Of a stretch of DNA of 64,000 bases, positions 1 through 64,000 are shown piece by piece. The stretch lies in assembly GCF_000026365.1 (NCBI RefSeq), contig NC_012991.1, forward strand, positions 1 through 64,000. Direction: 5' to 3'. The notes below the pieces were generated by a model. That model saw nothing but the letters and a program-made list of their open reading frames with translations. It did not search any database and had not been told where the DNA came from. The first letter of the stretch is position 1; the number at the start of each line of letters is the position of its first letter. Made by a program: the position numbers and the translations under genes. The DNA is from Zygosaccharomyces rouxii (lineage: Eukaryota; Ascomycota; Saccharomycetes; Saccharomycetales; Saccharomycetaceae).

Positions 1-462
1 AAATAGAAATGCCAGCGACGGGGGTAAACGTGACTGTTCTTTCGATGGAAACCAATGCTTTCACATTCTGAAAAAGAGTTAGAAGCTTTTGCTTACGATA
101 AAGATGTGGTTTATTTTTTCAAAAAGTTACTCGAGCGGCTTTTCTCTGGCCAATTGTTACTATATCATGACCTGGACTGTATTGCTGCGGATGCGCTCAG
201 AGCTTGCGAAACTCCTTCTTATTAGATCGATGTGGCCTTGTAACGTTAAGAATTTACCGGCTAACAACGGCCTCTCGATTCTCTGCCAATAAAATCTGCT
301 TTGGTCATGGGTATTCAAAGACATTGGTTTTGAGAAGTTTTAAATGAATAGTAGAATTATCGTTCAAAACGAGGATTTTTGACTGACACCACAGAATCCC
401 AGAATAGACGTCGAAGAAGGGACTAGCTCTCAATGTGCTTTTTATCTCCTATTAAAAACATA
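1..462. other. left edge, no recognisable gene
   Basis: An open frame on the plus strand runs from 34 to a TAG at 223-225, with its first ATG at 55. It would encode about 56 residues with charged and leucine-rich segments (KKLLERL, LRACE). I do not recognise it. It could be the tail of a gene that starts outside the window or a decayed remnant. The rest of the stretch shows no feature I can support. Confidence 0.3.
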
Positions 463-1326
463 CTATTGAGGTGTAGCGAATGAATTAAAAATGGCACAAG
501 AAATCATCGAGATAATGAAGGTCAGCATCATAATCATAAAGGACCCTAGCTCTGTCATCACCAAGTAAAACATTGAGGTGTTGAAAATACTATGAAACTT
601 CTCGAAAATACCATCTCTAAATTCATCTTTTTCTGCCGTATGTGATAATTCACCAAAGTTCTCAACGCTCTTGTTATAATTCGCAAGTGCTCTCTCAGTT
701 AGCGCCTTGTTTGATGGATTTTTCCAAAAATTGCTGCATATTTCTCCTCCAAAATAACATCGGATGTCATAGGTCTGACGCTCTATTGGTTTTACGATTT
801 CTCTCACAAAAAAGCGTTTACAATGCTCCCCACTGTAAAAAAGAGGATAATGATGTCCCCCCTCTTCAGAAAAGTGATTAACTCTAGATGCAACTCTTTG
901 CCAAGCTACTGGATCCCCGGTCAGGTCCATTTCAGCCACTTCCTTCAATAACTTTTGGAGCACTTTTTTCTCAATATCAACGTTTTTCCTATTGTCGATG
1001 AAGTTCCAAAAAGAAAACGTAAAGCATAGGAAGCAATGAATGATCATCAATAAGGGAGAAAATACGTCTGAAAGTGTAGTTTCAATTTTATTACCATAAA
1101 AGTCTCGCAGAATAAAATAAGGAAACCGTACAAGCGATGGTGACAAAAATGCACCTAAAAGAGAAGCGATAATGTCGTCTATCCATGTTTTCTCGAAAAA
1201 ATATGGGGCAAGGAAGTATGTCAACTTTCCACCAGGACTGTCCTCTGGCAATTCTATTTCCTCCTTTTCAAACGTCTGTACACACTTTTCTAAATCCATT
1301 TCACCTTCGTCACTTATCACACTCAT
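463..1326 (-). CDS. COS/DUP-family membrane protein, single-unit form
   Basis: The 287-residue product carries one copy of the DUP-family core: a hydrophobic pair in the N-terminal half (ending near residue 115), then an amphipathic stretch with VAWQRVASRVNHF near residue 140, a Y-[x]-FYSGEHCKRFF segment, and a second hydrophobic block at the C-terminus (about residues 254-284). S. cerevisiae Cos and DUP240 proteins have this layout; Cos proteins act at endosomes, where they promote sorting of surface proteins into multivesicular bodies. A typical COS protein is near 380 residues with two units, so this is closer to the DUP240 type. The start ATG is at 1324-1326, and a TATA-like TATATAAA lies about 70 bases upstream on the minus strand (1392-1399). 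Family assignment is by motif resemblance; the function is inferred. Confidence 0.7.
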   Translation of the reverse strand: MSVISDEGEMDLEKCVQTFEKEEIELPEDSPGGKLTYFLAPYFFEKTWIDDIIASLLGAFLSPSLVRFPYFILRDFYGNKIETTLSDVFSPLLMIIHCFLCFTFSFWNFIDNRKNVDIEKKVLQKLLKEVAEMDLTGDPVAWQRVASRVNHFSEEGGHHYPLFYSGEHCKRFFVREIVKPIERQTYDIRCYFGGEICSNFWKNPSNKALTERALANYNKSVENFGELSHTAEKDEFRDGIFEKFHSIFNTSMFYLVMTELGSFMIMMLTFIISMISCAIFNSFATPQ

Positions 1327-1639
1327 CTTGTTGTGCTGCTTAGAAGCATAATTGCTGTTGCGAGTGTCAGTTAGTGTCTGAATTACCGCCCTTTATATAT
1401 TTTTCACCCCGGACTGTTCCGCCCCTGATTGTTTCTTCTCCGCGCGACAATTCCATGCAGAAGAAACTCGAAAGCGTCAAATGATAACACAAAGAGGTGG
1501 ACATGTAATTTGAAGGTCAATTTGAAAACTCTTTAATTAATTTCTTTGTGGCATAAAATGTCCTAACTGCTATAAATTGTCAGAGGAAATCAAAACATGA
1601 TATTAGCCGAATGAAGAAGGACGGCCCCAGAAAATTGGC
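1327..1639. promoter_or_regulatory. divergent promoter between COS-like gene and orphan membrane gene
   Basis: A TATATAAA element for the minus-strand gene lies at 1392-1399. For the plus-strand gene, a TATAAAT-like box lies near 1571. An ATG at 1611 opens a 68-codon frame that overlaps the next gene's start at 1640 out of frame. It could lower translation of that gene, or be outside its transcript. Confidence 0.4.
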
Positions 1640-2317
1640 ATGTCCAACAAAAAGAAGAGTAAGAGTAAGGCCAGCGAGAGCCACAAGCGTGGTGGAAGAG
1701 AGAACAGTCCTCGTGGACAACACAACTCTCCTTCACCACAAAGAAACAACAGTATCACTGATCAGCAACGAAGCGAGAACGGCGGTACTGACTCTAGAAC
1801 AAACGGGATCAAATTAGCCGCTCGCTTGTTCCGCAATCCATTGTTATCCAAAAGAGGGTTTAAACATGCGAAAGAGGGACTAAAAATTAGGAGTTCAGAT
1901 AAATCAATGAGCGGAGTAAGATGTGGAGGCAGCATCTGTCTCTTTGTTTACCCGTTTTTTTTGATAGGATACAGTATCGCCGGTTTTATATATGGGGACA
2001 AAAATAATAGTACACATGTTTTTGTGTATGGCGGTCCATTATTCATTGCTGTTCCTTATTGCATACGATACCTGGATAATGTCGATAGATTGCTTTCAAG
2101 CATATTTGAGATTGGGGAGAAGAGTTTGGTCGAATATTTCGCAGACCCGGGAATCAGAGAGCTCCTCTTGACTGTTTTTGAGATTGTGGGATTCATTTAT
2201 CAATGCGTGAAGGGCAGACAAAATTCCTTGATCATTTCATTGGGAATTCTTGGGTTTTTTTTTTATCTCGCAGGAAATATTTCCCTAATGTTGAGAAGAA
2301 AAGGCCAGAATCGGTAA
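1640..2317 (+). CDS. unrecognised multi-pass membrane protein
   Basis: I do not recognise this 225-residue protein. The first 75 residues are very polar and rich in lysine, serine, asparagine and arginine. Four hydrophobic segments follow, roughly at residues 99-118, 127-146, 173-190 and 195-216, and the protein ends in a basic tail (LRRKGQNR). This looks like a small membrane protein with a long cytosolic N-terminus. It sits between two COS/DUP-type genes, but I see no DUP core motif in it. The ATG at 1640 was chosen because the longer upstream ATG at 1611 is in another frame. It may be a fast-evolving subtelomeric gene. Confidence 0.55.
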   Translation: MSNKKKSKSKASESHKRGGRENSPRGQHNSPSPQRNNSITDQQRSENGGTDSRTNGIKLAARLFRNPLLSKRGFKHAKEGLKIRSSDKSMSGVRCGGSICLFVYPFFLIGYSIAGFIYGDKNNSTHVFVYGGPLFIAVPYCIRYLDNVDRLLSSIFEIGEKSLVEYFADPGIRELLLTVFEIVGFIYQCVKGRQNSLIISLGILGFFFYLAGNISLMLRRKGQNR

Positions 2318-3081
2318 TGGATGATTCGGCGTGAGTTTCTAATTCACACCTTGCTATGAAATCCTGATTATATAAGCATTCCACTGGGATGGGATTGAGC
2401 TTACACTATTGCCGGCTTATCATCTGTGGGTTATGTTCAGGTGTAAATGCTAGTCAGTTTTCGATAGATAGATCATATATAACCATCAAGTTGAATAAAT
2501 CCATGAGGTACCAATAGAAGTAGTCACGATGTCAGTTCAGCAACATACACAAGTTTAAAGAAGCATTGTCTTTTCCTTATAAACTTAACGTTTGTGCGAA
2601 TAGGGCAGAATTGCTTCACGAATGCGAGATCAAGAAGCTGTCGGAGTTTCCTATGTCAGGTGGGAATGACATTAAGTCTTCAGCAGCGGTTCGATTAGCA
2701 ATGGAGGTTGTAGAGATCCTTCAACATGGTAGCATATGATCTATTTCTCATTAAGCTAGTGTCTTGGGAGGATTGAGGAATTGCCAAAAAGCCTTTTGAT
2801 CTCAGGAGTATATACCCGCTCTTGTTTTGCAACGTAACATTTTGACAGGAATGTCTCTCTTATATATTTCTACTTTCAAGCGAGAAGGATATCAGAAAGG
2901 TGTATGTGTATAGGTAACATAAACTTTGTTCGGCATACCATCCTTTGTTATTAGGAATTTCTTTTTCCGTAGTCATCTTCCCTTTTTCGCTCCGATGACG
3001 ATAAAAATCAGATCTCATCTCCTATAACAACTCAGGAAACTACTCACTACACACAACAAAGGGGTTTAAACAAGAACAAAC
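2318..3081. other. intergenic, with a short unexplained open frame
   Basis: An open frame runs from 2524 to a TGA at 2737-2739 (about 71 codons). It has no ATG until 2653. Its predicted sequence has a mixed, protein-like composition (ending LAMEVVEILQHGSI) but resembles nothing I know. It may be a gene remnant. The last 150 bases before 3082 are A-rich, as usual for a yeast leader. Confidence 0.3.
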
Positions 3082-4164
3082 ATGGAATTCGATAAAGAAT
3101 CTCAAAGGCCTGTCTTACCCAAGGACCTTTTTAGAAATGGCTTGACATGGATGTTTTATGAAATTTCGAAGCATCGCTTTCCTTGGGTGGTCTCGTGTCT
3201 ATGCCTGGTCGCTGGATGGGTAGTACTATATGGGAGTAATTATATTTATAAAGATGTGTCTTTGGGTTCCATGATTTCCACTCTTCTCTGGATGCTTGCG
3301 CTTTTACTCCCCTTTTCATGGCTACACAATTCGAAATTGCATCCCAAGATTATGACAGAATTGGTTCAGCAAGTGTTGGAATCGAATCCTGGTGTTGATA
3401 TCGAGAAATGGGACGAAATTGCGAATAGATTAAACTCTTCCTTTTACCAAGAACATTTCTGGAATACACCATATTTTTTTTATGATGGTCAAGGTCTCCA
3501 ACTTTTGTTCAAGGCTAATGTTTTAAGGCCATATCTCGAAGGGAAACTTGACGATATTACCGATACGGACAAGACTCAATCAGCAAGGTGTTATTTGCAA
3601 TCACTAAATGAGAAGTTTGAATTATTATTAAAGAACAATTTGCCAGAAACCGGTTTAAATTCTAAACTACCCAGAGATACCCACAGATATAAACTCTTCT
3701 TTTACCCACAAAGTTTGATCTTCGGATTCTTTATTTGCTGTTTTCAAGGTCTCACTTGGTTTATGATACTACCAGAAATTAAAAGAAAAACATTGTTCGC
3801 CTTGATTATGATCATGTATTACCAGTATATGTCTTTGATATGCTACTGGAGTCTCTATCGTTTTATGGATCCACAGATGGATATAATCCAAACAATGAAA
3901 TGCTTGGCGATAATAGCAAAAGTTAACCCTGGAAAAGAATTGGATAAATGGGACCAAATATCCAAGTATATGAATCAATATTTAACTGAGGAAGAGAAAA
4001 ATGGTCTTTTTAAGAATAGATTTTTTGACGGTAAGCATTGCTTGGACTTTTACAAGACTTGCTTTGAGCCTCTTTCCTTCAGCGATAGTTCTTTGGCATA
4101 CGGCGAGTTAAAAGAGATTGTTGAGATTGTGCAACCAAATGTGAGCGGAGAAACAAATCAATGA
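3082..4164 (+). CDS. COS-type (two-unit DUP) membrane protein
   Basis: At 360 residues this has the full COS layout: two tandem DUP units, each a hydrophobic pair followed by a soluble core. The first core reads NPGVDIEKWDEIANRLN, then TPYFFYDG (about residues 100-135). The second reads NPGKELDKWDQISKYMN, then FFDGKHCLDFY (about residues 278-320). Hydrophobic pairs lie at about 33-75 and 208-255. In S. cerevisiae Cos proteins are subtelomeric, enter endosomes and act as carriers of ubiquitin in trans for vacuolar sorting of surface proteins. The start ATG at 3082 sits in an A-rich context (CAAACATGG). The repeated cores make the family call firm; the exact orthologue is not determinable. Confidence 0.85.
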   Translation: MEFDKESQRPVLPKDLFRNGLTWMFYEISKHRFPWVVSCLCLVAGWVVLYGSNYIYKDVSLGSMISTLLWMLALLLPFSWLHNSKLHPKIMTELVQQVLESNPGVDIEKWDEIANRLNSSFYQEHFWNTPYFFYDGQGLQLLFKANVLRPYLEGKLDDITDTDKTQSARCYLQSLNEKFELLLKNNLPETGLNSKLPRDTHRYKLFFYPQSLIFGFFICCFQGLTWFMILPEIKRKTLFALIMIMYYQYMSLICYWSLYRFMDPQMDIIQTMKCLAIIAKVNPGKELDKWDQISKYMNQYLTEEEKNGLFKNRFFDGKHCLDFYKTCFEPLSFSDSSLAYGELKEIVEIVQPNVSGETNQ

Positions 4165-4691
4165 AGCTTTTATTCCTTCATCGAAAACTGAATGTAACAG
4201 TATGGAATAATCCAAAATATGCTAGCATCACAAGTACTGCGTTCTATGGCCCCTGAGAGTACTATATTTCTCTGGGGTGGTTCTTATAAATAAGATTTAG
4301 AATTCCAAGTTTGCTTACAAAAAGTCTTATTTTTGTACACTTGCCTCTGTGGCTATCTGAAGAGAGTTGCTCTGACAGCTAGCCCCATGTTGATGTCTGC
4401 TGTACTTGGAAAATTTCACCTCTTGAATTCCATTCTTTTATGCAGTTCTACAAATTTATAATTATAATAGAAGTAATAAAATTAATACATTAAAGAAGAA
4501 TATGTTTATTAGAAAATTGAAAGATACATTAATAATTGAACGGATTAATAAAATAATAATCGGTGTTCGTTCTTATTTATTCAGCATAAGGAAGAACATC
4601 ATTAATTCGATCCTGATGTTACTTATAGGTTATCTTATATTATTTTCACAGTTTAACGGTAGTAGAACTTAATCATTAGTAAACCCCTTCT
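4165..4691. other. AT-rich spacer
   Basis: This is the 3' flank of the COS gene, running into the decayed gene at 4692. The part from 4440 to 4680 is very AT-rich, with many ATAATTAATA-like runs. I see no gene or clear element. Confidence 0.4.
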
Positions 4692-5082
4692 TTAAATTCT
4701 GCCTAAATTTGATCCATCATTGTCACCACCGATCTTTCTTGTTGATTCCCATACTCTAACGAGTTTTCATTTATCTTCACGTTTGCCCAGTAATAAAATT
4801 TCCATTATTATCTCGTTTTGAATCAGTTTTTTGACTGTAACTACATGACGATCGGCAATCTCTGTCCTCAGATAAAAAGAATGATAATTCCACTCGAGCA
4901 TGTTTCAAGATACCGTGAAGTTTGAATAGATGATCTTTGAATTATTCATAGTTACTCTTGCGTCCATCAGTAATCTGAACATAGTGTGGGCTGAACCACT
5001 GTTCAACGGTTCCAGCTACCTCATCCTTTGTCCCATTCAGAGCTGTTGTCAAAACGTTTTCCCACTCCTTAGCTGAGAACAT
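4692..5082 (-). pseudogene. decayed SnoaL/NTF2-like small protein gene
   Basis: On the minus strand an ATG at 5080-5082 opens a frame coding MFSAKEWENVLTTAL, then VEQWFSPHYVQITDG and KSNYE, which ends at a TAA (4942-4944). The homology-like text continues directly after this stop (FKDHLFKLHG), then moves to another frame that reads IADRHVVTV, later LVRVWESTRK, with a TGA between. The order of an Y-x-Q-x-TDG motif, an ADRHVVTV motif and a VWE motif resembles small SnoaL-like/NTF2-fold proteins of yeasts and filamentous fungi. One internal stop, at least one frameshift and a second stop show it is dead. Family assignment is from memory of motifs and is moderate. Confidence 0.5.
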
Positions 5083-5270
5083 CACTTTTTAGATATTGGA
5101 CTACGAATAGTTTGTTCTTCCCCTTAGAAGCCTTATGAATGAATTTGAGACTTCCGCCTGTTTTCACGACTTTGTCTTCTTATGGTTGTAAATCTTCGTG
5201 CAGAGCCCTCCTTACAAGATATGAAATCTCAAAAATTAAAGAATTGATGATAGGAATTTCCCAAAAAATT

Positions 5271-7394
5271 CTAAATACTACTTTGGATGTCTTTAGGCTC
5301 ACAACTCTCCTCATTTAGTGTTAGATTCTCGAATGTTTTCCTCATCAAACATTGGGCATCCGCCTTCTTTCTGTTAAAGCTGTACTTGATACCATCAATG
5401 CACTTGCCATCAGACAAATACCATGTTTCCCAATCTCTATCGGTACAGGTACTTCCGCCAAACACTTCCGAAAAGTCTATTGTGTAAAAGGTATATTCAG
5501 TTGACTGCTTGGTTTTATGGCCTAAACCTACCTCAACGTTGGAACCCCTACTAACAATTTTAATATGAAATGCATCCGTAGGTTCCTCGAGGTGATATTC
5601 TCTCCAATTATTTCCCTGATCCACAGAATAAAAGAATTTCTTCAATGACCAGTCTTGTGGAGAAGTCTTCGGTATAGAAACGATAATATTCCCAAAATCC
5701 AAAAATGCTGCATACACGGGAAATTCAAACACCACTTCCCAAGAAGCACCGCCATCTCGTGAAATAAATGTCATTTCATCGTCGTCATCTAAACTCAGGA
5801 CGTTTTCTCCGACAACACCGGTTTTCATAAGTATACCAGCCGTTGGTTCATTTTCAACTGATGAAAAGTAGGAAGTTTCTTGGAAAGAACAGTGTTCTAC
5901 GTCATCGATATCACAATGAAAACGTTGTTTATGTTTTCCAGAAGGATCTACAACTTTCAAATTGTTCCAAGTTTTCCCATAATCAAAGCTTATTTTACTC
6001 TTGGAAAATCGTTTATACCCGATAAAGGGGAAAGATTCCATGTGAGGGCAGGAATTTTTGTAGAATAAATTATTCCTTATAAATTTAACAATTTTTTGAA
6101 ACCAATTGGTTTTCTCATGAAAATATGTCTCATACATGTTTTCTACTTTGCTCCGATTAAGATCCACGTCAAAACTGAATCTACCCCATATTGTTCCCTT
6201 GAGTTTGTCTAGCTTTTCCAGGTTCACATGGTTCGAGGGTTCTTGTGTTATGGAGTCGAAAAAAGAAAACTCGAGACCAGAAGGATCTGAAACCAACAAA
6301 TGTTTAGATTTACCGTGTCCTTCATTTTCTTCCACATCAGCATATAATAATATCAACTCTGGGTCATATGAGAGTAGTTCAGGAATGCTATTTGGTGAAA
6401 AGACTGCTCCCTTGGGTAGGTGCGCATGTTTAAAAGGCCCGCCCGTAGTAACCCAAATCCTTTCTGCAGTATGATCAAGTTCATTACCTTCTGAACTAAT
6501 TCCTAGAATGTGGGAGGGAAAAATCCATATTTCTTCTGTAGAGAAGTCTTTTAACTCATCAACAAGTTTTGTACTTTGACCAAAATCAGTTGTGTAAAAC
6601 AGGGTACTCATGGTATTTGATACTGGATCGAAGGACTTTTTTTTAAAAAAAGTTTTCTTTTCAATGTCCATACCATATGTATGTGAAAACCATTCTCGCA
6701 TGTTGGTCATCACTTCTACCTTGTGGATACAATAAATGATGTCCCTATCAAGAGTGGAGTCTCTCGATGAAGTGGCGAATTGGCAGGTAGTGCCATGGTA
6801 CTGGAGATCAGGGGTAGCTTCATATTCGTGAACTGGTTCTCCAATACGTCTAAAGCTTTTCCCAGCATCGTCAGAAGCGTAAGCAATACGTTCCATAAAG
6901 GAAGACGAGTCTGGTCTTTTCTTTGAATTGGTTCCAAGTTGGAAATTACCGTGCATAATACTGCAGTGTAGCAATAGAAAATTTGTATTGAACGGATGTG
7001 TCTGCAGAGAACAACGTTCCTTGTCTTCGATTTCCTCTGGTAAAGAAATTTGCTTCCAATTTCTTCCTTGATCTTCCGTGACATGGATTCCTCCAGACTT
7101 GGTCGTTACGAAGGCTCTCTCCTTGTGGAACTGATCAACAATGACCCATGAAATATCTTCCCCAAACACATCGACAGTTTGCCAACTCTTACTGTTATCA
7201 AATGTTATATGTAAACTATCTTCGAAATAAAGCAGTGAAGTATGGGAGTCGCTGAAGGCAGACAAGCCACCGTAATTGACATAATTGGGTTCATGGGATC
7301 TCTCAACATGAGATCTCCATACCCCAGGAACAAACTCCTGGGCTGTTCCTAGAGCCCACAGAGCACAAAATATCAAAAAAAGATACATTTGCAT
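5271..7394 (-). CDS. truncated Vps10-domain protein, predicted secreted
   Basis: The 707-residue product starts with a signal peptide (about residues 1-18) and contains a single Vps10 (sortilin) ten-bladed beta-propeller. Asp-box repeats (S-x-D-x-G-x-[ST]-W type) appear as TEDQGRNW, SDDAGKSF, DYGKTW, SRDGGASW and SVDQGNNW. It ends in the cysteine-rich 10CC module (CTDRDWETWYLSDGKC onwards). Vps10/Pep1 of S. cerevisiae has two such domains, a membrane segment and a cytosolic retrieval tail, in about 1,580 residues. All of these after the first domain are missing here, and the minus-strand DNA past the stop codon does not continue the family. Subtelomeric Vps10 copies (VTH1, VTH2) and half-length relatives are known in S. 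cerevisiae. The open frame is intact, so it may be a soluble, secreted or lumenal ligand-binding protein. The start ATG is at 7392-7394, with a second in-frame ATG two codons on. Confidence 0.85.
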   Translation of the reverse strand: MQMYLFLIFCALWALGTAQEFVPGVWRSHVERSHEPNYVNYGGLSAFSDSHTSLLYFEDSLHITFDNSKSWQTVDVFGEDISWVIVDQFHKERAFVTTKSGGIHVTEDQGRNWKQISLPEEIEDKERCSLQTHPFNTNFLLLHCSIMHGNFQLGTNSKKRPDSSSFMERIAYASDDAGKSFRRIGEPVHEYEATPDLQYHGTTCQFATSSRDSTLDRDIIYCIHKVEVMTNMREWFSHTYGMDIEKKTFFKKKSFDPVSNTMSTLFYTTDFGQSTKLVDELKDFSTEEIWIFPSHILGISSEGNELDHTAERIWVTTGGPFKHAHLPKGAVFSPNSIPELLSYDPELILLYADVEENEGHGKSKHLLVSDPSGLEFSFFDSITQEPSNHVNLEKLDKLKGTIWGRFSFDVDLNRSKVENMYETYFHEKTNWFQKIVKFIRNNLFYKNSCPHMESFPFIGYKRFSKSKISFDYGKTWNNLKVVDPSGKHKQRFHCDIDDVEHCSFQETSYFSSVENEPTAGILMKTGVVGENVLSLDDDDEMTFISRDGGASWEVVFEFPVYAAFLDFGNIIVSIPKTSPQDWSLKKFFYSVDQGNNWREYHLEEPTDAFHIKIVSRGSNVEVGLGHKTKQSTEYTFYTIDFSEVFGGSTCTDRDWETWYLSDGKCIDGIKYSFNRKKADAQCLMRKTFENLTLNEESCEPKDIQSSI

Positions 7395-8011
7395 TCTGGG
7401 TTGGCATTAGTTACCAATTGTCTGTAGGATCTTATTCTTTACGTTAATTTTTCTTTCTCTTGGTTTCTTCGGGTAGTGCAGATAGTGTAAATCAGAAAGT
7501 GAACGCCACCAGAGATCTCTATTGAAGAACATTACTAGTACGGAAAAGCACATCGAGCAAGAAGGACCTAGGCCTCTGCCGCCGAAGGATACTCTCAGAA
7601 ACATATTAAAATGAACACCTTGAAATGTATGCGGTCTTGACATATCCTGGAAAGATATTGCATCTTTCTGTATTATCGAGATAGTTGTTATTCTTGTAAT
7701 TTGTATGTTACTCATTCTCCTTCGCTATTGGTTTTGTATCAGAAAGGATGCTGTACATTCCAATACAAAAGAAACGCTTACTCAAAAGTGTTTAGTAATG
7801 GATCACTGACTTGATACAACAATGGCGTGAAGTTGCATTCAAAATGAATAATAAATTTCATGATCACGTTGGTGATATTCAGATAAGATAAGATAAGATA
7901 AGATAAGATAAGAAGTAAATCTTCGTTGTTGATGAGTTTTACTTCAAGGTTCGAGGTTGAAAAACACCATGGCAACCCGGTTGTCGATGTGTACTTCATT
8001 GTACTAAAGCC
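7395..8011. other. intergenic, VPS10-like promoter and COS pseudogene leader
   Basis: This separates the divergent VPS10-like gene and the COS pseudogene. A 102-codon minus-strand frame at 7407-7715 resembles nothing known and is probably chance. The GATAA tandem array at 7881-7912 is listed separately. Confidence 0.4.
7881..7912. repeat. AGATA pentanucleotide tandem repeat
   Basis: Six perfect AGATA units plus AG form a short microsatellite. Read as a motif, it is a run of overlapping GATAAG, the core site of yeast GATA factors (Gln3/Gat1 type). It lies 100 to 130 bases before the degraded COS gene. It could be a slipped repeat with no role. Confidence 0.85.
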
Positions 8012-9002
8012 ATGCCCAAAATTGAGAAAGATAGTCTGGAAGATCCCTGTTTTCCTTTTTCTGCCAGCAGATGTTTTCAGATCCCGGTTCATATGGAAGA
8101 TCTATGAAACCATCAAGATTTATCCCTGGGTGGCATCGCAATTTGTCCTTTAAATGTCGTTTTATATCTGATGAAAGAAAATGTAAAAATCTCCGAATCA
8201 TTCATCAGTGTATTTCTTATTTGCCAATTCATAAGCATGGTTTATACTCTATTCCTTCTTTGGTACACACATATAAATTATTCCATACCTTTCCCAAATA
8301 CCGAACTTCTTGGTGACGTTGTTCTAGCAGTTAATCCAGGCGCCGATGCTAGGAAATGGGATATTGTGACGTCCAAAGTGAATAATTCTCATTATGATCA
8401 TGGTTATCGAAGGACACCGTATTACTTTCTCAATAGGTCACATTGTTGGTCTGTTTCTCACCATTATATTTTGAGATTCGATTCTGAGGCTGCTGAACAG
8501 TACAGACAGGCCCCGAACAAACCTTTCAACAACCTTTTAGGAGATGAATCTTCTGATTACGGTTCTCAACTTGGAAGAGAGATTAATTTTACGATAGGGG
8601 CTTCGCTATTCCGGCATTTGGTATGACCTTTTATTATACTGTTCTTGCCTGTATTCATTTATGACGATCAAATAAAACCCAAATATCTTGAGAATATTTA
8701 CAGGGTAATTATTTTTGCTCTAATTTGTCATTCCTTTGTCTCCGTATGCAAAGAAAGTGGTATGGTTAAGTTTAAGACCCTAGGTGTCTTGGATAGAATA
8801 AAGTTTTTAACTACTATAATGCAGCTGGCTCCGGGAAATGACTTGGGAAAATGGGATAACATCGCTAGGTACATGAACTATCATTTATATGTAAAAGGAG
8901 TATGATGGGGGGCCAGAAGAAAACTTTCTCGACGGGAAGGAATGTTCAGACTTGTATAGCTTGCAATTCGAACCTCTACTAATACTTTCCCTTAGTAGAT
9001 AA
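8012..9002 (+). pseudogene. degraded COS gene
   Basis: Pieces of a COS protein are spread over three frames. From an ATG at 8012 the text reads MPKIEKDSLEDP; the frame then shifts to PVFLFLPADVFRSRF and YPWVASQFVL, which matches PVLPKDLFRNG and FPWVVSCLCL of the intact COS gene at 3082. From 8171 it reads a hydrophobic pair, then NPGADARKWDIVTSKVN and RTPYYFLN. From about 8645 it reads the second unit, with LAPGNDLGKWDNIARYMN, a TGA, and a last shifted piece FLDGKECSDLYSLQFEP ending at TAA 9000-9002. At least three frameshifts and several stops are visible. The parent was likely a two-unit COS gene similar to the one at 3082. Confidence 0.85.
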
Positions 9003-9637
9003 ATAGATAAGATATCATGCACTAGCTGAACGATTGAAATCATTTAAGTTTCCTTTTTCAAAAACTGATCAACGTGTTGTTGCTTTCATACCAAACTCTT
9101 CATCCAAGCTAGTACCAATTCTCTCAATTCGAGCTAAATAAAAAGTCTGTCTTTAACCCTACTATTATTTCGGACATTTTGTCAAGCATTCTATCGGATC
9201 TTTAATATCAAATTTTGAGAAACGCCTGCCGGATCAGTATCTTACCGGTCATGTGATAGAGATCTTTTCTTTTCCTGTCTAAGGGCGCTTTACGTCCGAG
9301 CTTTCGTCATAGGCGCCTATGTTAATACAACCATGTTGGTTGTCTACCAATAATAACCCTCCATCCCATACTACAAAACTTCAACTATGGTCATGCAAGC
9401 AGTATTTGTACCGTTTGCTATACAGGGAAAGAGCAAGTACAACTGTGTTGACGGAAAAAAGGGATATTGTATGAACCGTTGCAGGGGGTCCACAGAATTT
9501 GATATCTGGAAGGCCCTTTCTTTGCATATATAAGCAGTGCAAATATGCCATGATATGAACTCTTGAGGCTCGTCTTGTTTGGTTCGGATTCGAACAGTAC
9601 CCATCACAGAGGACCTAAATAACAAGAATCTAACAGA
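9003..9637. promoter_or_regulatory. promoter region of the short-chain dehydrogenase gene
   Basis: A TATATAAG box lies at 9527-9534, about 105 bases before the ATG. A GGCGCCTA-type GC-rich patch lies near 9310. I do not find the CGCGGT motif shared by the aldolase, permease and PYD3 promoters, so this gene may be outside that regulon. Confidence 0.5.
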
Positions 9638-10384
9638 ATGAGTTTGACTGGAAAGACTGCCCTGATTACTGGTGGAACCAAGAACCTAGGGAAAACCACC
9701 GCTATCGAACTAGCATCAAAACACAAATGCAATTTATTTTTGCACCACAACAGTACGCAAGGTGATGAAGAAACTCTCGCAAAGGAATTGAGAGATAAAT
9801 ATGGAGTTAAAGTTGAATTATACCAAGGAAAGCTAGGTAACCAAGCTTCTTTGACCAAATTGTTCGACACAGCAGTTGAAAAATTGGGAAAAATTGACAT
9901 TGCCGTTAACAATGTTGGTAAAGTGCTAAAGAAACCTGTCGTGGAGGTAACTGAGGAAGAATTTGATCAAATGGACATTATCAACAACAAGATAGCCTTT
10001 TTCTTTATCTCTGAAGCAGGTAAGAAAGTTTCAGATGGAGGACGAATCATTTCGCTCGTCACTTCCTTGCTGGCTGTTTATACACCATTTTATCCAACTT
10101 ATCAAGGAACGAAAGCACCAGTTGAATATTATTCGAAGGCTGCCTCTAAGGAATTGATGGCGAGAAATGTTACTGTAAACTGCGTTGCACCGGGTCCCAT
10201 GGACACTCCATTTTTCTATACTCAAGAAACCCCAGAAGCCGTAGAATTCTACAAGAGTAGCGCATTGCAGCAGAGACTTACTAAAATCGAGGACATTGCG
10301 CCTATTATTAGCTTCTTGGCCACCGAAGGTGGATGGATGACTGGCCAAGTGCTTTTTGCTAACGGTGGGTTAGCTGCAAAATAA
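9638..10384 (+). CDS. short-chain dehydrogenase/reductase
   Basis: This 248-residue protein is a classical SDR, an NAD(P)-dependent oxidoreductase with a Rossmann fold. The cofactor loop is TGGTKNLG (residues 11-18), followed by NNVG near residue 90. The catalytic serine is in the SLVTSLL segment (about residue 140), and the YxxxK pair is YQGTK (about residue 155). The PG-motif after the active site is present (VAPGPMDTPF), and the C-terminal WMTGQVLFANGG ending is typical. A small residue pattern after the first strand (HHNSTQ) leans toward NADP, but this is uncertain. Substrate is unknown. It is followed by a class II aldolase gene on the same strand, which hints at sugar or sugar-acid chemistry. 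Length is normal for the family. Confidence 0.9.
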   Translation: MSLTGKTALITGGTKNLGKTTAIELASKHKCNLFLHHNSTQGDEETLAKELRDKYGVKVELYQGKLGNQASLTKLFDTAVEKLGKIDIAVNNVGKVLKKPVVEVTEEEFDQMDIINNKIAFFFISEAGKKVSDGGRIISLVTSLLAVYTPFYPTYQGTKAPVEYYSKAASKELMARNVTVNCVAPGPMDTPFFYTQETPEAVEFYKSSALQQRLTKIEDIAPIISFLATEGGWMTGQVLFANGGLAAK

Positions 10385-11107
10385 GTTTTGCTACATGGTT
10401 GGCTCTTGATGTGTTTATAGATTTGATTTGTTTTAAGTATCAATTAGTCTGAATGAAAGCGAGAGCACGATCAAAGACACATGATATGACATACATCGCT
10501 TAGAAAACTCAGTAGTTGATCATTTGCTATCTGTGGCATAGTTATGTGCAGGAAAAATAAAGCGTAGGACGTCTTCGAATAAAATGTGTACCTTATTAAG
10601 ACTTTGGAAACAAGTTTAACAATATTTTCAGTTAATTCATGGTTAGTTCATTATATTCATAGACAAACCAAGTCTTCAATTGGGACAACCCTGGACAATT
10701 AAGGTTCTAGTCTTCTATTAGATCTGATGGGGTTAAACCCTACTGGCAATCTCCCATTGTCCGATCTGGGTCCTTTTTCCCAACACCTGTCCTTCAAATA
10801 GCCGAGTCCAGGAAATGAGTGAACATTATCGTATTATCGCTTCCAAGCCAAAGAGCTAGATACAGAGTTTTTTTCATTTCCTCACTCAACTATGGGTTTT
10901 TTTCTTTTTCCTTTCAGTAGATGATTTCACCTCTTTCGGAGGGATGGTTTTACCGCGGTAGAAACTTACCGCGGTCTCCGCAAACCTAGTGTGTACGTCA
11001 AACAAAAGATAGTGGGTTATCTTGTTAAGCGTAGGAATATATAAGAAGACAAAAAGTGACGAATTCAACGATTTCTAACCAAAAAATGAAGTGCCTGGTT
11101 GTGTAGT
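10385..11107. promoter_or_regulatory. aldolase promoter with two ACCGCGGT palindromes
   Basis: A perfect palindrome TACCGCGGTA lies at 10951-10960, and TACCGCGGT follows at 10967-10975. A TATATAAG box lies at 11038-11045. The palindromes are the likely target of a zinc-cluster dimer, and a related GCGCGGTG motif recurs before the permease and the PYD3 genes. The first 500 bases hold nothing else I can identify. Confidence 0.6.
11086..11106 (+). promoter_or_regulatory. upstream ORF before the aldolase start
   Basis: An ATG in a strong A-rich context (AAAAAATGA) opens a seven-codon frame, MKCLVV then TAG. It stops two bases before the first in-frame aldolase ATG at 11108 and is in another frame. 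It lies about 41 bases after the TATA box, so it is within the transcript only if initiation is close to the box. If so, ribosomes would have to reinitiate or skip it. Confidence 0.4.
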
Positions 11108-11986
11108 ATGCTTGCTGCAGAAAGGAGACAAGACAAAATGACGGCAAATTCAGAAGTCGTGGTCAGCGAAAAATCGCATAAGGTTCACAATTTAGCATTC
11201 GGTAATCTGAGTTTCTCTAACGAAAGACCGGTCTTTGAGGACAAAATGCTGGAGAGGCAGCATATCAAAGAGCATATGGCAGGTGCTTTTAGGATTTTCG
11301 GTAGGAGAGGTTACAATGAAGGGCCAGCCGGTCATATGTCGGTGAGAGATCCTGTCGATAAGCACACGTTTTGGATTAATCCTCTCGGAGTACATTTTAG
11401 TGCCATCAAAGTGTCAGATTTGGTTCATGTTGACGCTGACGGACAAATTTTGTCTGATGGGAATCAATCGCCTATAAACGCGGCTGGGTTCAGAATTCAC
11501 GGTGAGCTCCATAAGGCGAGGCCTGATGTAAACGCAGCATGCCATGCCCATACTGTGTATGGTAAAGCATGGGCTGCATTTGGCAAGAAGCTAGATATGA
11601 TTAACCAGGATGCCTGCATTTTCTATAACTGTCATGCGGTCTACGATAATTTTGGAGGCGTCGTTTTTGAAGGAGAAGAAGGTAAAAGACTTGCCCAGGC
11701 CTTGGGAAATAATAAAGCTATGATCCTTCAAAACCACGGACTCTTGACCGTTGGGGAGACAATTGATGAAGCTGGATACTTGTTTGACTTGTTAGAAAGA
11801 ACGTGCCAGGTGCAGCTGCAGGTAGAGATGGTAGCGAAAGCATGTGGTTTCGACAAAAAGATAATTGGGGAAGACGAAGCCGCCTTTACCTATTACAATA
11901 CATCACATCCGGCGGAATTGTATAGTGCATTCCAATCCGATTATAACTTGGAAGTTGATCTTACTGGCAAGCAGTTTTTGCAATAG
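11108..11986 (+). CDS. class II aldolase/adducin-domain protein
   Basis: The protein has 292 residues from the ATG at 11108, or 282 from the ATG at 11138. It is a class II aldolase/adducin-domain member, a family of zinc-dependent enzymes acting on sugar phosphates and related hydroxy-acids. The zinc-binding CHAHTVYG motif lies near residue 138, and a third histidine is in the QNHGLLTVG motif near residue 205. An N-terminal GPAGHMSVRDP segment corresponds to the substrate-binding loop, and WINPLGVHF matches the family's second strand. Fungal members of this length are mostly of unknown substrate. The longest open frame begins at TTG (11099), so the first ATG was used. It lies in a cluster with a zinc-cluster regulator and a permease, and its promoter shares their repeated motif. 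Confidence 0.88.
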   Translation: MLAAERRQDKMTANSEVVVSEKSHKVHNLAFGNLSFSNERPVFEDKMLERQHIKEHMAGAFRIFGRRGYNEGPAGHMSVRDPVDKHTFWINPLGVHFSAIKVSDLVHVDADGQILSDGNQSPINAAGFRIHGELHKARPDVNAACHAHTVYGKAWAAFGKKLDMINQDACIFYNCHAVYDNFGGVVFEGEEGKRLAQALGNNKAMILQNHGLLTVGETIDEAGYLFDLLERTCQVQLQVEMVAKACGFDKKIIGEDEAAFTYYNTSHPAELYSAFQSDYNLEVDLTGKQFLQ

Positions 11987-12201
11987 ATATCGATTCAGGA
12001 AATGATAGGCACATATGATCACCTATGTAGATATCGTACAAAAATATATTCGTTAAATAATTGGCTAAGAAGAAATAACCTCTGCGAGCTTACAACAATT
12101 CATAGTAAAGGATACACATGCAAGACAAAAGTCTCAAAATGCTTACAGGAGGCTGCTGAATAAGTTTATTATGAGAACAAAATAGTTTCGGTGGTCGAGA
12201 C

Positions 12202-14118
12202 ATGCCATCAAAGAGAAGAACACAAAATCAGTACAATGGAATCCCGACAAAACGCAGGAGCGTCACTGGTTGTCTGTCCTGTCGAAGAAGGAGAAAGAAA
12301 TGTGATGAAACCAGACCAAACTGTAAGGCGTGTATTCGCAATTTTCTTGAGTGTATGTGGCCACAAGATCACAATGTAAAGCAAAGTTTACCTTTCGCCT
12401 TATCGAACAAGAAGAAACTTAGTCCTCCGTGCCAACAGGATAAATTAGAGAGCGGATCAGTTGAATTTAATCTGTTTCTTCTCAAAGATGCTAAGTTTTT
12501 GAAACTAAAGAGCTCTTCCGTGCGGATATTCGATGTCCTAATCGCTGACACGAGTAAGGGGGTGATCTTCAGGTACGATTCGCCTGACTGCAATCATAGC
12601 ACTTTATCTGCATTCGAAAGCGATGACGATGTTTACGGTTTATCGACCAACTCGCAGGGATCGGAAGGTTCTAATGATGCATTCACAGAGGATTTTGATC
12701 CTCCCAAAGGTGATGTCAGCTGTGAACATTTGGATTTGCAGGTGGATCCTTTCCCCCAAATCGAAGTACCAAGGAATGCCCTTATCCACCATCCTCACGA
12801 TTCGAATAGTTTTCACGAGGTCCTTGATAATACGAATTTTGCAACGGAGAAAACGTTCGATTCTCTTTTTCGAAGATGCAAAAATAAAGAAATAATTCCT
12901 GATAATGAGTTCAACAACATTGATCTTGAGAATTTTGCGTTTTACGCCTGTATTAAGGGGTATATTCCTAAAATGACGACACAATATACGCACCAAAATC
13001 TAACTACAGCAGCTGCGTTCATTCCCCAACTTGAAAAGAATCCAATAATGCGGGAGGTGTTTCTATGTTGCGGAGCGACATATTTGGCTTGGAATAATTT
13101 GAGGAGGTTTCAAAATATGAGTGACGAATTATATATAAACTGCAAAATTTTGATACAGAACTTCATCGACAAAAATGATAATTACGCGGACGAGGATTGG
13201 CTTTTTGGAGCCCTACAATTATTGTGTAATCGTGATAAGAATGCTCTGACAGCCACGGAAGAAGATGCTAAGTGGCACTTAATGAGGGCGTTTGATATAA
13301 TTCGCCTACGGTATTACGGAAAAGAAGCTAAAAATTTTGAGCTATCGATCATTGACATTATTTCAAATTCCAACCTTATTTTGAGACCAGAAGAAAGAAC
13401 TTTGATTGAAAGTTTTATTTTCCAATATTCCGTGTCAATTCTTTTCATCGAGAAGGTTGATGAATTGCCCAATCCCTTCACAATCTTCAAGATTCTTAAT
13501 GTTGTTCTGAAATGTCGTGTCTACAATTGTGAACACACTGCTGATTGGATGAGCAATCCAATACTGGGCCCTTCTTTGGACTCTTTCGAGCTTTTGGCAA
13601 AATTATCGTATATTGGCCATATGCAACTCCCGCTTAATAGGGAATTGTCTGAACGAGTAGCAAGCTTACGGAAGATGTGTGATTACTATACTCCAGCGGC
13701 TCCCTCAAAGAAAATGACTGATATACAGTGGCAAAACTTTCAAATTAACTCAAAAGCAGGGATAATTACATCAAGAGCTTGCTGGTTATTTGCCTGCAAG
13801 CTTTTGGATTTCGATTCGTTTGATATTAAAGCTCCAGACATTCAGAATGCAGTTAAAAAAGTACTAGATGGTTGTAGGAAAATACCCACAGGTAATAGAG
13901 TTTGGGGTATTTTACCCTGGGCTCTTTTCGTGACTGGTATTTTTGCAGTTGATATCGATGATCGAACATTTATTTTAGGGTTAAACGATATGATGGCAGA
14001 GCGAGCACACAGTTATAATGGCTTCAGAATATCTACATTTTTGCGCAGGGCTTGGGCATCCGATAATGCACCAAACTTTCTATTTGATAGAAGTACTCTC
14101 ACGCGCGTTAACATGTGA
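12202..14118 (+). CDS. Zn2Cys6 transcription factor
   Basis: The 638-residue protein has a fungal binuclear zinc-cluster DNA-binding domain at residues about 24-52, with the six cysteines spaced C-x2-C-x6-C-x6-C-x2-C-x6-C (CLSCRRRRKKC, then CKACIRNFLEC). It is flanked by basic residues (KRRTQ, TKRRS). An acidic, serine-rich linker follows (about residues 130-190). The rest, about residues 200-630, is helical and resembles the fungal-specific regulatory region of the UGA3/ARGR2/LYS14 group. Such factors bind CGG or CCG half-sites as dimers and control nearby pathway genes. It stands between the aldolase and the permease genes on the same strand. ACCGCGGT-type motifs in three flanking promoters, but not in its own 200-base upstream region, make it the likely regulator of the cluster. 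Confidence 0.92.
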   Translation: MPSKRRTQNQYNGIPTKRRSVTGCLSCRRRRKKCDETRPNCKACIRNFLECMWPQDHNVKQSLPFALSNKKKLSPPCQQDKLESGSVEFNLFLLKDAKFLKLKSSSVRIFDVLIADTSKGVIFRYDSPDCNHSTLSAFESDDDVYGLSTNSQGSEGSNDAFTEDFDPPKGDVSCEHLDLQVDPFPQIEVPRNALIHHPHDSNSFHEVLDNTNFATEKTFDSLFRRCKNKEIIPDNEFNNIDLENFAFYACIKGYIPKMTTQYTHQNLTTAAAFIPQLEKNPIMREVFLCCGATYLAWNNLRRFQNMSDELYINCKILIQNFIDKNDNYADEDWLFGALQLLCNRDKNALTATEEDAKWHLMRAFDIIRLRYYGKEAKNFELSIIDIISNSNLILRPEERTLIESFIFQYSVSILFIEKVDELPNPFTIFKILNVVLKCRVYNCEHTADWMSNPILGPSLDSFELLAKLSYIGHMQLPLNRELSERVASLRKMCDYYTPAAPSKKMTDIQWQNFQINSKAGIITSRACWLFACKLLDFDSFDIKAPDIQNAVKKVLDGCRKIPTGNRVWGILPWALFVTGIFAVDIDDRTFILGLNDMMAERAHSYNGFRISTFLRRAWASDNAPNFLFDRSTLTRVNM

Positions 14119-14924
14119 TGTAATGCTTAAAATTATTTCAGCTATATGGGGTAAAACTTTGAACTCATGACTAGGACTATGCGTAACCGCTTCTCTTGAA
14201 AAGAACTGTCTTGCTCCTATCAGAGCAGCATTCTTCTTATAATACGTATTCACGCAGATTCACATGGCAGAAACTCATTTTGTTGGTTATTATAATTTTG
14301 AATAATTTCTGCACGTAATTGGGTTGACATTTGGTATCCGGTCACAGCTTTGGATAGTGAATATTGCTTGTGAATATTTTAAATTTTAACCACTTGCATC
14401 ATATTACACCTCTAGGGTGTCTGATATAAATTAAAGATATTGCAGGCTTCAGTAAGAAGCAGTAGATGATAATATGGACTAGGGAATAGTATATCAGCGA
14501 CATTATGTTACCTATAATCCAGACAGACAATGATGTCTAATGTGAGAATGGAAGCGTAGAGCGCGGCTATCGAGATCATACGCGCGGTTCACGATGGTTT
14601 GTCCACTCACACCGCGTTGTCAGAAATGGCAAGCGAAGACAAATCTTTGGTGGGCGATAAGATACAGATAAGAAAAAAAGAGACAACATATCCGAGCGCA
14701 TGGATTGTCGTAAGCGCGGTGAGTCGGTGCAAGCACGGAAAAATAAAGTTCGCCATTTCCTCACCGCGTATACACAGATTTCAGTAACGTTACCTTGCCC
14801 ATACATCGAACGACCTCTCTGATCTCTTCTTTTTTGGTCTAAAAATCATTATACTGTTCACCAAGTATATAAGAACTAGCTCTTTCAATGGAAGTATGGA
14901 ATAGTTGCTTTTTGAGGGATAGAC
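14119..14924. promoter_or_regulatory. permease promoter with CGCGGT motifs and GATAAG pair
   Basis: Five CGCGG/CCGCG motifs lie in about 200 bases: GCGCGG at 14561, CGCGCGGT at 14581, ACCGCG at 14611, GCGCGGTGAG at 14714 and CTCACCGCG from 14760. Two GATAAG sites lie at 14656-14661 and 14667-14672, which fit nitrogen-regulated control by GATA factors. A TATATAAG box lies at 14866-14873, about 52 bases before the ATG. Confidence 0.6.
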
Positions 14925-16511
14925 ATGGTAAGCGACATGAGTTATAGTGTTAACGATATGGATAAGAAGGAAAACCTCGAAATCACACATGGTCCTGGAG
15001 ACCATGAATTAGGAGATGTTGTGACAATAGACTCTTTTGATGGTATCGACAAAAGTCGGGCAGTCGGGGCAGAATTATTCGAAGAATTGAGTGAAACAGA
15101 GTTAAATGCGGAAGATGCCGGGTACGCAAAGATCAGAAGAAAAATTGATATTTGGCTATTACCGGTGCTGTGCATTACTTATATGCTTCAATTTCTTGAC
15201 AAGTTATCTTTGAATTATGCATCTTCGTATTCATTGAAGGAAGACCTAAAGCTAACGGGTAATGACTACGGCAACATTGCAGCAATATTCAACGCCGGTT
15301 ACATGGTGGGAACAATACCAGGAAATTGGCTAATTCAAAGAGTACCAGTTGCTAAGTTTACTGGAATATCTTTGGTACTTTGGTCCGCCATGTTAATTGG
15401 TCATATCGGCGCAAGAAACTATAATGACATGATGGCCCTCCGATTTTTGCTAGGTCTTATGGAAGCAGCAATTTCCCCTTCAAACATGATGATATGTGGT
15501 ATGTTTTACGATAAACAGGAGCAACCATTCAGGATGTGTACTTTTCTCTCAATGAATGGTGTGGCTACCATGGTGGGTGCTTTACTTGCCTATGGTCTTG
15601 GCCATGCCACGAATGCGGCTTTGAAACCGTGGAAATTAATTTTCCTGGTAATCGGGTTGATTAACTTTGCGTGGTCTTTTGTGTTTCTATACCTCACTCC
15701 GGATTCTCCCGCTAATGCAAGATTTTTAAGTCATGACGAAAGGCTAAAGGTAATTAAACGTGTTTCGAGAAACCAAATGGGTATCAAGGATACGAAATTC
15801 AAGTTTCATCAGGCATTCGAAGCGTTAAAAGATGTCAATTGCTGGATCTTATCCCTTATCGGGTTAGGTTGCGGTGTTATTAATGGAGGGACGTCCAATT
15901 TTATATCTTCGTTAATTAAAGGTTTTGGATTTTCTGGATTAAATGCAACAGCCTTACAATTACCAACCGGTGGTATTGAATTTGTGTGTGTTTTCATCTC
16001 AGGTATGGTGGCGGTAACTACTAAAAAGAATATCAGGACTATATTACTTTTTTTACTTTGTATTCCAACATTAGCTGGGTTAATTGGAATTCATGTAATT
16101 CCATTGGATAAAAAGTGGGCGCTTGTAGGCTGTTCATGGCTACTCTACATTATTGGCGGTCCTGTGATTATGTGTTGGATTTTGATCAACGTAACTGTCG
16201 CTGGATCGTCCAAAATTTCTACTGTAAAAATGGTATGGTTTCTTCTCTACACGGCGGGGAATATTGTCGGATCAGAAATTTTCTATGCTAGGGAAGCTCC
16301 AAAATATGCTACAGGGATGAAAGGATTGATTTCATCATACGCTTGTATGATGTTTCTATCGATAGTGTATTATGCTCTTATGTTTTACAGAAATAAGTCA
16401 AGAGATTCTCATTACGGTAAACTAACTGCTGAATTAGAAAGGGAAGGTATAGTAAACGGATTCAAAGATATGACTGATTTTGAAAATAAACACTTTAGGT
16501 ATGCATATTAA
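14925..16511 (+). CDS. Dal5-type anion:cation symporter (MFS)
   Basis: The 528-residue protein is a major facilitator with about twelve membrane segments and cytosolic N- and C-termini. It belongs to the anion:cation symporter family (Dal5, Tna1, Seo1, Yct1 and relatives), shown by LLPVLCITYMLQFLDKLSLNYAS at the first segment (about residues 82-104), the G-x-RFLLGLMEA pattern near residue 170, and the cytosolic loop with FLYLTPDSPANARFL. In S. cerevisiae these carriers take up allantoate, ureidosuccinate, nicotinate or similar organic anions with protons. Next to a PYD3-type hydrolase, an N-carbamyl amino acid such as ureidopropionate is a natural guess for the substrate, but that is inference. 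Promoter GATAAG and CGCGGT motifs are described above. The ATG at 14925 was used; ATG 14937 is a possible alternative. Confidence 0.9.
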   Translation: MVSDMSYSVNDMDKKENLEITHGPGDHELGDVVTIDSFDGIDKSRAVGAELFEELSETELNAEDAGYAKIRRKIDIWLLPVLCITYMLQFLDKLSLNYASSYSLKEDLKLTGNDYGNIAAIFNAGYMVGTIPGNWLIQRVPVAKFTGISLVLWSAMLIGHIGARNYNDMMALRFLLGLMEAAISPSNMMICGMFYDKQEQPFRMCTFLSMNGVATMVGALLAYGLGHATNAALKPWKLIFLVIGLINFAWSFVFLYLTPDSPANARFLSHDERLKVIKRVSRNQMGIKDTKFKFHQAFEALKDVNCWILSLIGLGCGVINGGTSNFISSLIKGFGFSGLNATALQLPTGGIEFVCVFISGMVAVTTKKNIRTILLFLLCIPTLAGLIGIHVIPLDKKWALVGCSWLLYIIGGPVIMCWILINVTVAGSSKISTVKMVWFLLYTAGNIVGSEIFYAREAPKYATGMKGLISSYACMMFLSIVYYALMFYRNKSRDSHYGKLTAELEREGIVNGFKDMTDFENKHFRYAY

Positions 16512-17104
16512 ATAAGGCGGAATATTGCGGTCCCAAATTATAAGTTTAAGTGAGTGTATAATTTTCTAATTAGCCAAAAATTAGTATTTTCAAGAGTTTT
16601 ATTTTTGCCTTACAAGTCGTTTGAGCAAAATAGAATGGTAAACCTGAAATATTAATCGTTCTTCCTGTCGGCACATCTGTAAATTTTTATTTTTTGTATT
16701 AAAATGCTTAGACAAAGTCGCCAGTTGAAAGAAAGGTTTGTTGTCACCTTTTAATATTGGCCTCTATATATCAAACTACTTTCAAAAAAATTTTATTAAT
16801 GAAACACATTAGATTCAACTGTTGGCGGTTAGCAGCTAGTAGCCTTTAGCATAGAAACCGCCGACTTTGACATATTTTTTTGTAAGTGGGGTAACCCGCA
16901 TCAGCTTTAAGCGGCGACTATAATTTAAGGTTTTACCAGAGAACTTTATTCTTCTTCTGTTAGTCGTACGATCCAATGTCATCAGACTAACTGCAGCAGT
17001 TCGTGATGCTATGAAGAGAGTCGATAACCTCCGCTGATGATGATGACAAACCCTATTTATGTTACCAAAAAATCAGCCTTACAGTTTACTGCGTCTGTTC
17101 AATT
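16512..17104. other. spacer before the PYD3 pseudogene
   Basis: No gene is visible. A GGCGG/CCGCC pair lies near 16825-16862 and again GCGGCGA near 16910, possibly remnants of the pseudogene's promoter. No ACCGCGGT motif is seen here. A TATATA sequence lies near 16765. Confidence 0.35.
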
Positions 17105-18254
17105 ATGTTGTCATATCTACCTAAGGTTGTGAAGATAGCAGTGAGTTCGACGTCTAAATTGGACAACGGACGTCTGAATGAAACTATTTTGAAAATTGGG
17201 TGGATACCAAGGACTATTAAATGATCAAGAATTGTTTCATCAGAGAATTTTACTCAGATTTCATCTTTCTTCACATGATAATACTTTCCTAGCAGAAATA
17301 AAGATTGACTTATTGCTATTGATTCTCATTTTGATACAGAACCAGCTACAGGTAAATATGGCGGTACCTGAAGTATTAAGAACCTCTAAGGAAATTAAAC
17401 TTGCTCTAAACTATGAGGTTTATGCGGTTGTTGATTTAATGAAGATAGTTCGCAGTTTGCTAGAACATTTATGAGCCCGAAAGTCAGGGCAAACACCCTT
17501 TTTCTCTCGGAAACTCAGGACTGCGAGTCTACCAACGAGTCCAAGATTATCTGTGTAGTCTTGGCTGCGCAGCTGACACCAATAACTTGGATGCACGTTT
17601 TGCACTTCAGATTGAACAAGGACATGTTTTTGAAGGGAAAAGTTAAAAATTTATAATGCCACTGATGTTCAAGCATACAGGTGGAAACGAATTACTGTCG
17701 ACAGAGGCCGCGTATTTACAAGGAAGACTCCATGGCGGTACAAGCGATGTTGAGAGGGGGGGATTCCGGGTTATTCGCATGTGGAACAGTGAAAATCCAG
17801 TCTTTCTTGATTAACAGATTCCAAACGAGGTGAGTTTCACTTTGGATATTAGGCATGACCAAGACAAAAAAATGGATCGAATGTACTTGGAAACGAGAGA
17901 AATTTTTGATATATTGGTCCAGAAAAATGAATTGTGCCTATTCAATTATACTTTTGAGTTTTTCTGGTCTTGAAAGCTGTTTCTTTCCACACTAGGTACA
18001 CGATGTGTATTTCTTATGTCACTAGTTGTCAATTTAATGAGGAAAACACTAGAGAAAGTTCCTTTGATGTAGGACATGGTTTTTGCAGTACGTCGAAGCA
18101 TAACGACACAGGTATGATTTTCATCCCATCCTTGATTGGTCTCTCTCACAAGTATAATGAATGTTCTTTCCCTGAAAAGATCAAGAATGCGTTCAAGATT
18201 CTTTTGAAATCTGTTGCTAAACAGGATGACCTAAGACGGAAAAAAGGTTTCTGA
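17105..18254 (+). pseudogene. decayed tandem copy of the PYD3-type gene
   Basis: Fragments collinear with the intact gene at 18691 are spread over all three frames. From ATG 17105 the text includes NGRLNETILKIGWI (intact: SGRLNQKIIETGKLF). Near 17360 it reads VPEVLRTSKEIK and NYEVY (intact: LEVLRTFKENNYVPNYDV). Near 17600 it reads LQIEQGHVFEG (intact: LHIEQGPVLED). Near 17820 it reads IPNEVSFTLDIRH, and the end reads GMIFIPSLIGLSHKYNE to the stop (intact: SMIFIPSKDGVSHNYYE). Many frameshifts and stops are present, and the metal-binding regions around the first histidine and the EE motif are lost. It is shorter by roughly 160 bases. The better preserved 3' third suggests decay by several small deletions after a tandem duplication. 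Confidence 0.92.
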
Positions 18255-18690
18255 TTAGTGCTATGCGCTGCTGGCTCTCACTCTATTTAACCTGCTCTAT
18301 GTCGTCAGCGGTTGATTGCTTTAGCGCGGTGTCGCAGAAAATGGTGCCGCGTCGGCGATCTTAGCGCAGTACCGCGGTGTCAGTCTGATCAAAAGAATTG
18401 ATATTCAACACCTATCTTCAACACTTCTCTTGGGAATCGCGGTTTCCTTGAATGCTTTGACAGGGTTTCTTTAGCGCGGTGATAGCATAGCGGTTTTTTT
18501 CTGTCAATTGGAAGACAAGTACAACAACCACGGACAAATAGACGATTTGATAATTTGGCGGATGGTATAAAAGATGGCAAGAAAGCACTTGGTCTCACAA
18601 CCATGGCTTTTGCTAAAACATAGCAACCAAAACGTTTAAGCAACATTTTCCATTCGAACTTCCATCAGAAAATAACAATCTGTCAAAAAC
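18255..18690. promoter_or_regulatory. PYD3 promoter with repeated TTAGCGCGGT motif
   Basis: TTAGCGCGGTG occurs at 18321-18331 and again at 18471-18481, and a variant TTAGCGCAGT at 18361 runs into ACCGCGGTG at 18371. CCGCG at about 18347 and CGCGGT at 18438 add two more. A TATAAAA box lies at 18566-18572. A short ATG frame at 18603 (MAFAKT, stop) lies 31 bases after the box and is probably outside the transcript. Confidence 0.65.
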
Positions 18691-20001
18691 ATGGTGATCC
18701 CAATAGTAGACACTCTTTGTATTCAATCCGGTAGATTAAATCAAAAGATTATCGAAACGGGGAAGCTTTTTGGTTCTATTGCCCGCTGGGGAACAGAAGA
18801 GCACCAGTTCGGGATGAGAAGACTTGCAGGTACGGCTGTGGATGGAGAAATGAGAAATTGGTTTGTTGAACAATGCAAATCCTTGGGCTGTAAGGTAAAC
18901 ATTGATGAAATTGGTAATATTTTTGCAATTTTTGCAGGCAAGAATAAAGGTAAGCCCACAGCAATGGGCTCTCACCTTGATACACAGCCTGAAGCAGGGA
19001 AGTATGATGGCATTCTGGGAGTTTTGGCTGGTTTAGAGGTATTGAGAACTTTCAAGGAAAATAATTACGTTCCTAACTACGATGTGTGTGACATATGTTG
19101 GTTTAATGAAGAAGGTGCCCGCTTTTCTCGCTATTGTATGGGATCAAGTGTATGGGCACATAATTTAAGCTTGAAAGAGGCATATAAAATCAAATCAATC
19201 ACTGACACAGTTCCAGAAACAGTTTATGAGTCCTTGAATAATATTGGCTACTTGGGTTCAGCGCCTGCAAGTTACCTTGAGAATGAAATTGATGCTCACT
19301 TTGAGTTACATATTGAGCAAGGCCCCGTTCTAGAAGACGAAAAAAAGAAAGTTGGTATAGTCACTGGGGTTCAAGCATGTTACTGGGAGTTATTCACGGT
19401 CAAAGGAGATGCTAGCCATGCAGGGACAACCCCGAGAAGATTAAGAAGAGACGCTATGTTAATGGCTTCAAGGATGATATTGAAAGCGGAAGAAATTGCA
19501 GAAAAAAGAGGAGGCTTGTTTACCTGCGGCGTAATCGATGCTAAACCTTATTCGGTTAACATCATTCCCAATGAAGTATCATTCACGTTAGATTTCAGGC
19601 ATGTGTCTGATCAAATTTTGGCCGAAATGCTCTCAGAAACAAAGGCTGAGTTTGACATATTAGTTGAGGACAACCGCAATGGTCCCTTGAGCTGGACGTC
19701 GAAAGTGTTAGTGAGTACACCAGTCGTTAAATTCAATGAAAAATGTATTGAGTGTGTGACAAAAGCAACGCAAAGTTTATTCGAAACAAACGATGTAAGA
19801 GAAATATGGTCGGGAGCTGGTCATGACTCATGCCAAGTTAATTTTCGTGTCCCAACTTCGATGATATTTATTCCTTCTAAGGACGGAGTATCCCATAATT
19901 ATTATGAGTTTTCATCACCACAAGAAATTGAAAATGGCTTCAAAGTATTATTAAAAACACTCATGAACTATGATTCCTATAGGTCAGAGAGAGGGTATTG
20001 A
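18691..20001 (+). CDS. PYD3: PYD3-type beta-alanine synthase / N-carbamyl-amino acid amidohydrolase
   Basis: The 436-residue protein is an M20-family, di-zinc amidohydrolase closely resembling Pyd3 (beta-alanine synthase) of Lachancea kluyveri, which hydrolyses N-carbamyl-beta-alanine to beta-alanine, CO2 and ammonia in pyrimidine breakdown. Metal and catalytic residues are in place: H95 in GSHLDTQPEAGKYDG with D106, E140-E141 in FNEEGARF, H207 in LHIEQGP and H378 in GAGHDSC. The dimerisation/substrate domain carries SHAGTTPRRLRRDA and IPNEVSFTLDFRH. The N-terminus is about 25 residues shorter than L. kluyveri Pyd3 as I remember it. S. cerevisiae lacks this gene. No dihydropyrimidine dehydrogenase or dihydropyrimidinase is in the window, so the substrate may be an imported carbamyl compound, probably through the neighbouring Dal5-type permease. 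The fold is certain; exact substrate is inferred. Confidence 0.93.
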   Translation: MVIPIVDTLCIQSGRLNQKIIETGKLFGSIARWGTEEHQFGMRRLAGTAVDGEMRNWFVEQCKSLGCKVNIDEIGNIFAIFAGKNKGKPTAMGSHLDTQPEAGKYDGILGVLAGLEVLRTFKENNYVPNYDVCDICWFNEEGARFSRYCMGSSVWAHNLSLKEAYKIKSITDTVPETVYESLNNIGYLGSAPASYLENEIDAHFELHIEQGPVLEDEKKKVGIVTGVQACYWELFTVKGDASHAGTTPRRLRRDAMLMASRMILKAEEIAEKRGGLFTCGVIDAKPYSVNIIPNEVSFTLDFRHVSDQILAEMLSETKAEFDILVEDNRNGPLSWTSKVLVSTPVVKFNEKCIECVTKATQSLFETNDVREIWSGAGHDSCQVNFRVPTSMIFIPSKDGVSHNYYEFSSPQEIENGFKVLLKTLMNYDSYRSERGY

Positions 20002-20988
20002 CTTAGGACGAGGCATTGGACCGCGGAGATGGAACATCTAAAATACACAGTAAAAGTATTATGTATATATGAATACATGTAGAGCAAGGATCGACTAATG
20101 CAGCAGTTAAGGGCCTGGCAAGGCAAATATATTGTTTGAAGTTTTGAGTTAGTGTATACAATGGTGTACTTTGTTGTGTAAACCAAATGGCCTTGCTAAG
20201 CCATCAATGATACAGTTTTAACATTTCAGAAAAAAATCATGAATAGTTTACGTGATTTGCTAGAGCATGCCTCTCGTTTTAAAACTGAGCATAAGAGCGG
20301 TGAAAGAGAAAGAAAATAGTATTATTGCTTCGATATGGAACTAGGGGGGGACTGGCGGTAAGCTTTTATGTTGTCTCTACGGGGATCTGCTTGAAGGGTT
20401 ATTTCAGTCTTCCGCTAAATCAGGGCCCAACTTAGGAATGTTAGGGAACAAGGTTTTTGAAAAACTCCGAGTTGATCTTATCTTATCTTATCATCACACA
20501 CACCTTATCACATCATGGGCAAGAACTACAATGACTAGTGAAGTCCAGAGGCTATATCCATGTCAAATTAGCAGCTGAAATAATACTCAGGACTAACATA
20601 TGGGTAGTTCCTGAATGGCTCATAATGTTCCTTAGAATTCAGCACTGATTTCAAAAGTGTAAAGCTGTGGATAAGGATCTACGATATTCAGATCCACTGT
20701 CTGTATAAGCATTGACATGGCATTATTAAGTTCAATGTTTGTGCTAATCATTCGGACGCAACATATGTATGACCTTAACTTTAGAACGTTAGCAATATTT
20801 GTAGGTTCACCACTACTTCTTCCTCGCACTGTGATCTTGGGGTTCGTTTACAGATGCCAAGAACGTTTCAAACTGTTGCCGTCCACGAAATCCCACGTCT
20901 ATAAGAAGGTCCTTGTGATGAGTACAGAAACATAAACATATATATACTCTTATTTAGATGAGTCTCCGGAACGTCTTCTCCTTGCAAT
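20002..20988. other. convergent intergenic region with a possible gene remnant
   Basis: On the minus strand from about 20900 to 20632 two adjoining frames look protein-like: DVGFRGRQQFETFLASVNEP, then (shifted) RGRSSGEPTNIANVLKLRSY and onward to a stop after FEISAEF. I do not recognise it, and it may be the tail of a lost gene. A CTTATCTTATCTTATC run (GATAAG reversed) lies near 20476-20492. CCGCGG at about 20023 lies just after the PYD3 stop. Confidence 0.35.
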
Positions 20989-21990
20989 CTACAAACGTCC
21001 TTCCTTCTTCAAAACTTGTGCAACAGTGTCGTAGACTGATTGCTCAAGGCTGATTAATGGGAATCCTAGCACTTTGTTCGAGTGACTGTTGTCGAACTTA
21101 GCGGCAGGCTTTGTGTCTCCCTTACCAGGTTCAGGTCCCTTGGCGAACTCCAATTGAGGGAACTTCTCATTCAAAATATCAAGGATGGTTTGAGAGCCAA
21201 ATCCACCGTTGGAAAGACCCAATCTTTCACCATTGGTTTCCTTTTGGAATGCAACCAAATGAGCCTTGGCAACATCACGAACATCGACGAAGGCAGCATG
21301 GTAATCTGGTTCGATCTTGTCACCTGGCTTGCTGTGAATTAAACCGTTAAGGATCTCATTTGAAGTGTTCAATTGAGCCTTAACGTCTTCATCGAATTTC
21401 TGTGGTCCGAAAACGAAAACAGGGTTGACGGTGGTCATTGACACACCGGTCTCCTTTGCAAACTCCCAAGCGGCCTCTTCTGCAAATTTCTTCGAAGCAC
21501 AGTAGGCGCTCATAGGGTCAGTCTGGCATCCTTCCCAAGTGGCAGGATTCCAGTCCTTCTCGGTGAAGACACAGCTACCGTCAGCAAATTTAGAGACATC
21601 CACGATGGAAGCGTATGAGGAGGTGACGACGACCTTCTTCACATCACCATACTTCTTGATGGCATTAAGAACACCCCTTGTACCGTTTAGCGCAGGAATC
21701 AATAGATCCTTTTCATAGTCTTTAGTGTTAAAGTGGAATGGTGATGCGGTGTGCAACACAATGTCTATTTCCTTACCTCTCTTTTCGAAAAGAGGTTCGA
21801 ATGCCTCGGTTTCAGAAATGTCCTTAACGATTTCAAAGCTCAAATTGGAAGGACTTCCGAATTGCTTGTGCAACTTGTCTCCCTTCTCCTGAGATCTAAC
21901 AGTACCGATGACTTGGTAATTCTCCTTTAACAAATAATCCACGACCCATTGGGCGATGAAACCTGTAGCACCTGTAACTAGAACAGCCAT
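20989..21990 (-). CDS. GRE2/ARI1-type NADPH-dependent aldehyde/ketone reductase
   Basis: The 333-residue protein is an extended SDR of the dihydroflavonol-reductase type, as are Gre2, Ari1, YDR541C and YGL039W of S. cerevisiae. It reduces methylglyoxal, 3-methylbutanal and similar aldehydes or ketones with NADPH. The cofactor motif TGATGFIAQWV is at residues 7-17, an arginine after the second strand (TVRSQEKGDK) fits NADP, and the catalytic set is S in VVTSSYAS (about residue 127) with YCASK (about residue 164-168). The family's NPVFVFGPQ segment is present. It is convergent with the PYD3-type gene. A TATATAA box on its strand lies near 22081-22087, about 90 bases upstream. Which S. cerevisiae member it corresponds to cannot be settled, so no symbol is given. 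Confidence 0.9.
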   Translation of the reverse strand: MAVLVTGATGFIAQWVVDYLLKENYQVIGTVRSQEKGDKLHKQFGSPSNLSFEIVKDISETEAFEPLFEKRGKEIDIVLHTASPFHFNTKDYEKDLLIPALNGTRGVLNAIKKYGDVKKVVVTSSYASIVDVSKFADGSCVFTEKDWNPATWEGCQTDPMSAYCASKKFAEEAAWEFAKETGVSMTTVNPVFVFGPQKFDEDVKAQLNTSNEILNGLIHSKPGDKIEPDYHAAFVDVRDVAKAHLVAFQKETNGERLGLSNGGFGSQTILDILNEKFPQLEFAKGPEPGKGDTKPAAKFDNSHSNKVLGFPLISLEQSVYDTVAQVLKKEGRL

Positions 21991-22496
21991 TTTCTTTTTG
22001 TTATTTGAGTTTGAATTGATCAGTTACGCTGAGACTGAGGAAGGCCAAGCATTTCTTTGTAATTTTTCAATTGTTGTCTTTTATATATTCTCGTCTTACT
22101 AAGCCAAGATGCCCAAAGAATTTCTAAGAACAGGGCGACCTGAAATTACGAATGAAATATTAGTTGCTAAGGTAACATTGTCGTAGAGGAGCAAAAGAGC
22201 ACAATATCAATGACCTTAATGAACTTGAAGTTAGCAAAACGTAACTAGCTCTGCTTTACACTTCTTGCAATACCCACTCAACTTTTCCTTTGCTGAAGTG
22301 CTTAAACACCTTTAGGGATCGATAATTTTTTGGTAGGGTTGGGAAGAAATTATCCCTTTTTTTCTCTCCGGAAGCACGAACTCCGAGAAGAAGCAGAGGG
22401 AAGTGGAACAAGAAGGATTCTTGGCCGAATTGACTTGCATTGTAGTAGTATTGTCCACTTGGTACCCGCTTCGCTTGTGGGTGCAAAAAAGAAATG
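21991..22496. other. upstream region of the GRE2-like gene, tRNA-Ser flank
   Basis: The TATATAA box near 22081 serves the GRE2-like gene. A TTTTTTTCT run near 22359 lies past the 3' end of the tRNA-Ser gene. No coding sequence is convincing; overlapping short frames here are shadows. Confidence 0.4.
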
Positions 22497-22596
22497 CGTC
22501 ACGGACAGGATTCGAACCTGCGAAGGCATAGCCCAATGCCTAATTGCTATCCTGATTAATAGCAGGGCATCGCCTTAACCACTCGGCCACCGGGAC
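22497..22596 (-). tRNA. tRNA-Ser(GCU) with intron
   Basis: The minus strand folds into a class II tRNA: acceptor GTCCCGG paired with CCGTGAC (one C-T mismatch at the fourth pair), D arm GGCCGAGTGGTTAAGGC, anticodon stem ATGCC/GGCAT, a long variable arm, and T arm GCAGG-TTCGAAT-CCTGT. The anticodon loop begins CTGCTA, giving anticodon GCT, and is interrupted by an intron of about 18 bases directly after the base 3' of the anticodon, as in S. cerevisiae. The Ser identity follows from the long variable arm and the anticodon. Confidence 0.95.
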
Positions 22597-22847
22597 GGAT
22601 TCACTTCTGAAGGGACAGCTGTACAACTGGTGTCAAATAGGGCTAAGTAAGGGATACCTGTAAGATGACTCAAGACAACCAACAGAGAATACGAATACGA
22701 ATGACATCAGAAGCACAAGGACCCCTAGTTTCCAGCTACGGGAAAAAAAGTATAGGAAAGATAAGATCCAAGGTAGCACCACATGCATATCATGTATGTA
22801 ATAACTCGTTATTTCTTAGCTATACGATATCTTAGCATTGGGGTGAC

Positions 22848-23153
22848 CTACTTAATAAAGTTAGTATCCTGAACTTTCTCCATGTTTTTCCAAAAAAAGC
22901 CGACCGTTCCGACCATACCTAACACTGCGCCCTGTATGACAAGAGCACTTTTGGCTTCTCTGATGTCTTTGGGAATTGGGGGCTTTCAATGTCTTTACCT
23001 TTGCATGACTTTATCCAAATGTTGTCTATGTTCCTCTTCTCTCGATATGGATCTGTGCGCGTGGCATTCATACCTAGCGCTCGGTGTAAAACGTCTTGTA
23101 CCCGCTCTCTTCCATAGGGATCTTGATTCTTCATCTTTCATTTGCAAGCTCAT
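22848..23153 (-). pseudogene. possible small membrane protein gene, interrupted by two stops
   Basis: On the minus strand, one frame runs from an ATG at 23151-23153 to TAG at 22848-22850, 102 codons in all, with TAA at 22995-22997 and TGA at 22986-22988. The first part is basic and polar (SLWKRAGTRRFTPSAR, EEEHRQHLDKVMQ). After the stops it reads IPKDIREAKSALVIQGAV, then a likely membrane helix to GTVGFFWKNMEKVQ. The two halves share a frame and look like one small single-pass membrane or mitochondrial protein. Either the gene is dead, or an intron removes the stops: GTATGA near 23080 and a CAG near 22960 would join in frame, but no good branch site is seen. I do not recognise the family. Confidence 0.4.
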
Positions 23154-23349
23154 TTTTTCGTACTACTAGAATTTCGCCTAAGATTCGTCCGACAAGTCTA
23201 CAAGTAGAGACCATGATGACTGTTCAAAAGATTAGCGGCACAAGTTGGAGTGCATGTCTGATCTAGTTGAATCTTGTACCTCTCTACGTATTCTACTCAT
23301 ACTAATCATCTGTTACGGTAAGATGAAAACAGCTTTCACGAATTATTGA

Positions 23350-23421
23350 TCCGTGATAGTTTAATGGTTAGAATGGGCGCTTGTCGCGTGCCAGATCGGG
23401 GTTCAATTCCCCGTCGCGGAG
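23350..23421 (+). tRNA. tRNA-Asp(GUC)
   Basis: A 72-base intronless tRNA, with acceptor TCCGTGA paired to TCGCGGA, D arm TAGTTTAATGG, anticodon loop CTTGTCGC (anticodon GTC) and T arm CGGGG-TTCAATT-CCCCG. It matches the yeast tRNA-Asp closely. An identical copy lies at 42107-42178. A TTTTTTGTTTTT run after the gene would end RNA polymerase III transcription. Confidence 0.97.
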
Positions 23422-24055
23422 TTCTAGATATTTTTTGTTTTTCCAGTGTGCCTTCTGCTGGTACCCCGGGTCTTATCGACAAGCACCACTAAACAATTCC
23501 CTGTCTTCTCTCTAGTTTTTCTTTTCTTTTTTCTTTTGTTTTATTTAACCTTCCTAAAACGTTCCTCGAACGATTTGTCAAAGCACTAATAATACGGCTT
23601 CACGAGCTTCCGTAATCTAAACGATGCCTTGGCAAAAAAAATGGGTTCCGTCCTCCGACATCCACAGATTTCAATGTTAACTCTTGAGGAATATGACAGC
23701 GATTATTTAATATATCGACAATTGAAAACCGCTAGCAGCCTTTCTAACTTCTTTATGAAGGAAACCGATTCGGCTGTTAATCTCCGATAACCTTTTGATA
23801 GTGATGAAATTTTTCAATAGCGCAGCGTATCTCTTTTGAACGATACGATGAGTTTTCCATGGCCCATGGGCATCCATCGAGGAACTGCAAATACTTAAAT
23901 CAAATGATTGAAAAGATATGATTTCCTTACTCTTTCTTCTTCCAATACTTAAGGTGCATTTTTTTATAAGTATGGTGTGAGGATTAAGTCAACACCTTTG
24001 CTTATTCGAGTGTTTTTGATATATCTATCGAAACAATAATACAGATCATAAAATC
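23422..24055. promoter_or_regulatory. upstream region of the YMC1/2-like carrier gene
   Basis: The start is T-rich (tRNA-Asp terminator). Nothing is clearly coding. A TTTAATATATCGAC stretch lies near 23706, and GATATATC near 24018 is close to the start. No strong known regulatory site is seen. Confidence 0.35.
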
Positions 24056-24967
24056 ATGTCAGAGGAAATACCCGCCCCTCAGATACTAGACGAGTTGGAT
24101 CGTTCTCAAAAATTTCAAAGAGTATTCAAGGATGTCTTAGCGGGAACTTTTAGCGGTGTCGCACAAGTCTTGGTAGGTCAGCCATTTGATATCACTAAAG
24201 TACGTTTACAAACACATAGAGGACACACAACGGCGTTCAATGTTATCAAAGATTTAATTAAAAATGAAGGTTTTGCGGGTTTTTACAAAGGTACACTGGC
24301 ACCGTTAGCTGGTGTGGGTGCTTGCGTTTCATGCCAATTTGGTGTCAATGAGGCAATGAAACGTTACTTCCATGCAAGAAATGGTAGTAAGACCCAGCCA
24401 TTGACATTGGATCAATACTACGCTTGCGGTGCAGTTAGTGGTGCTGCAAATGCATTTTTGGCTACACCCATCGAACACGTTAGAATTAGATTACAGTTAC
24501 AGAAGAGGGCATTGGCTTCGAGTGAATATCGTGGTGCAATTGACTGTACAAAGAAACTAATTAAACAAGGTAAATTGATGAGAGGTCTGCCTGCGACTTT
24601 GTTAAGAACATCACATGGGTTTGGTATCTACTTCTTAACCTATGAATATTTGTGCAACTTGGAAGCCGCCAGAGGCATAAAGAAACCTGATATTCCAACT
24701 TGGAGAGTTTGTGGATTTGGTGCCATTGCAGGTGCTCTTTTCTGGTCATTGACATATCCATTTGATGTTGTTAAGAGTGTGATGCAGGCTGATAGACTAA
24801 CAAACCCACAACATGGTAACACCATTTGGCAAGTGACAAAGACATTGTACAAAGAGGGTGGAGCAAGAGTTTTTGTTAAGGGGTTTACACCAACGATTTT
24901 AAGATCGTTGCCTGTTAACGGTGCTACTTTCGCAGCATTTGAAGTTGCAATGAGGATTTTGAACTGA
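24056..24967 (+). CDS. YMC1/YMC2-like mitochondrial carrier
   Basis: The 303-residue protein has three repeats of the mitochondrial carrier family, with PFDITKVRL (about residue 43), PIEHVRIRL (about residue 141) and PFDVVKSVM (about residue 238), and six membrane segments in the inner mitochondrial membrane. The segment LAPLAGVGACVSCQFGVNEAMKRYF matches Ymc1/Ymc2 of S. cerevisiae, carriers tied to organic acid, glutamate or glycine metabolism. The start, MSEEIPAPQ, also resembles Ymc1. The second repeat lacks the usual PxD (it has PIE), as in that pair. Only one such gene is in the window, so it is probably the pre-duplication ancestor of the two; the choice between them has no meaning here. 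Promoter has no clear site. Confidence 0.88.
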   Translation: MSEEIPAPQILDELDRSQKFQRVFKDVLAGTFSGVAQVLVGQPFDITKVRLQTHRGHTTAFNVIKDLIKNEGFAGFYKGTLAPLAGVGACVSCQFGVNEAMKRYFHARNGSKTQPLTLDQYYACGAVSGAANAFLATPIEHVRIRLQLQKRALASSEYRGAIDCTKKLIKQGKLMRGLPATLLRTSHGFGIYFLTYEYLCNLEAARGIKKPDIPTWRVCGFGAIAGALFWSLTYPFDVVKSVMQADRLTNPQHGNTIWQVTKTLYKEGGARVFVKGFTPTILRSLPVNGATFAAFEVAMRILN

Positions 24968-25485
24968 AGAGCATTAATTGATCTTTTTTTTTCTTTTTCT
25001 TTTTTGTCTTTCCCATTCACTATAGCATTTTAATTTTTCCTCACTCGTGTGTACATTAACTATAGACATTAGATGGAGTTAGGGTTGATAATAGAAGAAG
25101 GTTGTATTCTGATTGAAATATTCATATAATATAACATATTCTCATATATTCATCGTAGGCGGGAAGAAGGTATCACGTGGTCTGTAGAATCCACAGTGCC
25201 ATGTGATATTCACGTGATTTACGATCAGCCAATCAACGTCCTTCACGAAAATTACCACATATGTCATCGGTTACCATTTTCGGATTTCATTACCCTTTAT
25301 GGAGATTTTCTCTTTTTACCAACTGCTTTTTCCTTTCTTTTTTTTCAGTTATTCTATTTAAGAGTAAAAATTTAACACGCAAGGCATTGAGTTCTATTCA
25401 GTACTCTTCACTAGATTCATAATAAAATCCTTTGTATCCTATTCTTGTGTTCTTGAGAGTAAACTAAGAAAGGTAAATTATAGAG
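24968..25485. promoter_or_regulatory. MIR1 promoter with two CACGTG sites
   Basis: CACGTG occurs at 25174-25179 and 25211-25216, 37 bases apart and about 300 bases before the MIR1 ATG. A related CATGTG lies at 25200-25205 between them. CACGTG is bound by Pho4 and by Cbf1. A CTTTTTTTTTCAG tract and TATTTAAG precede the start by about 130 bases. Confidence 0.6.
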
Positions 25486-26430
25486 ATGTCAGCCCAATCT
25501 AGTGCCCCTAAGCCTGTTGTTATTCCTCAATATTCTTTGACCGATTACGCCAAGTTCGCCTTGGCCGGTGCTATCGGTTGTGGTTCTACCCACTCCGCAA
25601 TGGTTCCAATCGATGTGGTCAAGACTAGAATCCAATTGTCTCCTGAAGTTTACCGTGGGGGTATGATTTCTTCATTCAGAAAGATCATTTCTGAAGAAGG
25701 TGCTGGTGCTCTATTGACTGGTTTCGGTCCAACTTTGTTGGGTTACTCCATCCAAGGTGCTTTCAAGTTCGGTGGTTACGAAGTTTTCAAGAAGATGTTC
25801 ATCGACGTTCTTGGTTTCGAAAATGCTGCTAATTACAAGAACTCTGTATACATGGGTTCAGCTGCTATTGCTGAATTTTTCGCTGATATCGCTCTATGTC
25901 CATTGGAAGCCACTAGAATCAGATTAGTCTCTCAACCAAACTTCGCTAGCGGTCTAGTCGGTGGTTTCAGCAGAATGTTGAAGGAAGAAGGTGTTGGTAC
26001 TTTCTACAACGGTTTCACCCCAATTTTGTTCAAGCAAATTCCTTACAACATTGCTAAGTTCTGGGTGTTTGAACGTGCTTCTGCTGTCTACTACGGTCTT
26101 GCTGGTGGTAAGGACAAATTGTCTGAAACTGCTTCTACTGCTATCAACTTGGGTTCTGGTTTGACCGCTGGTTTGGCTGCTGCTGTTGTTTCTCAACCAG
26201 CCGACACTTTGTTGTCTAAGGTCAACAAGACTCCAAAGGCTCCAGGTCAATCTACTTTGAACCTATTGGGTCAATTGGCTAAGCAATTAGGTTTCTTCGG
26301 TTCTTTCGCCGGTTTGCCAACCCGTTTGGTTATGGTTGGTACCTTGACCTCTTTGCAATTCGGTATCTACGGTTCTTTGAAGACCGCATTGCATTGTCCA
26401 CCAGCTATCAATTTGGGTGGTGGTCACTAA
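25486..26430 (+). CDS. MIR1: mitochondrial phosphate carrier
   Basis: The 314-residue protein matches Mir1, the inner-membrane carrier that imports phosphate with protons for ATP synthesis. The first repeat has [11 protein letters not shown] (about residue 43), the second PLEATRIRL (about residue 139), and the third [11 protein letters not shown] (about residue 245). [20 protein letters not shown] text (here [15 protein letters not shown]) and [12 protein letters not shown] are hallmarks of the phosphate carriers. Codons are strongly biased to the preferred set (TTG, GGT, GCT, AAG), so the gene is highly expressed. It follows the YMC1/2-like carrier on the same strand, with a separate promoter. 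Length agrees with the S. cerevisiae protein (311). Confidence 0.96.
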
Positions 26431-26674
26431 TCAAATTGAATGCTTGACATGTTGTGAAACGTGTGTTTTCTAATATTCTTTGCCGCTTGTCGGATTGTAC
26501 GTACTTGTACATATAATGAGTTTTGCCATTTATTTATAAAGGGTCTTTACACGTCAAAAATGTATGCTGTGTAAATGTTGCAGATTATCATTTTAATTGC
26601 TAGGATTAATTCATAATATTATGACTTTCCTCGACCAAGATTTCTAAAATGTAGATGTAAGAAAAAAAATTAGA

Positions 26675-26747
26675 AGCCCTGCAGGGGGCTCGAACCCCTA
26701 ACCTTGTGATTAAGAGTCACACGCGCTACCGATTGCGCCAGCAAGGC
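26675..26747 (-). tRNA. tRNA-Lys(CUU)
   Basis: The minus strand reads GCCTTGCTGGCGCAATCGG at the 5' end, an anticodon loop with ACTCTTAA (anticodon CTT), T arm AGGGG-TTCGAGC-CCCCT and acceptor GCAGGGC with discriminator T. It closely matches yeast tRNA-Lys(CUU). No intron. A TTTTTTTTC run follows the 3' end on its strand. Confidence 0.96.
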
Positions 26748-27527
26748 TCTCTATTAGTTATTTTACTTTTGTGAAAGTATCATATTTGTAGTTATATAGG
26801 AACCATGATTTATTCCGTTCATTGGTACGGAATCAGTTTCCAACTTGCACATTATGTATAGAAAGAAAAGTTTTTCCGGAGTACTTCCCCACATCGAATA
26901 AAGAGAAAGAACTGGCCTTTTCTAAATACAATGATATATTACAGATTTAAGGGAGGGAATTGGATTAGCACTTGGAATAACGTCCGTAAATTCTTCAATT
27001 TTTTTTTTTTTTTATTTGAATTATTATTATAATCAGGTTGGGCCAAACAACTCATTTTATCTTTCAAATCGTAGACCTATAAAAAGACGCCACCGAAAAT
27101 CCAATAATAGGATCTAAATATTTCCAACTAATATTTCATGCTTGTTGATAAAATTAGCCTTCCTTTTCTTTATGCAGTATAACAGTAGTAATAACTTTGA
27201 TGAAGAAATTCCAAAACTTCTTTCTTCCTTACAAAGTTTCTCGCAGCGTCAGTGAAACCTGGCGCCTGTTTGTGTCAGAAAATAAATTACAAAGACAGAC
27301 AGGGGAAAAAAAAAAAGACAAAAATTGAAATTTAAGCTGAAGCATTTTATTAGATACTTTGCGTTCCTCCGCTTATTGTCTTTCGGTTGATAATGCATTT
27401 TTTTTTCTTTTCCATGTTGACTTTAAGTTCTGTCTTTAAGTTCTTATTCCAAAGTGCCTAGTGGATTATAATTGAGTTTGATTAAATTGGCTCTCCAAAA
27501 AACAAGAAAAAGAATCATTGAAGAGCC
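26748..27527. other. upstream region of the chitin deacetylase gene
   Basis: AT-rich, with a 14-T run at about 27000, several poly-A/T tracts and no convincing open frame. No mid-sporulation element (GNCRCAAAW) that I could be sure of was seen, although CDA genes in S. cerevisiae are sporulation-induced. Confidence 0.35.
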
Positions 27528-28430
27528 ATGCGATTACTTTGCGTTACTCTTCTTTTCTTTCAAATGAAAGTACTCATGGCCTTCCCTAAAAGGGATGGTG
27601 CAGAAATTCAATTCAATGCCACCCTCGTCCAAACGCCTTTTCCAAAATGGCTCACTTCTTTTACTGGATTAACCCAATGGCCAGGTTTGGATCCACCATA
27701 TATCCCACTGGATTTCATAGACATGAGTAAGATTCCTCCATATAAACAGTATCCTTCAGGAGTTTGTAACGCTAACCCTCCTGAAGCTTGTGCTTTCGAT
27801 TGTGACGGATGTACAGCACATGACGATGTGAAGACCTGTTCAAAACTATCCCAAACGTTTGATGATGGACCATCCTTTGCCACCCAAAAGCTTCTCGATA
27901 CATTGAAACATAAGGCAACTTTTTTCAATTTGGGCTTTAATATTGTTAACAATCCAGACATGTACCGTAAAGTTCTAGAAAAGGGACATTTAATTGGTAC
28001 CCACACTTGGTCACATCCATACTTGCCCAGTTTAAGTAATGAGAAAATAATTGCCCAAATTGAATGGTCTATTTGGGCAATGAATGCTACTGGTAATCAT
28101 ACGCCCAAGTGGTTCAGACCACCTTATGGAGGAATAGATAACAGGGTAAGAGCGATCACTAGACAGTTTGGTCTTCAAGCAGTCTTATGGGATCATGATA
28201 CCTTTGACTGGCAACTTGTAACTCCCGACAATACTCTTCCGCCCAGATCTGAGCAACAGATCTATCTCGATGTGAAAAAATGGAAGCAGGAGGGCAAAGG
28301 TTTGATTTTAGAGCATGATGGATCACAGCGCACCGTAGATGTCGGGGTAAATGTCTATCACCTTCTTGGTGAAGATCAACTAAATGTAGCCCAATGCGTT
28401 GGTGGCATCGACTACATAAGAAAATTCTAG
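27528..28430 (+). CDS. CDA2: chitin deacetylase
   Basis: The 300-residue protein has a signal peptide (about residues 1-18) and a NodB polysaccharide-deacetylase domain. Motifs in order: TFDDGPSFAT (metal and catalytic aspartates, about residue 111), HTWSHPYLPS (metal histidines, about residue 160), RPPYGGIDNR (about residue 197), DTFDW (about residue 224) and ILEHDGS near the C-terminus. In S. cerevisiae Cda1 and Cda2 turn chitin into chitosan in the ascospore wall. The length (301 and 312 there) and the neighbour IMH1, next to CDA2 in S. cerevisiae, support it. There is only one CDA gene here, while S. cerevisiae has the tandem pair CDA1-CDA2, so the symbol stands for the single homologue. 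N-glycosylation sites (NAT, NHT) are visible. Confidence 0.92.
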   Translation: MRLLCVTLLFFQMKVLMAFPKRDGAEIQFNATLVQTPFPKWLTSFTGLTQWPGLDPPYIPLDFIDMSKIPPYKQYPSGVCNANPPEACAFDCDGCTAHDDVKTCSKLSQTFDDGPSFATQKLLDTLKHKATFFNLGFNIVNNPDMYRKVLEKGHLIGTHTWSHPYLPSLSNEKIIAQIEWSIWAMNATGNHTPKWFRPPYGGIDNRVRAITRQFGLQAVLWDHDTFDWQLVTPDNTLPPRSEQQIYLDVKKWKQEGKGLILEHDGSQRTVDVGVNVYHLLGEDQLNVAQCVGGIDYIRKF

Positions 28431-28526
28431 TTATCAGATTTCAATTGTTCGTCCGAAAAAAAATACATACGACTTTCAAGTACGTACATATAACATACTT
28501 TGATGCAAAAATGCTATTGCCTAGAG

Positions 28527-31286
28527 TTATTTAAGCGACATCATTAATCTCTTTTCATCATTGCTATCAAACCGCAGCAAAGTTGAAACAACTGGTAACA
28601 ATTGAACTCTTTGATCCTTGTGTTCCAAAAATCCTAGTAAAACATTTTTAATATAGGCAACTTTATCATTCATTTCAGAAACAGTTTCTGGCGGTAGTAT
28701 AGTTCTATTGGAAGAAAATGATGATTGGCGAGAAAGATGACCTGCCGGTTGGTTTTCACCATTGGAAGTTATCGAACTGGCTCTACTTGACCTTGCTCCA
28801 CTCCTATTAGTCTCCTTCAGCTCACTCAACTGTTTCGATAGAGTCTTGTAATTCTTGGATAATCGACTAAGTTTCTCATTCACATCGTCGTTTGTATGCA
28901 TTAGATTCTCATTAGTCTCTTGTAGTTCACGAATCTTTTGATCCGCCTTAGATAAAGATTCTTTCAAACTCACTGCCAGTTTTTCCAATTCGTTTGAGTC
29001 TTCCTCTGAAGACCCAGTGTGGTTCTGCAAGTTTTTGTTCAAAGACTTCAGGGTTTCGATATCCGCTTGAAGCTCTTTTTCCCTTAGTTGCAACCTATGA
29101 AGCTCTGACTTGAGCTCAGCATTTGCTTGTTTCCAATCTTGGAGGTCCCTCGATTTTCTGGTAGCTTGTAAGGTGAGCTCATTCTGCAACTTGAGCTTCT
29201 CATCAGTCTCGTAAGTTAATTTCTCCTTCAATTCCCTTTCCTTTGCAGTCTCGCCATTTGAATTTTCCGAAATATGTCTTCGCATGTTGTTTATTTCTCT
29301 AGTCTTATCGTGTATGGTATTAGAATATTCCGCCACTTCATCTTCCAAGGAGAAGATTTTCTTATTAGCTTCTTTTAGTTTGACGGTTAACTCCTCACAT
29401 TGTCTCTTGATAGAATCAGTTTGTTCGCTGGAGTTACTCTTCAAACTTTGTAATGTTTCGTATTTGTCTTGAAGCATAGCTAGTCGTTCAGAGAGCTGGC
29501 CATTTTCCTTGACATACTTTTCGAAAGATCCACTCTTACCTTTTGCATCGGCTTTCAAAATTTCATAATCCTTCTTCAAGCTTTCTAAAGAATCTAATAA
29601 TCGTTTATTTTCTCGCCTGATACCTTCTGTAGTCTTCTTGGTTGTTTCGACATTTTCACTATATGTTTTGACTTGTTGTTCCAGATATACAATTGTCTTC
29701 TCCTTTTGTATCATTGATGTTCTTAAAGAGGAATGAGTTCTTTTTAAATTTTCAAACTCTTTAACTTGTTCAGCCAGCGTAGAGTTTTCTGTCTTCAATT
29801 TATTCAAGCTTTCAGTTAGTTGTTTCTGCTGCTTCTCATTAGAGGAGGAAGAGGTTCTTAGGGAATCTAGTTCCTGATTCATACTTGATAGGGTAGAGGT
29901 CAATTCATTTTCCTTCTCCGCCAATTTCTCAGTTAAAGAGGATAACTCGGTACGTGCTTTCCTCAACTCGTCCTCCAAATGGGCCATATCTTCCTTATCT
30001 ACACCAGATGACTCTTTTAATTTGTCCTTTGCATCCACTAGTTCGTTTCCTATAATCTTCATCATATCTCTAGTCTCTTCAATTTCAGATTGTTTTTCTT
30101 TTATCACGTCTTTAGATTTGCTTAACTCTTCTTCCAATTGTCCGTATTCCTTTTCTAATTTTTCCAATTTCTCCTTGAAATCATCCTTCGAATGAACAGA
30201 AGTCTTAAGTTTAGCTTTCAAAGCATCATATCTGCCTTGCCAATCTGCATTTAGACTAGCCTTAGTGGATTCCAATTTTGCGCAAACTTCCTTGTATTTG
30301 GCCTCGAGGTGTTCTTCTTCACCACCATCAGCAACAGGTGTTTCCTCCGTAGTATTACTACCGTTGGGAGCAGATTTTTTCTTATTGTTCTTTTTCTTCC
30401 TTTTAGCACTGCTTTTTGATGTAGATGATGGTAGGTTTTCTGTATTTGAAATCGGAATTTCGTTAGCAGAAGAACTTATTTCCTTCTCCAAACTTTCAAT
30501 TTTCTGCAGATTCTGTTCAATTTGATTTCTCAATTCCTTGATAGTGGATTCTCTTTCAGCGAGGTTCTGCTCTAATTCTTCTATCTTCTTCTGTGATGAT
30601 TTGTTCTCTGTCTCTAGATTTTCGATGGTTTCATTATATGATTTCTCACGACTTTCACTTTCATCTTTCAATCCATGTAATTCCTCTTTGATCTTGGAAA
30701 CGTTCATTTCATAGGAATTTACTAGAGAATCCTTTTCACTTTTCAACTTTTCAAAGTCTTTATTTGTTGTTTCCAATTTTTCATTTAACTTCTTCAATTC
30801 ATCACCGTGTTTCGTTCCAGATTGTGTAATTTCATCTTTTAATTTACTAATATGCTCTTCGTATCCCTCTTTGTTTAAAGATTGATCTGTACTTTGCTCC
30901 TCTTGTTGAATTTGGTTCTTTTTTGAACCCTCAGTCAACAGTCTCTTAATTTCATTGTTAAGCAGATTTTGCTTCTCATTCATATCTTTAAAGAAAGCTG
31001 CTAATGATTCAGCATCATCAAAACTTGAAATAGGTGTATATTCAGTCAGGACTTTCTCAATTTCTGCCGCCCTTTCCAACTTTAATCTTTCCCCCTTGTA
31101 AGCCGATAAAAGTTTTGGATATTTATCTTCATATTTCTCAAATTTCCTTAGTTTCAATACCACATCTGGAGGTAAACCGCTATCGTCATTTGAATGATGG
31201 TCTTGCGAAGGGTGTAGATCCTCTGAAACTCCTCTAGCGAATTCGTCACTCAGATTTTTACCAATCTGAGACAACTGTTTGAACAT
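28527..31286 (-). CDS. IMH1: GRIP-domain golgin Imh1
   Basis: The 919-residue protein is almost all coiled coil (about residues 50-820), with runs of E, K, L and Q, broken by a basic linker near residue 290 (KRKKKNNKKKS). The C-terminal GRIP domain (about residues 865-915) has YIKNVLLGFLEHKDQRVQLL, which binds the small GTPase Arl1 on late Golgi membranes. Imh1 tethers vesicles at the trans-Golgi and helps recycling from endosomes. It is convergent with CDA and is followed by CDC25 on the same strand, the same order as CDA2-IMH1-CDC25 in S. cerevisiae. A serine-rich segment (SSRASSITS, about residue 815) precedes the GRIP domain. The start ATG is at 31284-31286. Confidence 0.95.
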   Translation of the reverse strand: MFKQLSQIGKNLSDEFARGVSEDLHPSQDHHSNDDSGLPPDVVLKLRKFEKYEDKYPKLLSAYKGERLKLERAAEIEKVLTEYTPISSFDDAESLAAFFKDMNEKQNLLNNEIKRLLTEGSKKNQIQQEEQSTDQSLNKEGYEEHISKLKDEITQSGTKHGDELKKLNEKLETTNKDFEKLKSEKDSLVNSYEMNVSKIKEELHGLKDESESREKSYNETIENLETENKSSQKKIEELEQNLAERESTIKELRNQIEQNLQKIESLEKEISSSANEIPISNTENLPSSTSKSSAKRKKKNNKKKSAPNGSNTTEETPVADGGEEEHLEAKYKEVCAKLESTKASLNADWQGRYDALKAKLKTSVHSKDDFKEKLEKLEKEYGQLEEELSKSKDVIKEKQSEIEETRDMMKIIGNELVDAKDKLKESSGVDKEDMAHLEDELRKARTELSSLTEKLAEKENELTSTLSSMNQELDSLRTSSSSNEKQQKQLTESLNKLKTENSTLAEQVKEFENLKRTHSSLRTSMIQKEKTIVYLEQQVKTYSENVETTKKTTEGIRRENKRLLDSLESLKKDYEILKADAKGKSGSFEKYVKENGQLSERLAMLQDKYETLQSLKSNSSEQTDSIKRQCEELTVKLKEANKKIFSLEDEVAEYSNTIHDKTREINNMRRHISENSNGETAKERELKEKLTYETDEKLKLQNELTLQATRKSRDLQDWKQANAELKSELHRLQLREKELQADIETLKSLNKNLQNHTGSSEEDSNELEKLAVSLKESLSKADQKIRELQETNENLMHTNDDVNEKLSRLSKNYKTLSKQLSELKETNRSGARSSRASSITSNGENQPAGHLSRQSSFSSNRTILPPETVSEMNDKVAYIKNVLLGFLEHKDQRVQLLPVVSTLLRFDSNDEKRLMMSLK

Positions 31287-31948
31287 CGTTGATTGTTAGA
31301 ACCAACCACCAACGCAAATGGGCCGCCTAGTAGGTTAGTTTGCTATCAATTTCCGTGAGATACTGTTAATCAAATATGCTTATTGGTCCCTTTCGAGATT
31401 TGATTCACGGAATTCAATCGATATTCAACCATTTCCAAGTGGAGTTACCCGCTCAAACACTACAAGGTACAAAGAAACTTCGTCGGCAACTTAAGATCAA
31501 AAGTAATAACTGTAATTAAATTAAATCGTTAGCTACAATATTTTAAATAAACCTTGATATAGAAAAAATTCTAGAAATATGATGGTATAATATTTATTGA
31601 CAGAATGAAAGAAATAAAATAAAATGAGGTACCCAAAAGAACAAAAGCAATGTTCACATTCTGAGATTGGTCCAAGTGAGTTGGAAAGTATTAAATAGCA
31701 ATTAAAGCTTTTTAAATGTCTCTTCGTATTCATACGGTCGTTAGTGACATTAACCTTCGTTAAAATCGTATGCACGAGCCAGTCGGTAATTTGATAAAAT
31801 AATACAATTTAATAAATTTAATAAATTCTTAATCCAGGAAAAACTCAATTGTCTTTTTTTTTTTTATAATATTCTTTTCTACTCGTGAGAAAATGATTAG
31901 TTCTTGAAATTAAACGGAAGTTAAAGTTTGCGAGTTGGAAAATCTTTA
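31287..31948. other. spacer between IMH1 and CDC25
   Basis: It contains the IMH1 promoter and CDC25 3' end. The sequence is AT-rich, with a T-run at about 31855. A minus-strand 80-codon frame at 31533-31775 has no recognisable content. Confidence 0.4.
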
Positions 31949-34900
31949 TTAACCAAACAGTCTTGATGACTGTTTCTTTTTACCCAATTTTAAAAGCTTA
32001 CCAGAAGAATTATCATTAATAGAATGAGATCCATAACCTGTTTTAGCTGAGCCATCATGATGACCTGTAGAACGATTAGAAGGTTCCTCCCTAGGTTCAA
32101 TTTGTAATGATGTTTCGTACTGCTTTTCAATGTGAGGAACGTTGCATAAAGACTCCTCTAAAATTTCTTGGATATCTTCGTACCTTTTCAATTTATAGTA
32201 AACTTTCTTAAAACTCATACTACCTTCCAAAATGTCTACAGTACGAGCACGCTTACCGAAATTAACAATATCAGATGATCCGAAAAGGAAATCAGGATTA
32301 CCACCACAGATAAATGTTAAATCTGACAAAAACACGCCGAAGAAAGGAACACAAGCCACATCCCTCAGAGATCTCAAAAGTTCTCTGTAATTAATGAAGT
32401 TCTTAGTGGAGTCCATTAGGGTATTCATCTCATCTAAAAACTCCTTGCATTCTTTATTGACCAATGGCCATGTTTTCTTCAAACGGAAAATTGGCGAAGA
32501 ACACAGTGCTGAAACAATGGCTGTCATTGAAGAAAAGTTGTGTAATTCTCGACAGTACTGGGCCACCGTAATGAAATACATTATAAGTCTCGCACGCATT
32601 TTGGCATCAGGTTGTTTGACAATAGTGTATGAAACGTAATTCGTTAAATTATTCGCGCTAGCGATAAATTTAGTTATATTGGAGGAACCTCCCAGTTCTC
32701 CATATTTCGTACCCCAAGCTCTGTCCAAACACTCGAAGATTGATATGCGAAGGTAGTTGTTATGCTCCATAATAGTCAATTGAGAAGCATAAGTACGAGG
32801 GTCGATATCGAGTAGCTTTATCTTCCTGAAGTTGTGTAAAGAATGAGAAGTGGAACCTGCCACTGAACTTGAAAGAAGAGCGCTTCTCACCGAGCTTGTA
32901 TCAGATACGGGACTACTACGAATCTGCTCACCGAGGTCCTCGAAATCACCCTTTGGTCTCCCATTGTTCGCCATAATGTCCTTGATTACAATTCTAAGCT
33001 CATTGGCACCTGGAACTTGTTCATTACATGCATTTTGAGCAAAATTCAAAACAGATGCCAGGCCTGGATCATAGTAGCTTGGGTTCCAGTAATGGGAGAA
33101 AAGCGACTTCATGATGCTGATAACTCGGAGCTTAATTGGTTGCAACTTCTTTTCAATCCATAAATTGTACTCATCGTAACTTAAGCCCTCGGGTGGGTAG
33201 GAGTTGTATCGATAAATTAGGGTGTACAAAAATTCTCTTGTGCTGAACATGCTTTTAAAAGTAAGTAGCATGGTGACATTAAACCATGCATCTACCACTT
33301 CTGGATTAGTTAAGTATTCGATCAAGGCGTCCTTTGTTCCACCTTTGATCCTTCCCTTTTGATCATAAATCAATTCTTGTTCATGATCTGACATTAAAAA
33401 CCATGGCATATCCTTTTCTGTACTGTTAACTGTGGTTCCTTCACTTTCATCTTCAGAATGAGCAGCCACAGAACTTTCGCCATCTTCACCGTGAAGACCA
33501 AACAGAGAATAGTCCTCAAACCATTTATCTTGCTCACCCTCGAGCAAAGCTGCAGTTAAATCACTCTTCATCATCCTTGTAGCATAGTTAAGTAAATTTT
33601 CCCTTTCCCGTGTCAATTGTTCCACAATGACACAAGACAGATAAGCAACCTCTCTATAATTGTTAGATGCGTCATTCAAATCATCGGTGGCTCTCAGATA
33701 TTTCATTCCATTAACTTCAACATCTTGATTTACCAAATACTTATAAAAATCAATTGCCATCTTATCAGCTTTACTGACTTGAGCGAAACTGAGGCCTGGT
33801 TCGAAATATCCAACGGGAAAATTAGACTTCATAGGGCAAAAGACGTAAGGGTCACTCAAAGTAATTTGTTGAGTACTCATCACAAGCGAAATGACGATAT
33901 CATGGAAGGCTTGTTTGATATCGAAAAATTCAGTTAACAATGTGGAAATCGAGGAAAGTTGATGTTTCAAGAACTCTTCGCCTTCTGAATCAGATTTGTT
34001 ATCCCCTAGAAGATTCTTCAAATTCACAAAAATGTTTATATTTAAGTTTTCCAAAATTTCTAACATTCCAGTAGAACTGACTTCCTCGTAGACCTGAGAT
34101 ATAATTTCTAACGTCTTTCTTTTAGTTTTGACCTCTTCTTCGGGATAAAATTCTTCGTTTCCTAACTCTGTTGTCTGGAATTTGGATGTCAATGCTGTAA
34201 ATCGCTTCTTCATCAAATTCACAGTATTTTCATTAAGGGCATATTGAACGATCTTCGGTGCTTTAGCTCTAGAGAAAGTTCGATGATGTGATGGTCTATT
34301 GAAAACACTTCTTTGTAAAACCCGTTGATTTTTTATGAAAGTTCTGTTGGGAGCAGATCTTGAATCCCATATTGCTCCGTCTATCATCTCATTTAAATCG
34401 TAGCCACCAGCGCGTGCAATAGCTTCGGCGACCTTTTGAGGAAACCCACCCATTGCGCTAGCTGTCGAGGTAGTTGCGGAATTATTTGTACCACCTTCAT
34501 TACCACCTCTTTTAACGTCAACAGGACCATTTGTAGTTGATGTAGCCGGATGACTAAAAGGGTTTGTCCACGATCCACCATTGAAGGAGCCTCTGAAAAA
34601 GCGTGGAAACATCTGGGGAATCCAATCCGTACGGGCCACTGAAAATTGCAATAGGTGATATAACATTTGTAAAGTCCTGATAAAATGGCTGAACTCAAGG
34701 TCTATACCAGTGAACATGTTACTCATTAAGGCTGAACTCTCTCTCTCTAAGGCACCATCATCTGCTGAACTGGGGATAGATGTACGTGCTGTTGCCGCAG
34801 AGTTGTTTCTTTGAGTGTTTGTCATCGGATAAGAAGCGCTAGTAGGAAAAGGTAACTCTTCTGAACTTGATGCATTAATAGAATGAATATAAGGAGTAAC

Positions 34901-36781
34901 ATCCTTAGACAAACTAGAACTTGTTGAGGGACGTTGCATGATCTTTTCTGCAACGTCGGATAATTGTGTTTGTGATTGAGAAGTACGAGGAGTACTTTGG
35001 GTCCGGATCGAGTTACGTTGTGAATGCAGGAAATACAGACTCGAATTAATACTCAATCGAGACAAGGAAAGTATAATTTTTTTCAACAAACGTTTCAATT
35101 CTTTCAAATGTTGCTTATGCTGAGATTGGATAGAACACAATCTACAGGCTATTTGAGTATAAGCAGTATAAGTGGAAACCAGCTGGAAATATCTTCCAAA
35201 ATCGACCCTGTTGTCTTTTAAGAACATCTCATGAGCTTTACGAGCATAATAAAGCATAGTGTCACGCAATTCTGGCCAAACTTTGACATCCATAGTATGA
35301 TGATAGAACAATTCCGGTTCTGATAAAATGGCTCTAGCGTTCCTCTTATGCGATCCATGCTGGAAGGCGGGTTGCGTGAATTGTGGTTTTTTCCGCAAGG
35401 CTGAAGAAGTCATTGATTGTGAAACAGTAGGTATTCCAGCCGGCTTTCCCACTTGTTGCTGCAAACCGGATCCCTCAGACACCACGCGATGACATGGTAT
35501 ATAATTTGGTGTAGAAAAGGATCCGTTACGGTTATTATTTGTAGAATCGATACTGGGTCTTGAAGAATCGTTTTTAAATGATGAAGAGGACAATGAAGAG
35601 GATTTGTTGTTACTAATGGAAGCTGCGGTACTTCTACCAGAATATGAAACCACCTTAAAAGTTTTTTCATTATGAGAAGCTGGCCCCACTACCGTTTTCG
35701 GATTCAAATCTACTAGATGATCATCACTCGTAAAATTAGTAGTATTCTCCAGTGGCGGGTTTGATAAAAGAGGTAACTGATCACAATAAATGTCTAGTTG
35801 TTTGTTGTAATACAAAACTCTATCGCCTGTAGTGCTTGGTACTGGTGTCCAAAGTGGTACAAAATCTACGTTTAAACTGTTGAATATCATCTCAATCTCT
35901 TGTAGTGGCAAAACAGTAACTTCATTCGTTTCAGAATGGTCTTGCTGTGAACCAGATCGTTTATCCTTTTGACGTTGTTTTGGTTGAGGTGGTTTAGAAA
36001 TTTTGTCCTCATTACCAATACCAAGGTTAGAGGTTGTGGGAGACATTGACGACGAACCTGCCGTCGAATTTGAAGGCGTGTGATTTTGAATTTGAGGTCT
36101 TACAGAAACAGGGACGCTAGGCCTACGGGACTGCGCAGCATGAGCTTGAGAGGCCTGTGTTTGAGCCTGCGCCTGCGCTGGCAAACTATCCCGTCTCGAA
36201 CTACCACTTGAAGTACTCTGTCTCATGGCCACAGCTGTAGTAGGCCCCTTTTTAACGCGAGATCCCAAAGCTGCCGCTGCTGCAGTTCTACCGCTAGGTC
36301 CCTGCATCGGCTGCGATTGTGTTTGTGATTGTAACATGCCACTACTACTACCACCACCTGCAGTCACTTGCGCATTACTGGGGTGTCCTGGAAAATGTTG
36401 TAATGACCTAGCATAATTACGAGGAAACCATCCACGGCTGACACGGCCTAAGCTATCAATTACAATACCATCCCACCAACCGTTATCTGTTTTGCCCAAC
36501 ACATACACCGTATCACCTTGTAGAAGCGGTAATAAACTCTTTGAACTTGAACTTCTCTTCGGTGGAAAATCAAACAGCACCACAACAACATCTAATGGAG
36601 AAACATCTTGTATTGGATAAGACTCTTCTGAAATGTTTGAACCCAATCCTGTAGTCCCCATACCCCCGGTACTTCCTGCACCACCTGAAGGTCCCAACGA
36701 AGTCGAAGACTTTGTTGAATGCAGCGCTGGTGCCCTCAGGGGTGTTCGCTCATCCTTAATAGCTGGATCTGAATAAGGCAT
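31949..36781 (-). CDS. CDC25: Ras guanine-nucleotide exchange factor Cdc25
   Basis: The product is about 1,610 residues, close to the S. cerevisiae length (1,589). It has an SH3 domain near residues 62-125 (ALYDF-like VLFDFPP, and GWWDGIV, WFPRNY), a long low-complexity, Ser/Thr/Gln-rich region, a RasGEF N-terminal domain near residue 1135-1230, and the catalytic RasGEF (Cdc25) domain near 1325-1545 (TYASQLTIMEHNNYLRIS, then ANNLTNYVSYTIV). It turns Ras-GDP into Ras-GTP to activate adenylate cyclase and cell growth with glucose. A long stretch of homopolymer-like Q/A/S residues lies near 170-240. The longest frame begins with a GTG at 36791-36793; I use the ATG at 36779-36781 four codons later (MPYSDP). 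It lies next to IMH1 as in S. cerevisiae. Confidence 0.96.
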   Translation of the reverse strand: MPYSDPAIKDERTPLRAPALHSTKSSTSLGPSGGAGSTGGMGTTGLGSNISEESYPIQDVSPLDVVVVLFDFPPKRSSSSKSLLPLLQGDTVYVLGKTDNGWWDGIVIDSLGRVSRGWFPRNYARSLQHFPGHPSNAQVTAGGGSSSGMLQSQTQSQPMQGPSGRTAAAAALGSRVKKGPTTAVAMRQSTSSGSSRRDSLPAQAQAQTQASQAHAAQSRRPSVPVSVRPQIQNHTPSNSTAGSSSMSPTTSNLGIGNEDKISKPPQPKQRQKDKRSGSQQDHSETNEVTVLPLQEIEMIFNSLNVDFVPLWTPVPSTTGDRVLYYNKQLDIYCDQLPLLSNPPLENTTNFTSDDHLVDLNPKTVVGPASHNEKTFKVVSYSGRSTAASISNNKSSSLSSSSFKNDSSRPSIDSTNNNRNGSFSTPNYIPCHRVVSEGSGLQQQVGKPAGIPTVSQSMTSSALRKKPQFTQPAFQHGSHKRNARAILSEPELFYHHTMDVKVWPELRDTMLYYARKAHEMFLKDNRVDFGRYFQLVSTYTAYTQIACRLCSIQSQHKQHLKELKRLLKKIILSLSRLSINSSLYFLHSQRNSIRTQSTPRTSQSQTQLSDVAEKIMQRPSTSSSLSKDVTPYIHSINASSSEELPFPTSASYPMTNTQRNNSAATARTSIPSSADDGALERESSALMSNMFTGIDLEFSHFIRTLQMLYHLLQFSVARTDWIPQMFPRFFRGSFNGGSWTNPFSHPATSTTNGPVDVKRGGNEGGTNNSATTSTASAMGGFPQKVAEAIARAGGYDLNEMIDGAIWDSRSAPNRTFIKNQRVLQRSVFNRPSHHRTFSRAKAPKIVQYALNENTVNLMKKRFTALTSKFQTTELGNEEFYPEEEVKTKRKTLEIISQVYEEVSSTGMLEILENLNINIFVNLKNLLGDNKSDSEGEEFLKHQLSSISTLLTEFFDIKQAFHDIVISLVMSTQQITLSDPYVFCPMKSNFPVGYFEPGLSFAQVSKADKMAIDFYKYLVNQDVEVNGMKYLRATDDLNDASNNYREVAYLSCVIVEQLTRERENLLNYATRMMKSDLTAALLEGEQDKWFEDYSLFGLHGEDGESSVAAHSEDESEGTTVNSTEKDMPWFLMSDHEQELIYDQKGRIKGGTKDALIEYLTNPEVVDAWFNVTMLLTFKSMFSTREFLYTLIYRYNSYPPEGLSYDEYNLWIEKKLQPIKLRVISIMKSLFSHYWNPSYYDPGLASVLNFAQNACNEQVPGANELRIVIKDIMANNGRPKGDFEDLGEQIRSSPVSDTSSVRSALLSSSVAGSTSHSLHNFRKIKLLDIDPRTYASQLTIMEHNNYLRISIFECLDRAWGTKYGELGGSSNITKFIASANNLTNYVSYTIVKQPDAKMRARLIMYFITVAQYCRELHNFSSMTAIVSALCSSPIFRLKKTWPLVNKECKEFLDEMNTLMDSTKNFINYRELLRSLRDVACVPFFGVFLSDLTFICGGNPDFLFGSSDIVNFGKRARTVDILEGSMSFKKVYYKLKRYEDIQEILEESLCNVPHIEKQYETSLQIEPREEPSNRSTGHHDGSAKTGYGSHSINDNSSGKLLKLGKKKQSSRLFG

Positions 36782-37176
36782 GAGGTCTCCCACGCTATTA
36801 GTTCCCTTTCAGTCAATGGCTTCGATGCTAATTGCTTGTTTATATAGCACTTTCTCCCTTTTCTAAGTGAGTTACACTTTAGTCTTTATTTTTTAGTCTT
36901 AATTGGATGTGTACAATTTTTCAATTTTTTTTTTCAGGCCCCTTGATCATTCGTGTCCGACATAATGACGATCCGGCTGTCCGGAGCGTCCGGGGATTTC
37001 CCTCCAGCAAGAAATAAATGTATGAACATGCAAGTATACTTATTAGCCGCCATAAGCAGCTGTAATACCGAGTTAGAGTGAGTATTGGTATTAAATTAGG
37101 TTAGATGAGATTAGATAAAGACTTGTGTATCTAAGTAATTGTCTTCTTTTCAAGCATCTGAGCCTAAACTTGTAGC
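36782..37176. other. spacer between CDC25 and SUA7
   Basis: It holds the CDC25 leader and the SUA7 3' flank. A GC-rich stretch at 36970-37003, GATCCGGCTGTCCGGAGCG and CCGGGG, has three CCGG cores close together and stands out from its AT-rich surroundings. It could be a zinc-cluster binding site. Confidence 0.4.
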
Positions 37177-38250
37177 TCATTCCCGCTTCTTCTCAGTTTT
37201 TGTATTTTTGTCCTTGTCAACTTTAGGCAGATTATCCAGAGAAACAACTCCGTTTTTAATCAGTTGTGGATCCACCACCCTTTCCTTGTATTCGTAGAGA
37301 ATTTTGTAACCAGATTTAATGGTACCTTCAGTAACTTGTAAAATTTGACCGACTTTAGCTGCAGATACTGGTAATTTGAACAGTAAAATGTTTAAATATA
37401 TGGAAACCACAGCGATAGTAATTGGACTTTTACCGGCAATTTCTTCGATTTCCTTACATTTACGAGCAGTATATTCTGATGCAGTAGTGACCTGCATCGG
37501 TAGACCCAAATGCGAACAGAAACGAGGGATATATGGCAAGTTTTGGGCACCACTCATATTATTAGTATCAATTTTAATGATACCATCCGAGGATTTTTCT
37601 CTAAGAATTCCTTTCATGATCCCCAAGGATTTACCAAATTCTTTGGTCTTGACATGAATAATCGATTGAATTTCTCGAAGAGTTCTGGCGACTTCAGCAC
37701 GTCGACATCCAATTAAAATCGCAGATGCCATAATAGATTCTGTTGACTTACCCTTTAATGCCTTTTCGTCATAACATAACTTATATGCTTCCTTAGCACA
37801 ATCCTTAACGATCTTTGGTAATTCTGCCGCATCGCATAACATGGTAAGCTTAGCAAACACAGCTTGTAATTCGTTGTCCTTTTTATCCATGACATTTTTA
37901 CCTTGTGCTCTATTTAGATCTCTTGTAGTCCTAGCATCACTGCCTTCGGCCGATCCGATTCTTGTAGATAGAGAGTTACCATCTAATAAAGGATTTGAAG
38001 CTTCACCAACACGACTTGGATCATCACCGTTTTGATCATCGTTGGAAAATGTACGCCATTCCGAACGAGTGTCAACCAACCTATCGGATAGAACTAAACC
38101 ACACAATGCACATACAACATCACCTTCACTAAATCTTTCGACGATCTTGGGTGGATAGACTTTACACTCTGGGCATGTTAAAACTATGTTTAAATTTGGG
38201 CCTTTCCTAATGTTCCTCTCTCGAGCTAGAACTGGTGCAGGAGCAGACAT
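37177..38250 (-). CDS. SUA7: transcription factor TFIIB
   Basis: The 357-residue protein is TFIIB, which joins TBP and RNA polymerase II at promoters and helps pick the start site. The N-terminal zinc ribbon has C26-x2-C29 and C47-x2-C50 (CPECKVYPP, then CALCG). The B-finger/reader follows ([16 protein letters not shown], about residues 55-70). Two cyclin-fold repeats follow (about 125-205 and 235-315). The first 16 residues are not conserved, and the rest from [13 protein letters not shown] is near identical to the yeast protein. It is transcribed divergently from DPS1. In S. cerevisiae SUA7 is on chromosome XVI, so its place here is an ancestral or derived linkage. Confidence 0.97.
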
Positions 38251-39620
38251 CGATGCAATAATATACTAAATGAAAGGAAATAAATATGCAGCTATGACAA
38301 AGTCTACAGAGACTCGGGAAATATGGTTCTGTAAACTTGTAAAGATCTTCTTTTTTTGAATGTAAGTAATAGTAGTCGGGATAAACTTCTCTAGACAGCT
38401 TTTTTTTTTCACCGTTAGTCAGTTCGGAGTTCTCCAGGAAAATTGGTGAAATGTAGCGATAGAGACTTGAAAAGGATCTACGGTGATTCGTTGGCAGGTT
38501 CGTTCTGCTTTATATGTTTGGAGGATAGCGGATATGGGAATAGAACCTAACAGAGTTCTCATCGCTTTGATGAATAAGCATATAACTATGCTTAGCGTTA
38601 CTGTGGGTCAAGAACCGCTTTCGTACAGGGTTACATTTTATGCAATAATGTGGAATATTTCTATCGTAATAAATAGAATATTCGCAACCCCAGTCTGCAC
38701 CCTTTCCTATATTCATACCACTCTTCAAATATAAATATTCTGTGCATTCGGTTCTTATCAATTGTTCACGATAATTCTTAGAAGTTCATGGAGCGTTTAT
38801 CATTAATGATTCCATTTCGATGGATGATAAACTGTGTCAAACATTATTTTGCCATTATCTGAGCAATGCTGTCAGTAAATACCTGATGGGATATTAGGGA
38901 TCGATCGGAGCCTCTTTATATACCTGGATCAAAACCTAGCGTTTTGTATCTTATTTTGGAAGTTCGCCGAATATAAGCGAATGCCATATATTATGGAATG
39001 TTTAGTAATATCAACAATCTTGATAAGGGAAAAACAATGATCCAATTTATTGAGATAGCATGAGTTTCAGTTTCTTGAATATTCAAACAGAAAAAGTGTT
39101 TGAGGTTACCGAGGCTCTTCTATTGCCGACGGAATATTGTCATCCGCATTCTGTCAGTGTGTCTGTCAATGGGTCTTCGAATGGGTCAAATTAAATGTTC
39201 GAAATTTGATCCTCATAACTTGTATAATATTCGTAGCACTCGAATAGTTTTGACTTATTGGACCTTTTTCTTCAACGAAAATACAATCGCATAACCAAGT
39301 GTCAGTGTGACGCATCTTAGAAAATCAATTTTCAAAAAATTAAAATACGTATAAGAAGTGTTTTATCCAGTCAGCGGCAAATTTGTCGTGTGATACAATT
39401 CACTAAGATAAAAGTGGATATCTCGAGCAAATACTTGGCGGCTAATAGTAATTCTTTGGAATATTTTTGTATTTTCTTGAAAAAAAAAAATTAGTCACTT
39501 TTATTTTTCAACGAACGCATTAGAAGTGAAAAAAATTTGAAGTCCAACCGATATTGCAAGGTTGAACTCTTGGACAACATACAATTAACAAAAAAAGGTC
39601 AATTCAAGTATTCGTTCAAG
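38251..39620. promoter_or_regulatory. divergent SUA7-DPS1 intergenic region
   Basis: This is 1.4 kb without a recognisable gene. Short open frames (60-83 codons) here have no homology I know. A hairpin lies at 38795-38832: GTTTATCAT pairs with ATGATAAAC, and inside it CCAT pairs with ATGG around a TTCG loop. A run of ten A (39480-39490) and an A-rich leader with GAAAAAAA precede the DPS1 ATG. No clear tRNA or snoRNA box was found. Confidence 0.45.
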
Positions 39621-41285
39621 ATGGCTGAAGAGACTAAACCAGTTGAAACTAAACCAGCTGAAAATGCTGAACCAGTTATCCTAGGTGAAGATGGACAACC
39701 ACTTTCAAAGAAAGCCTTGAAGAAGCTTCAAAAGGAACAAGAGAAGCAAAAGAAGAAAGATGAAAGAGCTCAACAATTGCAACAAGAAAAAGAAGAAAGA
39801 GAACGTAAGGCAGCTTCTGAAGATACTGCCAGTGAACATTACGGTAAATTGCCATTGATTCAATCTCAAAGTAGAACCGGTGAACCTCGTATCAAATTTG
39901 ACGAATTGGACGAATCGAAGGATGATGGACGTCATGTTTTATTCAGAGCCCGTGTTCACAACACTCGTCAACAAGGTGCTACTCTAGCATTTTTAACATT
40001 GAGACAACAAAGTGAATTGATTCAAGCATTAGTTAAGGCAAATCCAGATGGATCCGTCTCTAAGAACATGGTCAAATGGGCCGGTTCATTGAATCTGGAA
40101 TCTATCGTCCTTGTTCGCGGTGTCGTTCATAAAGTTGCTGAGCCAATTAAATCTGCTACTGTTTCACATTTAGAAGTCCATGTTACTGATCTTCACATCA
40201 TCTCCGAGACTCCATCCGAATTGCCAATTCTTTTGGAAGATGCTTCTCGTTCTGAAGCTGAAGCTGAAGCTGCCGGTTTACCAGTGGTTAACTTGGATAC
40301 TCGTTTGGACAATCGTGTTATCGATTTGAGAACTTTAACTAACCAAGCTATCTTCCGTATCCAAGCCGGTGTCTGTGCACTTTTCCGTGAATTTTTGTCC
40401 AACCGTAAATTCACTGAAATTCATACACCAAAGTTGTTAGGTGCAGCCAGTGAAGGTGGTGCTAGTGTCTTTGAAGTTGGTTATTTCAAAAGTAAAGCAT
40501 ACCTGGCTCAATCTCCACAATTCCACAAGCAACAATTGATCATTGCTGATTTTGAACGTGTTTTTGAAATTGGACCAGTTTTCCGTGCTGAAAACTCCAA
40601 CACTCACCGTCATATGACTGAATTTACTGGTCTTGATTTGGAAATGGCATTTGAAGAGCACTATCATGAAGTTGTTGATCTATTGAGTGACCTATTTGTT
40701 TTCATCTTTACTGAGTTGACTAAACGCTACACTAAGGAAATTGAATTGGTCCGTAAACAATATCCAGTAGAGGAATTCCGTTTACCAAAGGATGGTAAGA
40801 TGGTTCGTCTAGCTTACAAAGAGGCTGTTGCGCTATTGAGAGCTGACGGTAAAGAAATTGGTGATTTCGAAGATTTATCCACTGAAAATGAAAGACACTT
40901 GGGTAAAATCGTTAGAGAGAAATACGACACCGATTTCTACATCTTGGATAAATTCCCACTAGAGGTCCGTCCATTTTACGCCATGCCAGATCCAGAAGAT
41001 CCACGTTATTCCAATTCTTACGATTTCTTCGTTCGTGGTGAAGAAATTTTGTCAGGTGCTCAACGTATACATGACTACGATTTGTTGTTAGAAAGAATGA
41101 AGGCACACGGATTATCATCTGAAGAAGTAGGTCTAAAGGATTACTGTGATGCTTTCAAATCTGGATGTGCACCACATGCTGGTGGTGGTATTGGTTTAGA
41201 ACGTGTTGTGATGTTCTTCTTAGATCTAAAGAACATCAGAAGAGCAAGTTTGTTCCCAAGAGATCCAAAGAGAACCCGTCCATAA
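39621..41285 (+). CDS. DPS1: cytosolic aspartyl-tRNA synthetase
   Basis: The 554-residue protein attaches aspartate to tRNA-Asp in the cytosol. A Lys/Glu-rich extension (about residues 20-75) binds tRNA. It is followed by the OB-fold anticodon domain (about 95-210) and the class IIb catalytic core (about 250-554). Motif 2 is in [17 protein letters not shown] with an arginine (about residue 325). Motif 3 is [14 protein letters not shown] (about residue 525). The S. cerevisiae protein is 557 residues. The longest frame starts at TTG 39537; ATG 39621 (MAEETKPVE) fits the length. Strong codon preference marks high expression. COX19 follows 157 bases after its stop on the same strand, the same pairing as YLL018C and YLL018C-A. 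Confidence 0.97.
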
Positions 41286-41442
41286 GCTTATTAGCATTGC
41301 ATATGTATGTACCCATTTCCATTGTACTAGCTAACGTGTGTAGTGATCCTAGCAATTCAACTAGAATAATCATTTTAATTAATATGCGGATGGAGGAGAT
41401 GAAAGAAGTTTATAAAACGAAATCAGAAAGCAGTTGTAGAAG

Positions 41443-41709
41443 ATGTCCGGTAATCCAGGAGGTGCCATGAAGGCACTTTCCCCAACACCGCCTGAACGTG
41501 GATCTTTCCCATTGGATCATGAGGGTGAATGTAGTCGACAAATGCAGGAATATGTAGAATGCTTGAAATTGGTTAAAGGTGAAAATGCACCAAACTGCAG
41601 ATTGCTTGCAAAAGAATATTTAAAATGTCGAATGAATCATGACTTAATGGACAAGGACGATTGGAAGAATTTAGGTTTACCAGAAGATTCACCTGCAAAG
41701 AAGGAGTGA
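41443..41709 (+). CDS. COX19: Cox19, cytochrome oxidase assembly, twin CX9C
   Basis: The 88-residue protein has the twin CX9C motif C30-x9-C40 and C52-x9-C62 in a helical hairpin, the fold imported by Mia40 into the intermembrane space. Cox19 helps copper delivery to Sco proteins and Cox1/Cox2 in complex IV assembly. The stretch [18 protein letters not shown] matches the family. The ATG at 41443 is preceded by AGTTGTAGAAG and lies 157 bases from DPS1. Length is near the S. cerevisiae protein (98). Confidence 0.93.
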
Positions 41710-42106
41710 GTGAAATGTATGATAGGATAGTGAAGTTCAAAATAGGATGTATAAGATGTATTTAGCAGCCTACAAAATGTCATCGGGGCTTGTCAAGACT
41801 ATTCGGTAGTTACATGACGTTTTGTTCCCAGACTTTCTGAATTCGAATTTTCATGAACAAAACATCAAAGTGACCGAATCAAAGATCCGTCAAATTCATA
41901 TGATATACAACAAGTATTCAGACCTATACTACGTTCATTCTCCCCTGTTTAAACAATTCAAAGAATGTTTGAATGTTCTCTGCCATGTAGTAAATTAGGC
42001 TTAGAAATACATTCTTGTGTAGGTGGTAATCCTATCATCGTCACATCACTAAATTCTTATGATCACAAGTTATGTAATTTCGCGATAGCTCATCAATAAT
42101 TTCCTT
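41710..42106. other. spacer between COX19 and tRNA-Asp
   Basis: No open frame or recognisable element. The sequence resembles ordinary AT-rich spacer. Confidence 0.4.
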
Positions 42107-42178
42107 TCCGTGATAGTTTAATGGTTAGAATGGGCGCTTGTCGCGTGCCAGATCGGGGTTCAATTCCCCGTCGCGGAG
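42107..42178 (+). tRNA. tRNA-Asp(GUC), second copy
   Basis: The 72 bases are identical to the copy at 23350-23421: same acceptor TCCGTGA/TCGCGGA, anticodon GTC and T arm. A TTAATTTTTT tract follows as a polymerase III terminator. The identity suggests gene conversion or strong selection among tRNA-Asp copies. Confidence 0.97.
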
Positions 42179-42330
42179 ATTTAATTTTTTGATTCATCAG
42201 CAAAGTAAAACCCAGAAACCTCATAATAAAAATGCTTCGTACAACATCACACGTGGCTGCAAACTTTATTACACCGTGGTCCTTCTACGGTAAAAAATAT
42301 TTACCCAACAATCGTTGGATTGAAAAAATA

Positions 42331-42434
42331 TGAGAGCTATGGGATTCGAACCCATGCATCCGAAGATATCAGAGAATTTGGTTTTTAGGTAGTAAACCTA
42401 AATCTGACGCCTTAAACCACTCGGCCAAACTCTC
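42331..42434 (-). tRNA. tRNA-Leu(UAG) with intron
   Basis: The minus strand folds as a class II tRNA: acceptor GAGAGTT with AGCTCTC and discriminator A, D arm GGCCGAGTGGTTTAAGGC, anticodon stem TCAGA/TCTGA, loop starting TTTAGG (anticodon TAG), a long variable arm TATCTTCGG-like, and T arm CATGGG-TTCGAAT-CCCATA. The loop is interrupted by an intron of about 25 bases, in the same place as in S. cerevisiae tRNA-Leu(UAG). It faces the tRNA-Asp gene. Confidence 0.94.
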
Positions 42435-42737
42435 ATACAAATTGTATATTTTATCGGAGTGGATGTACCCACCACACTCACTTGAATTTACTGCGATTTT
42501 TAGAGCAAAACAGGCGTGGCGTAGGTCTAGAAGGTTGACTCACCCCCTTCTTTCTAAATATTACATAGTAGTAAGCAAGCAAGCAATCATATAACTGACT
42601 CCAACAACCACAATCAACTCAAACTGACTGCTAGTTTATAAGCAAGAGATAGGAATATAGGTGGTAGTTTTTTTTTTTCCAGTCCATATCAACTTCTCTA
42701 CTCACTATTCTGATTTCCTGCTTCACCCCTCTAGCCT
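42435..42737. promoter_or_regulatory. KNS1 promoter
   Basis: No coding sequence. A CAAGCAAGCAAGCAA short repeat lies near 42577, and a TTTTTTTTTTCC run near 42670 is 70 bases before the ATG. No TATA box is evident. Confidence 0.35.
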
Positions 42738-44930
42738 ATGCGGTCCTTTATGTCTTCACATATAGGGAGGAAGAGAAATCGTAATACAAGTGTTAATAAT
42801 AATAATAATACAGCCATTGGTAATATTGATAGTACAACTCAAATGGAATCATTGATGCAAGGAATGCTCGCGAAACAGGATTCAATTTTAAATGGGAATC
42901 TGTCAGATGGCCTGATGTATGATCAACAGCCATTTATTGATAATGAGAATTTACAACAACCAATTGACGAAAACGAAAATGACACTTCAAATGTTGCTGA
43001 TGATGAGGATGACGATGTGATTTTCGTAAAAGAGCAGCCTGTCTATTTAGCATCGCCTACAGTACCGGGAGGTGATCCAAATTATGACAGTAACAATCAC
43101 TACACCTCTACGACATCCAAAAAATTTAAGAAACAAAGAACTATTTCGTTACCACAGTTGCCTCATGCCAGATTATTGTATCAAAATGGGAATCACAAGG
43201 AGTTTAGAGGTCAGAATAATGACGAATTATTGCATTTAACTGGCTCTTCTTCACGCACTTTGGATGGTAACAGGGCACTATCACTGCGTGTGGTTCATTC
43301 GACCTCACCTGATGATGTAACGTTATCGGAAAGGTTTTATTCCAGTGTATCACCTGCGGAATCCGCTGCCATCTCAGGTGAATCCTCAGAGAGTTCATCT
43401 TCGAATTCTGTCAAGGGTAATGGTATTGGTGTTGAAGGTGCAACTGCAAGTGGCGCATCCTTAAAAGGAGGGAATAATCCTCACAAAAGAACATTACATA
43501 GATTGTCTGCTCCTAAGTTAGCTGCAAGGTTAGTTGGTAAGAAACCAAAGACCAGAAAACGTGAAAATTTCAAAACTGATAAAGATGGACACTACGTCTA
43601 TAGACAAGAGGATGTCTTTGGCGGTGGCAGATTTGTCGTTAAAGGTTTACTAGGGCAAGGTACGTTTGGTAAAGTTTTGAAATGTACAGACTCCGGTGAT
43701 TTTATTATGAATAGCAATCCGTTCAAATTGAACACAAATTTGGTTGCGGTTAAGGTTATTAGAGCTATCGATAGGTACAGAGAGGCTGCAAAGACTGAAT
43801 TAAGAGTTTTACAAGCGATTAGAGAGAACGATATCCCGGGTCAATACCAGTGTCTCATGTTACAGGAATGTTTTGAATACAGGAATCACGTTTGTATTGT
43901 TACTGATTTGCTGGGCAGATCAGTTTATGACTTCATGTGTAGTAATGGTGTTGCGAGATTTCCAGGATCTCAGGTACAGGCAATGGCAAAACAACTAATA
44001 CGGTCGGTATGTTTCTTACACGATTTGGGCATTATTCACACAGATTTAAAACCCGAAAATGTGGTTCTTTGTGATGAGAGTTATGTGGAGAAAGATCTTC
44101 CGCCTTCTGTGGTTAGATCTTTAAGTTCAAGAAGAAGAGATGCTAGTGGTGGTAAGCGTAAACTTTTAACAAATCCAGAGATTAAGGTTATTGATTTCGG
44201 CAGTGCTGTTTTCCATAGAGAATACCATCCGCCAGTAATATCAACACGTCACTATAGAGCCCCTGAGATTGTTTTGGGATTAGGTTGGTCTTTCCCCTGC
44301 GATATTTGGTCTATTGCATGTGTTCTTGTTGAATTAGTTACTGGCGAATCGTTATACCCAACCCATGAAAATTTAGAACATATGGCAATGATGCAACGTG
44401 TTAATGGAGAGCCTTTTCCACCAAAGATTGTTGGTAAAATGTTTTACAAGGCATCTCATAATTTGGGTAACGCTCCTGCAGATTTGAATGCCACCGTGGT
44501 AAAACATTTTGACAAAAAGACATTTGCATTACAATGGCCTGAAAAGAATAAACGAGGCGATTACTTGACAAAGGATAGATCAATAAGAAGAGTTATGGAT
44601 AATTGTGATAGGCTTGATTTCTTAATTTCGAATAAACTTAAAGCAGATTATGGGGATTGGTTAAGTATTGATTGGAATTTATCACCGGAGAAGAATTGGG
44701 CATTGATTAAATCAAGAATTTTGACTGAGAGGAGAACGACGGGAACAACAGCGGGTGATTTGAATAAAGAAACATTTTTGTTTTGGTACTGGTTTATTGA
44801 CCTTTGCAGAAAAATGTTTGAATTCGATCCAACTAAGAGAATTACTGCAAAGGAGGCTTTGGATCATAAATGGTTTAATTTGGGTATTTTGGATGAAGGG
44901 ATTACCAGTTTTGGTGAATTACAATACTGA
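42738..44930 (+). CDS. KNS1: LAMMER-family protein kinase Kns1
   Basis: The 730-residue protein has a disordered N-terminal half (about 1-290) and a CLK/LAMMER kinase domain. The glycine loop is GQGTFGKV (about residue 301), the catalytic lysine is in VAVKVI (about 338), the loop is HTDLKPEN (about 433-440), DFG is IDFGSAV (about 484), and the family signature is EHMAMMQR (about 547), close to the consensus EHLAMMER. Kns1 in S. cerevisiae acts downstream of TORC1 on tRNA and ribosome synthesis. An insertion (KVVxxLSSRRRDASGGKR, about 458-475) lies between catalytic loop and DFG. A trinucleotide AAT run encodes N near residue 20-24. It follows DPS1-COX19 on the same strand, as in S. cerevisiae YLL018C to YLL019C. 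Confidence 0.95.
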   Translation: MRSFMSSHIGRKRNRNTSVNNNNNTAIGNIDSTTQMESLMQGMLAKQDSILNGNLSDGLMYDQQPFIDNENLQQPIDENENDTSNVADDEDDDVIFVKEQPVYLASPTVPGGDPNYDSNNHYTSTTSKKFKKQRTISLPQLPHARLLYQNGNHKEFRGQNNDELLHLTGSSSRTLDGNRALSLRVVHSTSPDDVTLSERFYSSVSPAESAAISGESSESSSSNSVKGNGIGVEGATASGASLKGGNNPHKRTLHRLSAPKLAARLVGKKPKTRKRENFKTDKDGHYVYRQEDVFGGGRFVVKGLLGQGTFGKVLKCTDSGDFIMNSNPFKLNTNLVAVKVIRAIDRYREAAKTELRVLQAIRENDIPGQYQCLMLQECFEYRNHVCIVTDLLGRSVYDFMCSNGVARFPGSQVQAMAKQLIRSVCFLHDLGIIHTDLKPENVVLCDESYVEKDLPPSVVRSLSSRRRDASGGKRKLLTNPEIKVIDFGSAVFHREYHPPVISTRHYRAPEIVLGLGWSFPCDIWSIACVLVELVTGESLYPTHENLEHMAMMQRVNGEPFPPKIVGKMFYKASHNLGNAPADLNATVVKHFDKKTFALQWPEKNKRGDYLTKDRSIRRVMDNCDRLDFLISNKLKADYGDWLSIDWNLSPEKNWALIKSRILTERRTTGTTAGDLNKETFLFWYWFIDLCRKMFEFDPTKRITAKEALDHKWFNLGILDEGITSFGELQY

Positions 44931-45310
44931 TTGTGTTATTTTTTCTTTTTTTTCTCTTTTTATTATTATTCTTATTATTATTTGTATGATGAGGTTATAT
45001 ATATTGTATTGTCATAAAGCAGACAATAAGGAACGGTAAAGGTAGAGAAGTATGTAATGGAGGGCAGGTTTCCCCTTATACTTCAGCATTAATGTGTAAA
45101 TAGCTCAGTTTGGTAAGCATAGGTTTGATGATTATGATTATTTGTCTTATTGTGATATTTTATTCATTATTTAATGTTACTTGTCCTCTACAGGACGAGC
45201 TAGAGGCTATTTTTCACAGTAATTTTACTGAAAATTACAGCGCATTTTAAAGTTTCAACGATGATAGAATCAGACCTCGTTAATTTCAAATCTATCCTCA
45301 GCGGTTTTTT
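44931..45310. other. KNS1 3' flank
   Basis: T-rich stretches at 44941-44985, as expected for a yeast 3' end. No gene seen. Confidence 0.4.
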
Positions 45311-45800
45311 TTTTGAAGCTCTATGATAAAATTCAAAACGCCGTCCAAATGAATAATCCTTGTATTATAATCTTCACATTTTTGTGTGTGTGGATCTTGA
45401 CCAGTAGCCTCCCAAAATACAATAGAATTGGAACTCAGAATATTAATTTCGGTACAATGCAAGCATCATGAGTTTCATGATTTTTAATCTCGTGGCAATC
45501 CTTCAGATCCAACCCTGTGCCTAAATTGAAAGTGGCGGTACCTAAACCCTCCTGAGCCTTAATATCCACATATGAGATCCGTTGACCCTTGACTGCATTC
45601 CAAGCTTTACCAAAAGCTTGTGCTCTCATTAGCGATACTTCAAGATACTTCCTTGGGTTATTATCTGACCAAATAAATCTTGAGGAAACAACGTAACCTT
45701 GTCCATATTCTAACCAGACCGCCGATCAACCAAAATGATTCCATTTCTTGTCAATAATTTCTTAAAATGATTTCTCTCGTCCTTATCGGATATTCTACTC
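45311..45800 (-). pseudogene. decayed unrecognised gene
   Basis: On the minus strand three frames carry consecutive protein-like text. Near 45790 it reads RISDKDERNHFKKLLTRNG. A shift gives LEYGQGYVVSSRFIWSDNN and then PRKYLEVSLMRAQAFGKAWN, continuing to a stop after KNHETHDACIVPKLIF (45435). A further shift reads SIVFWEATGQDPHTQKC and ends near 45311. The strong composition and continuous order over 490 bases suggest a once functional gene. I do not recognise the family. At least three frameshifts or stops are needed to explain it. Confidence 0.55.
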
Positions 45801-46852
45801 AAAAGAAAATATACTCATGAAACAATGATCTTCTTACCTCACCCATATTATCCTCTAAAGCTCTAACTTTTTTCTGAATGATTAATCGTTGAATGCTATG
45901 CTAAATCTTGGAATTGATATCGACATAGGGTAAATCTCTACGTTATAAGACCAGATTTCTTGGGGCATGTGATTGCATAACAGGCGGGTTATGATTTAAG
46001 CAATGATTAGAAATAAAATTATTTTGTAGATCGTGGTAATACGTCTACCATGAAGGCCTAAATCTTATCGGACCCTAGCAATAAGTTGATTGGTAACTTG
46101 AACGAGGTTAACAATCAATTTCACCCATTTTTCCTACTGGAGATGAAGATTCAGAAACTTAATCAGATTTCTAGTTTCATCCTAGCATACTGGCGATATT
46201 GAAAAGAACAAAATGCAATGAATTCAATCTTTTCCTTCTAAATATTTCGAATCAACTTCCTTTTTGGAAGCGAACATCTTTAGTCTCATTTTGGCAGTAT
46301 AAAACGACAATAACTCTCACAGAAAAATCCAAAAACTCGCAGCATTTCTTTAATATTTTTTGCAATCATGTAAGCCTTCATATGCACCCACTACTATCTT
46401 ATCACTATTGTACAACATTCTATTGTTCATCTAAAGCTCATCGCGAAGTTCCAGGAACTTCGAGCCGCATGTTAAAAAAAACATTGAATTGTAAACAAGA
46501 TTTACCACGCCTTCGTGCTTCGCACTACCTTTTCTTGGCAAGTTAATACAGTATCAATAAGATTTCAGCCATCCATCTCCAGTGGCCTCGGATACATAGA
46601 TACAAACCACATCAAATGAAATCAAAGTAATTCAAAGTAAAAAACCAAATCAACTCAAAATAAAAAAAGGTTAAAATAAAAACAAATACCAAAAACAAAA
46701 GCGAAAACCTCCCGGACTCCTAGAGCCTATGCATACTAGATCCTTCCCAAGTGTAATTCCTATTTCCTTAACCTATCCGTTCCCAGTTTCCTAACATTAT
46801 GATAACAAAAAACAACCTAACATAAAGAGAAAACAAAACAAAATGAAAATGC
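45801..46852. other. intergenic with a short perfect hairpin
   Basis: At 46444-46462 there is a perfect 9-base inverted repeat, CGAAGTTCC and GGAACTTCG around a single A. A plus-strand 115-codon frame over it starts with TTG and lacks homology. The rest is AT-rich spacer before ATG39, with repeats of TCAAAGTAA and CAAAATAAAAA near 46620-46690. Confidence 0.45.
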
Positions 46853-47857
46853 CTAATGCCTACGATGAATGCCCTCCAATACCTTGTAAGTCCTTCGATG
46901 CCACATCCAGGCCTTCTTGTGCAGTTTGTGATTGTAGTTATGCAACCCTTCAAAAGTGTTATGAAGTCTGGGTCCTAGCTGTTTCCATTTAGGTAAAAAT
47001 TTTGATTGTGATGATAGCCATTGATGGAAAAGTTTTACAGATTTATCAGTACGATCTCTGCATGATTGCCAAATTGATGATGTTGATTGTAGAGCCTTAT
47101 CACTAGCGATGGAAAATCTACCTCTGATCCATGCGGCTTCATCGGCGACCAGCGCCAATAACTCACGACAAGAATCCTGTAATGATTTAATAGTATCATT
47201 CCGCAGCAACGATTTAACCTTCGATTTGGAAGTGTACCAAAGAATCATAGAATCAGCCTTAAATCTTTTCCAACCAACTACGTCTTCATCTGGCATCGGA
47301 TATGCAATTCTATTATCAAAATCCACATAAAATTTACCCGACGGTTTCCATTGAGGACCAGATTGAGTACTGGTCAAACTTTGATCCTGCGTTTGTGATG
47401 GGGTGCTCCAAAAGTTGAAATCTGAATAAAGTACTGCAGCTTCACCAGAGGAGATACCACTATTTGTCAATGCAGTAACATCTCTTGGAAAATCAGAAAA
47501 CATCCAAAGATTCCAAAACTTTTGGACAACTAATGAAAAGGATACTGATACCAACGATGTTAAGACTATAATCTGCCACGTCTTTATCTTCCAACTACTG
47601 TCTCTTTTTTCACCAACACCCTTGGGCCCCGTCAAAGTGGCTAACGAATCAGAGATCGATCCTATACCAGCTTGGTAGTCTTCATTCGCACTTCTAAATG
47701 AAAATTCTGCTAGTTCATCACTACTACTAGTATTGGATAGAATATCATCATCCACATGAGACTCCTCAGAGAGAAAATCAATAGTCAAAGATTTTGAAGA
47801 TACCTTTTGACCTTCTTGCAATTTGATCAGATTCCAGCTATTATCACCTCCGGTCAT
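46853..47857 (-). CDS. ATG39: nucleophagy receptor Atg39
   Basis: The 334-residue protein is called Atg39 from a short N-terminal Atg8-interacting motif, W8-N-L-I11 (in MTGGDNSWNLIKLQ), the same place as in the S. cerevisiae protein, and a single membrane segment near residues 94-115 (WQIIVLTSLVSVSFSLVV). The long C-terminal part lies in the perinuclear space in S. cerevisiae, where amphipathic helices bind the inner nuclear membrane; here the last 130 residues are rich in basic and aromatic amino acids and look helical. It is directly followed, divergent, by MRPL15 as in S. cerevisiae (YLR312C, YLR312W-A). The S. cerevisiae protein has 398 residues, so it is shorter. An acidic, serine-rich linker (about residues 30-60) follows the motif. 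Confidence 0.85.
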   Translation of the reverse strand: MTGGDNSWNLIKLQEGQKVSSKSLTIDFLSEESHVDDDILSNTSSSDELAEFSFRSANEDYQAGIGSISDSLATLTGPKGVGEKRDSSWKIKTWQIIVLTSLVSVSFSLVVQKFWNLWMFSDFPRDVTALTNSGISSGEAAVLYSDFNFWSTPSQTQDQSLTSTQSGPQWKPSGKFYVDFDNRIAYPMPDEDVVGWKRFKADSMILWYTSKSKVKSLLRNDTIKSLQDSCRELLALVADEAAWIRGRFSIASDKALQSTSSIWQSCRDRTDKSVKLFHQWLSSQSKFLPKWKQLGPRLHNTFEGLHNYNHKLHKKAWMWHRRTYKVLEGIHRRH

Positions 47858-49048
47858 TATACTATTTTGTTGTGCTCCTCTTCTTCTAAATGAGCTTAAA
47901 TTGATTTAGTGTTATCAGGGTTCCTTATGGTGTGGGGGCACGTTATTAAATTATAAACTTACTTCTACTTGAGATCTGTGAAAACACAATTAATAGAATT
48001 TTTGTTCTTTTAATAATATATGAAGAACTGTCAAAAAAGTAGTGGTTCTTCTCAATGTATTTCTAACGTCTTAACTCTCTTAAAAGATAACGTTATAAAA
48101 CTAAATCTAATCAGATCAAACTAAAACAGAAGGGCACTAAAAAAAGTAAAAAACACCTTACTAACGTATTCTGATTTCGACTCTCAAAAAGACTTTTACT
48201 GGTTACACTTTCTATTCACTATCATCATTAAGATCAAATCAAGTCTAACAATATGGAACAGAGAATTTATGGTAAACGGTAAGTCTTTATATACTAACAA
48301 CCCATTAGGCTCCTTATCATTTTTAGATTTTCCCTTATTTAAGAACCCTTTATACGCCCATGCACCTCATAATGAGCCGCACCCATGAACCGAAAATATC
48401 GAGTTTAGGATACGATTGCAACTGATCGGCTTCAATGAGACATGCACATGTGTCGGTATCTAATTTTTTTAATGAGGTAAATCTTAACAGAAGAAACACC
48501 GATGAGTTAGGCGCGGTTTTGGATAGTACTTTGCAAAACACTCTATTACTAGTGTTACGCAGGTCACTCTATACGAATATGCTAATATTACAGTCCTATT
48601 TGTAAATGTTTCATTTTGAAACCTCAATTAGCATTAAGCGTGCCATGTATGAACATTTGAAGCTGCTCGAATAGGTTTGAAGACTTGAGCTTGAAAAAGA
48701 AAAAGAGTTGTGGCAGAAGACAATTAAAGCAGTCACGTGTTTTGTGAAGCGCCGCTTGCTCACGTGACTTTATTAATGCCATGCATATCATAAATTAGAT
48801 ACTACAGTTCCTTTCTTATAGGTCCTCATAGACTCCTAGTTGGGTGTCACCTTCTTATATGGGGTTTATTTGCAAGTATACCTATGCCTTTGTTAGCACT
48901 TAATATGTATATCACTAGCTACGACTGTGAAAAAAAATTGAAGCATCAATAGGCATATACATCGAATAAAATAGATAGACATTGAGAACTATTCAAAGAT
49001 TTGGTAGAAGGGGACGTACGGGCTCGATATCTTCAATTTCCTTCTCTT
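47858..49048. promoter_or_regulatory. ATG39-MRPL15 divergent region with CACGTG inverted pair
   Basis: This 1.2-kb stretch has no gene I can support. A pair of CACGTG sites in the palindromic layout AGTCACGTG (48731-48739) and CACGTGACT (48761-48769) lies about 280 bases before the MRPL15 ATG. RTCACGTG is the Cbf1 core. A TATATAA-like run (48021) and T-tracts are on the ATG39 side. The minus-strand frame 48350-48541 has no known match. Confidence 0.55.
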
Positions 49049-49783
49049 ATGGTAGTTATAAATTTGAGCCAGAATTTGCTCAGATCCTGTTGTCATCACC
49101 AACAAGGTGTACGTCTCATTACCTATCTACATTCAGGACCTCGTGTACGTGGGTTGAAAAGAGATCCTGTTAGTTACTTAAAGAGCCCCAATGGAATCTC
49201 ATATACGGATGTTAAACTCTCGGAATATAAGTCAAAGGTCCAAAATGCTTTACAGTTCGAAAGATGTGGAATTGATCTTCCTGAGGGACTAGTTTTACAA
49301 TGTTTTACCCATAAGTCATTCGCACATGGCTCTAAACCATATAATGAAAAGTTGAACGTGTTAGGATCTCAATTCCTTAAATATCAGGCCGCTATTCATT
49401 CACTAAGGCACAAGGATCAATTATCACCAGTACCTTCAGATAACGTCCAACAACCATTAAATGGACTTAATTTCACAAATTTGGGAACCGCTGTAGCCAA
49501 GTTAATCATTTCCAAAATTTCTACAGCACAATATATCAAGGAAAAACAATTAGATTCTTTAATTTTTTGGAAAATGAGAGATGCTACAAAGGATGGTCGT
49601 TATAATGGTGAAAACACGGTTTTCACTAGTGCATTGAATGCTCTTGTAGGAGCAATATTAATCAGTAATGGTCCTGAGAAAGCTGCAAATTTCGTTCAAC
49701 AAGTACTTTTGAATGGGGAAAATGATGTCAATCTCGTTAAAATTGCTAACCAACAATCTCAAGTGTTATCAGCTAAATCATGA
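49049..49783 (+). CDS. MRPL15: mitochondrial ribosomal protein, RNase III-like
   Basis: The 244-residue protein is the Mrpl15 (mL57) type: a mitochondrial large-subunit protein with an RNase III fold that has lost the catalytic acidic signature. The fold is seen as LQCFTHKSFAHGSKPYNEKLNVLGSQFL (about residues 85-115), where active RNase III would have ERLEFLGDAVL, and NALVGAILISNGPEKAANFV (about 200-220). S. cerevisiae Mrpl15 is 253 residues. The longest frame starts at TTG (49001); the ATG at 49049 gives the expected length and a mildly hydrophobic, basic N-terminus consistent with mitochondrial import. Its neighbours are ATG39 and SPA2/SPH1, as YLR312W-A in S. cerevisiae. Confidence 0.9.
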   Translation: MVVINLSQNLLRSCCHHQQGVRLITYLHSGPRVRGLKRDPVSYLKSPNGISYTDVKLSEYKSKVQNALQFERCGIDLPEGLVLQCFTHKSFAHGSKPYNEKLNVLGSQFLKYQAAIHSLRHKDQLSPVPSDNVQQPLNGLNFTNLGTAVAKLIISKISTAQYIKEKQLDSLIFWKMRDATKDGRYNGENTVFTSALNALVGAILISNGPEKAANFVQQVLLNGENDVNLVKIANQQSQVLSAKS

Positions 49784-50043
49784 TTCACCATCTCATCTTC
49801 TCATTCATTTATCATACATGTAATTTAATGTCTGTAAATAGGTTAAATAGACAACAATCTAATGTGCCGTCAAGTCACTGACAGAAATTGGCTGATGGAA
49901 ACAAATTAAAAAGGATAAAGAGGTCCTTATACAAAGTAAGATCAAATTATTTATAACCAAAATATATGCGGGTATAGTATTTACAATACAAGAGGTAAAG
50001 TGATATACAATTGAAGAAAACAGAAAGTCTTGTTATAATACAG

Positions 50044-53000
50044 TTAGTTCAAACGAGAGTTTAGGAACTCGATTTCTTCCTTGAGGGATGCTTCCTCCAC
50101 CGTTTTTACCAATTCCTTTGTACACTTGGCGATGTCGAAAGCGATACCTGCTAATCTTTGTTTGAAATGTTTGTTTGCGTAATTTTCATCTTCAGGGTTA
50201 TCATTAAATCCGCCACTACGATTTAATTGACACAGTGTAGTCATTCTCAAATAGCAGTCTTCTAAACTTTTCACAACCCATGATCCGTGCTCTTTCAAAC
50301 TTGCATTACGGCTTTGATTCATAGAAATACTCGTAGCATCAACCATCTGTCTAATTACTTGGCTAATGGCATTGGATTCTTTTCTCAAATTACCTTTGGT
50401 AGCATGTGGCTCTTTGATAGATGTCAATAAAGATTGGATCGTTGCAATTACTTGTAACGATTGATGTTCCAAATATAACAAAAGTTCGGACAGTGTGTTA
50501 TCTGGATTCTCAATATCGAAAGCATCAACATCAAAAATATAATCACCATCATCAGTCCTGGTACTTGCTAAACTTCTAGTTCCTGGACTTCTACCAACGG
50601 GACTATTTAACGAGGGCGTCTTACCGGAAGGCGTTTTTACAACCTGAGGCCTGAAAACGGAACTTCTCATTACAGGAGTCTTGGGAACGTTAGGACTTTT
50701 AGTTACATCATCATTTTTAGAGAATTCAGCCTTGCCATTAGAAGGATCATGCGTTTGACTGTTAGATGAGAATAGCTTCACAGGTTGGAATTGAGGCGCT
50801 ACAGAACGAGCTGACTTGGGAGCTGATGCATCTGTAACATCTTTTTCTTCGGAAAATGATGGACCAGCGTTTAAATCATCTGAAGGCTCATCGATAGACG
50901 TTAGATGCTGTTGATTGGTTTCCTCAGCGGTACCAGGAAGGACAGATAAATCGCTCGCACCACGTCCCTTGCTTTTGTTGTAAGTATTTTCAGAAAGAGA
51001 CCTGCTATCATCCTTTGAATGAGAGTAGTCATTGTTACGGTTTTCTATACCCTTGGAATTGTTGATGTCTTTTTCTTCTGGTTTACTCTTAGAATTATTA
51101 GAGTTTTGCTCCAAACGATCAAATCCATTTTCCGTAAATGCGTCTTTGAAGGAATCAGCATCATAGTCATCTTCTTCATCAGTGCTGTCCCAAGGTCTAT
51201 GCGTTTCTTTATACTTATCATCTTTCACATTATTCCCTAAAGGAAATGAATCATGATCTGGTTTCGGGGTGTTCTTACTTGAAGCAGATGAGCTTTTGCC
51301 TTGGCCAGTGCTTGCCTCGTTGTGATCTTTGAAGTATTCTCCCGGATTGGTCATTGAATCATCGACATCCTCAAAACCTGTCAAATCAGATTTATTTCCC
51401 CGGGTATCTCTGCTATTATGCGAAATATCTTGGTCTCCCTCCTTGTGAGGTGGAGCTCCGTCTTGCACCTTTCTCGAAAACTCTTCTTTTGGATGATTCT
51501 GAGAAGAAGCATCGTATGAAGCTGGTTGGCGCTGTTTGTCTTGGTTGTGGCCTCTGTCCCTCATTTGTTCAGGAACGCTAAAATTCGAACTCTGATTTGA
51601 TCCCGAAGGGATACCAAAAGGTCTGTTGTTAAGTTTCAGATCGGTTTTTTCCGAAAGACCAAGGCCAGCTGGCTTCTCTCTAGCCTCAGAATTACTACCG
51701 TGGAAGTTTTCCTGCTGAATCAATGGGGAGCCGCGGCTAGCACCATTTTCCTCCTTCAAAGATTGTTTGAAAGCGCGGAAAACAGAACCATCATCACTCA
51801 TATAAGGGCTATTGTTAAAATCACTTCCTTCTTCATTTTCATCCTCACTTGGGATGTCGGCAAATGTCTTCTTGAGTTTGTCAGTCAAGTTCGAATTCGT
51901 TGGAGGTTGTGGAATGTTGCTGAAATAGAAATTTGGTAATTTCGAAGGAACTTCTTTGTCTTGACCGACCGAGCTATTTTCAAGAGACCCTGATCCACCT
52001 CTAGGTGTGATGTCCGTTTCTCCGTTACCATCATTTAATGTGACAAATGGAGTGGCATTATTATTTTGAGGAATACCACCTTTCATGACATCAGGAGCAT
52101 TTTCATTAAAAGGGGCATCTCTTAAGCCATCACCAATCATGGTGCCAGCAGCACTTTTACCAAAAGGTTCATCTTTTGAGCTGCTACCGACTTCCATGCT
52201 TTTATCATCGCGGGAAGATGTAGAGCCAACTGGTGCTGGTGCGGCACCAGACTCTCTATCCTTCTCATAATTGTTGGCATGTGGGGGAGAATTGGAATTT
52301 GCGTCCCTTGAGTTAACGCCATTGAAGTTAGGGTTGGAGTCATCAGAGTTTTCGCTGCTTTTTTCAAGTGATTTTTCTAGTGGTGTTGGTTTCTTATTCT
52401 CCCTATAAGCAGCTTCTAAACCTTTGTTCTGGGTTGTTGAAGAAGAAGCTACATTTGAGTTATCATCAGAATCCTTATTGAAAGACGGACTAGTTTTTTC
52501 ACTACCATTGTACTCCTTGCGTGGCCCATTTGAAGAATCATTTTCCTTAGGACTAGCTGATGATGGGGTTGATTCCTTATTGAAACCAGTGGCAGCTATT
52601 TTACTTATGGGGGTACTGGATCCTGTTTCGGGAAGATTGGCATTCTTATCATGATCAGTCACTGTAATATCTCTCTTTCTGTCATCGGAACTACCGTCAC
52701 TAGACTCGTGACCTTTGGGTTGGGTCGCTGCTGCTTGTTTATCTTTTTGTTCTTTGTCAACTTTTAACCCGATGCCTGCATGTGTGGCAAAGGTCCTTAG
52801 TTTCTCTGTGAAGCTTTTACCAGAATTTTTTCTTGGTTTCTCCTCTTGTAATTGTGGTTGTTGTTCTTGTTCTTGTTCCTTTGGTTCACTCTCTTCCTGG
52901 ATATTCTTAGATTCAGTCTTTTCTTGTACGCGCTCAGATTTAGCTGCGTTCTTATGAGCTTCAGGTTCAGTTCTCTCCTGAGAGTCTGGGGTTGAGTTTC

Positions 53001-55824
53001 CTTCAAGTCTGGATATGGCATCCTTGATGGCCTCTGGTGTTCTTCTGATTTCTTCTGGTGATGTCGATTCTATGTTTCCTGTCGAAAATTGTGGAGTATC
53101 AGTGTTCTTCGAATCTTTGGGGTTCAAAAGTTCTTTAGGTGTATTGTCGGGCGTTGGTTTAGAGATGAATCCTTGTTCCTCATCAGTTTCTAGGTCCTTA
53201 TTGCGAAAAGGATTTATTGAATCATAAGAGTCCTTGTTTTTCACTGAATCACCACTAGCATTGCGATTTTTATTCCCCAAATTAGATATGTCTTTAGATT
53301 CTACAGAGTCACTGATATCGAGAGTTTTATTCTTCACGTCGGGCAGATCTCTGGATGACATTGAGTCATCACCACGGTAAGGGTCATTGACAGCGCTAGG
53401 AGCATTGTTTTTCTTCATCGAGTCAACAGCACTTTCATTGTTATCCTTCTTATTCAGTATATCTCTGGGCTTCATAGAATCATTATCATCTTGACTCCTA
53501 TTACCTTGGATGTCCAAACCTTTATTTTCCTGAGGTTTGGAGTTAGTCTCCTTCAGGGAATTTTCTCCTAGTTTCCTTTGATGGTCATCAGAAGGAGAAG
53601 CAGTGCTCAATGGAGTAGATAATGTGGTTGTTCCTTCTGCAGTCGTTGCCCTACTCGTAGCTGTTGATTTTTCTGGAGTAGTATTACCGTTAAACGTCCT
53701 ACTTGGATCGTTTCTGTCGTGGGAATCTGTGAACCATCCATTACTTTTCTTGGAAAAACCTTTATCGTGAGTAGAATCTTTGACTCTTGCGGCCAGCAAT
53801 CCTGGGTCTATACTGCTTGATTGAGATGAAGTGGGAGATGCTTCATTCAACTTTCTTGTCTTTTCGAATGCAAGGCCGGCTGAGGATCCCTTCCCACGAG
53901 ATGCTGGTGATCGTGTATCAACCATAGGTCCGAATGGAAATCCACTAGACTGCTTCCTTGCAGAAGACGGTGTCTTTGCACTCGGACTCATCCCCGCCTT
54001 CTGAGTTATCTTCAGCGGCTTAACGGGAGACATTTCATCTTTTCCAAAATCGTCCTCGAACTTGGTTATGACAGTTGGGTGGTCAAAGGGACTTCTGAAT
54101 TCAGAATTTGCCATATTATGATTACTTGGGGTCGGAGGATCTATGGGAGATTTATCACCATTTAATGCAATTTTACTGCGACCTAGAGCTGCACCCCCGC
54201 GCCCATCACCTTTTATCTTACAGGATCTTACCAAATTGCAAAAGGCAAACGCTAATTCTGATATCGCTGCCTGTACCGTTATTCGTGGTAGTAGTGCTCC
54301 GTAAACTGAAAAATACCTGATAGAAGTGATAGTATGGGACAAAGACGCTTTGAGAAGAATTACTTCTTCTTTATAATCTGGGACGTCCACAAGAACGAAG
54401 AGTTGAGCCACGGTATTTGAAAGACGTGCTAGATCTTCAAATAGTGTATGACCGATATCATCCACATCAGTTTGCAAATCGGTAAACAATTTTTGAATGT
54501 ATTGGTGGAATTCTTGAACAGATTCAAATGGGATAGATCCATCTTGAGCGGCATACCTTGTAACAGATTCTCTATCCAAGGCGAGTTTTTCTAACTCATT
54601 TTTATCGTTATCCGACGACAATGGCAAAGAAGATTTATTTTGAGGCTGTGGATTTCTAGCCCTAGCTTCGAGTTCTGAAACCTTCGCCCTCAGCTTTTCA
54701 TTTTCCACTGTGAGTGATTCGACTTCTGCACTTAACGACCTGAAGTCTTTCTCAAAGTTTTCGCTTGAACTGGTTCCACCTGAGCTTCTTGATTGCCTCA
54801 AACTAGCATTTTCTTTTTTTAATGCCTCTACTTCACTATGCAACTGATCAAGTTTAACTTTATTTTGAGATTCACCTAACGATTGTACAGATCTAGGCTC
54901 ATTTGACACATCCTTGGAAACACCTTCAAAATCGAAAGTACTCGAATTTCTATTTTTGGGAGGATTGACAGTCAAAGTCTCATCACCTCCATGGTTATTG
55001 CCAGTCTCGGTTAGTGCCGGAGAATCAATCACATCTCCGTAGTGGTGATAACTATCAGTAGGATGTAGAATAGGTGTGGTATTGGGTTGTTGTAGCGCGT
55101 TTATGTTGGATGGTGGAGCCGCTTCATTAGATCCCAGATCCCTCGATCCCTGAGTATGATTATTAGTTTTAGGAGTATTAGTATTAATATTGTTGGTATT
55201 CTTGTCACTTTTCTTCGTATCTTGTTCTTCATCAGATGACCAGTCTATAGAGGCCTTTTGCGGGATAACCTTTGAAGTTTGAATAGTCGCAGTGGGAGGT
55301 ACTTGTGAGTTAGATCCATCAGATCCAACAGATATATTTGGATCATTCTTGAAATGGCTCATATTAGTCTTCTTACTATTAGGCGTTGAAGATCCCGCCG
55401 CCACTGTCGATTTACTATTTGTGTTTTCATCCACTTCAGGATCTGGTGGCGTGTTATAACCTCGTCTGGTGATCTCGAAAAGAATATCGTCAACTAAATC
55501 GTTAAATCTAGTATGTGAAAGGTTAGCTAATTTCTGTCTGGCTTGATTTCTTTTCATGTGGAAAGTGGCTTTGGGCAGCAGATATTCTGGTTGTGATTGA
55601 TCATCGCTAATCCTTCTCTGCAATTCGTCATACACATCTGTACTTAACTCATAAAATTGAGATGCCGATAGTTTAAGCAGTTTAGCTCTTGCCTTTTGAG
55701 CTCTTGGTGAATTGGATCTATCGTGTTTGGTCTCAGCATTGTTAAAATATTTCTGTAAGGCCAAGTAATAGCTATGAATTTCTCGATGGTGTGCCGTGGA
55801 GACTTCAGTCCCACTATCCATCAT
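50044..55824 (-). CDS. SPA2: polarisome scaffold Spa2/Sph1
   Basis: The 1,926-residue protein has two Spa2-homology (SHD/GIT-like) repeats at the N-terminus: LQKYFNN to RAKLLKLSASQFYELSTDVYDELQRR (about residues 28-73) and RNQARQKLANLSHTRFNDLVDDILFEITRR (about residues 93-122). These bind MAPK-cascade kinases and Ypt/Msb3-type GAPs. A coiled coil follows (about 320-390), and a conserved segment near 425-535 (FVLVDVPDYKEEVILLK). A very long disordered S/N/D/K-rich middle follows (about 560-1700), then a C-terminal helical domain near 1755-1920. The S. cerevisiae Spa2 is 1,466 and Sph1 661, so the middle is much longer here. The unduplicated locus is the ancestor of both. The scaffold organises Bni1 and actin at the bud tip. 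Confidence 0.95.
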   Translation of the reverse strand: MMDSGTEVSTAHHREIHSYYLALQKYFNNAETKHDRSNSPRAQKARAKLLKLSASQFYELSTDVYDELQRRISDDQSQPEYLLPKATFHMKRNQARQKLANLSHTRFNDLVDDILFEITRRGYNTPPDPEVDENTNSKSTVAAGSSTPNSKKTNMSHFKNDPNISVGSDGSNSQVPPTATIQTSKVIPQKASIDWSSDEEQDTKKSDKNTNNINTNTPKTNNHTQGSRDLGSNEAAPPSNINALQQPNTTPILHPTDSYHHYGDVIDSPALTETGNNHGGDETLTVNPPKNRNSSTFDFEGVSKDVSNEPRSVQSLGESQNKVKLDQLHSEVEALKKENASLRQSRSSGGTSSSENFEKDFRSLSAEVESLTVENEKLRAKVSELEARARNPQPQNKSSLPLSSDNDKNELEKLALDRESVTRYAAQDGSIPFESVQEFHQYIQKLFTDLQTDVDDIGHTLFEDLARLSNTVAQLFVLVDVPDYKEEVILLKASLSHTITSIRYFSVYGALLPRITVQAAISELAFAFCNLVRSCKIKGDGRGGAALGRSKIALNGDKSPIDPPTPSNHNMANSEFRSPFDHPTVITKFEDDFGKDEMSPVKPLKITQKAGMSPSAKTPSSARKQSSGFPFGPMVDTRSPASRGKGSSAGLAFEKTRKLNEASPTSSQSSSIDPGLLAARVKDSTHDKGFSKKSNGWFTDSHDRNDPSRTFNGNTTPEKSTATSRATTAEGTTTLSTPLSTASPSDDHQRKLGENSLKETNSKPQENKGLDIQGNRSQDDNDSMKPRDILNKKDNNESAVDSMKKNNAPSAVNDPYRGDDSMSSRDLPDVKNKTLDISDSVESKDISNLGNKNRNASGDSVKNKDSYDSINPFRNKDLETDEEQGFISKPTPDNTPKELLNPKDSKNTDTPQFSTGNIESTSPEEIRRTPEAIKDAISRLEGNSTPDSQERTEPEAHKNAAKSERVQEKTESKNIQEESEPKEQEQEQQPQLQEEKPRKNSGKSFTEKLRTFATHAGIGLKVDKEQKDKQAAATQPKGHESSDGSSDDRKRDITVTDHDKNANLPETGSSTPISKIAATGFNKESTPSSASPKENDSSNGPRKEYNGSEKTSPSFNKDSDDNSNVASSSTTQNKGLEAAYRENKKPTPLEKSLEKSSENSDDSNPNFNGVNSRDANSNSPPHANNYEKDRESGAAPAPVGSTSSRDDKSMEVGSSSKDEPFGKSAAGTMIGDGLRDAPFNENAPDVMKGGIPQNNNATPFVTLNDGNGETDITPRGGSGSLENSSVGQDKEVPSKLPNFYFSNIPQPPTNSNLTDKLKKTFADIPSEDENEEGSDFNNSPYMSDDGSVFRAFKQSLKEENGASRGSPLIQQENFHGSNSEAREKPAGLGLSEKTDLKLNNRPFGIPSGSNQSSNFSVPEQMRDRGHNQDKQRQPASYDASSQNHPKEEFSRKVQDGAPPHKEGDQDISHNSRDTRGNKSDLTGFEDVDDSMTNPGEYFKDHNEASTGQGKSSSASSKNTPKPDHDSFPLGNNVKDDKYKETHRPWDSTDEEDDYDADSFKDAFTENGFDRLEQNSNNSKSKPEEKDINNSKGIENRNNDYSHSKDDSRSLSENTYNKSKGRGASDLSVLPGTAEETNQQHLTSIDEPSDDLNAGPSFSEEKDVTDASAPKSARSVAPQFQPVKLFSSNSQTHDPSNGKAEFSKNDDVTKSPNVPKTPVMRSSVFRPQVVKTPSGKTPSLNSPVGRSPGTRSLASTRTDDGDYIFDVDAFDIENPDNTLSELLLYLEHQSLQVIATIQSLLTSIKEPHATKGNLRKESNAISQVIRQMVDATSISMNQSRNASLKEHGSWVVKSLEDCYLRMTTLCQLNRSGGFNDNPEDENYANKHFKQRLAGIAFDIAKCTKELVKTVEEASLKEEIEFLNSRLN

Positions 55825-56057
55825 CTTGGAACCTACTCAATACTTGTATGATAATTTCTTCCCTATTTAAATAGAGGCCAAAATAAATTAGAGGAAAGTT
55901 TAAACTAAAAACTTCTATCAAAACCTGAACTGAACGGTCCTTAATGGAGGCACCTTTGAAAGAGAGGACTGGCTAGATTTGTGGAACGTCCTTCACTTCT
56001 TTTTAAAAAGTGAATGAAGGTTCATCTCTTCATGTTTCGCAACAAAACACGAACCGA

Positions 56058-56107
<50 letters not shown>

Positions 56108-56194
56108 CATTTACATGTCATATTTAAAAAAGTCGACGCGTAAACGCGTAAAATTGTTCCACGGAAAGTTTACGCGTAGCGATGAGACGAGCAT
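55825..56194. promoter_or_regulatory. SPA2 promoter: poly-T tract and three MluI boxes
   Basis: A 48-base run of T lies at 56060-56107. Three ACGCGT motifs, the MluI cell-cycle box bound by MBF at G1/S, lie at 56136-56141, 56144-56149 and 56172-56177, about 310-355 bases upstream of the SPA2 ATG. The last box is 18 bases from the stop of the metal ATPase gene. Confidence 0.7.
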
Positions 56195-59100
56195 TCAATT
56201 GAATTTGTGTTCTTGGGAGACTGATGGTAAAACAGTATCTTCTGTTAATGACACCTCCTTGGGCTTGTAGAATCTTAATGCCAAACTGCTCAAGAGCACA
56301 GAAACTGATGAAAATGCCATAGCGGCACTTGCCCATACTGGTGATAGTCTTGCATGTTTGTGAGGGTATATTACGCCTGCAGCGATGGGAACAGTTATAA
56401 CGTTATAGCATATGGCCCATGCGAAATTGAAACGTACCCTTCGGAAAACTTTTTTCGAGAGTTGAAATAAAATCAATAGTGACTTTAAAGTGTAGGTGGA
56501 TGAGAGTAGGACGAAATCACATGAAATCATTGCTAAATCGGAACCAGACGCTAGTGCAATACCTACATCGGCCTTTGCCATAGCAGGTGTGTCGTTAATA
56601 CCATCACCTACCATTGCTACCACAGCAGGTTTACCGTTCTTGCGTCTATAAGTCTGTTGGATCCATTCTACTTTGTCTGCCTTCTCCTGCGGCAAAACTT
56701 CTGCCACTACTTGGTCTATTCCGAGGTCTTTGGCGATAGATCTGGCAGTTAGTTCGTTGTCACCAGAAATCATCCAACATTCAATACCCATTTCTTGTAA
56801 TCCTTTTATAACGCTTGAAGATTCTGGTCTTATTTCATCTCTAGCGGCCAATAGCATAACCGGGAAATAACCAGGCTTTTGGAAAAACTTGGGGCTTTCA
56901 ATGGCTACTATTATTACACTTTTACCTTCCACTTTCCAATCATGAAGAAGTTGTAAATGATGACTGGTTAAACTTACTCCGTTGGAAGACATAAACCTTT
57001 CGTTACCGAGAATTATACCCTCTGGACTCAATTCATTCCAAATGTCATTATTTTCTGTCGTCAGATCAACCCTACCTTTCATTCCTTTACCTGCTACTTC
57101 TTCGGTTTCTGGGACCCTAGTCTTACCTTCTGGTGCAAAATTTTCTGATATGAAATTGGTTACACCAAGTGCTAGTGGATGTTTGGAATTAGCTTCTAAA
57201 TCTCTGACCAAATGAGCAGTGACGGCTCTCATTTTGGGGTTACTAATGATAGCGTAATCACTTATCTTGGGAGCACCACCTTTGGTTAAGGTACCAGTCT
57301 TATCGAAACAAACGACAGAAATTTGGGACCCTTCTTGAAATGCAGCACCACCACCTTTAACCAATATACCATACTTGGCGGCTAATCCAGAACCGACAAA
57401 AAGAGCAGTGGGGGCAGCCAACCCTAAACCACAGGGACATGCGACGACGAAAACTGAGATTGCAAATTCCAGTGACCATACTGCCCAACCTCCGACGTCT
57501 TTATCGAGATAACTACGGGGTAATCTGTGTGAGTAACCTAAACTCAACCATATTATCCAAGTCATGACTGCAAGGAAAGTTATGATAGGAACAAAATACC
57601 CCGTCAGCGCATCTGCTAATTTTTCCACAGGAGCTCTTTTTAATTGACCATCTCTCACGGTGCCAATGATTTTGTCCAATAATGAATCACCTTCTGGTGC
57701 AATCAATTTGGCTACCACGGTACCTCTACCAATGTTTACGGTACCTGTGAATATTTGTTCACCAGGGTAGTGGGTAACAGGTATTGATTCTCCAGTCAAT
57801 GCACTTTCATCAAATTGTGTTTCACCTTGAACTATGATACAATCTGCTGGTGGTGATTCACCAGAACTTATCTTAATGTAGTCCCCTACTTCTAAGTATT
57901 TCACATCAACTGTTCTTTCAGTAGACATGTCAGACTTGTAGTTTTCGAGCAATTTAGCAGAATGCTGTTTCATGGAGCTAAGGTTAGTGATAGCAGCAGC
58001 ACTCTTACTTTTGGAAAACCCCTCCAAAAGTCTACCGATGAGTAGAAAGAAACTTAAAAAAACCACTGAGTCAAAATACGTGGTTGTATCAGGCATTTTG
58101 TCGGTATGCGATTTTTTAGAAGCACTTAATGCCAACAGAATGATACTGGCAAAATATGCCACAGAAGTACCTAATGACATCAACAGGTTCATACTACCAA
58201 ATTTGAAGATTCTTCTCTGCCAATTATTCTTCTGTAACCATAGTGCCCTAACTTCTTTGATGGCTTTCCTGTGGAAAATATCATCAATAAAGAAATAAAC
58301 AGGTGTGCTCAATATGAATAGGATCCAAACAATTTTTGCAACATTACCACGCCACAGAGGCTCCTCTAGCCATCTTCTGAAACCATTACTTTTCTTTAAC
58401 AATGACATACCCACAACCCCAAACACAAATGTTGGGATAGTAACCGCCGTAGTTATGGCCAATTTAATCAGGATTTGTCTAGTATTTTTTTTAGCCATTA
58501 TCTTCAAGTGCTCTTCCAAAGTCAGTTCTTCCACGATACTAATTTTGAAATTGTTATCAGGATTAACTGACACCTCTTTCATTATAGCGTTGACGATTGA
58601 TCTAATTGTAATTCCTTGTCCCACATTTGGGGTATAAGTGAATTTAACGATAGGGTCATTCAGTGACATTGGTTTATCGATAACAATTTCAGATCCTTTG
58701 AATTGCTTCAATGCATTGTAAACTCTTTCAGGACAATGAGAACAGTATATCCCATCAATACGCAGCATGATACTTCTACGAATTGATTTTGAAGGGCCGT
58801 AATTGACAGGCTCTATATTACCAATGGGTTCAAAATCATAACCTGTATCTTCAATAGTTTCTCTCAATTGATCTAACTCATTCTTGCTCTTTGAGTTCAG
58901 TATGAAAATACCTGTCTTTGATACAACGTTAATGGCAACTTCGTCAATGAATGGCAAGTCTTGAACAGCATGGTTGATGGTGGATGCACAAGCTGCGCAA
59001 GTTATACCACCAATGGCTGCGACCATTTTAAATTTCGAATTTTTGGCTACGTTAACAATTCCGATAATTTCTGCATCGTAACCGGAATCTCTAATGGATT

Positions 59101-59824
59101 CAATCATCGGTTGTAGTGATTTTTTGTCCTTGAGTATTACTTTGGCCATACCAGTCATAAGATCTACACCAACATCTTCTCCTTCTGACAATTGATCACT
59201 AATTACCTGCTCAATTCTACTCGAACAAGAAGCACAAGTCATACCTTCTATTGCCAGTGTAATATCATACGCCACAACTTCTGAATTATCATTTTCCTCT
59301 TGTGAGTGCTCCTTGTCATCATGAGAACGGCAGTATTCACAATGTTCCTTATGAATTCTTAGTTTCTTACTGGGAGCATCAGTTTTCCTATGAAGTAAAA
59401 GTTTTTCCAACCAATATTTAATACTCAATTGCGATGCTCTACCAATAGCAGGTGCTCTAAGGCTTTCTAAATCCTTTAATGCATAAATGTCTAAAACGAA
59501 AAATCCGGCATCTTCCAAAGCTTCTCTAATTTTTTGACACAATTGAATGGAATTAACTTCCTGAGCAAACCCAATTGTACATAATCCTGCATCTCGATCC
59601 ACTATAAATTCAGCTGCATCAATTTTATTGAATTTAATCTTCGAAATTATCGATGATGAAGGTGGCCTCAGAGTGAAAGAAGAGTCTTGTAAACTTGGAT
59701 TTGAGGGATCATTGACACCGTTTGCATTTGGGGGCAAATTAAAAATCTGTGATAACAGTGAATTAAGAAACAATTCGCATTGTTCACAATGAATGTTTTC
59801 AATTTGAATATTTATCGTACTCAT
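56195..59824 (-). CDS. P1B-type heavy-metal (copper) ATPase, Crp1-type
   Basis: The 1,209-residue protein is a P1B-type ATPase. Four N-terminal CxxC metal motifs are present: HCEQC (C13/C16), MTCASC (about C196/C199), ITCAAC (about C276) and YCSHC (about C361), plus an extra His/Cys patch (HKEHCEYCRSHDDKEH, about residue 160). Then come TGES (about residue 676), the membrane metal motif CPCGLGLAAPTALF (about 795), DKTGT (about 840), the SKHPLALGV histidine-proline motif and GDGINDTPAM. Eight membrane segments fit. The wording around CPC and DKTGT (GSGLAAKYGILVKGGGAAFQ) is that of Crp1/CrpA-type copper/silver exporters of Candida and Aspergillus, not Ccc2 (two CxxC, 1,004 residues) nor Pca1. 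It sits between SPA2 and CDC3, which are neighbours in S. cerevisiae, so it is an extra gene. Start moved from TTG 59830 to the ATG at 59822-59824. Confidence 0.88.
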   Translation of the reverse strand: MSTINIQIENIHCEQCELFLNSLLSQIFNLPPNANGVNDPSNPSLQDSSFTLRPPSSSIISKIKFNKIDAAEFIVDRDAGLCTIGFAQEVNSIQLCQKIREALEDAGFFVLDIYALKDLESLRAPAIGRASQLSIKYWLEKLLLHRKTDAPSKKLRIHKEHCEYCRSHDDKEHSQEENDNSEVVAYDITLAIEGMTCASCSSRIEQVISDQLSEGEDVGVDLMTGMAKVILKDKKSLQPMIESIRDSGYDAEIIGIVNVAKNSKFKMVAAIGGITCAACASTINHAVQDLPFIDEVAINVVSKTGIFILNSKSKNELDQLRETIEDTGYDFEPIGNIEPVNYGPSKSIRRSIMLRIDGIYCSHCPERVYNALKQFKGSEIVIDKPMSLNDPIVKFTYTPNVGQGITIRSIVNAIMKEVSVNPDNNFKISIVEELTLEEHLKIMAKKNTRQILIKLAITTAVTIPTFVFGVVGMSLLKKSNGFRRWLEEPLWRGNVAKIVWILFILSTPVYFFIDDIFHRKAIKEVRALWLQKNNWQRRIFKFGSMNLLMSLGTSVAYFASIILLALSASKKSHTDKMPDTTTYFDSVVFLSFFLLIGRLLEGFSKSKSAAAITNLSSMKQHSAKLLENYKSDMSTERTVDVKYLEVGDYIKISSGESPPADCIIVQGETQFDESALTGESIPVTHYPGEQIFTGTVNIGRGTVVAKLIAPEGDSLLDKIIGTVRDGQLKRAPVEKLADALTGYFVPIITFLAVMTWIIWLSLGYSHRLPRSYLDKDVGGWAVWSLEFAISVFVVACPCGLGLAAPTALFVGSGLAAKYGILVKGGGAAFQEGSQISVVCFDKTGTLTKGGAPKISDYAIISNPKMRAVTAHLVRDLEANSKHPLALGVTNFISENFAPEGKTRVPETEEVAGKGMKGRVDLTTENNDIWNELSPEGIILGNERFMSSNGVSLTSHHLQLLHDWKVEGKSVIIVAIESPKFFQKPGYFPVMLLAARDEIRPESSSVIKGLQEMGIECWMISGDNELTARSIAKDLGIDQVVAEVLPQEKADKVEWIQQTYRRKNGKPAVVAMVGDGINDTPAMAKADVGIALASGSDLAMISCDFVLLSSTYTLKSLLILFQLSKKVFRRVRFNFAWAICYNVITVPIAAGVIYPHKHARLSPVWASAAMAFSSVSVLLSSLALRFYKPKEVSLTEDTVLPSVSQEHKFN

Positions 59825-60189
59825 GATCAAAATGCTTTATGTTTTGTTTTTTTTCAACGTTCGGCAGAACCGGAACTCGTCCTGTCATCGCCGAGAAGAT
59901 CCTTTAAGTAATAATTGAGCGTTTAAAGCTGACAGTCTCTCGATTTAGGTGCTGGCAGCAGTTAGCACTCAGGTTGCTCTATGTAGATCAAGTTGTAGGT
60001 GCGAGTAAGAATGCAAGCATGAATAGCACTGAAAATTTAAATACCAGTGGTAAAAAGTATTAACTACTAACTGGTGATTAGTACCAGAAATTTCCTTAAT
60101 TCAAGTTTGTTTTTTTTTTCAAGTTTATTATGGATAGACACAGATATATGTATGACATAAAAAAAAAATGTTATAAAGAATGAATCGTG
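59825..60189. promoter_or_regulatory. promoter of the heavy-metal ATPase gene
   Basis: It holds the ATPase leader and the CDC3 3' flank, with T runs near 59850 and 60111. No copper-type site (HTHNNGCTGD) was found with confidence. TACTAAC at about 60065 is on the wrong strand for this gene. Confidence 0.35.
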
Positions 60190-61791
60190 TCAGCGCAAGA
60201 AACCCTTTTTCTTTGGTTGTGCAGGAGATGGTGGAGCAGGGGCGTTAGCAGATGATTCCAGTTGACGTTTTTTCTCTTCGAGAGCTTTCAATTGTTTAGA
60301 TAATTTTTCCTTCATCTCCTTGTGCCTAGAGAATAATTCAGCTTCAGATTTTTGTAATTTCTTTTCCTTTTCAGCCACTTTTTGATGGAAAACCGTTTTC
60401 ATTTCAGATTCTAACTTAGCCAATTTAGCTTCATGTAGTTGTTTTTCTTCCTTTTGTCTCATATCAGGATCAAATTCTCTAAAGACTGAATTATCTTGTT
60501 TAATTCCCAATTTCGATAATTTTTCAGATCTGTACCTTTCGTAAAGAACTTTACTAGTTTTTTCCCTTAATTCTTCCAAATATTGGCTGATGAGCAAATC
60601 ACGTAAATAGACAAAGTCACAGTGCTTAGAATTATCAACTTCAATAACCCCCCATGGGTAGGAACGGCCCCTTACTTGACGGCCATCTTTAGAGACAACA
60701 ACATCTGTAGAACCAACAACTGCATATGGCATGTTATCAAATAATTCATGGGATGCTTGAATGGCTTCTTCATCATCAAATCCATATTGAGGTGGTTGGA
60801 ACAATTGAATGTGAGCTTCGTCTAACTGTTTTTTAATCCTACGTTTAAAGACGGTAATTTCTTCTTCGGTGAGAATATCCGATTTGGCAATGATTGGAAT
60901 TAGATTACATTTTTCATGAACTTGTTTGCAGAATTCAATATCCAATGGTTTCAAATAATGAGCTGTTGGTTCAATGAAATACAAACAAGCATGAATTCTG
61001 TTATCATCCTCAAAAGATCTGTTGATTTTATTTTCAGAATCCAAATATTGGTCAAAACGTAAATTAATTTCATCGACAATTGGTTTCCAAGAATCAGTAT
61101 TATCGATGGCATCACCAAATCCAGGTGTATCTACAACTGTTAATCTTAAATTTACACCATTTTCCTCTATCGTTGTAGTTGCAGCGTTAATCTTTACAGA
61201 AGCATGTAATCCACTGGAATCGTTATTATTACTTTCGTTGTTTCCAATACCACCATTAGTACCATTTTCCCCATGTTCGCCATCTTCTAAATTGACACCT
61301 TCCAATTTTTCAGCTAATGCTTGACTATTAGCAGGACTCTTCCCACTAATTGAATCTAGATCTTTGTTGAAGAGAGTATTTATCAAAGTTGATTTACCTA
61401 ATCCCCTTTGACTGACTACCAACAAATTAAAATTAAATCCACGACGAATTGATTTTCTATGCCACTGTTTAGGTAGATTTGCAAATCCAACAAATCCTGG
61501 AATCTTCCTACGTAAGATCTTCAATTCAGGTTGCTCAGGTAGAACTTGACCAACTTGAGGTGTATCATTACCAGTAGCTGGATATTCAGCACCAATACCC
61601 CCACTATACATGTTTGCAGGTGTTTGTGATTCAGATAGCGATGAACTTTCAGCACGACCTAAATTAGATTCAGCAGCATTCGCTTGAGAACCGGGAACCT
61701 GCTCGGTTGGACCTGCATTTGGAATACCTGCTCCCATACTATAACTGGACTCTTCCTTCTTAATCGGAACTCTTTCCTCTCTGACCGACAT
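60190..61791 (-). CDS. CDC3: septin Cdc3
   Basis: The 533-residue protein is a septin of the Cdc3 type (S. cerevisiae 520). Its N-terminal extension of about 100 residues is disordered. A polybasic patch (KQWHRKSIRRGFNF, about residue 103-116) binds membrane lipid. The GTPase domain has SQRGLGKSTLINTLF (P-loop, about residue 122), DTPGFGD (about 222) and IAKSD (about 297). The septin unique element lies near 390, and the C-terminal coiled coil is about residues 435-515 (heptads of K, E, L). Cdc3 joins Cdc10, Cdc11 and Cdc12 filaments in the bud-neck ring. Start is the ATG at 61789-61791, five codons after the frame's TTG. Confidence 0.96.
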   Translation of the reverse strand: MSVREERVPIKKEESSYSMGAGIPNAGPTEQVPGSQANAAESNLGRAESSSLSESQTPANMYSGGIGAEYPATGNDTPQVGQVLPEQPELKILRRKIPGFVGFANLPKQWHRKSIRRGFNFNLLVVSQRGLGKSTLINTLFNKDLDSISGKSPANSQALAEKLEGVNLEDGEHGENGTNGGIGNNESNNNDSSGLHASVKINAATTTIEENGVNLRLTVVDTPGFGDAIDNTDSWKPIVDEINLRFDQYLDSENKINRSFEDDNRIHACLYFIEPTAHYLKPLDIEFCKQVHEKCNLIPIIAKSDILTEEEITVFKRRIKKQLDEAHIQLFQPPQYGFDDEEAIQASHELFDNMPYAVVGSTDVVVSKDGRQVRGRSYPWGVIEVDNSKHCDFVYLRDLLISQYLEELREKTSKVLYERYRSEKLSKLGIKQDNSVFREFDPDMRQKEEKQLHEAKLAKLESEMKTVFHQKVAEKEKKLQKSEAELFSRHKEMKEKLSKQLKALEEKKRQLESSANAPAPPSPAQPKKKGFLR

Positions 61792-62762
61792 GTTTTCTTT
61801 CAACAATTGATTCTTTCTTTTCGAAACGGATTTTATAAAAGTGTCTAAAGGATGTTACCAACAAAGTAAGTGAATGGGTTTATTGAATGAATGAATTAAA
61901 TTCCTCGGTTGTTTGGGGTTATTCCGTTTTGTGATTTGTTAGTTCAAGTTAGTCCCTGTATTTAGTTAGACACGTTCACTTGATCGATCTTGTTTTCTGC
62001 TTGATCTGGGTAGCACGCGAGAATGCTTCAACCACAAGAACGAAAGAAGGGAAGGAGAGAAAGAAAAAAAAAATATTAGTTTTGAGTAGGGTAACACATT
62101 CCTTCTTACGCGTGTTTTTTCTTATATTTTCGTGTTAAAGCGAGTGCAATTAAGACCGGGTAATATTTATATATCTTTTTGCACGGGTATTATGATACGC
62201 GTTGATGTACGTGTATCACAATACCCGTGCATAGCGATATATTACACGTGCTTATGTATCACATGACACCTTTCTTTAAAAGTGAAAAAGTAAATATGAC
62301 GAGTACTACCACACTAAGTACGGGTGTTGATTAATCCAAAGAGATAGGTATCGTAATTAAAATGTTGGATTATTATTTCAAATAAGTGTATATATTATTA
62401 TTGTTGTTTCTGTGTATCAACAAGGTATACATTGATATTGGTAACGCATTTAATTGTTGGATTTCAATTTTTTTTCTGGTAACTTTTCCTATATTTGCTG
62501 CTTCTGCTGTGAAAGAAAGAAGGGGTGGTTTAAAGACATACTTGAGCTGATCAATTTAAACTGAAAAGAGTATCTTACAAACAAAGGTTAGAGTAGAGGA
62601 ACTGCAAGAGATTAACCAAATAATTTCCAACAAAACGTGTTGTATTTCCTGATTTCATCATATCATCGACACTAATAAGATTGAAGGTTTCCGAAGGATT
62701 GGATAATTCATCTTTCCATATTATCGACTACTAACGGGAACTTAGTAAGCAATAGATATACA
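61792..62762. promoter_or_regulatory. divergent CDC3-ACL4 promoter
   Basis: ACGCGT boxes lie at 62108-62113 and 62197-62202. A long inverted repeat spans 62180-62231: arms of about 22 bases with two mismatches, each holding ACCCGTGCA (Rap1-like) in opposite directions. A CGGGTAA (Reb1-like) lies at about 62157-62163. On the ACL4 side, GTACGT (62207-62212), TACTAAC (62729-62735) and TAG (62743-62745) could form a 5'-UTR intron, but this is weak. Confidence 0.5.
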
Positions 62763-63920
62763 ATGAGCAACGCCACTCATAAGGACATCACTACACAGGA
62801 AGTCCAAACGCTACTCATAGAGGGTGCTAAGTATTCAGCAAGTGATGATGCAGAAAAAGCTGCCAAATGTTATGCACGTATCCTTGATTTAGAATCGCAA
62901 AATGCTGAAATTTACCTTTTATTAGCAAGATGCCTTTACAGGTTAGGATTAAAGAGAAATGATGTGTTTGGTGGTGCTGACGATGGAGAAGACAGTGAAA
63001 ACGATGAGGATGAGGATGAGAGTGATGCGGATGACGAGGATGGCGAGGAAAATGGTGATGATGGCGAGAAGAAACAAAAACTAAATTCCAAACTCTATCA
63101 GTTTGATCATGAAGAGGAGGATATTGATGAATCCACTTTGCAAAATTTTGAAGATGCAACTAATGCAAGTGCATACGTAGATGCAAGGGGAGAATCGATT
63201 TTACAAGGTGGAAATGGCCAGGATGAATCGAAGCAACAGGACGAAGATGAGGAAGAAGAACAAGAAGCTGACATGTCCATAGGAGACACTTTTGAAGATT
63301 TCCTCCAGGGAAATTTGTTTGAAAACGGATTAGAGTTGCTGTACAGAGCAAGAATAATGTATATGGAACCACACGGTGAAGATAAAGAAGATTCTGAAGC
63401 TCTATCAAAGGATACCCAGTTAAAGTTAGCACAGCTGTACGATCTATTAGGTGATATTGATCAGGAATTGGAGGATTTCACACAAGCTGTAAGAGACTAT
63501 GAAGGATCATTAAAGTTTTACGATAAATCCTTAGCCCCAGAAGAACGAGAAATACTAGTGGACGTCTACCTGAAATTGACCGACGCATTAAGATGGTCAG
63601 ATTTTGATGATAAGGATTCGCTAAATAAGGAACAACGTCAAAGACATTTACAAGAATTGGAGAAATTAATTCGTTCACGTATCGATGAAAACAGATCAAA
63701 GGATGTGGAAGCCGATCAAAGTCATTTAGAAAGGTTAAAAGAGGATCAAGAATCTCTAAAGCTTGATAAGCCAAAGGCCGGTAAGTCTTTGGTCCCCGAA
63801 TTAATGGCACAAGCAATTTTAAGGCAAGCATTAGGCGGATCACAAGGTAAAGTTAACGATTTATCCAAAATGGTTAAGAAGAAGAAAACAAAGTCCAGTA
63901 AGGGTAGCAGACGTAAGTAA
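62763..63920 (+). CDS. ACL4: Rpl4 assembly chaperone Acl4
   Basis: The 385-residue protein resembles Acl4 (YDR161W, 387 residues), the dedicated chaperone of ribosomal protein Rpl4. It has tetratricopeptide repeats: one near residues 10-60 (AAKCYARILDLESQNAEIYL) and others near 195-290 (KLAQLYDLLGDIDQELEDFT and AVRDYEGSLKFYDKSLAPEE). A long acidic insertion of D and E lies near residues 72-100 and 155-175, which may bind the basic Rpl4. A basic nuclear localisation tail (KKKKTKSSKGSRRK) ends the protein. It shares a divergent promoter with CDC3. The call rests on the TPR layout, acid runs and length. Confidence 0.88.
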   Translation: MSNATHKDITTQEVQTLLIEGAKYSASDDAEKAAKCYARILDLESQNAEIYLLLARCLYRLGLKRNDVFGGADDGEDSENDEDEDESDADDEDGEENGDDGEKKQKLNSKLYQFDHEEEDIDESTLQNFEDATNASAYVDARGESILQGGNGQDESKQQDEDEEEEQEADMSIGDTFEDFLQGNLFENGLELLYRARIMYMEPHGEDKEDSEALSKDTQLKLAQLYDLLGDIDQELEDFTQAVRDYEGSLKFYDKSLAPEEREILVDVYLKLTDALRWSDFDDKDSLNKEQRQRHLQELEKLIRSRIDENRSKDVEADQSHLERLKEDQESLKLDKPKAGKSLVPELMAQAILRQALGGSQGKVNDLSKMVKKKKTKSSKGSRRK

Positions 63921-64000
63921 GGATTATCGAATGAAAGTACAGAAAGAGACTAAAATAAGCTAGTTTGTAAAATTATCTCTAATTTTTTTATGTTGTTTTA

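What the first reader, a model, noticed from the sequence alone, without database searches (positions are those of the whole stretch)
9638..20001. PYD3-centred accessory catabolic cluster with its own regulator
Seen: an SDR, a class II aldolase, a zinc-cluster factor, a Dal5-type permease, then a broken and an intact PYD3-type hydrolase, all on the plus strand over 10 kb. Known: Pyd3 hydrolyses N-carbamyl-beta-alanine; Dal5 relatives carry ureido acids. Inference: a pathway that imports a carbamyl amino acid, hydrolyses it for nitrogen and uses aldolase and dehydrogenase for the carbon part. No dihydropyrimidine genes are near, so it differs from the known pyrimidine pathway.
Basis: partly seen in the sequence, partly recalled or inferred. 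Interest (0 to 1): 0.8.

Follow-up and report, generated by a model that had tools for sequence, protein, structure and literature searches.

The report
Yeast chromosome-end nitrogen-scavenging gene cluster
Near a contig end this yeast carries a small gene set (a transporter, a nitrogen-releasing hydrolase, a probable oxygen-using decarboxylase and a probable regulator), three of whose promoters share a DNA signal, which looks like a private pathway for using an unusual carbamoylated amino acid.

Summary
The genes are real and placed as described. The genome (9.76 Mb, 7 contigs, probably Zygosaccharomyces rouxii) also holds a canonical PYD3, a dihydropyrimidinase-family gene, a DUF1688 gene and a UGA1-type transaminase elsewhere, so this Pyd3 is an accessory paralogue. 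It falls in a supported clade apart from L. kluyveri Pyd3, catalytic residues kept. The broken copy is an older, different paralogue. The 'aldolase' lacks FucA's catalytic Glu and is closest to TqaM and NovR, oxidative decarboxylases. New: CGCGGT elements crowd the promoters of decarboxylase, permease and Pyd3-like gene (10 sites there, 3 in the rest of the 64 kb), none before SDR or regulator; two of the genome's four convergent CGCGGT pairs (spacing up to 30) lie here. In relatives, contig lengths suggest regulator and Pyd3-like genes share a contig in three other genomes, and locus tags put a Pyd3 paralogue within three genes of the decarboxylase gene in two Lachancea; my prediction that the regulator would sit there failed. 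Best reading: an inducible four-gene regulon for scavenging an N-carbamoyl amino acid. SDR membership is unsupported and the substrate unknown. Nothing here shows function directly.

The parts
10950..10977 (.). two palindromic ACCGCGGT elements, 16 bp apart, 138-154 bp before the annotated ATG of the decarboxylase gene
11108..11986 (+). class II aldolase-family protein of the TqaM/NovR type, probable iron oxidative decarboxylase; the database copy of this protein (282 aa) starts 10 codons later
12202..14118 (+). Zn2Cys6 factor with Fungal_trans_2 domain; proposed regulator of the cluster
14583..14768 (.). four CGCGGT elements before the permease gene, one convergent pair at 14583-14616
14925..16511 (+). 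MFS permease, probably of the ACS (allantoate permease) family
17114..18251 (+). decayed Pyd3-type gene, an old paralogue nearest to clade D or C of the family, not a broken copy of the intact gene
18325..18480 (.). four CGCGGT elements (one of them palindromic) before the Pyd3-like gene
18691..20001 (+). intact Pyd3-like amidohydrolase of paralogue clade B
9638..10384 (+). SDR; neighbour, membership of the cluster unsupported (no CGCGGT before it)

Best explanation
An accessory, inducible nitrogen-scavenging regulon near a chromosome end, made of four genes: a permease imports an N-carbamoyl (ureido) amino acid, probably a substituted beta-ureido acid; the Pyd3-like enzyme hydrolyses it to amino acid, CO2 and NH3; the TqaM-type enzyme removes the carboxyl carbon oxidatively from the resulting or a related hydroxy acid; and the Uga3-type zinc-cluster factor switches the three structural genes on through CGCGGT elements. 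Shown here: gene identities, kept catalytic residues, loss of the aldolase Glu, the paralogue clade, the shared element. Inferred: that this factor binds the element, the order of steps, the class of substrate, and that the genes form one pathway.
For: Pyd3-like protein aligns over its full length to 1r3n; the 11 metal and substrate positions checked are all kept (positions recalled). Window clade supported 100/98, apart from the clade with L. kluyveri Pyd3 (98/94). CGCGGT: 10 sites in the promoters of decarboxylase, permease and Pyd3-like gene against 3 in the rest of the window; 0 of 1000 shuffles reach the count in each of the three. Convergent pairs of CGCGGT at spacing 0-30: 4 places in the genome, 2 of them here, reversed control 1. 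Linkage elsewhere: regulator and Pyd3-like proteins share identical longest-contig lengths in three cases (44932, 6966, 15969), 0 of 5000 jittered lists reach three; Pyd3 paralogue and decarboxylase gene 1-3 genes apart in L. dasiensis and L. nothofagi, 3 of 14 tag pairs where 0.022 is expected. PMC4589623 (passage) gives the Uga3 site as SGCGGNWTT, whose core fits CGCGG.
Against: No expression, binding or growth data. CGCGGT was picked after the fact as the most enriched word. The full Uga3 site occurs once in the three promoters. None before the regulator's own gene or the SDR; GATAA nitrogen-control words are not enriched (2.96 against 3.6 per kb). Divergent and direct pairs of CGCGGT are not in excess over their reversed controls. 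The prediction that the regulator's relatives lie between hydrolase and decarboxylase in Lachancea failed: 0 of 13 tag pairs on one chromosome. 11 of 14 Lachancea pairs are unlinked. No Pyd3-like gene lies near six bacterial relatives of the decarboxylase. No contig length is shared by regulator and decarboxylase lists apart from the own-genome one. The shared contigs could not be read.
Confidence: 0.48

Rival explanations
1. The intact gene is simply a second dose of ordinary beta-ureidopropionase (N-carbamyl-beta-alanine to beta-alanine) for dihydrouracil use or pantothenate supply; the neighbours are incidental.
For: About 69% identical to L. kluyveri Pyd3, catalytic and substrate positions all kept; the genome has a dihydropyrimidinase-family gene and a UGA1-type transaminase to complete the route.
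Against: A canonical-clade copy already exists at C1:319154. The window clade departs from the canonical clade at 15 otherwise nearly fixed positions, among them W268R unique to it; at several of these the window shares the outgroup's residue, so they may not mean a new substrate. Promoter element shared with decarboxylase and permease. The one CGCGGT in the 19 kb around canonical PYD3 is at C1:314939, over 5 kb away.
Confidence: 0.2
2. The genes are chance neighbours in a fast-changing chromosome-end region, each with its own role.
For: Window starts at a contig end, with DUP-family genes; a decayed gene within the array; partial linkage only in relatives; the decarboxylase occurs widely in budding yeasts, mostly without known linkage.
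Against: Shared element in three of the promoters; linkage statistics in relatives.
Confidence: 0.17
3. A pathway around alpha-hydroxy-beta-amino acids: the hydrolase frees such an acid from its ureido form and the TqaM-type enzyme turns it into an alpha-amino acid one carbon shorter.
For: TqaM turns 3-amino-2R-hydroxy-3-methylbutanoate, a beta-amino acid, into AIB (PMC11880133, passage); Pyd3-type enzymes release beta-amino acids; bacterial relatives accept side chains at alpha and beta positions (PMC10952681, passage). Z. rouxii CECT1232 grew slowly on AIB (PMC10169451, section read).
Against: The window enzyme is only a distant relative of TqaM (233.8 bits) and NovR works on aromatic acids; other members of the subfamily are uncharacterised here; no substrate evidence.
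Confidence: 0.1

Closest known systems
L. kluyveri Pyd3, beta-alanine synthase (PDB 1r3n)
   Same: Full-length homology, kept metal and substrate residues.
   Different: Separate paralogue clade; next to regulator, permease and decarboxylase; genome has its own canonical copy.
TqaM (PDB 9m09, 9m0a), iron decarboxylative oxygenase of the AIB pathway; NovR (9ryg)
   Same: Best solved relatives of the 'aldolase' (233.8 and 190.7 bits); Gly or Ala in place of the aldolase Glu in the alignments shown.
   Different: Those serve biosynthesis of secondary metabolites; here the gene sits in an apparent catabolic cluster.
UGA regulon (Uga3, UGA1, UGA4) of S. cerevisiae
   Same: Zn2Cys6 factor with Fungal_trans_2 domain and CGG-type promoter elements (PMC4589623 and PMC12186702 passages).
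   Different: Different structural genes, clustered with their factor; full Uga3 sites rare here.
DGD1-DGD2, AIB-use gene and zinc-cluster regulator at a Saccharomyces subtelomere, related to Zygosaccharomyces genes (PMC10169451; abstract and sections 9 and 11 read)
   Same: Same style: rare nitrogen source, enzyme plus own zinc-cluster regulator near a chromosome end in the same yeast group.
   Different: Different enzyme (dialkylglycine decarboxylase) and a Cha4-type regulator.

Membership tests
Pyd3-type beta-alanine synthase / M20 carbamoylase | full-length homology to 1r3n and above the cut-off of TIGR01879 | tested here: met
   (334.8 bits, cut-off 204)
Pyd3-type beta-alanine synthase / M20 carbamoylase | metal ligands, catalytic Glu and substrate-binding Gln, His, Asn, Arg kept (numbering recalled) | tested here: met
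   11 of 11 positions identical in the window protein
Pyd3-type beta-alanine synthase / M20 carbamoylase | belongs to the clade of characterised L. kluyveri Pyd3 | tested here: not met
   window clade of 11 rows (100/98) apart from the 25-row clade with 1r3n (98/94)
Pyd3-type beta-alanine synthase / M20 carbamoylase | hydrolyses N-carbamyl-beta-alanine | not testable with these tools
   needs an assay
class II aldolase (FucA type) | catalytic Glu73 | tested here: not met
   Gly in the window protein and in the 9 relatives aligned; invariant Gly in 20 relatives
class II aldolase (FucA type) | metal-binding His triad (His92, His94, His155 of FucA; recalled) | tested here: met
TqaM/NovR oxidative decarboxylase | closest by sequence among solved structures | tested here: met
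TqaM/NovR oxidative decarboxylase | iron- and O2-dependent decarboxylation | not testable with these tools
   needs an assay
Uga3-type regulon | Zn2Cys6 + Fungal_trans_2 factor | tested here: met
Uga3-type regulon | SGCGGNWTT sites in target promoters | tested here: inconclusive
   SGCGG cores 4, 5 and 7 in the three promoters, but the full site only once among them
gene cluster conserved in relatives | the same gene set together in another genome | tested here: inconclusive
   pairs only, from tags and contig lengths; permease and SDR not tested

The most novel reading that the evidence does not exclude
A new eukaryotic catabolic route in which a Pyd3 paralogue frees an alpha-hydroxy-beta-amino acid (for example isoserine, from a damaged or hydroxylated dihydropyrimidine) from its ureido form and a TqaM-type iron enzyme converts it into an alpha-amino acid one carbon shorter (for example glycine), under a dedicated zinc-cluster switch. 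It would join enzymes of pyrimidine breakdown and of AIB biosynthesis in one pathway for oxidised-pyrimidine salvage.
Probability: 0.08. Interest if true: 0.8.

Novelty: new variant of a known kind. Interest (0 to 1): 0.45.

Why it matters
Pyd3 paralogues outside the clade of the characterised enzyme, and TqaM-type proteins widespread in budding yeasts, appear to have no assigned role in the papers I searched. A cluster that ties both to one permease, one regulator and one promoter element makes their function directly testable by growth on a panel of ureido acids, and would add an example of dedicated scavenging of a rare nitrogen source to the DGD1-DGD2 precedent in the same yeast group.

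Tried and rejected
Bacterial gene neighbourhood of the decarboxylase: one scan gave 6 loci (83 stretches matched a pattern, 6 confirmed); none of the 6 has a Pyd3-like gene, and the Pfam domains of 10 neighbour proteins in two of them gave no lead.

Other targets of the element: the other convergent pairs, at C6:650551 and C7:60014, lie in intergenic stretches next to genes without an evident link to nitrogen use. Single sites near other genes (one at C1:961045, about 300 bp before the matched part of the UGA1-type gene) were seen but are single.

Prediction noted before the search: regulator orthologues at LANO_0A02872 and LADA_0B06568. Result: LANO_0C00540 (41%) and LADA_0F14136 (28%). Rejected.

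Contig-length match 3163 between hydrolase P0077 and decarboxylase P0183: 1357 of 5000 jittered lists give at least one such match, so not used.

Placing the decayed copy by tree: end branch 6.58, so unsure; by identity over 270 columns nearest to P0036, P0040 and P0041 (clade D, 41.5%), by summed tblastn bits nearest to P0018 (clade C, 236 bits).

Papers: searches found none; some searches gave listings only, apart from the papers named in this report, of which I saw passages or the sections named. In the 12 rows shown the word Zygosaccharomyces does not occur.
Full report
Place. The window is bases 1-64000 of contig C2 of a genome of 9,764,635 bases in 7 contigs. Its second Pyd3 gene (C1:319154-320461) encodes a 472-residue protein that by eye is nearly identical to P0035, named ZYGR_0A01780 of Zygosaccharomyces rouxii; I therefore take the genome to be Z. 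rouxii (inference). The cluster lies 9-20 kb from the contig end, beside genes with a DUP domain (463-1326, 3082-4164, 8171-8626). I saw no simple telomere repeat in the first 600 bases, so 'near a chromosome end' rests on the contig end and its neighbours.

Genes. The decarboxylase-type gene is the only one of its family found in the genome. The regulator has one clear paralogue (C7, 40% over residues 374-620). The permease's nearest paralogue is 33% identical, and the SDR's 28%.

Hydrolase. The best solved relatives are L. kluyveri beta-alanine synthase entries (705.6 bits). In an alignment of 47 proteins the 11 positions that I recall as metal ligands, catalytic Glu and substrate contacts are all kept in the window protein; among the others one protein of 46 departs (Lys for Glu159, in a related clade). 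PMC10952681 (passages) names Gln, Glu, His and Arg contacts in a bacterial relative; I did not align that protein. The tree shows four groups: A, 25 rows with L. kluyveri Pyd3 and the C1 copy (98/94); B, 11 rows with the window copy (100/98); C, 4 rows (99/98) with LANO_0A02828 and LADA_0B06524; D, 3 rows (100/99). Fifteen positions nearly fixed in A differ in the window's own subgroup, W268R being unique to it; at several of the others (such as 169, 175 and 405) the remaining clades and outgroups share the window's residue, so there it is A that is derived.

Decayed copy. Its pieces are 41.5% identical to the three clade D proteins over 270 columns, 39.7% to P0018 (clade C), 37.4% to the window copy and 34.1% to the C1 copy; by summed tblastn bits P0018 leads. 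It is an old, separate paralogue. In another genome a clade B and a clade D protein (P0003, P0040) and a regulator relative (P0247) report the same longest contig length, 44932, which suggests that a two-hydrolase arrangement is ancestral (inference).

'Aldolase'. The best solved relatives are TqaM (233.8 bits), an unnamed class II aldolase-fold protein 9n43, 4xxf and NovR (190.7 bits). Glu73 of E. coli FucA aligns with Gly in the window protein and the 9 relatives, while the three metal His are kept (Glu73 and His roles recalled). TqaM performs decarboxylative oxidation of 3-amino-2R-hydroxy-3-methylbutanoate to AIB (PMC11880133, passages; PMC12192607, passages). I infer an oxidative decarboxylase, not an aldolase. 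4xxf is deposited as a fuculose-1-phosphate aldolase, a name I did not check.

Promoters. Of 6-letter words in the cluster's intergenic DNA, ACCGCG/CGCGGT is the most enriched (13 counts in 3716 bases against 2 in 16,680 of other intergenic DNA). Palindromes count twice: there are 10 places, 2 before the decarboxylase, 4 before the permease, 4 before the hydrolase. None lies before the SDR, the regulator or the decayed copy. 0 of 1000 dinucleotide shuffles of each of the three stretches reach the observed count; the word was chosen after looking, so these figures are generous. Genome-wide, convergent pairs with spacing 0-30 occur at 4 places, 2 of them here (control 1). Divergent pairs occur at 4 places, 1 here (control 5), direct pairs at 6 places, 1 here (8 matches, control 13), so those two arrangements show no excess. 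The palindrome ACCGCGGT occurs 38 times (reversed control 60), 3 of them here. The Uga3 site SGCGGNWTT (PMC4589623, passage) shares the core, but the full site occurs once in the three promoters.

Linkage elsewhere. No contig of a related yeast could be read; I used contig lengths and locus tags. Regulator and hydrolase lists share three longest-contig lengths (44932, 6966, 15969); 0 of 5000 jittered lists reach three, mean 0.057. Among five Lachancea with both genes listed, 3 of 14 hydrolase-decarboxylase pairs lie within 4 genes (LADA_0B06524 with 06502 and 06590; LANO_0A02828 with 02894), expected 0.022 with 5000 genes (all tags are 12 modulo 22, so steps of 22 are taken as one gene). Two of the three pairs share one hydrolase, and the two species may share one event. 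The linked hydrolases belong to clade C, not to the window's clade B. 0 of 13 pairs with regulator relatives are on one chromosome.

Rest of the pathway. Elsewhere in the genome: a gene above the D-hydantoinase cut-off (C6:1007655, 414.7 bits), a DUF1688 gene (C5:447882; URC4-type by recall), and a GABA-transaminase-type gene (C1:961347, 788.4 bits). They lie among unrelated genes (for the first two). So the genome can probably run the ordinary routes without this cluster.

Verdict. A regulator-linked accessory catabolic cluster is the best reading, with four genes and not six; its substrate is open. It is a new variant of a known kind: metabolic genes near a chromosome end with their own zinc-cluster factor, as in DGD1-DGD2 (PMC10169451, abstract and sections 9 and 11).

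Noticed in passing
5271-7394 (-): A 707-residue Vps10/sortilin-domain protein, apparently short and without an evident membrane anchor at its end; Vps10-type receptors are usually about twice as long (recalled).
   Followed up: no
463-1326, 3082-4164, 8171-8626: Three proteins with DUP domains near the contig end, the last only 151 residues and perhaps a fragment.
   Followed up: no
9638-10384: The SDR passes the cut-off of bacterial model PRK12744 and its best solved relative is 3ksu, deposited as a 3-oxoacyl-ACP reductase; its nearest own paralogue is only 28% identical. Bacterial origin possible, not tested.
   Followed up: no
G000:C7:60012-60033: The other place in the genome with a closely spaced double ACCGCGGT palindrome, between a 372-residue protein gene and an SH3-domain protein gene.
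   Followed up: partly
G000:C1:961045: A single GCGCGGTA about 300 bp before the matched part of the UGA1-type gene, as a Uga3-type factor might use.
   Followed up: no
P0017, P0022, P0130, P0134, P0135 (Lachancea): A further Pyd3 paralogue clade (C) next to TqaM-type genes in two Lachancea; L. dasiensis has two TqaM-type genes around it.
   Followed up: partly
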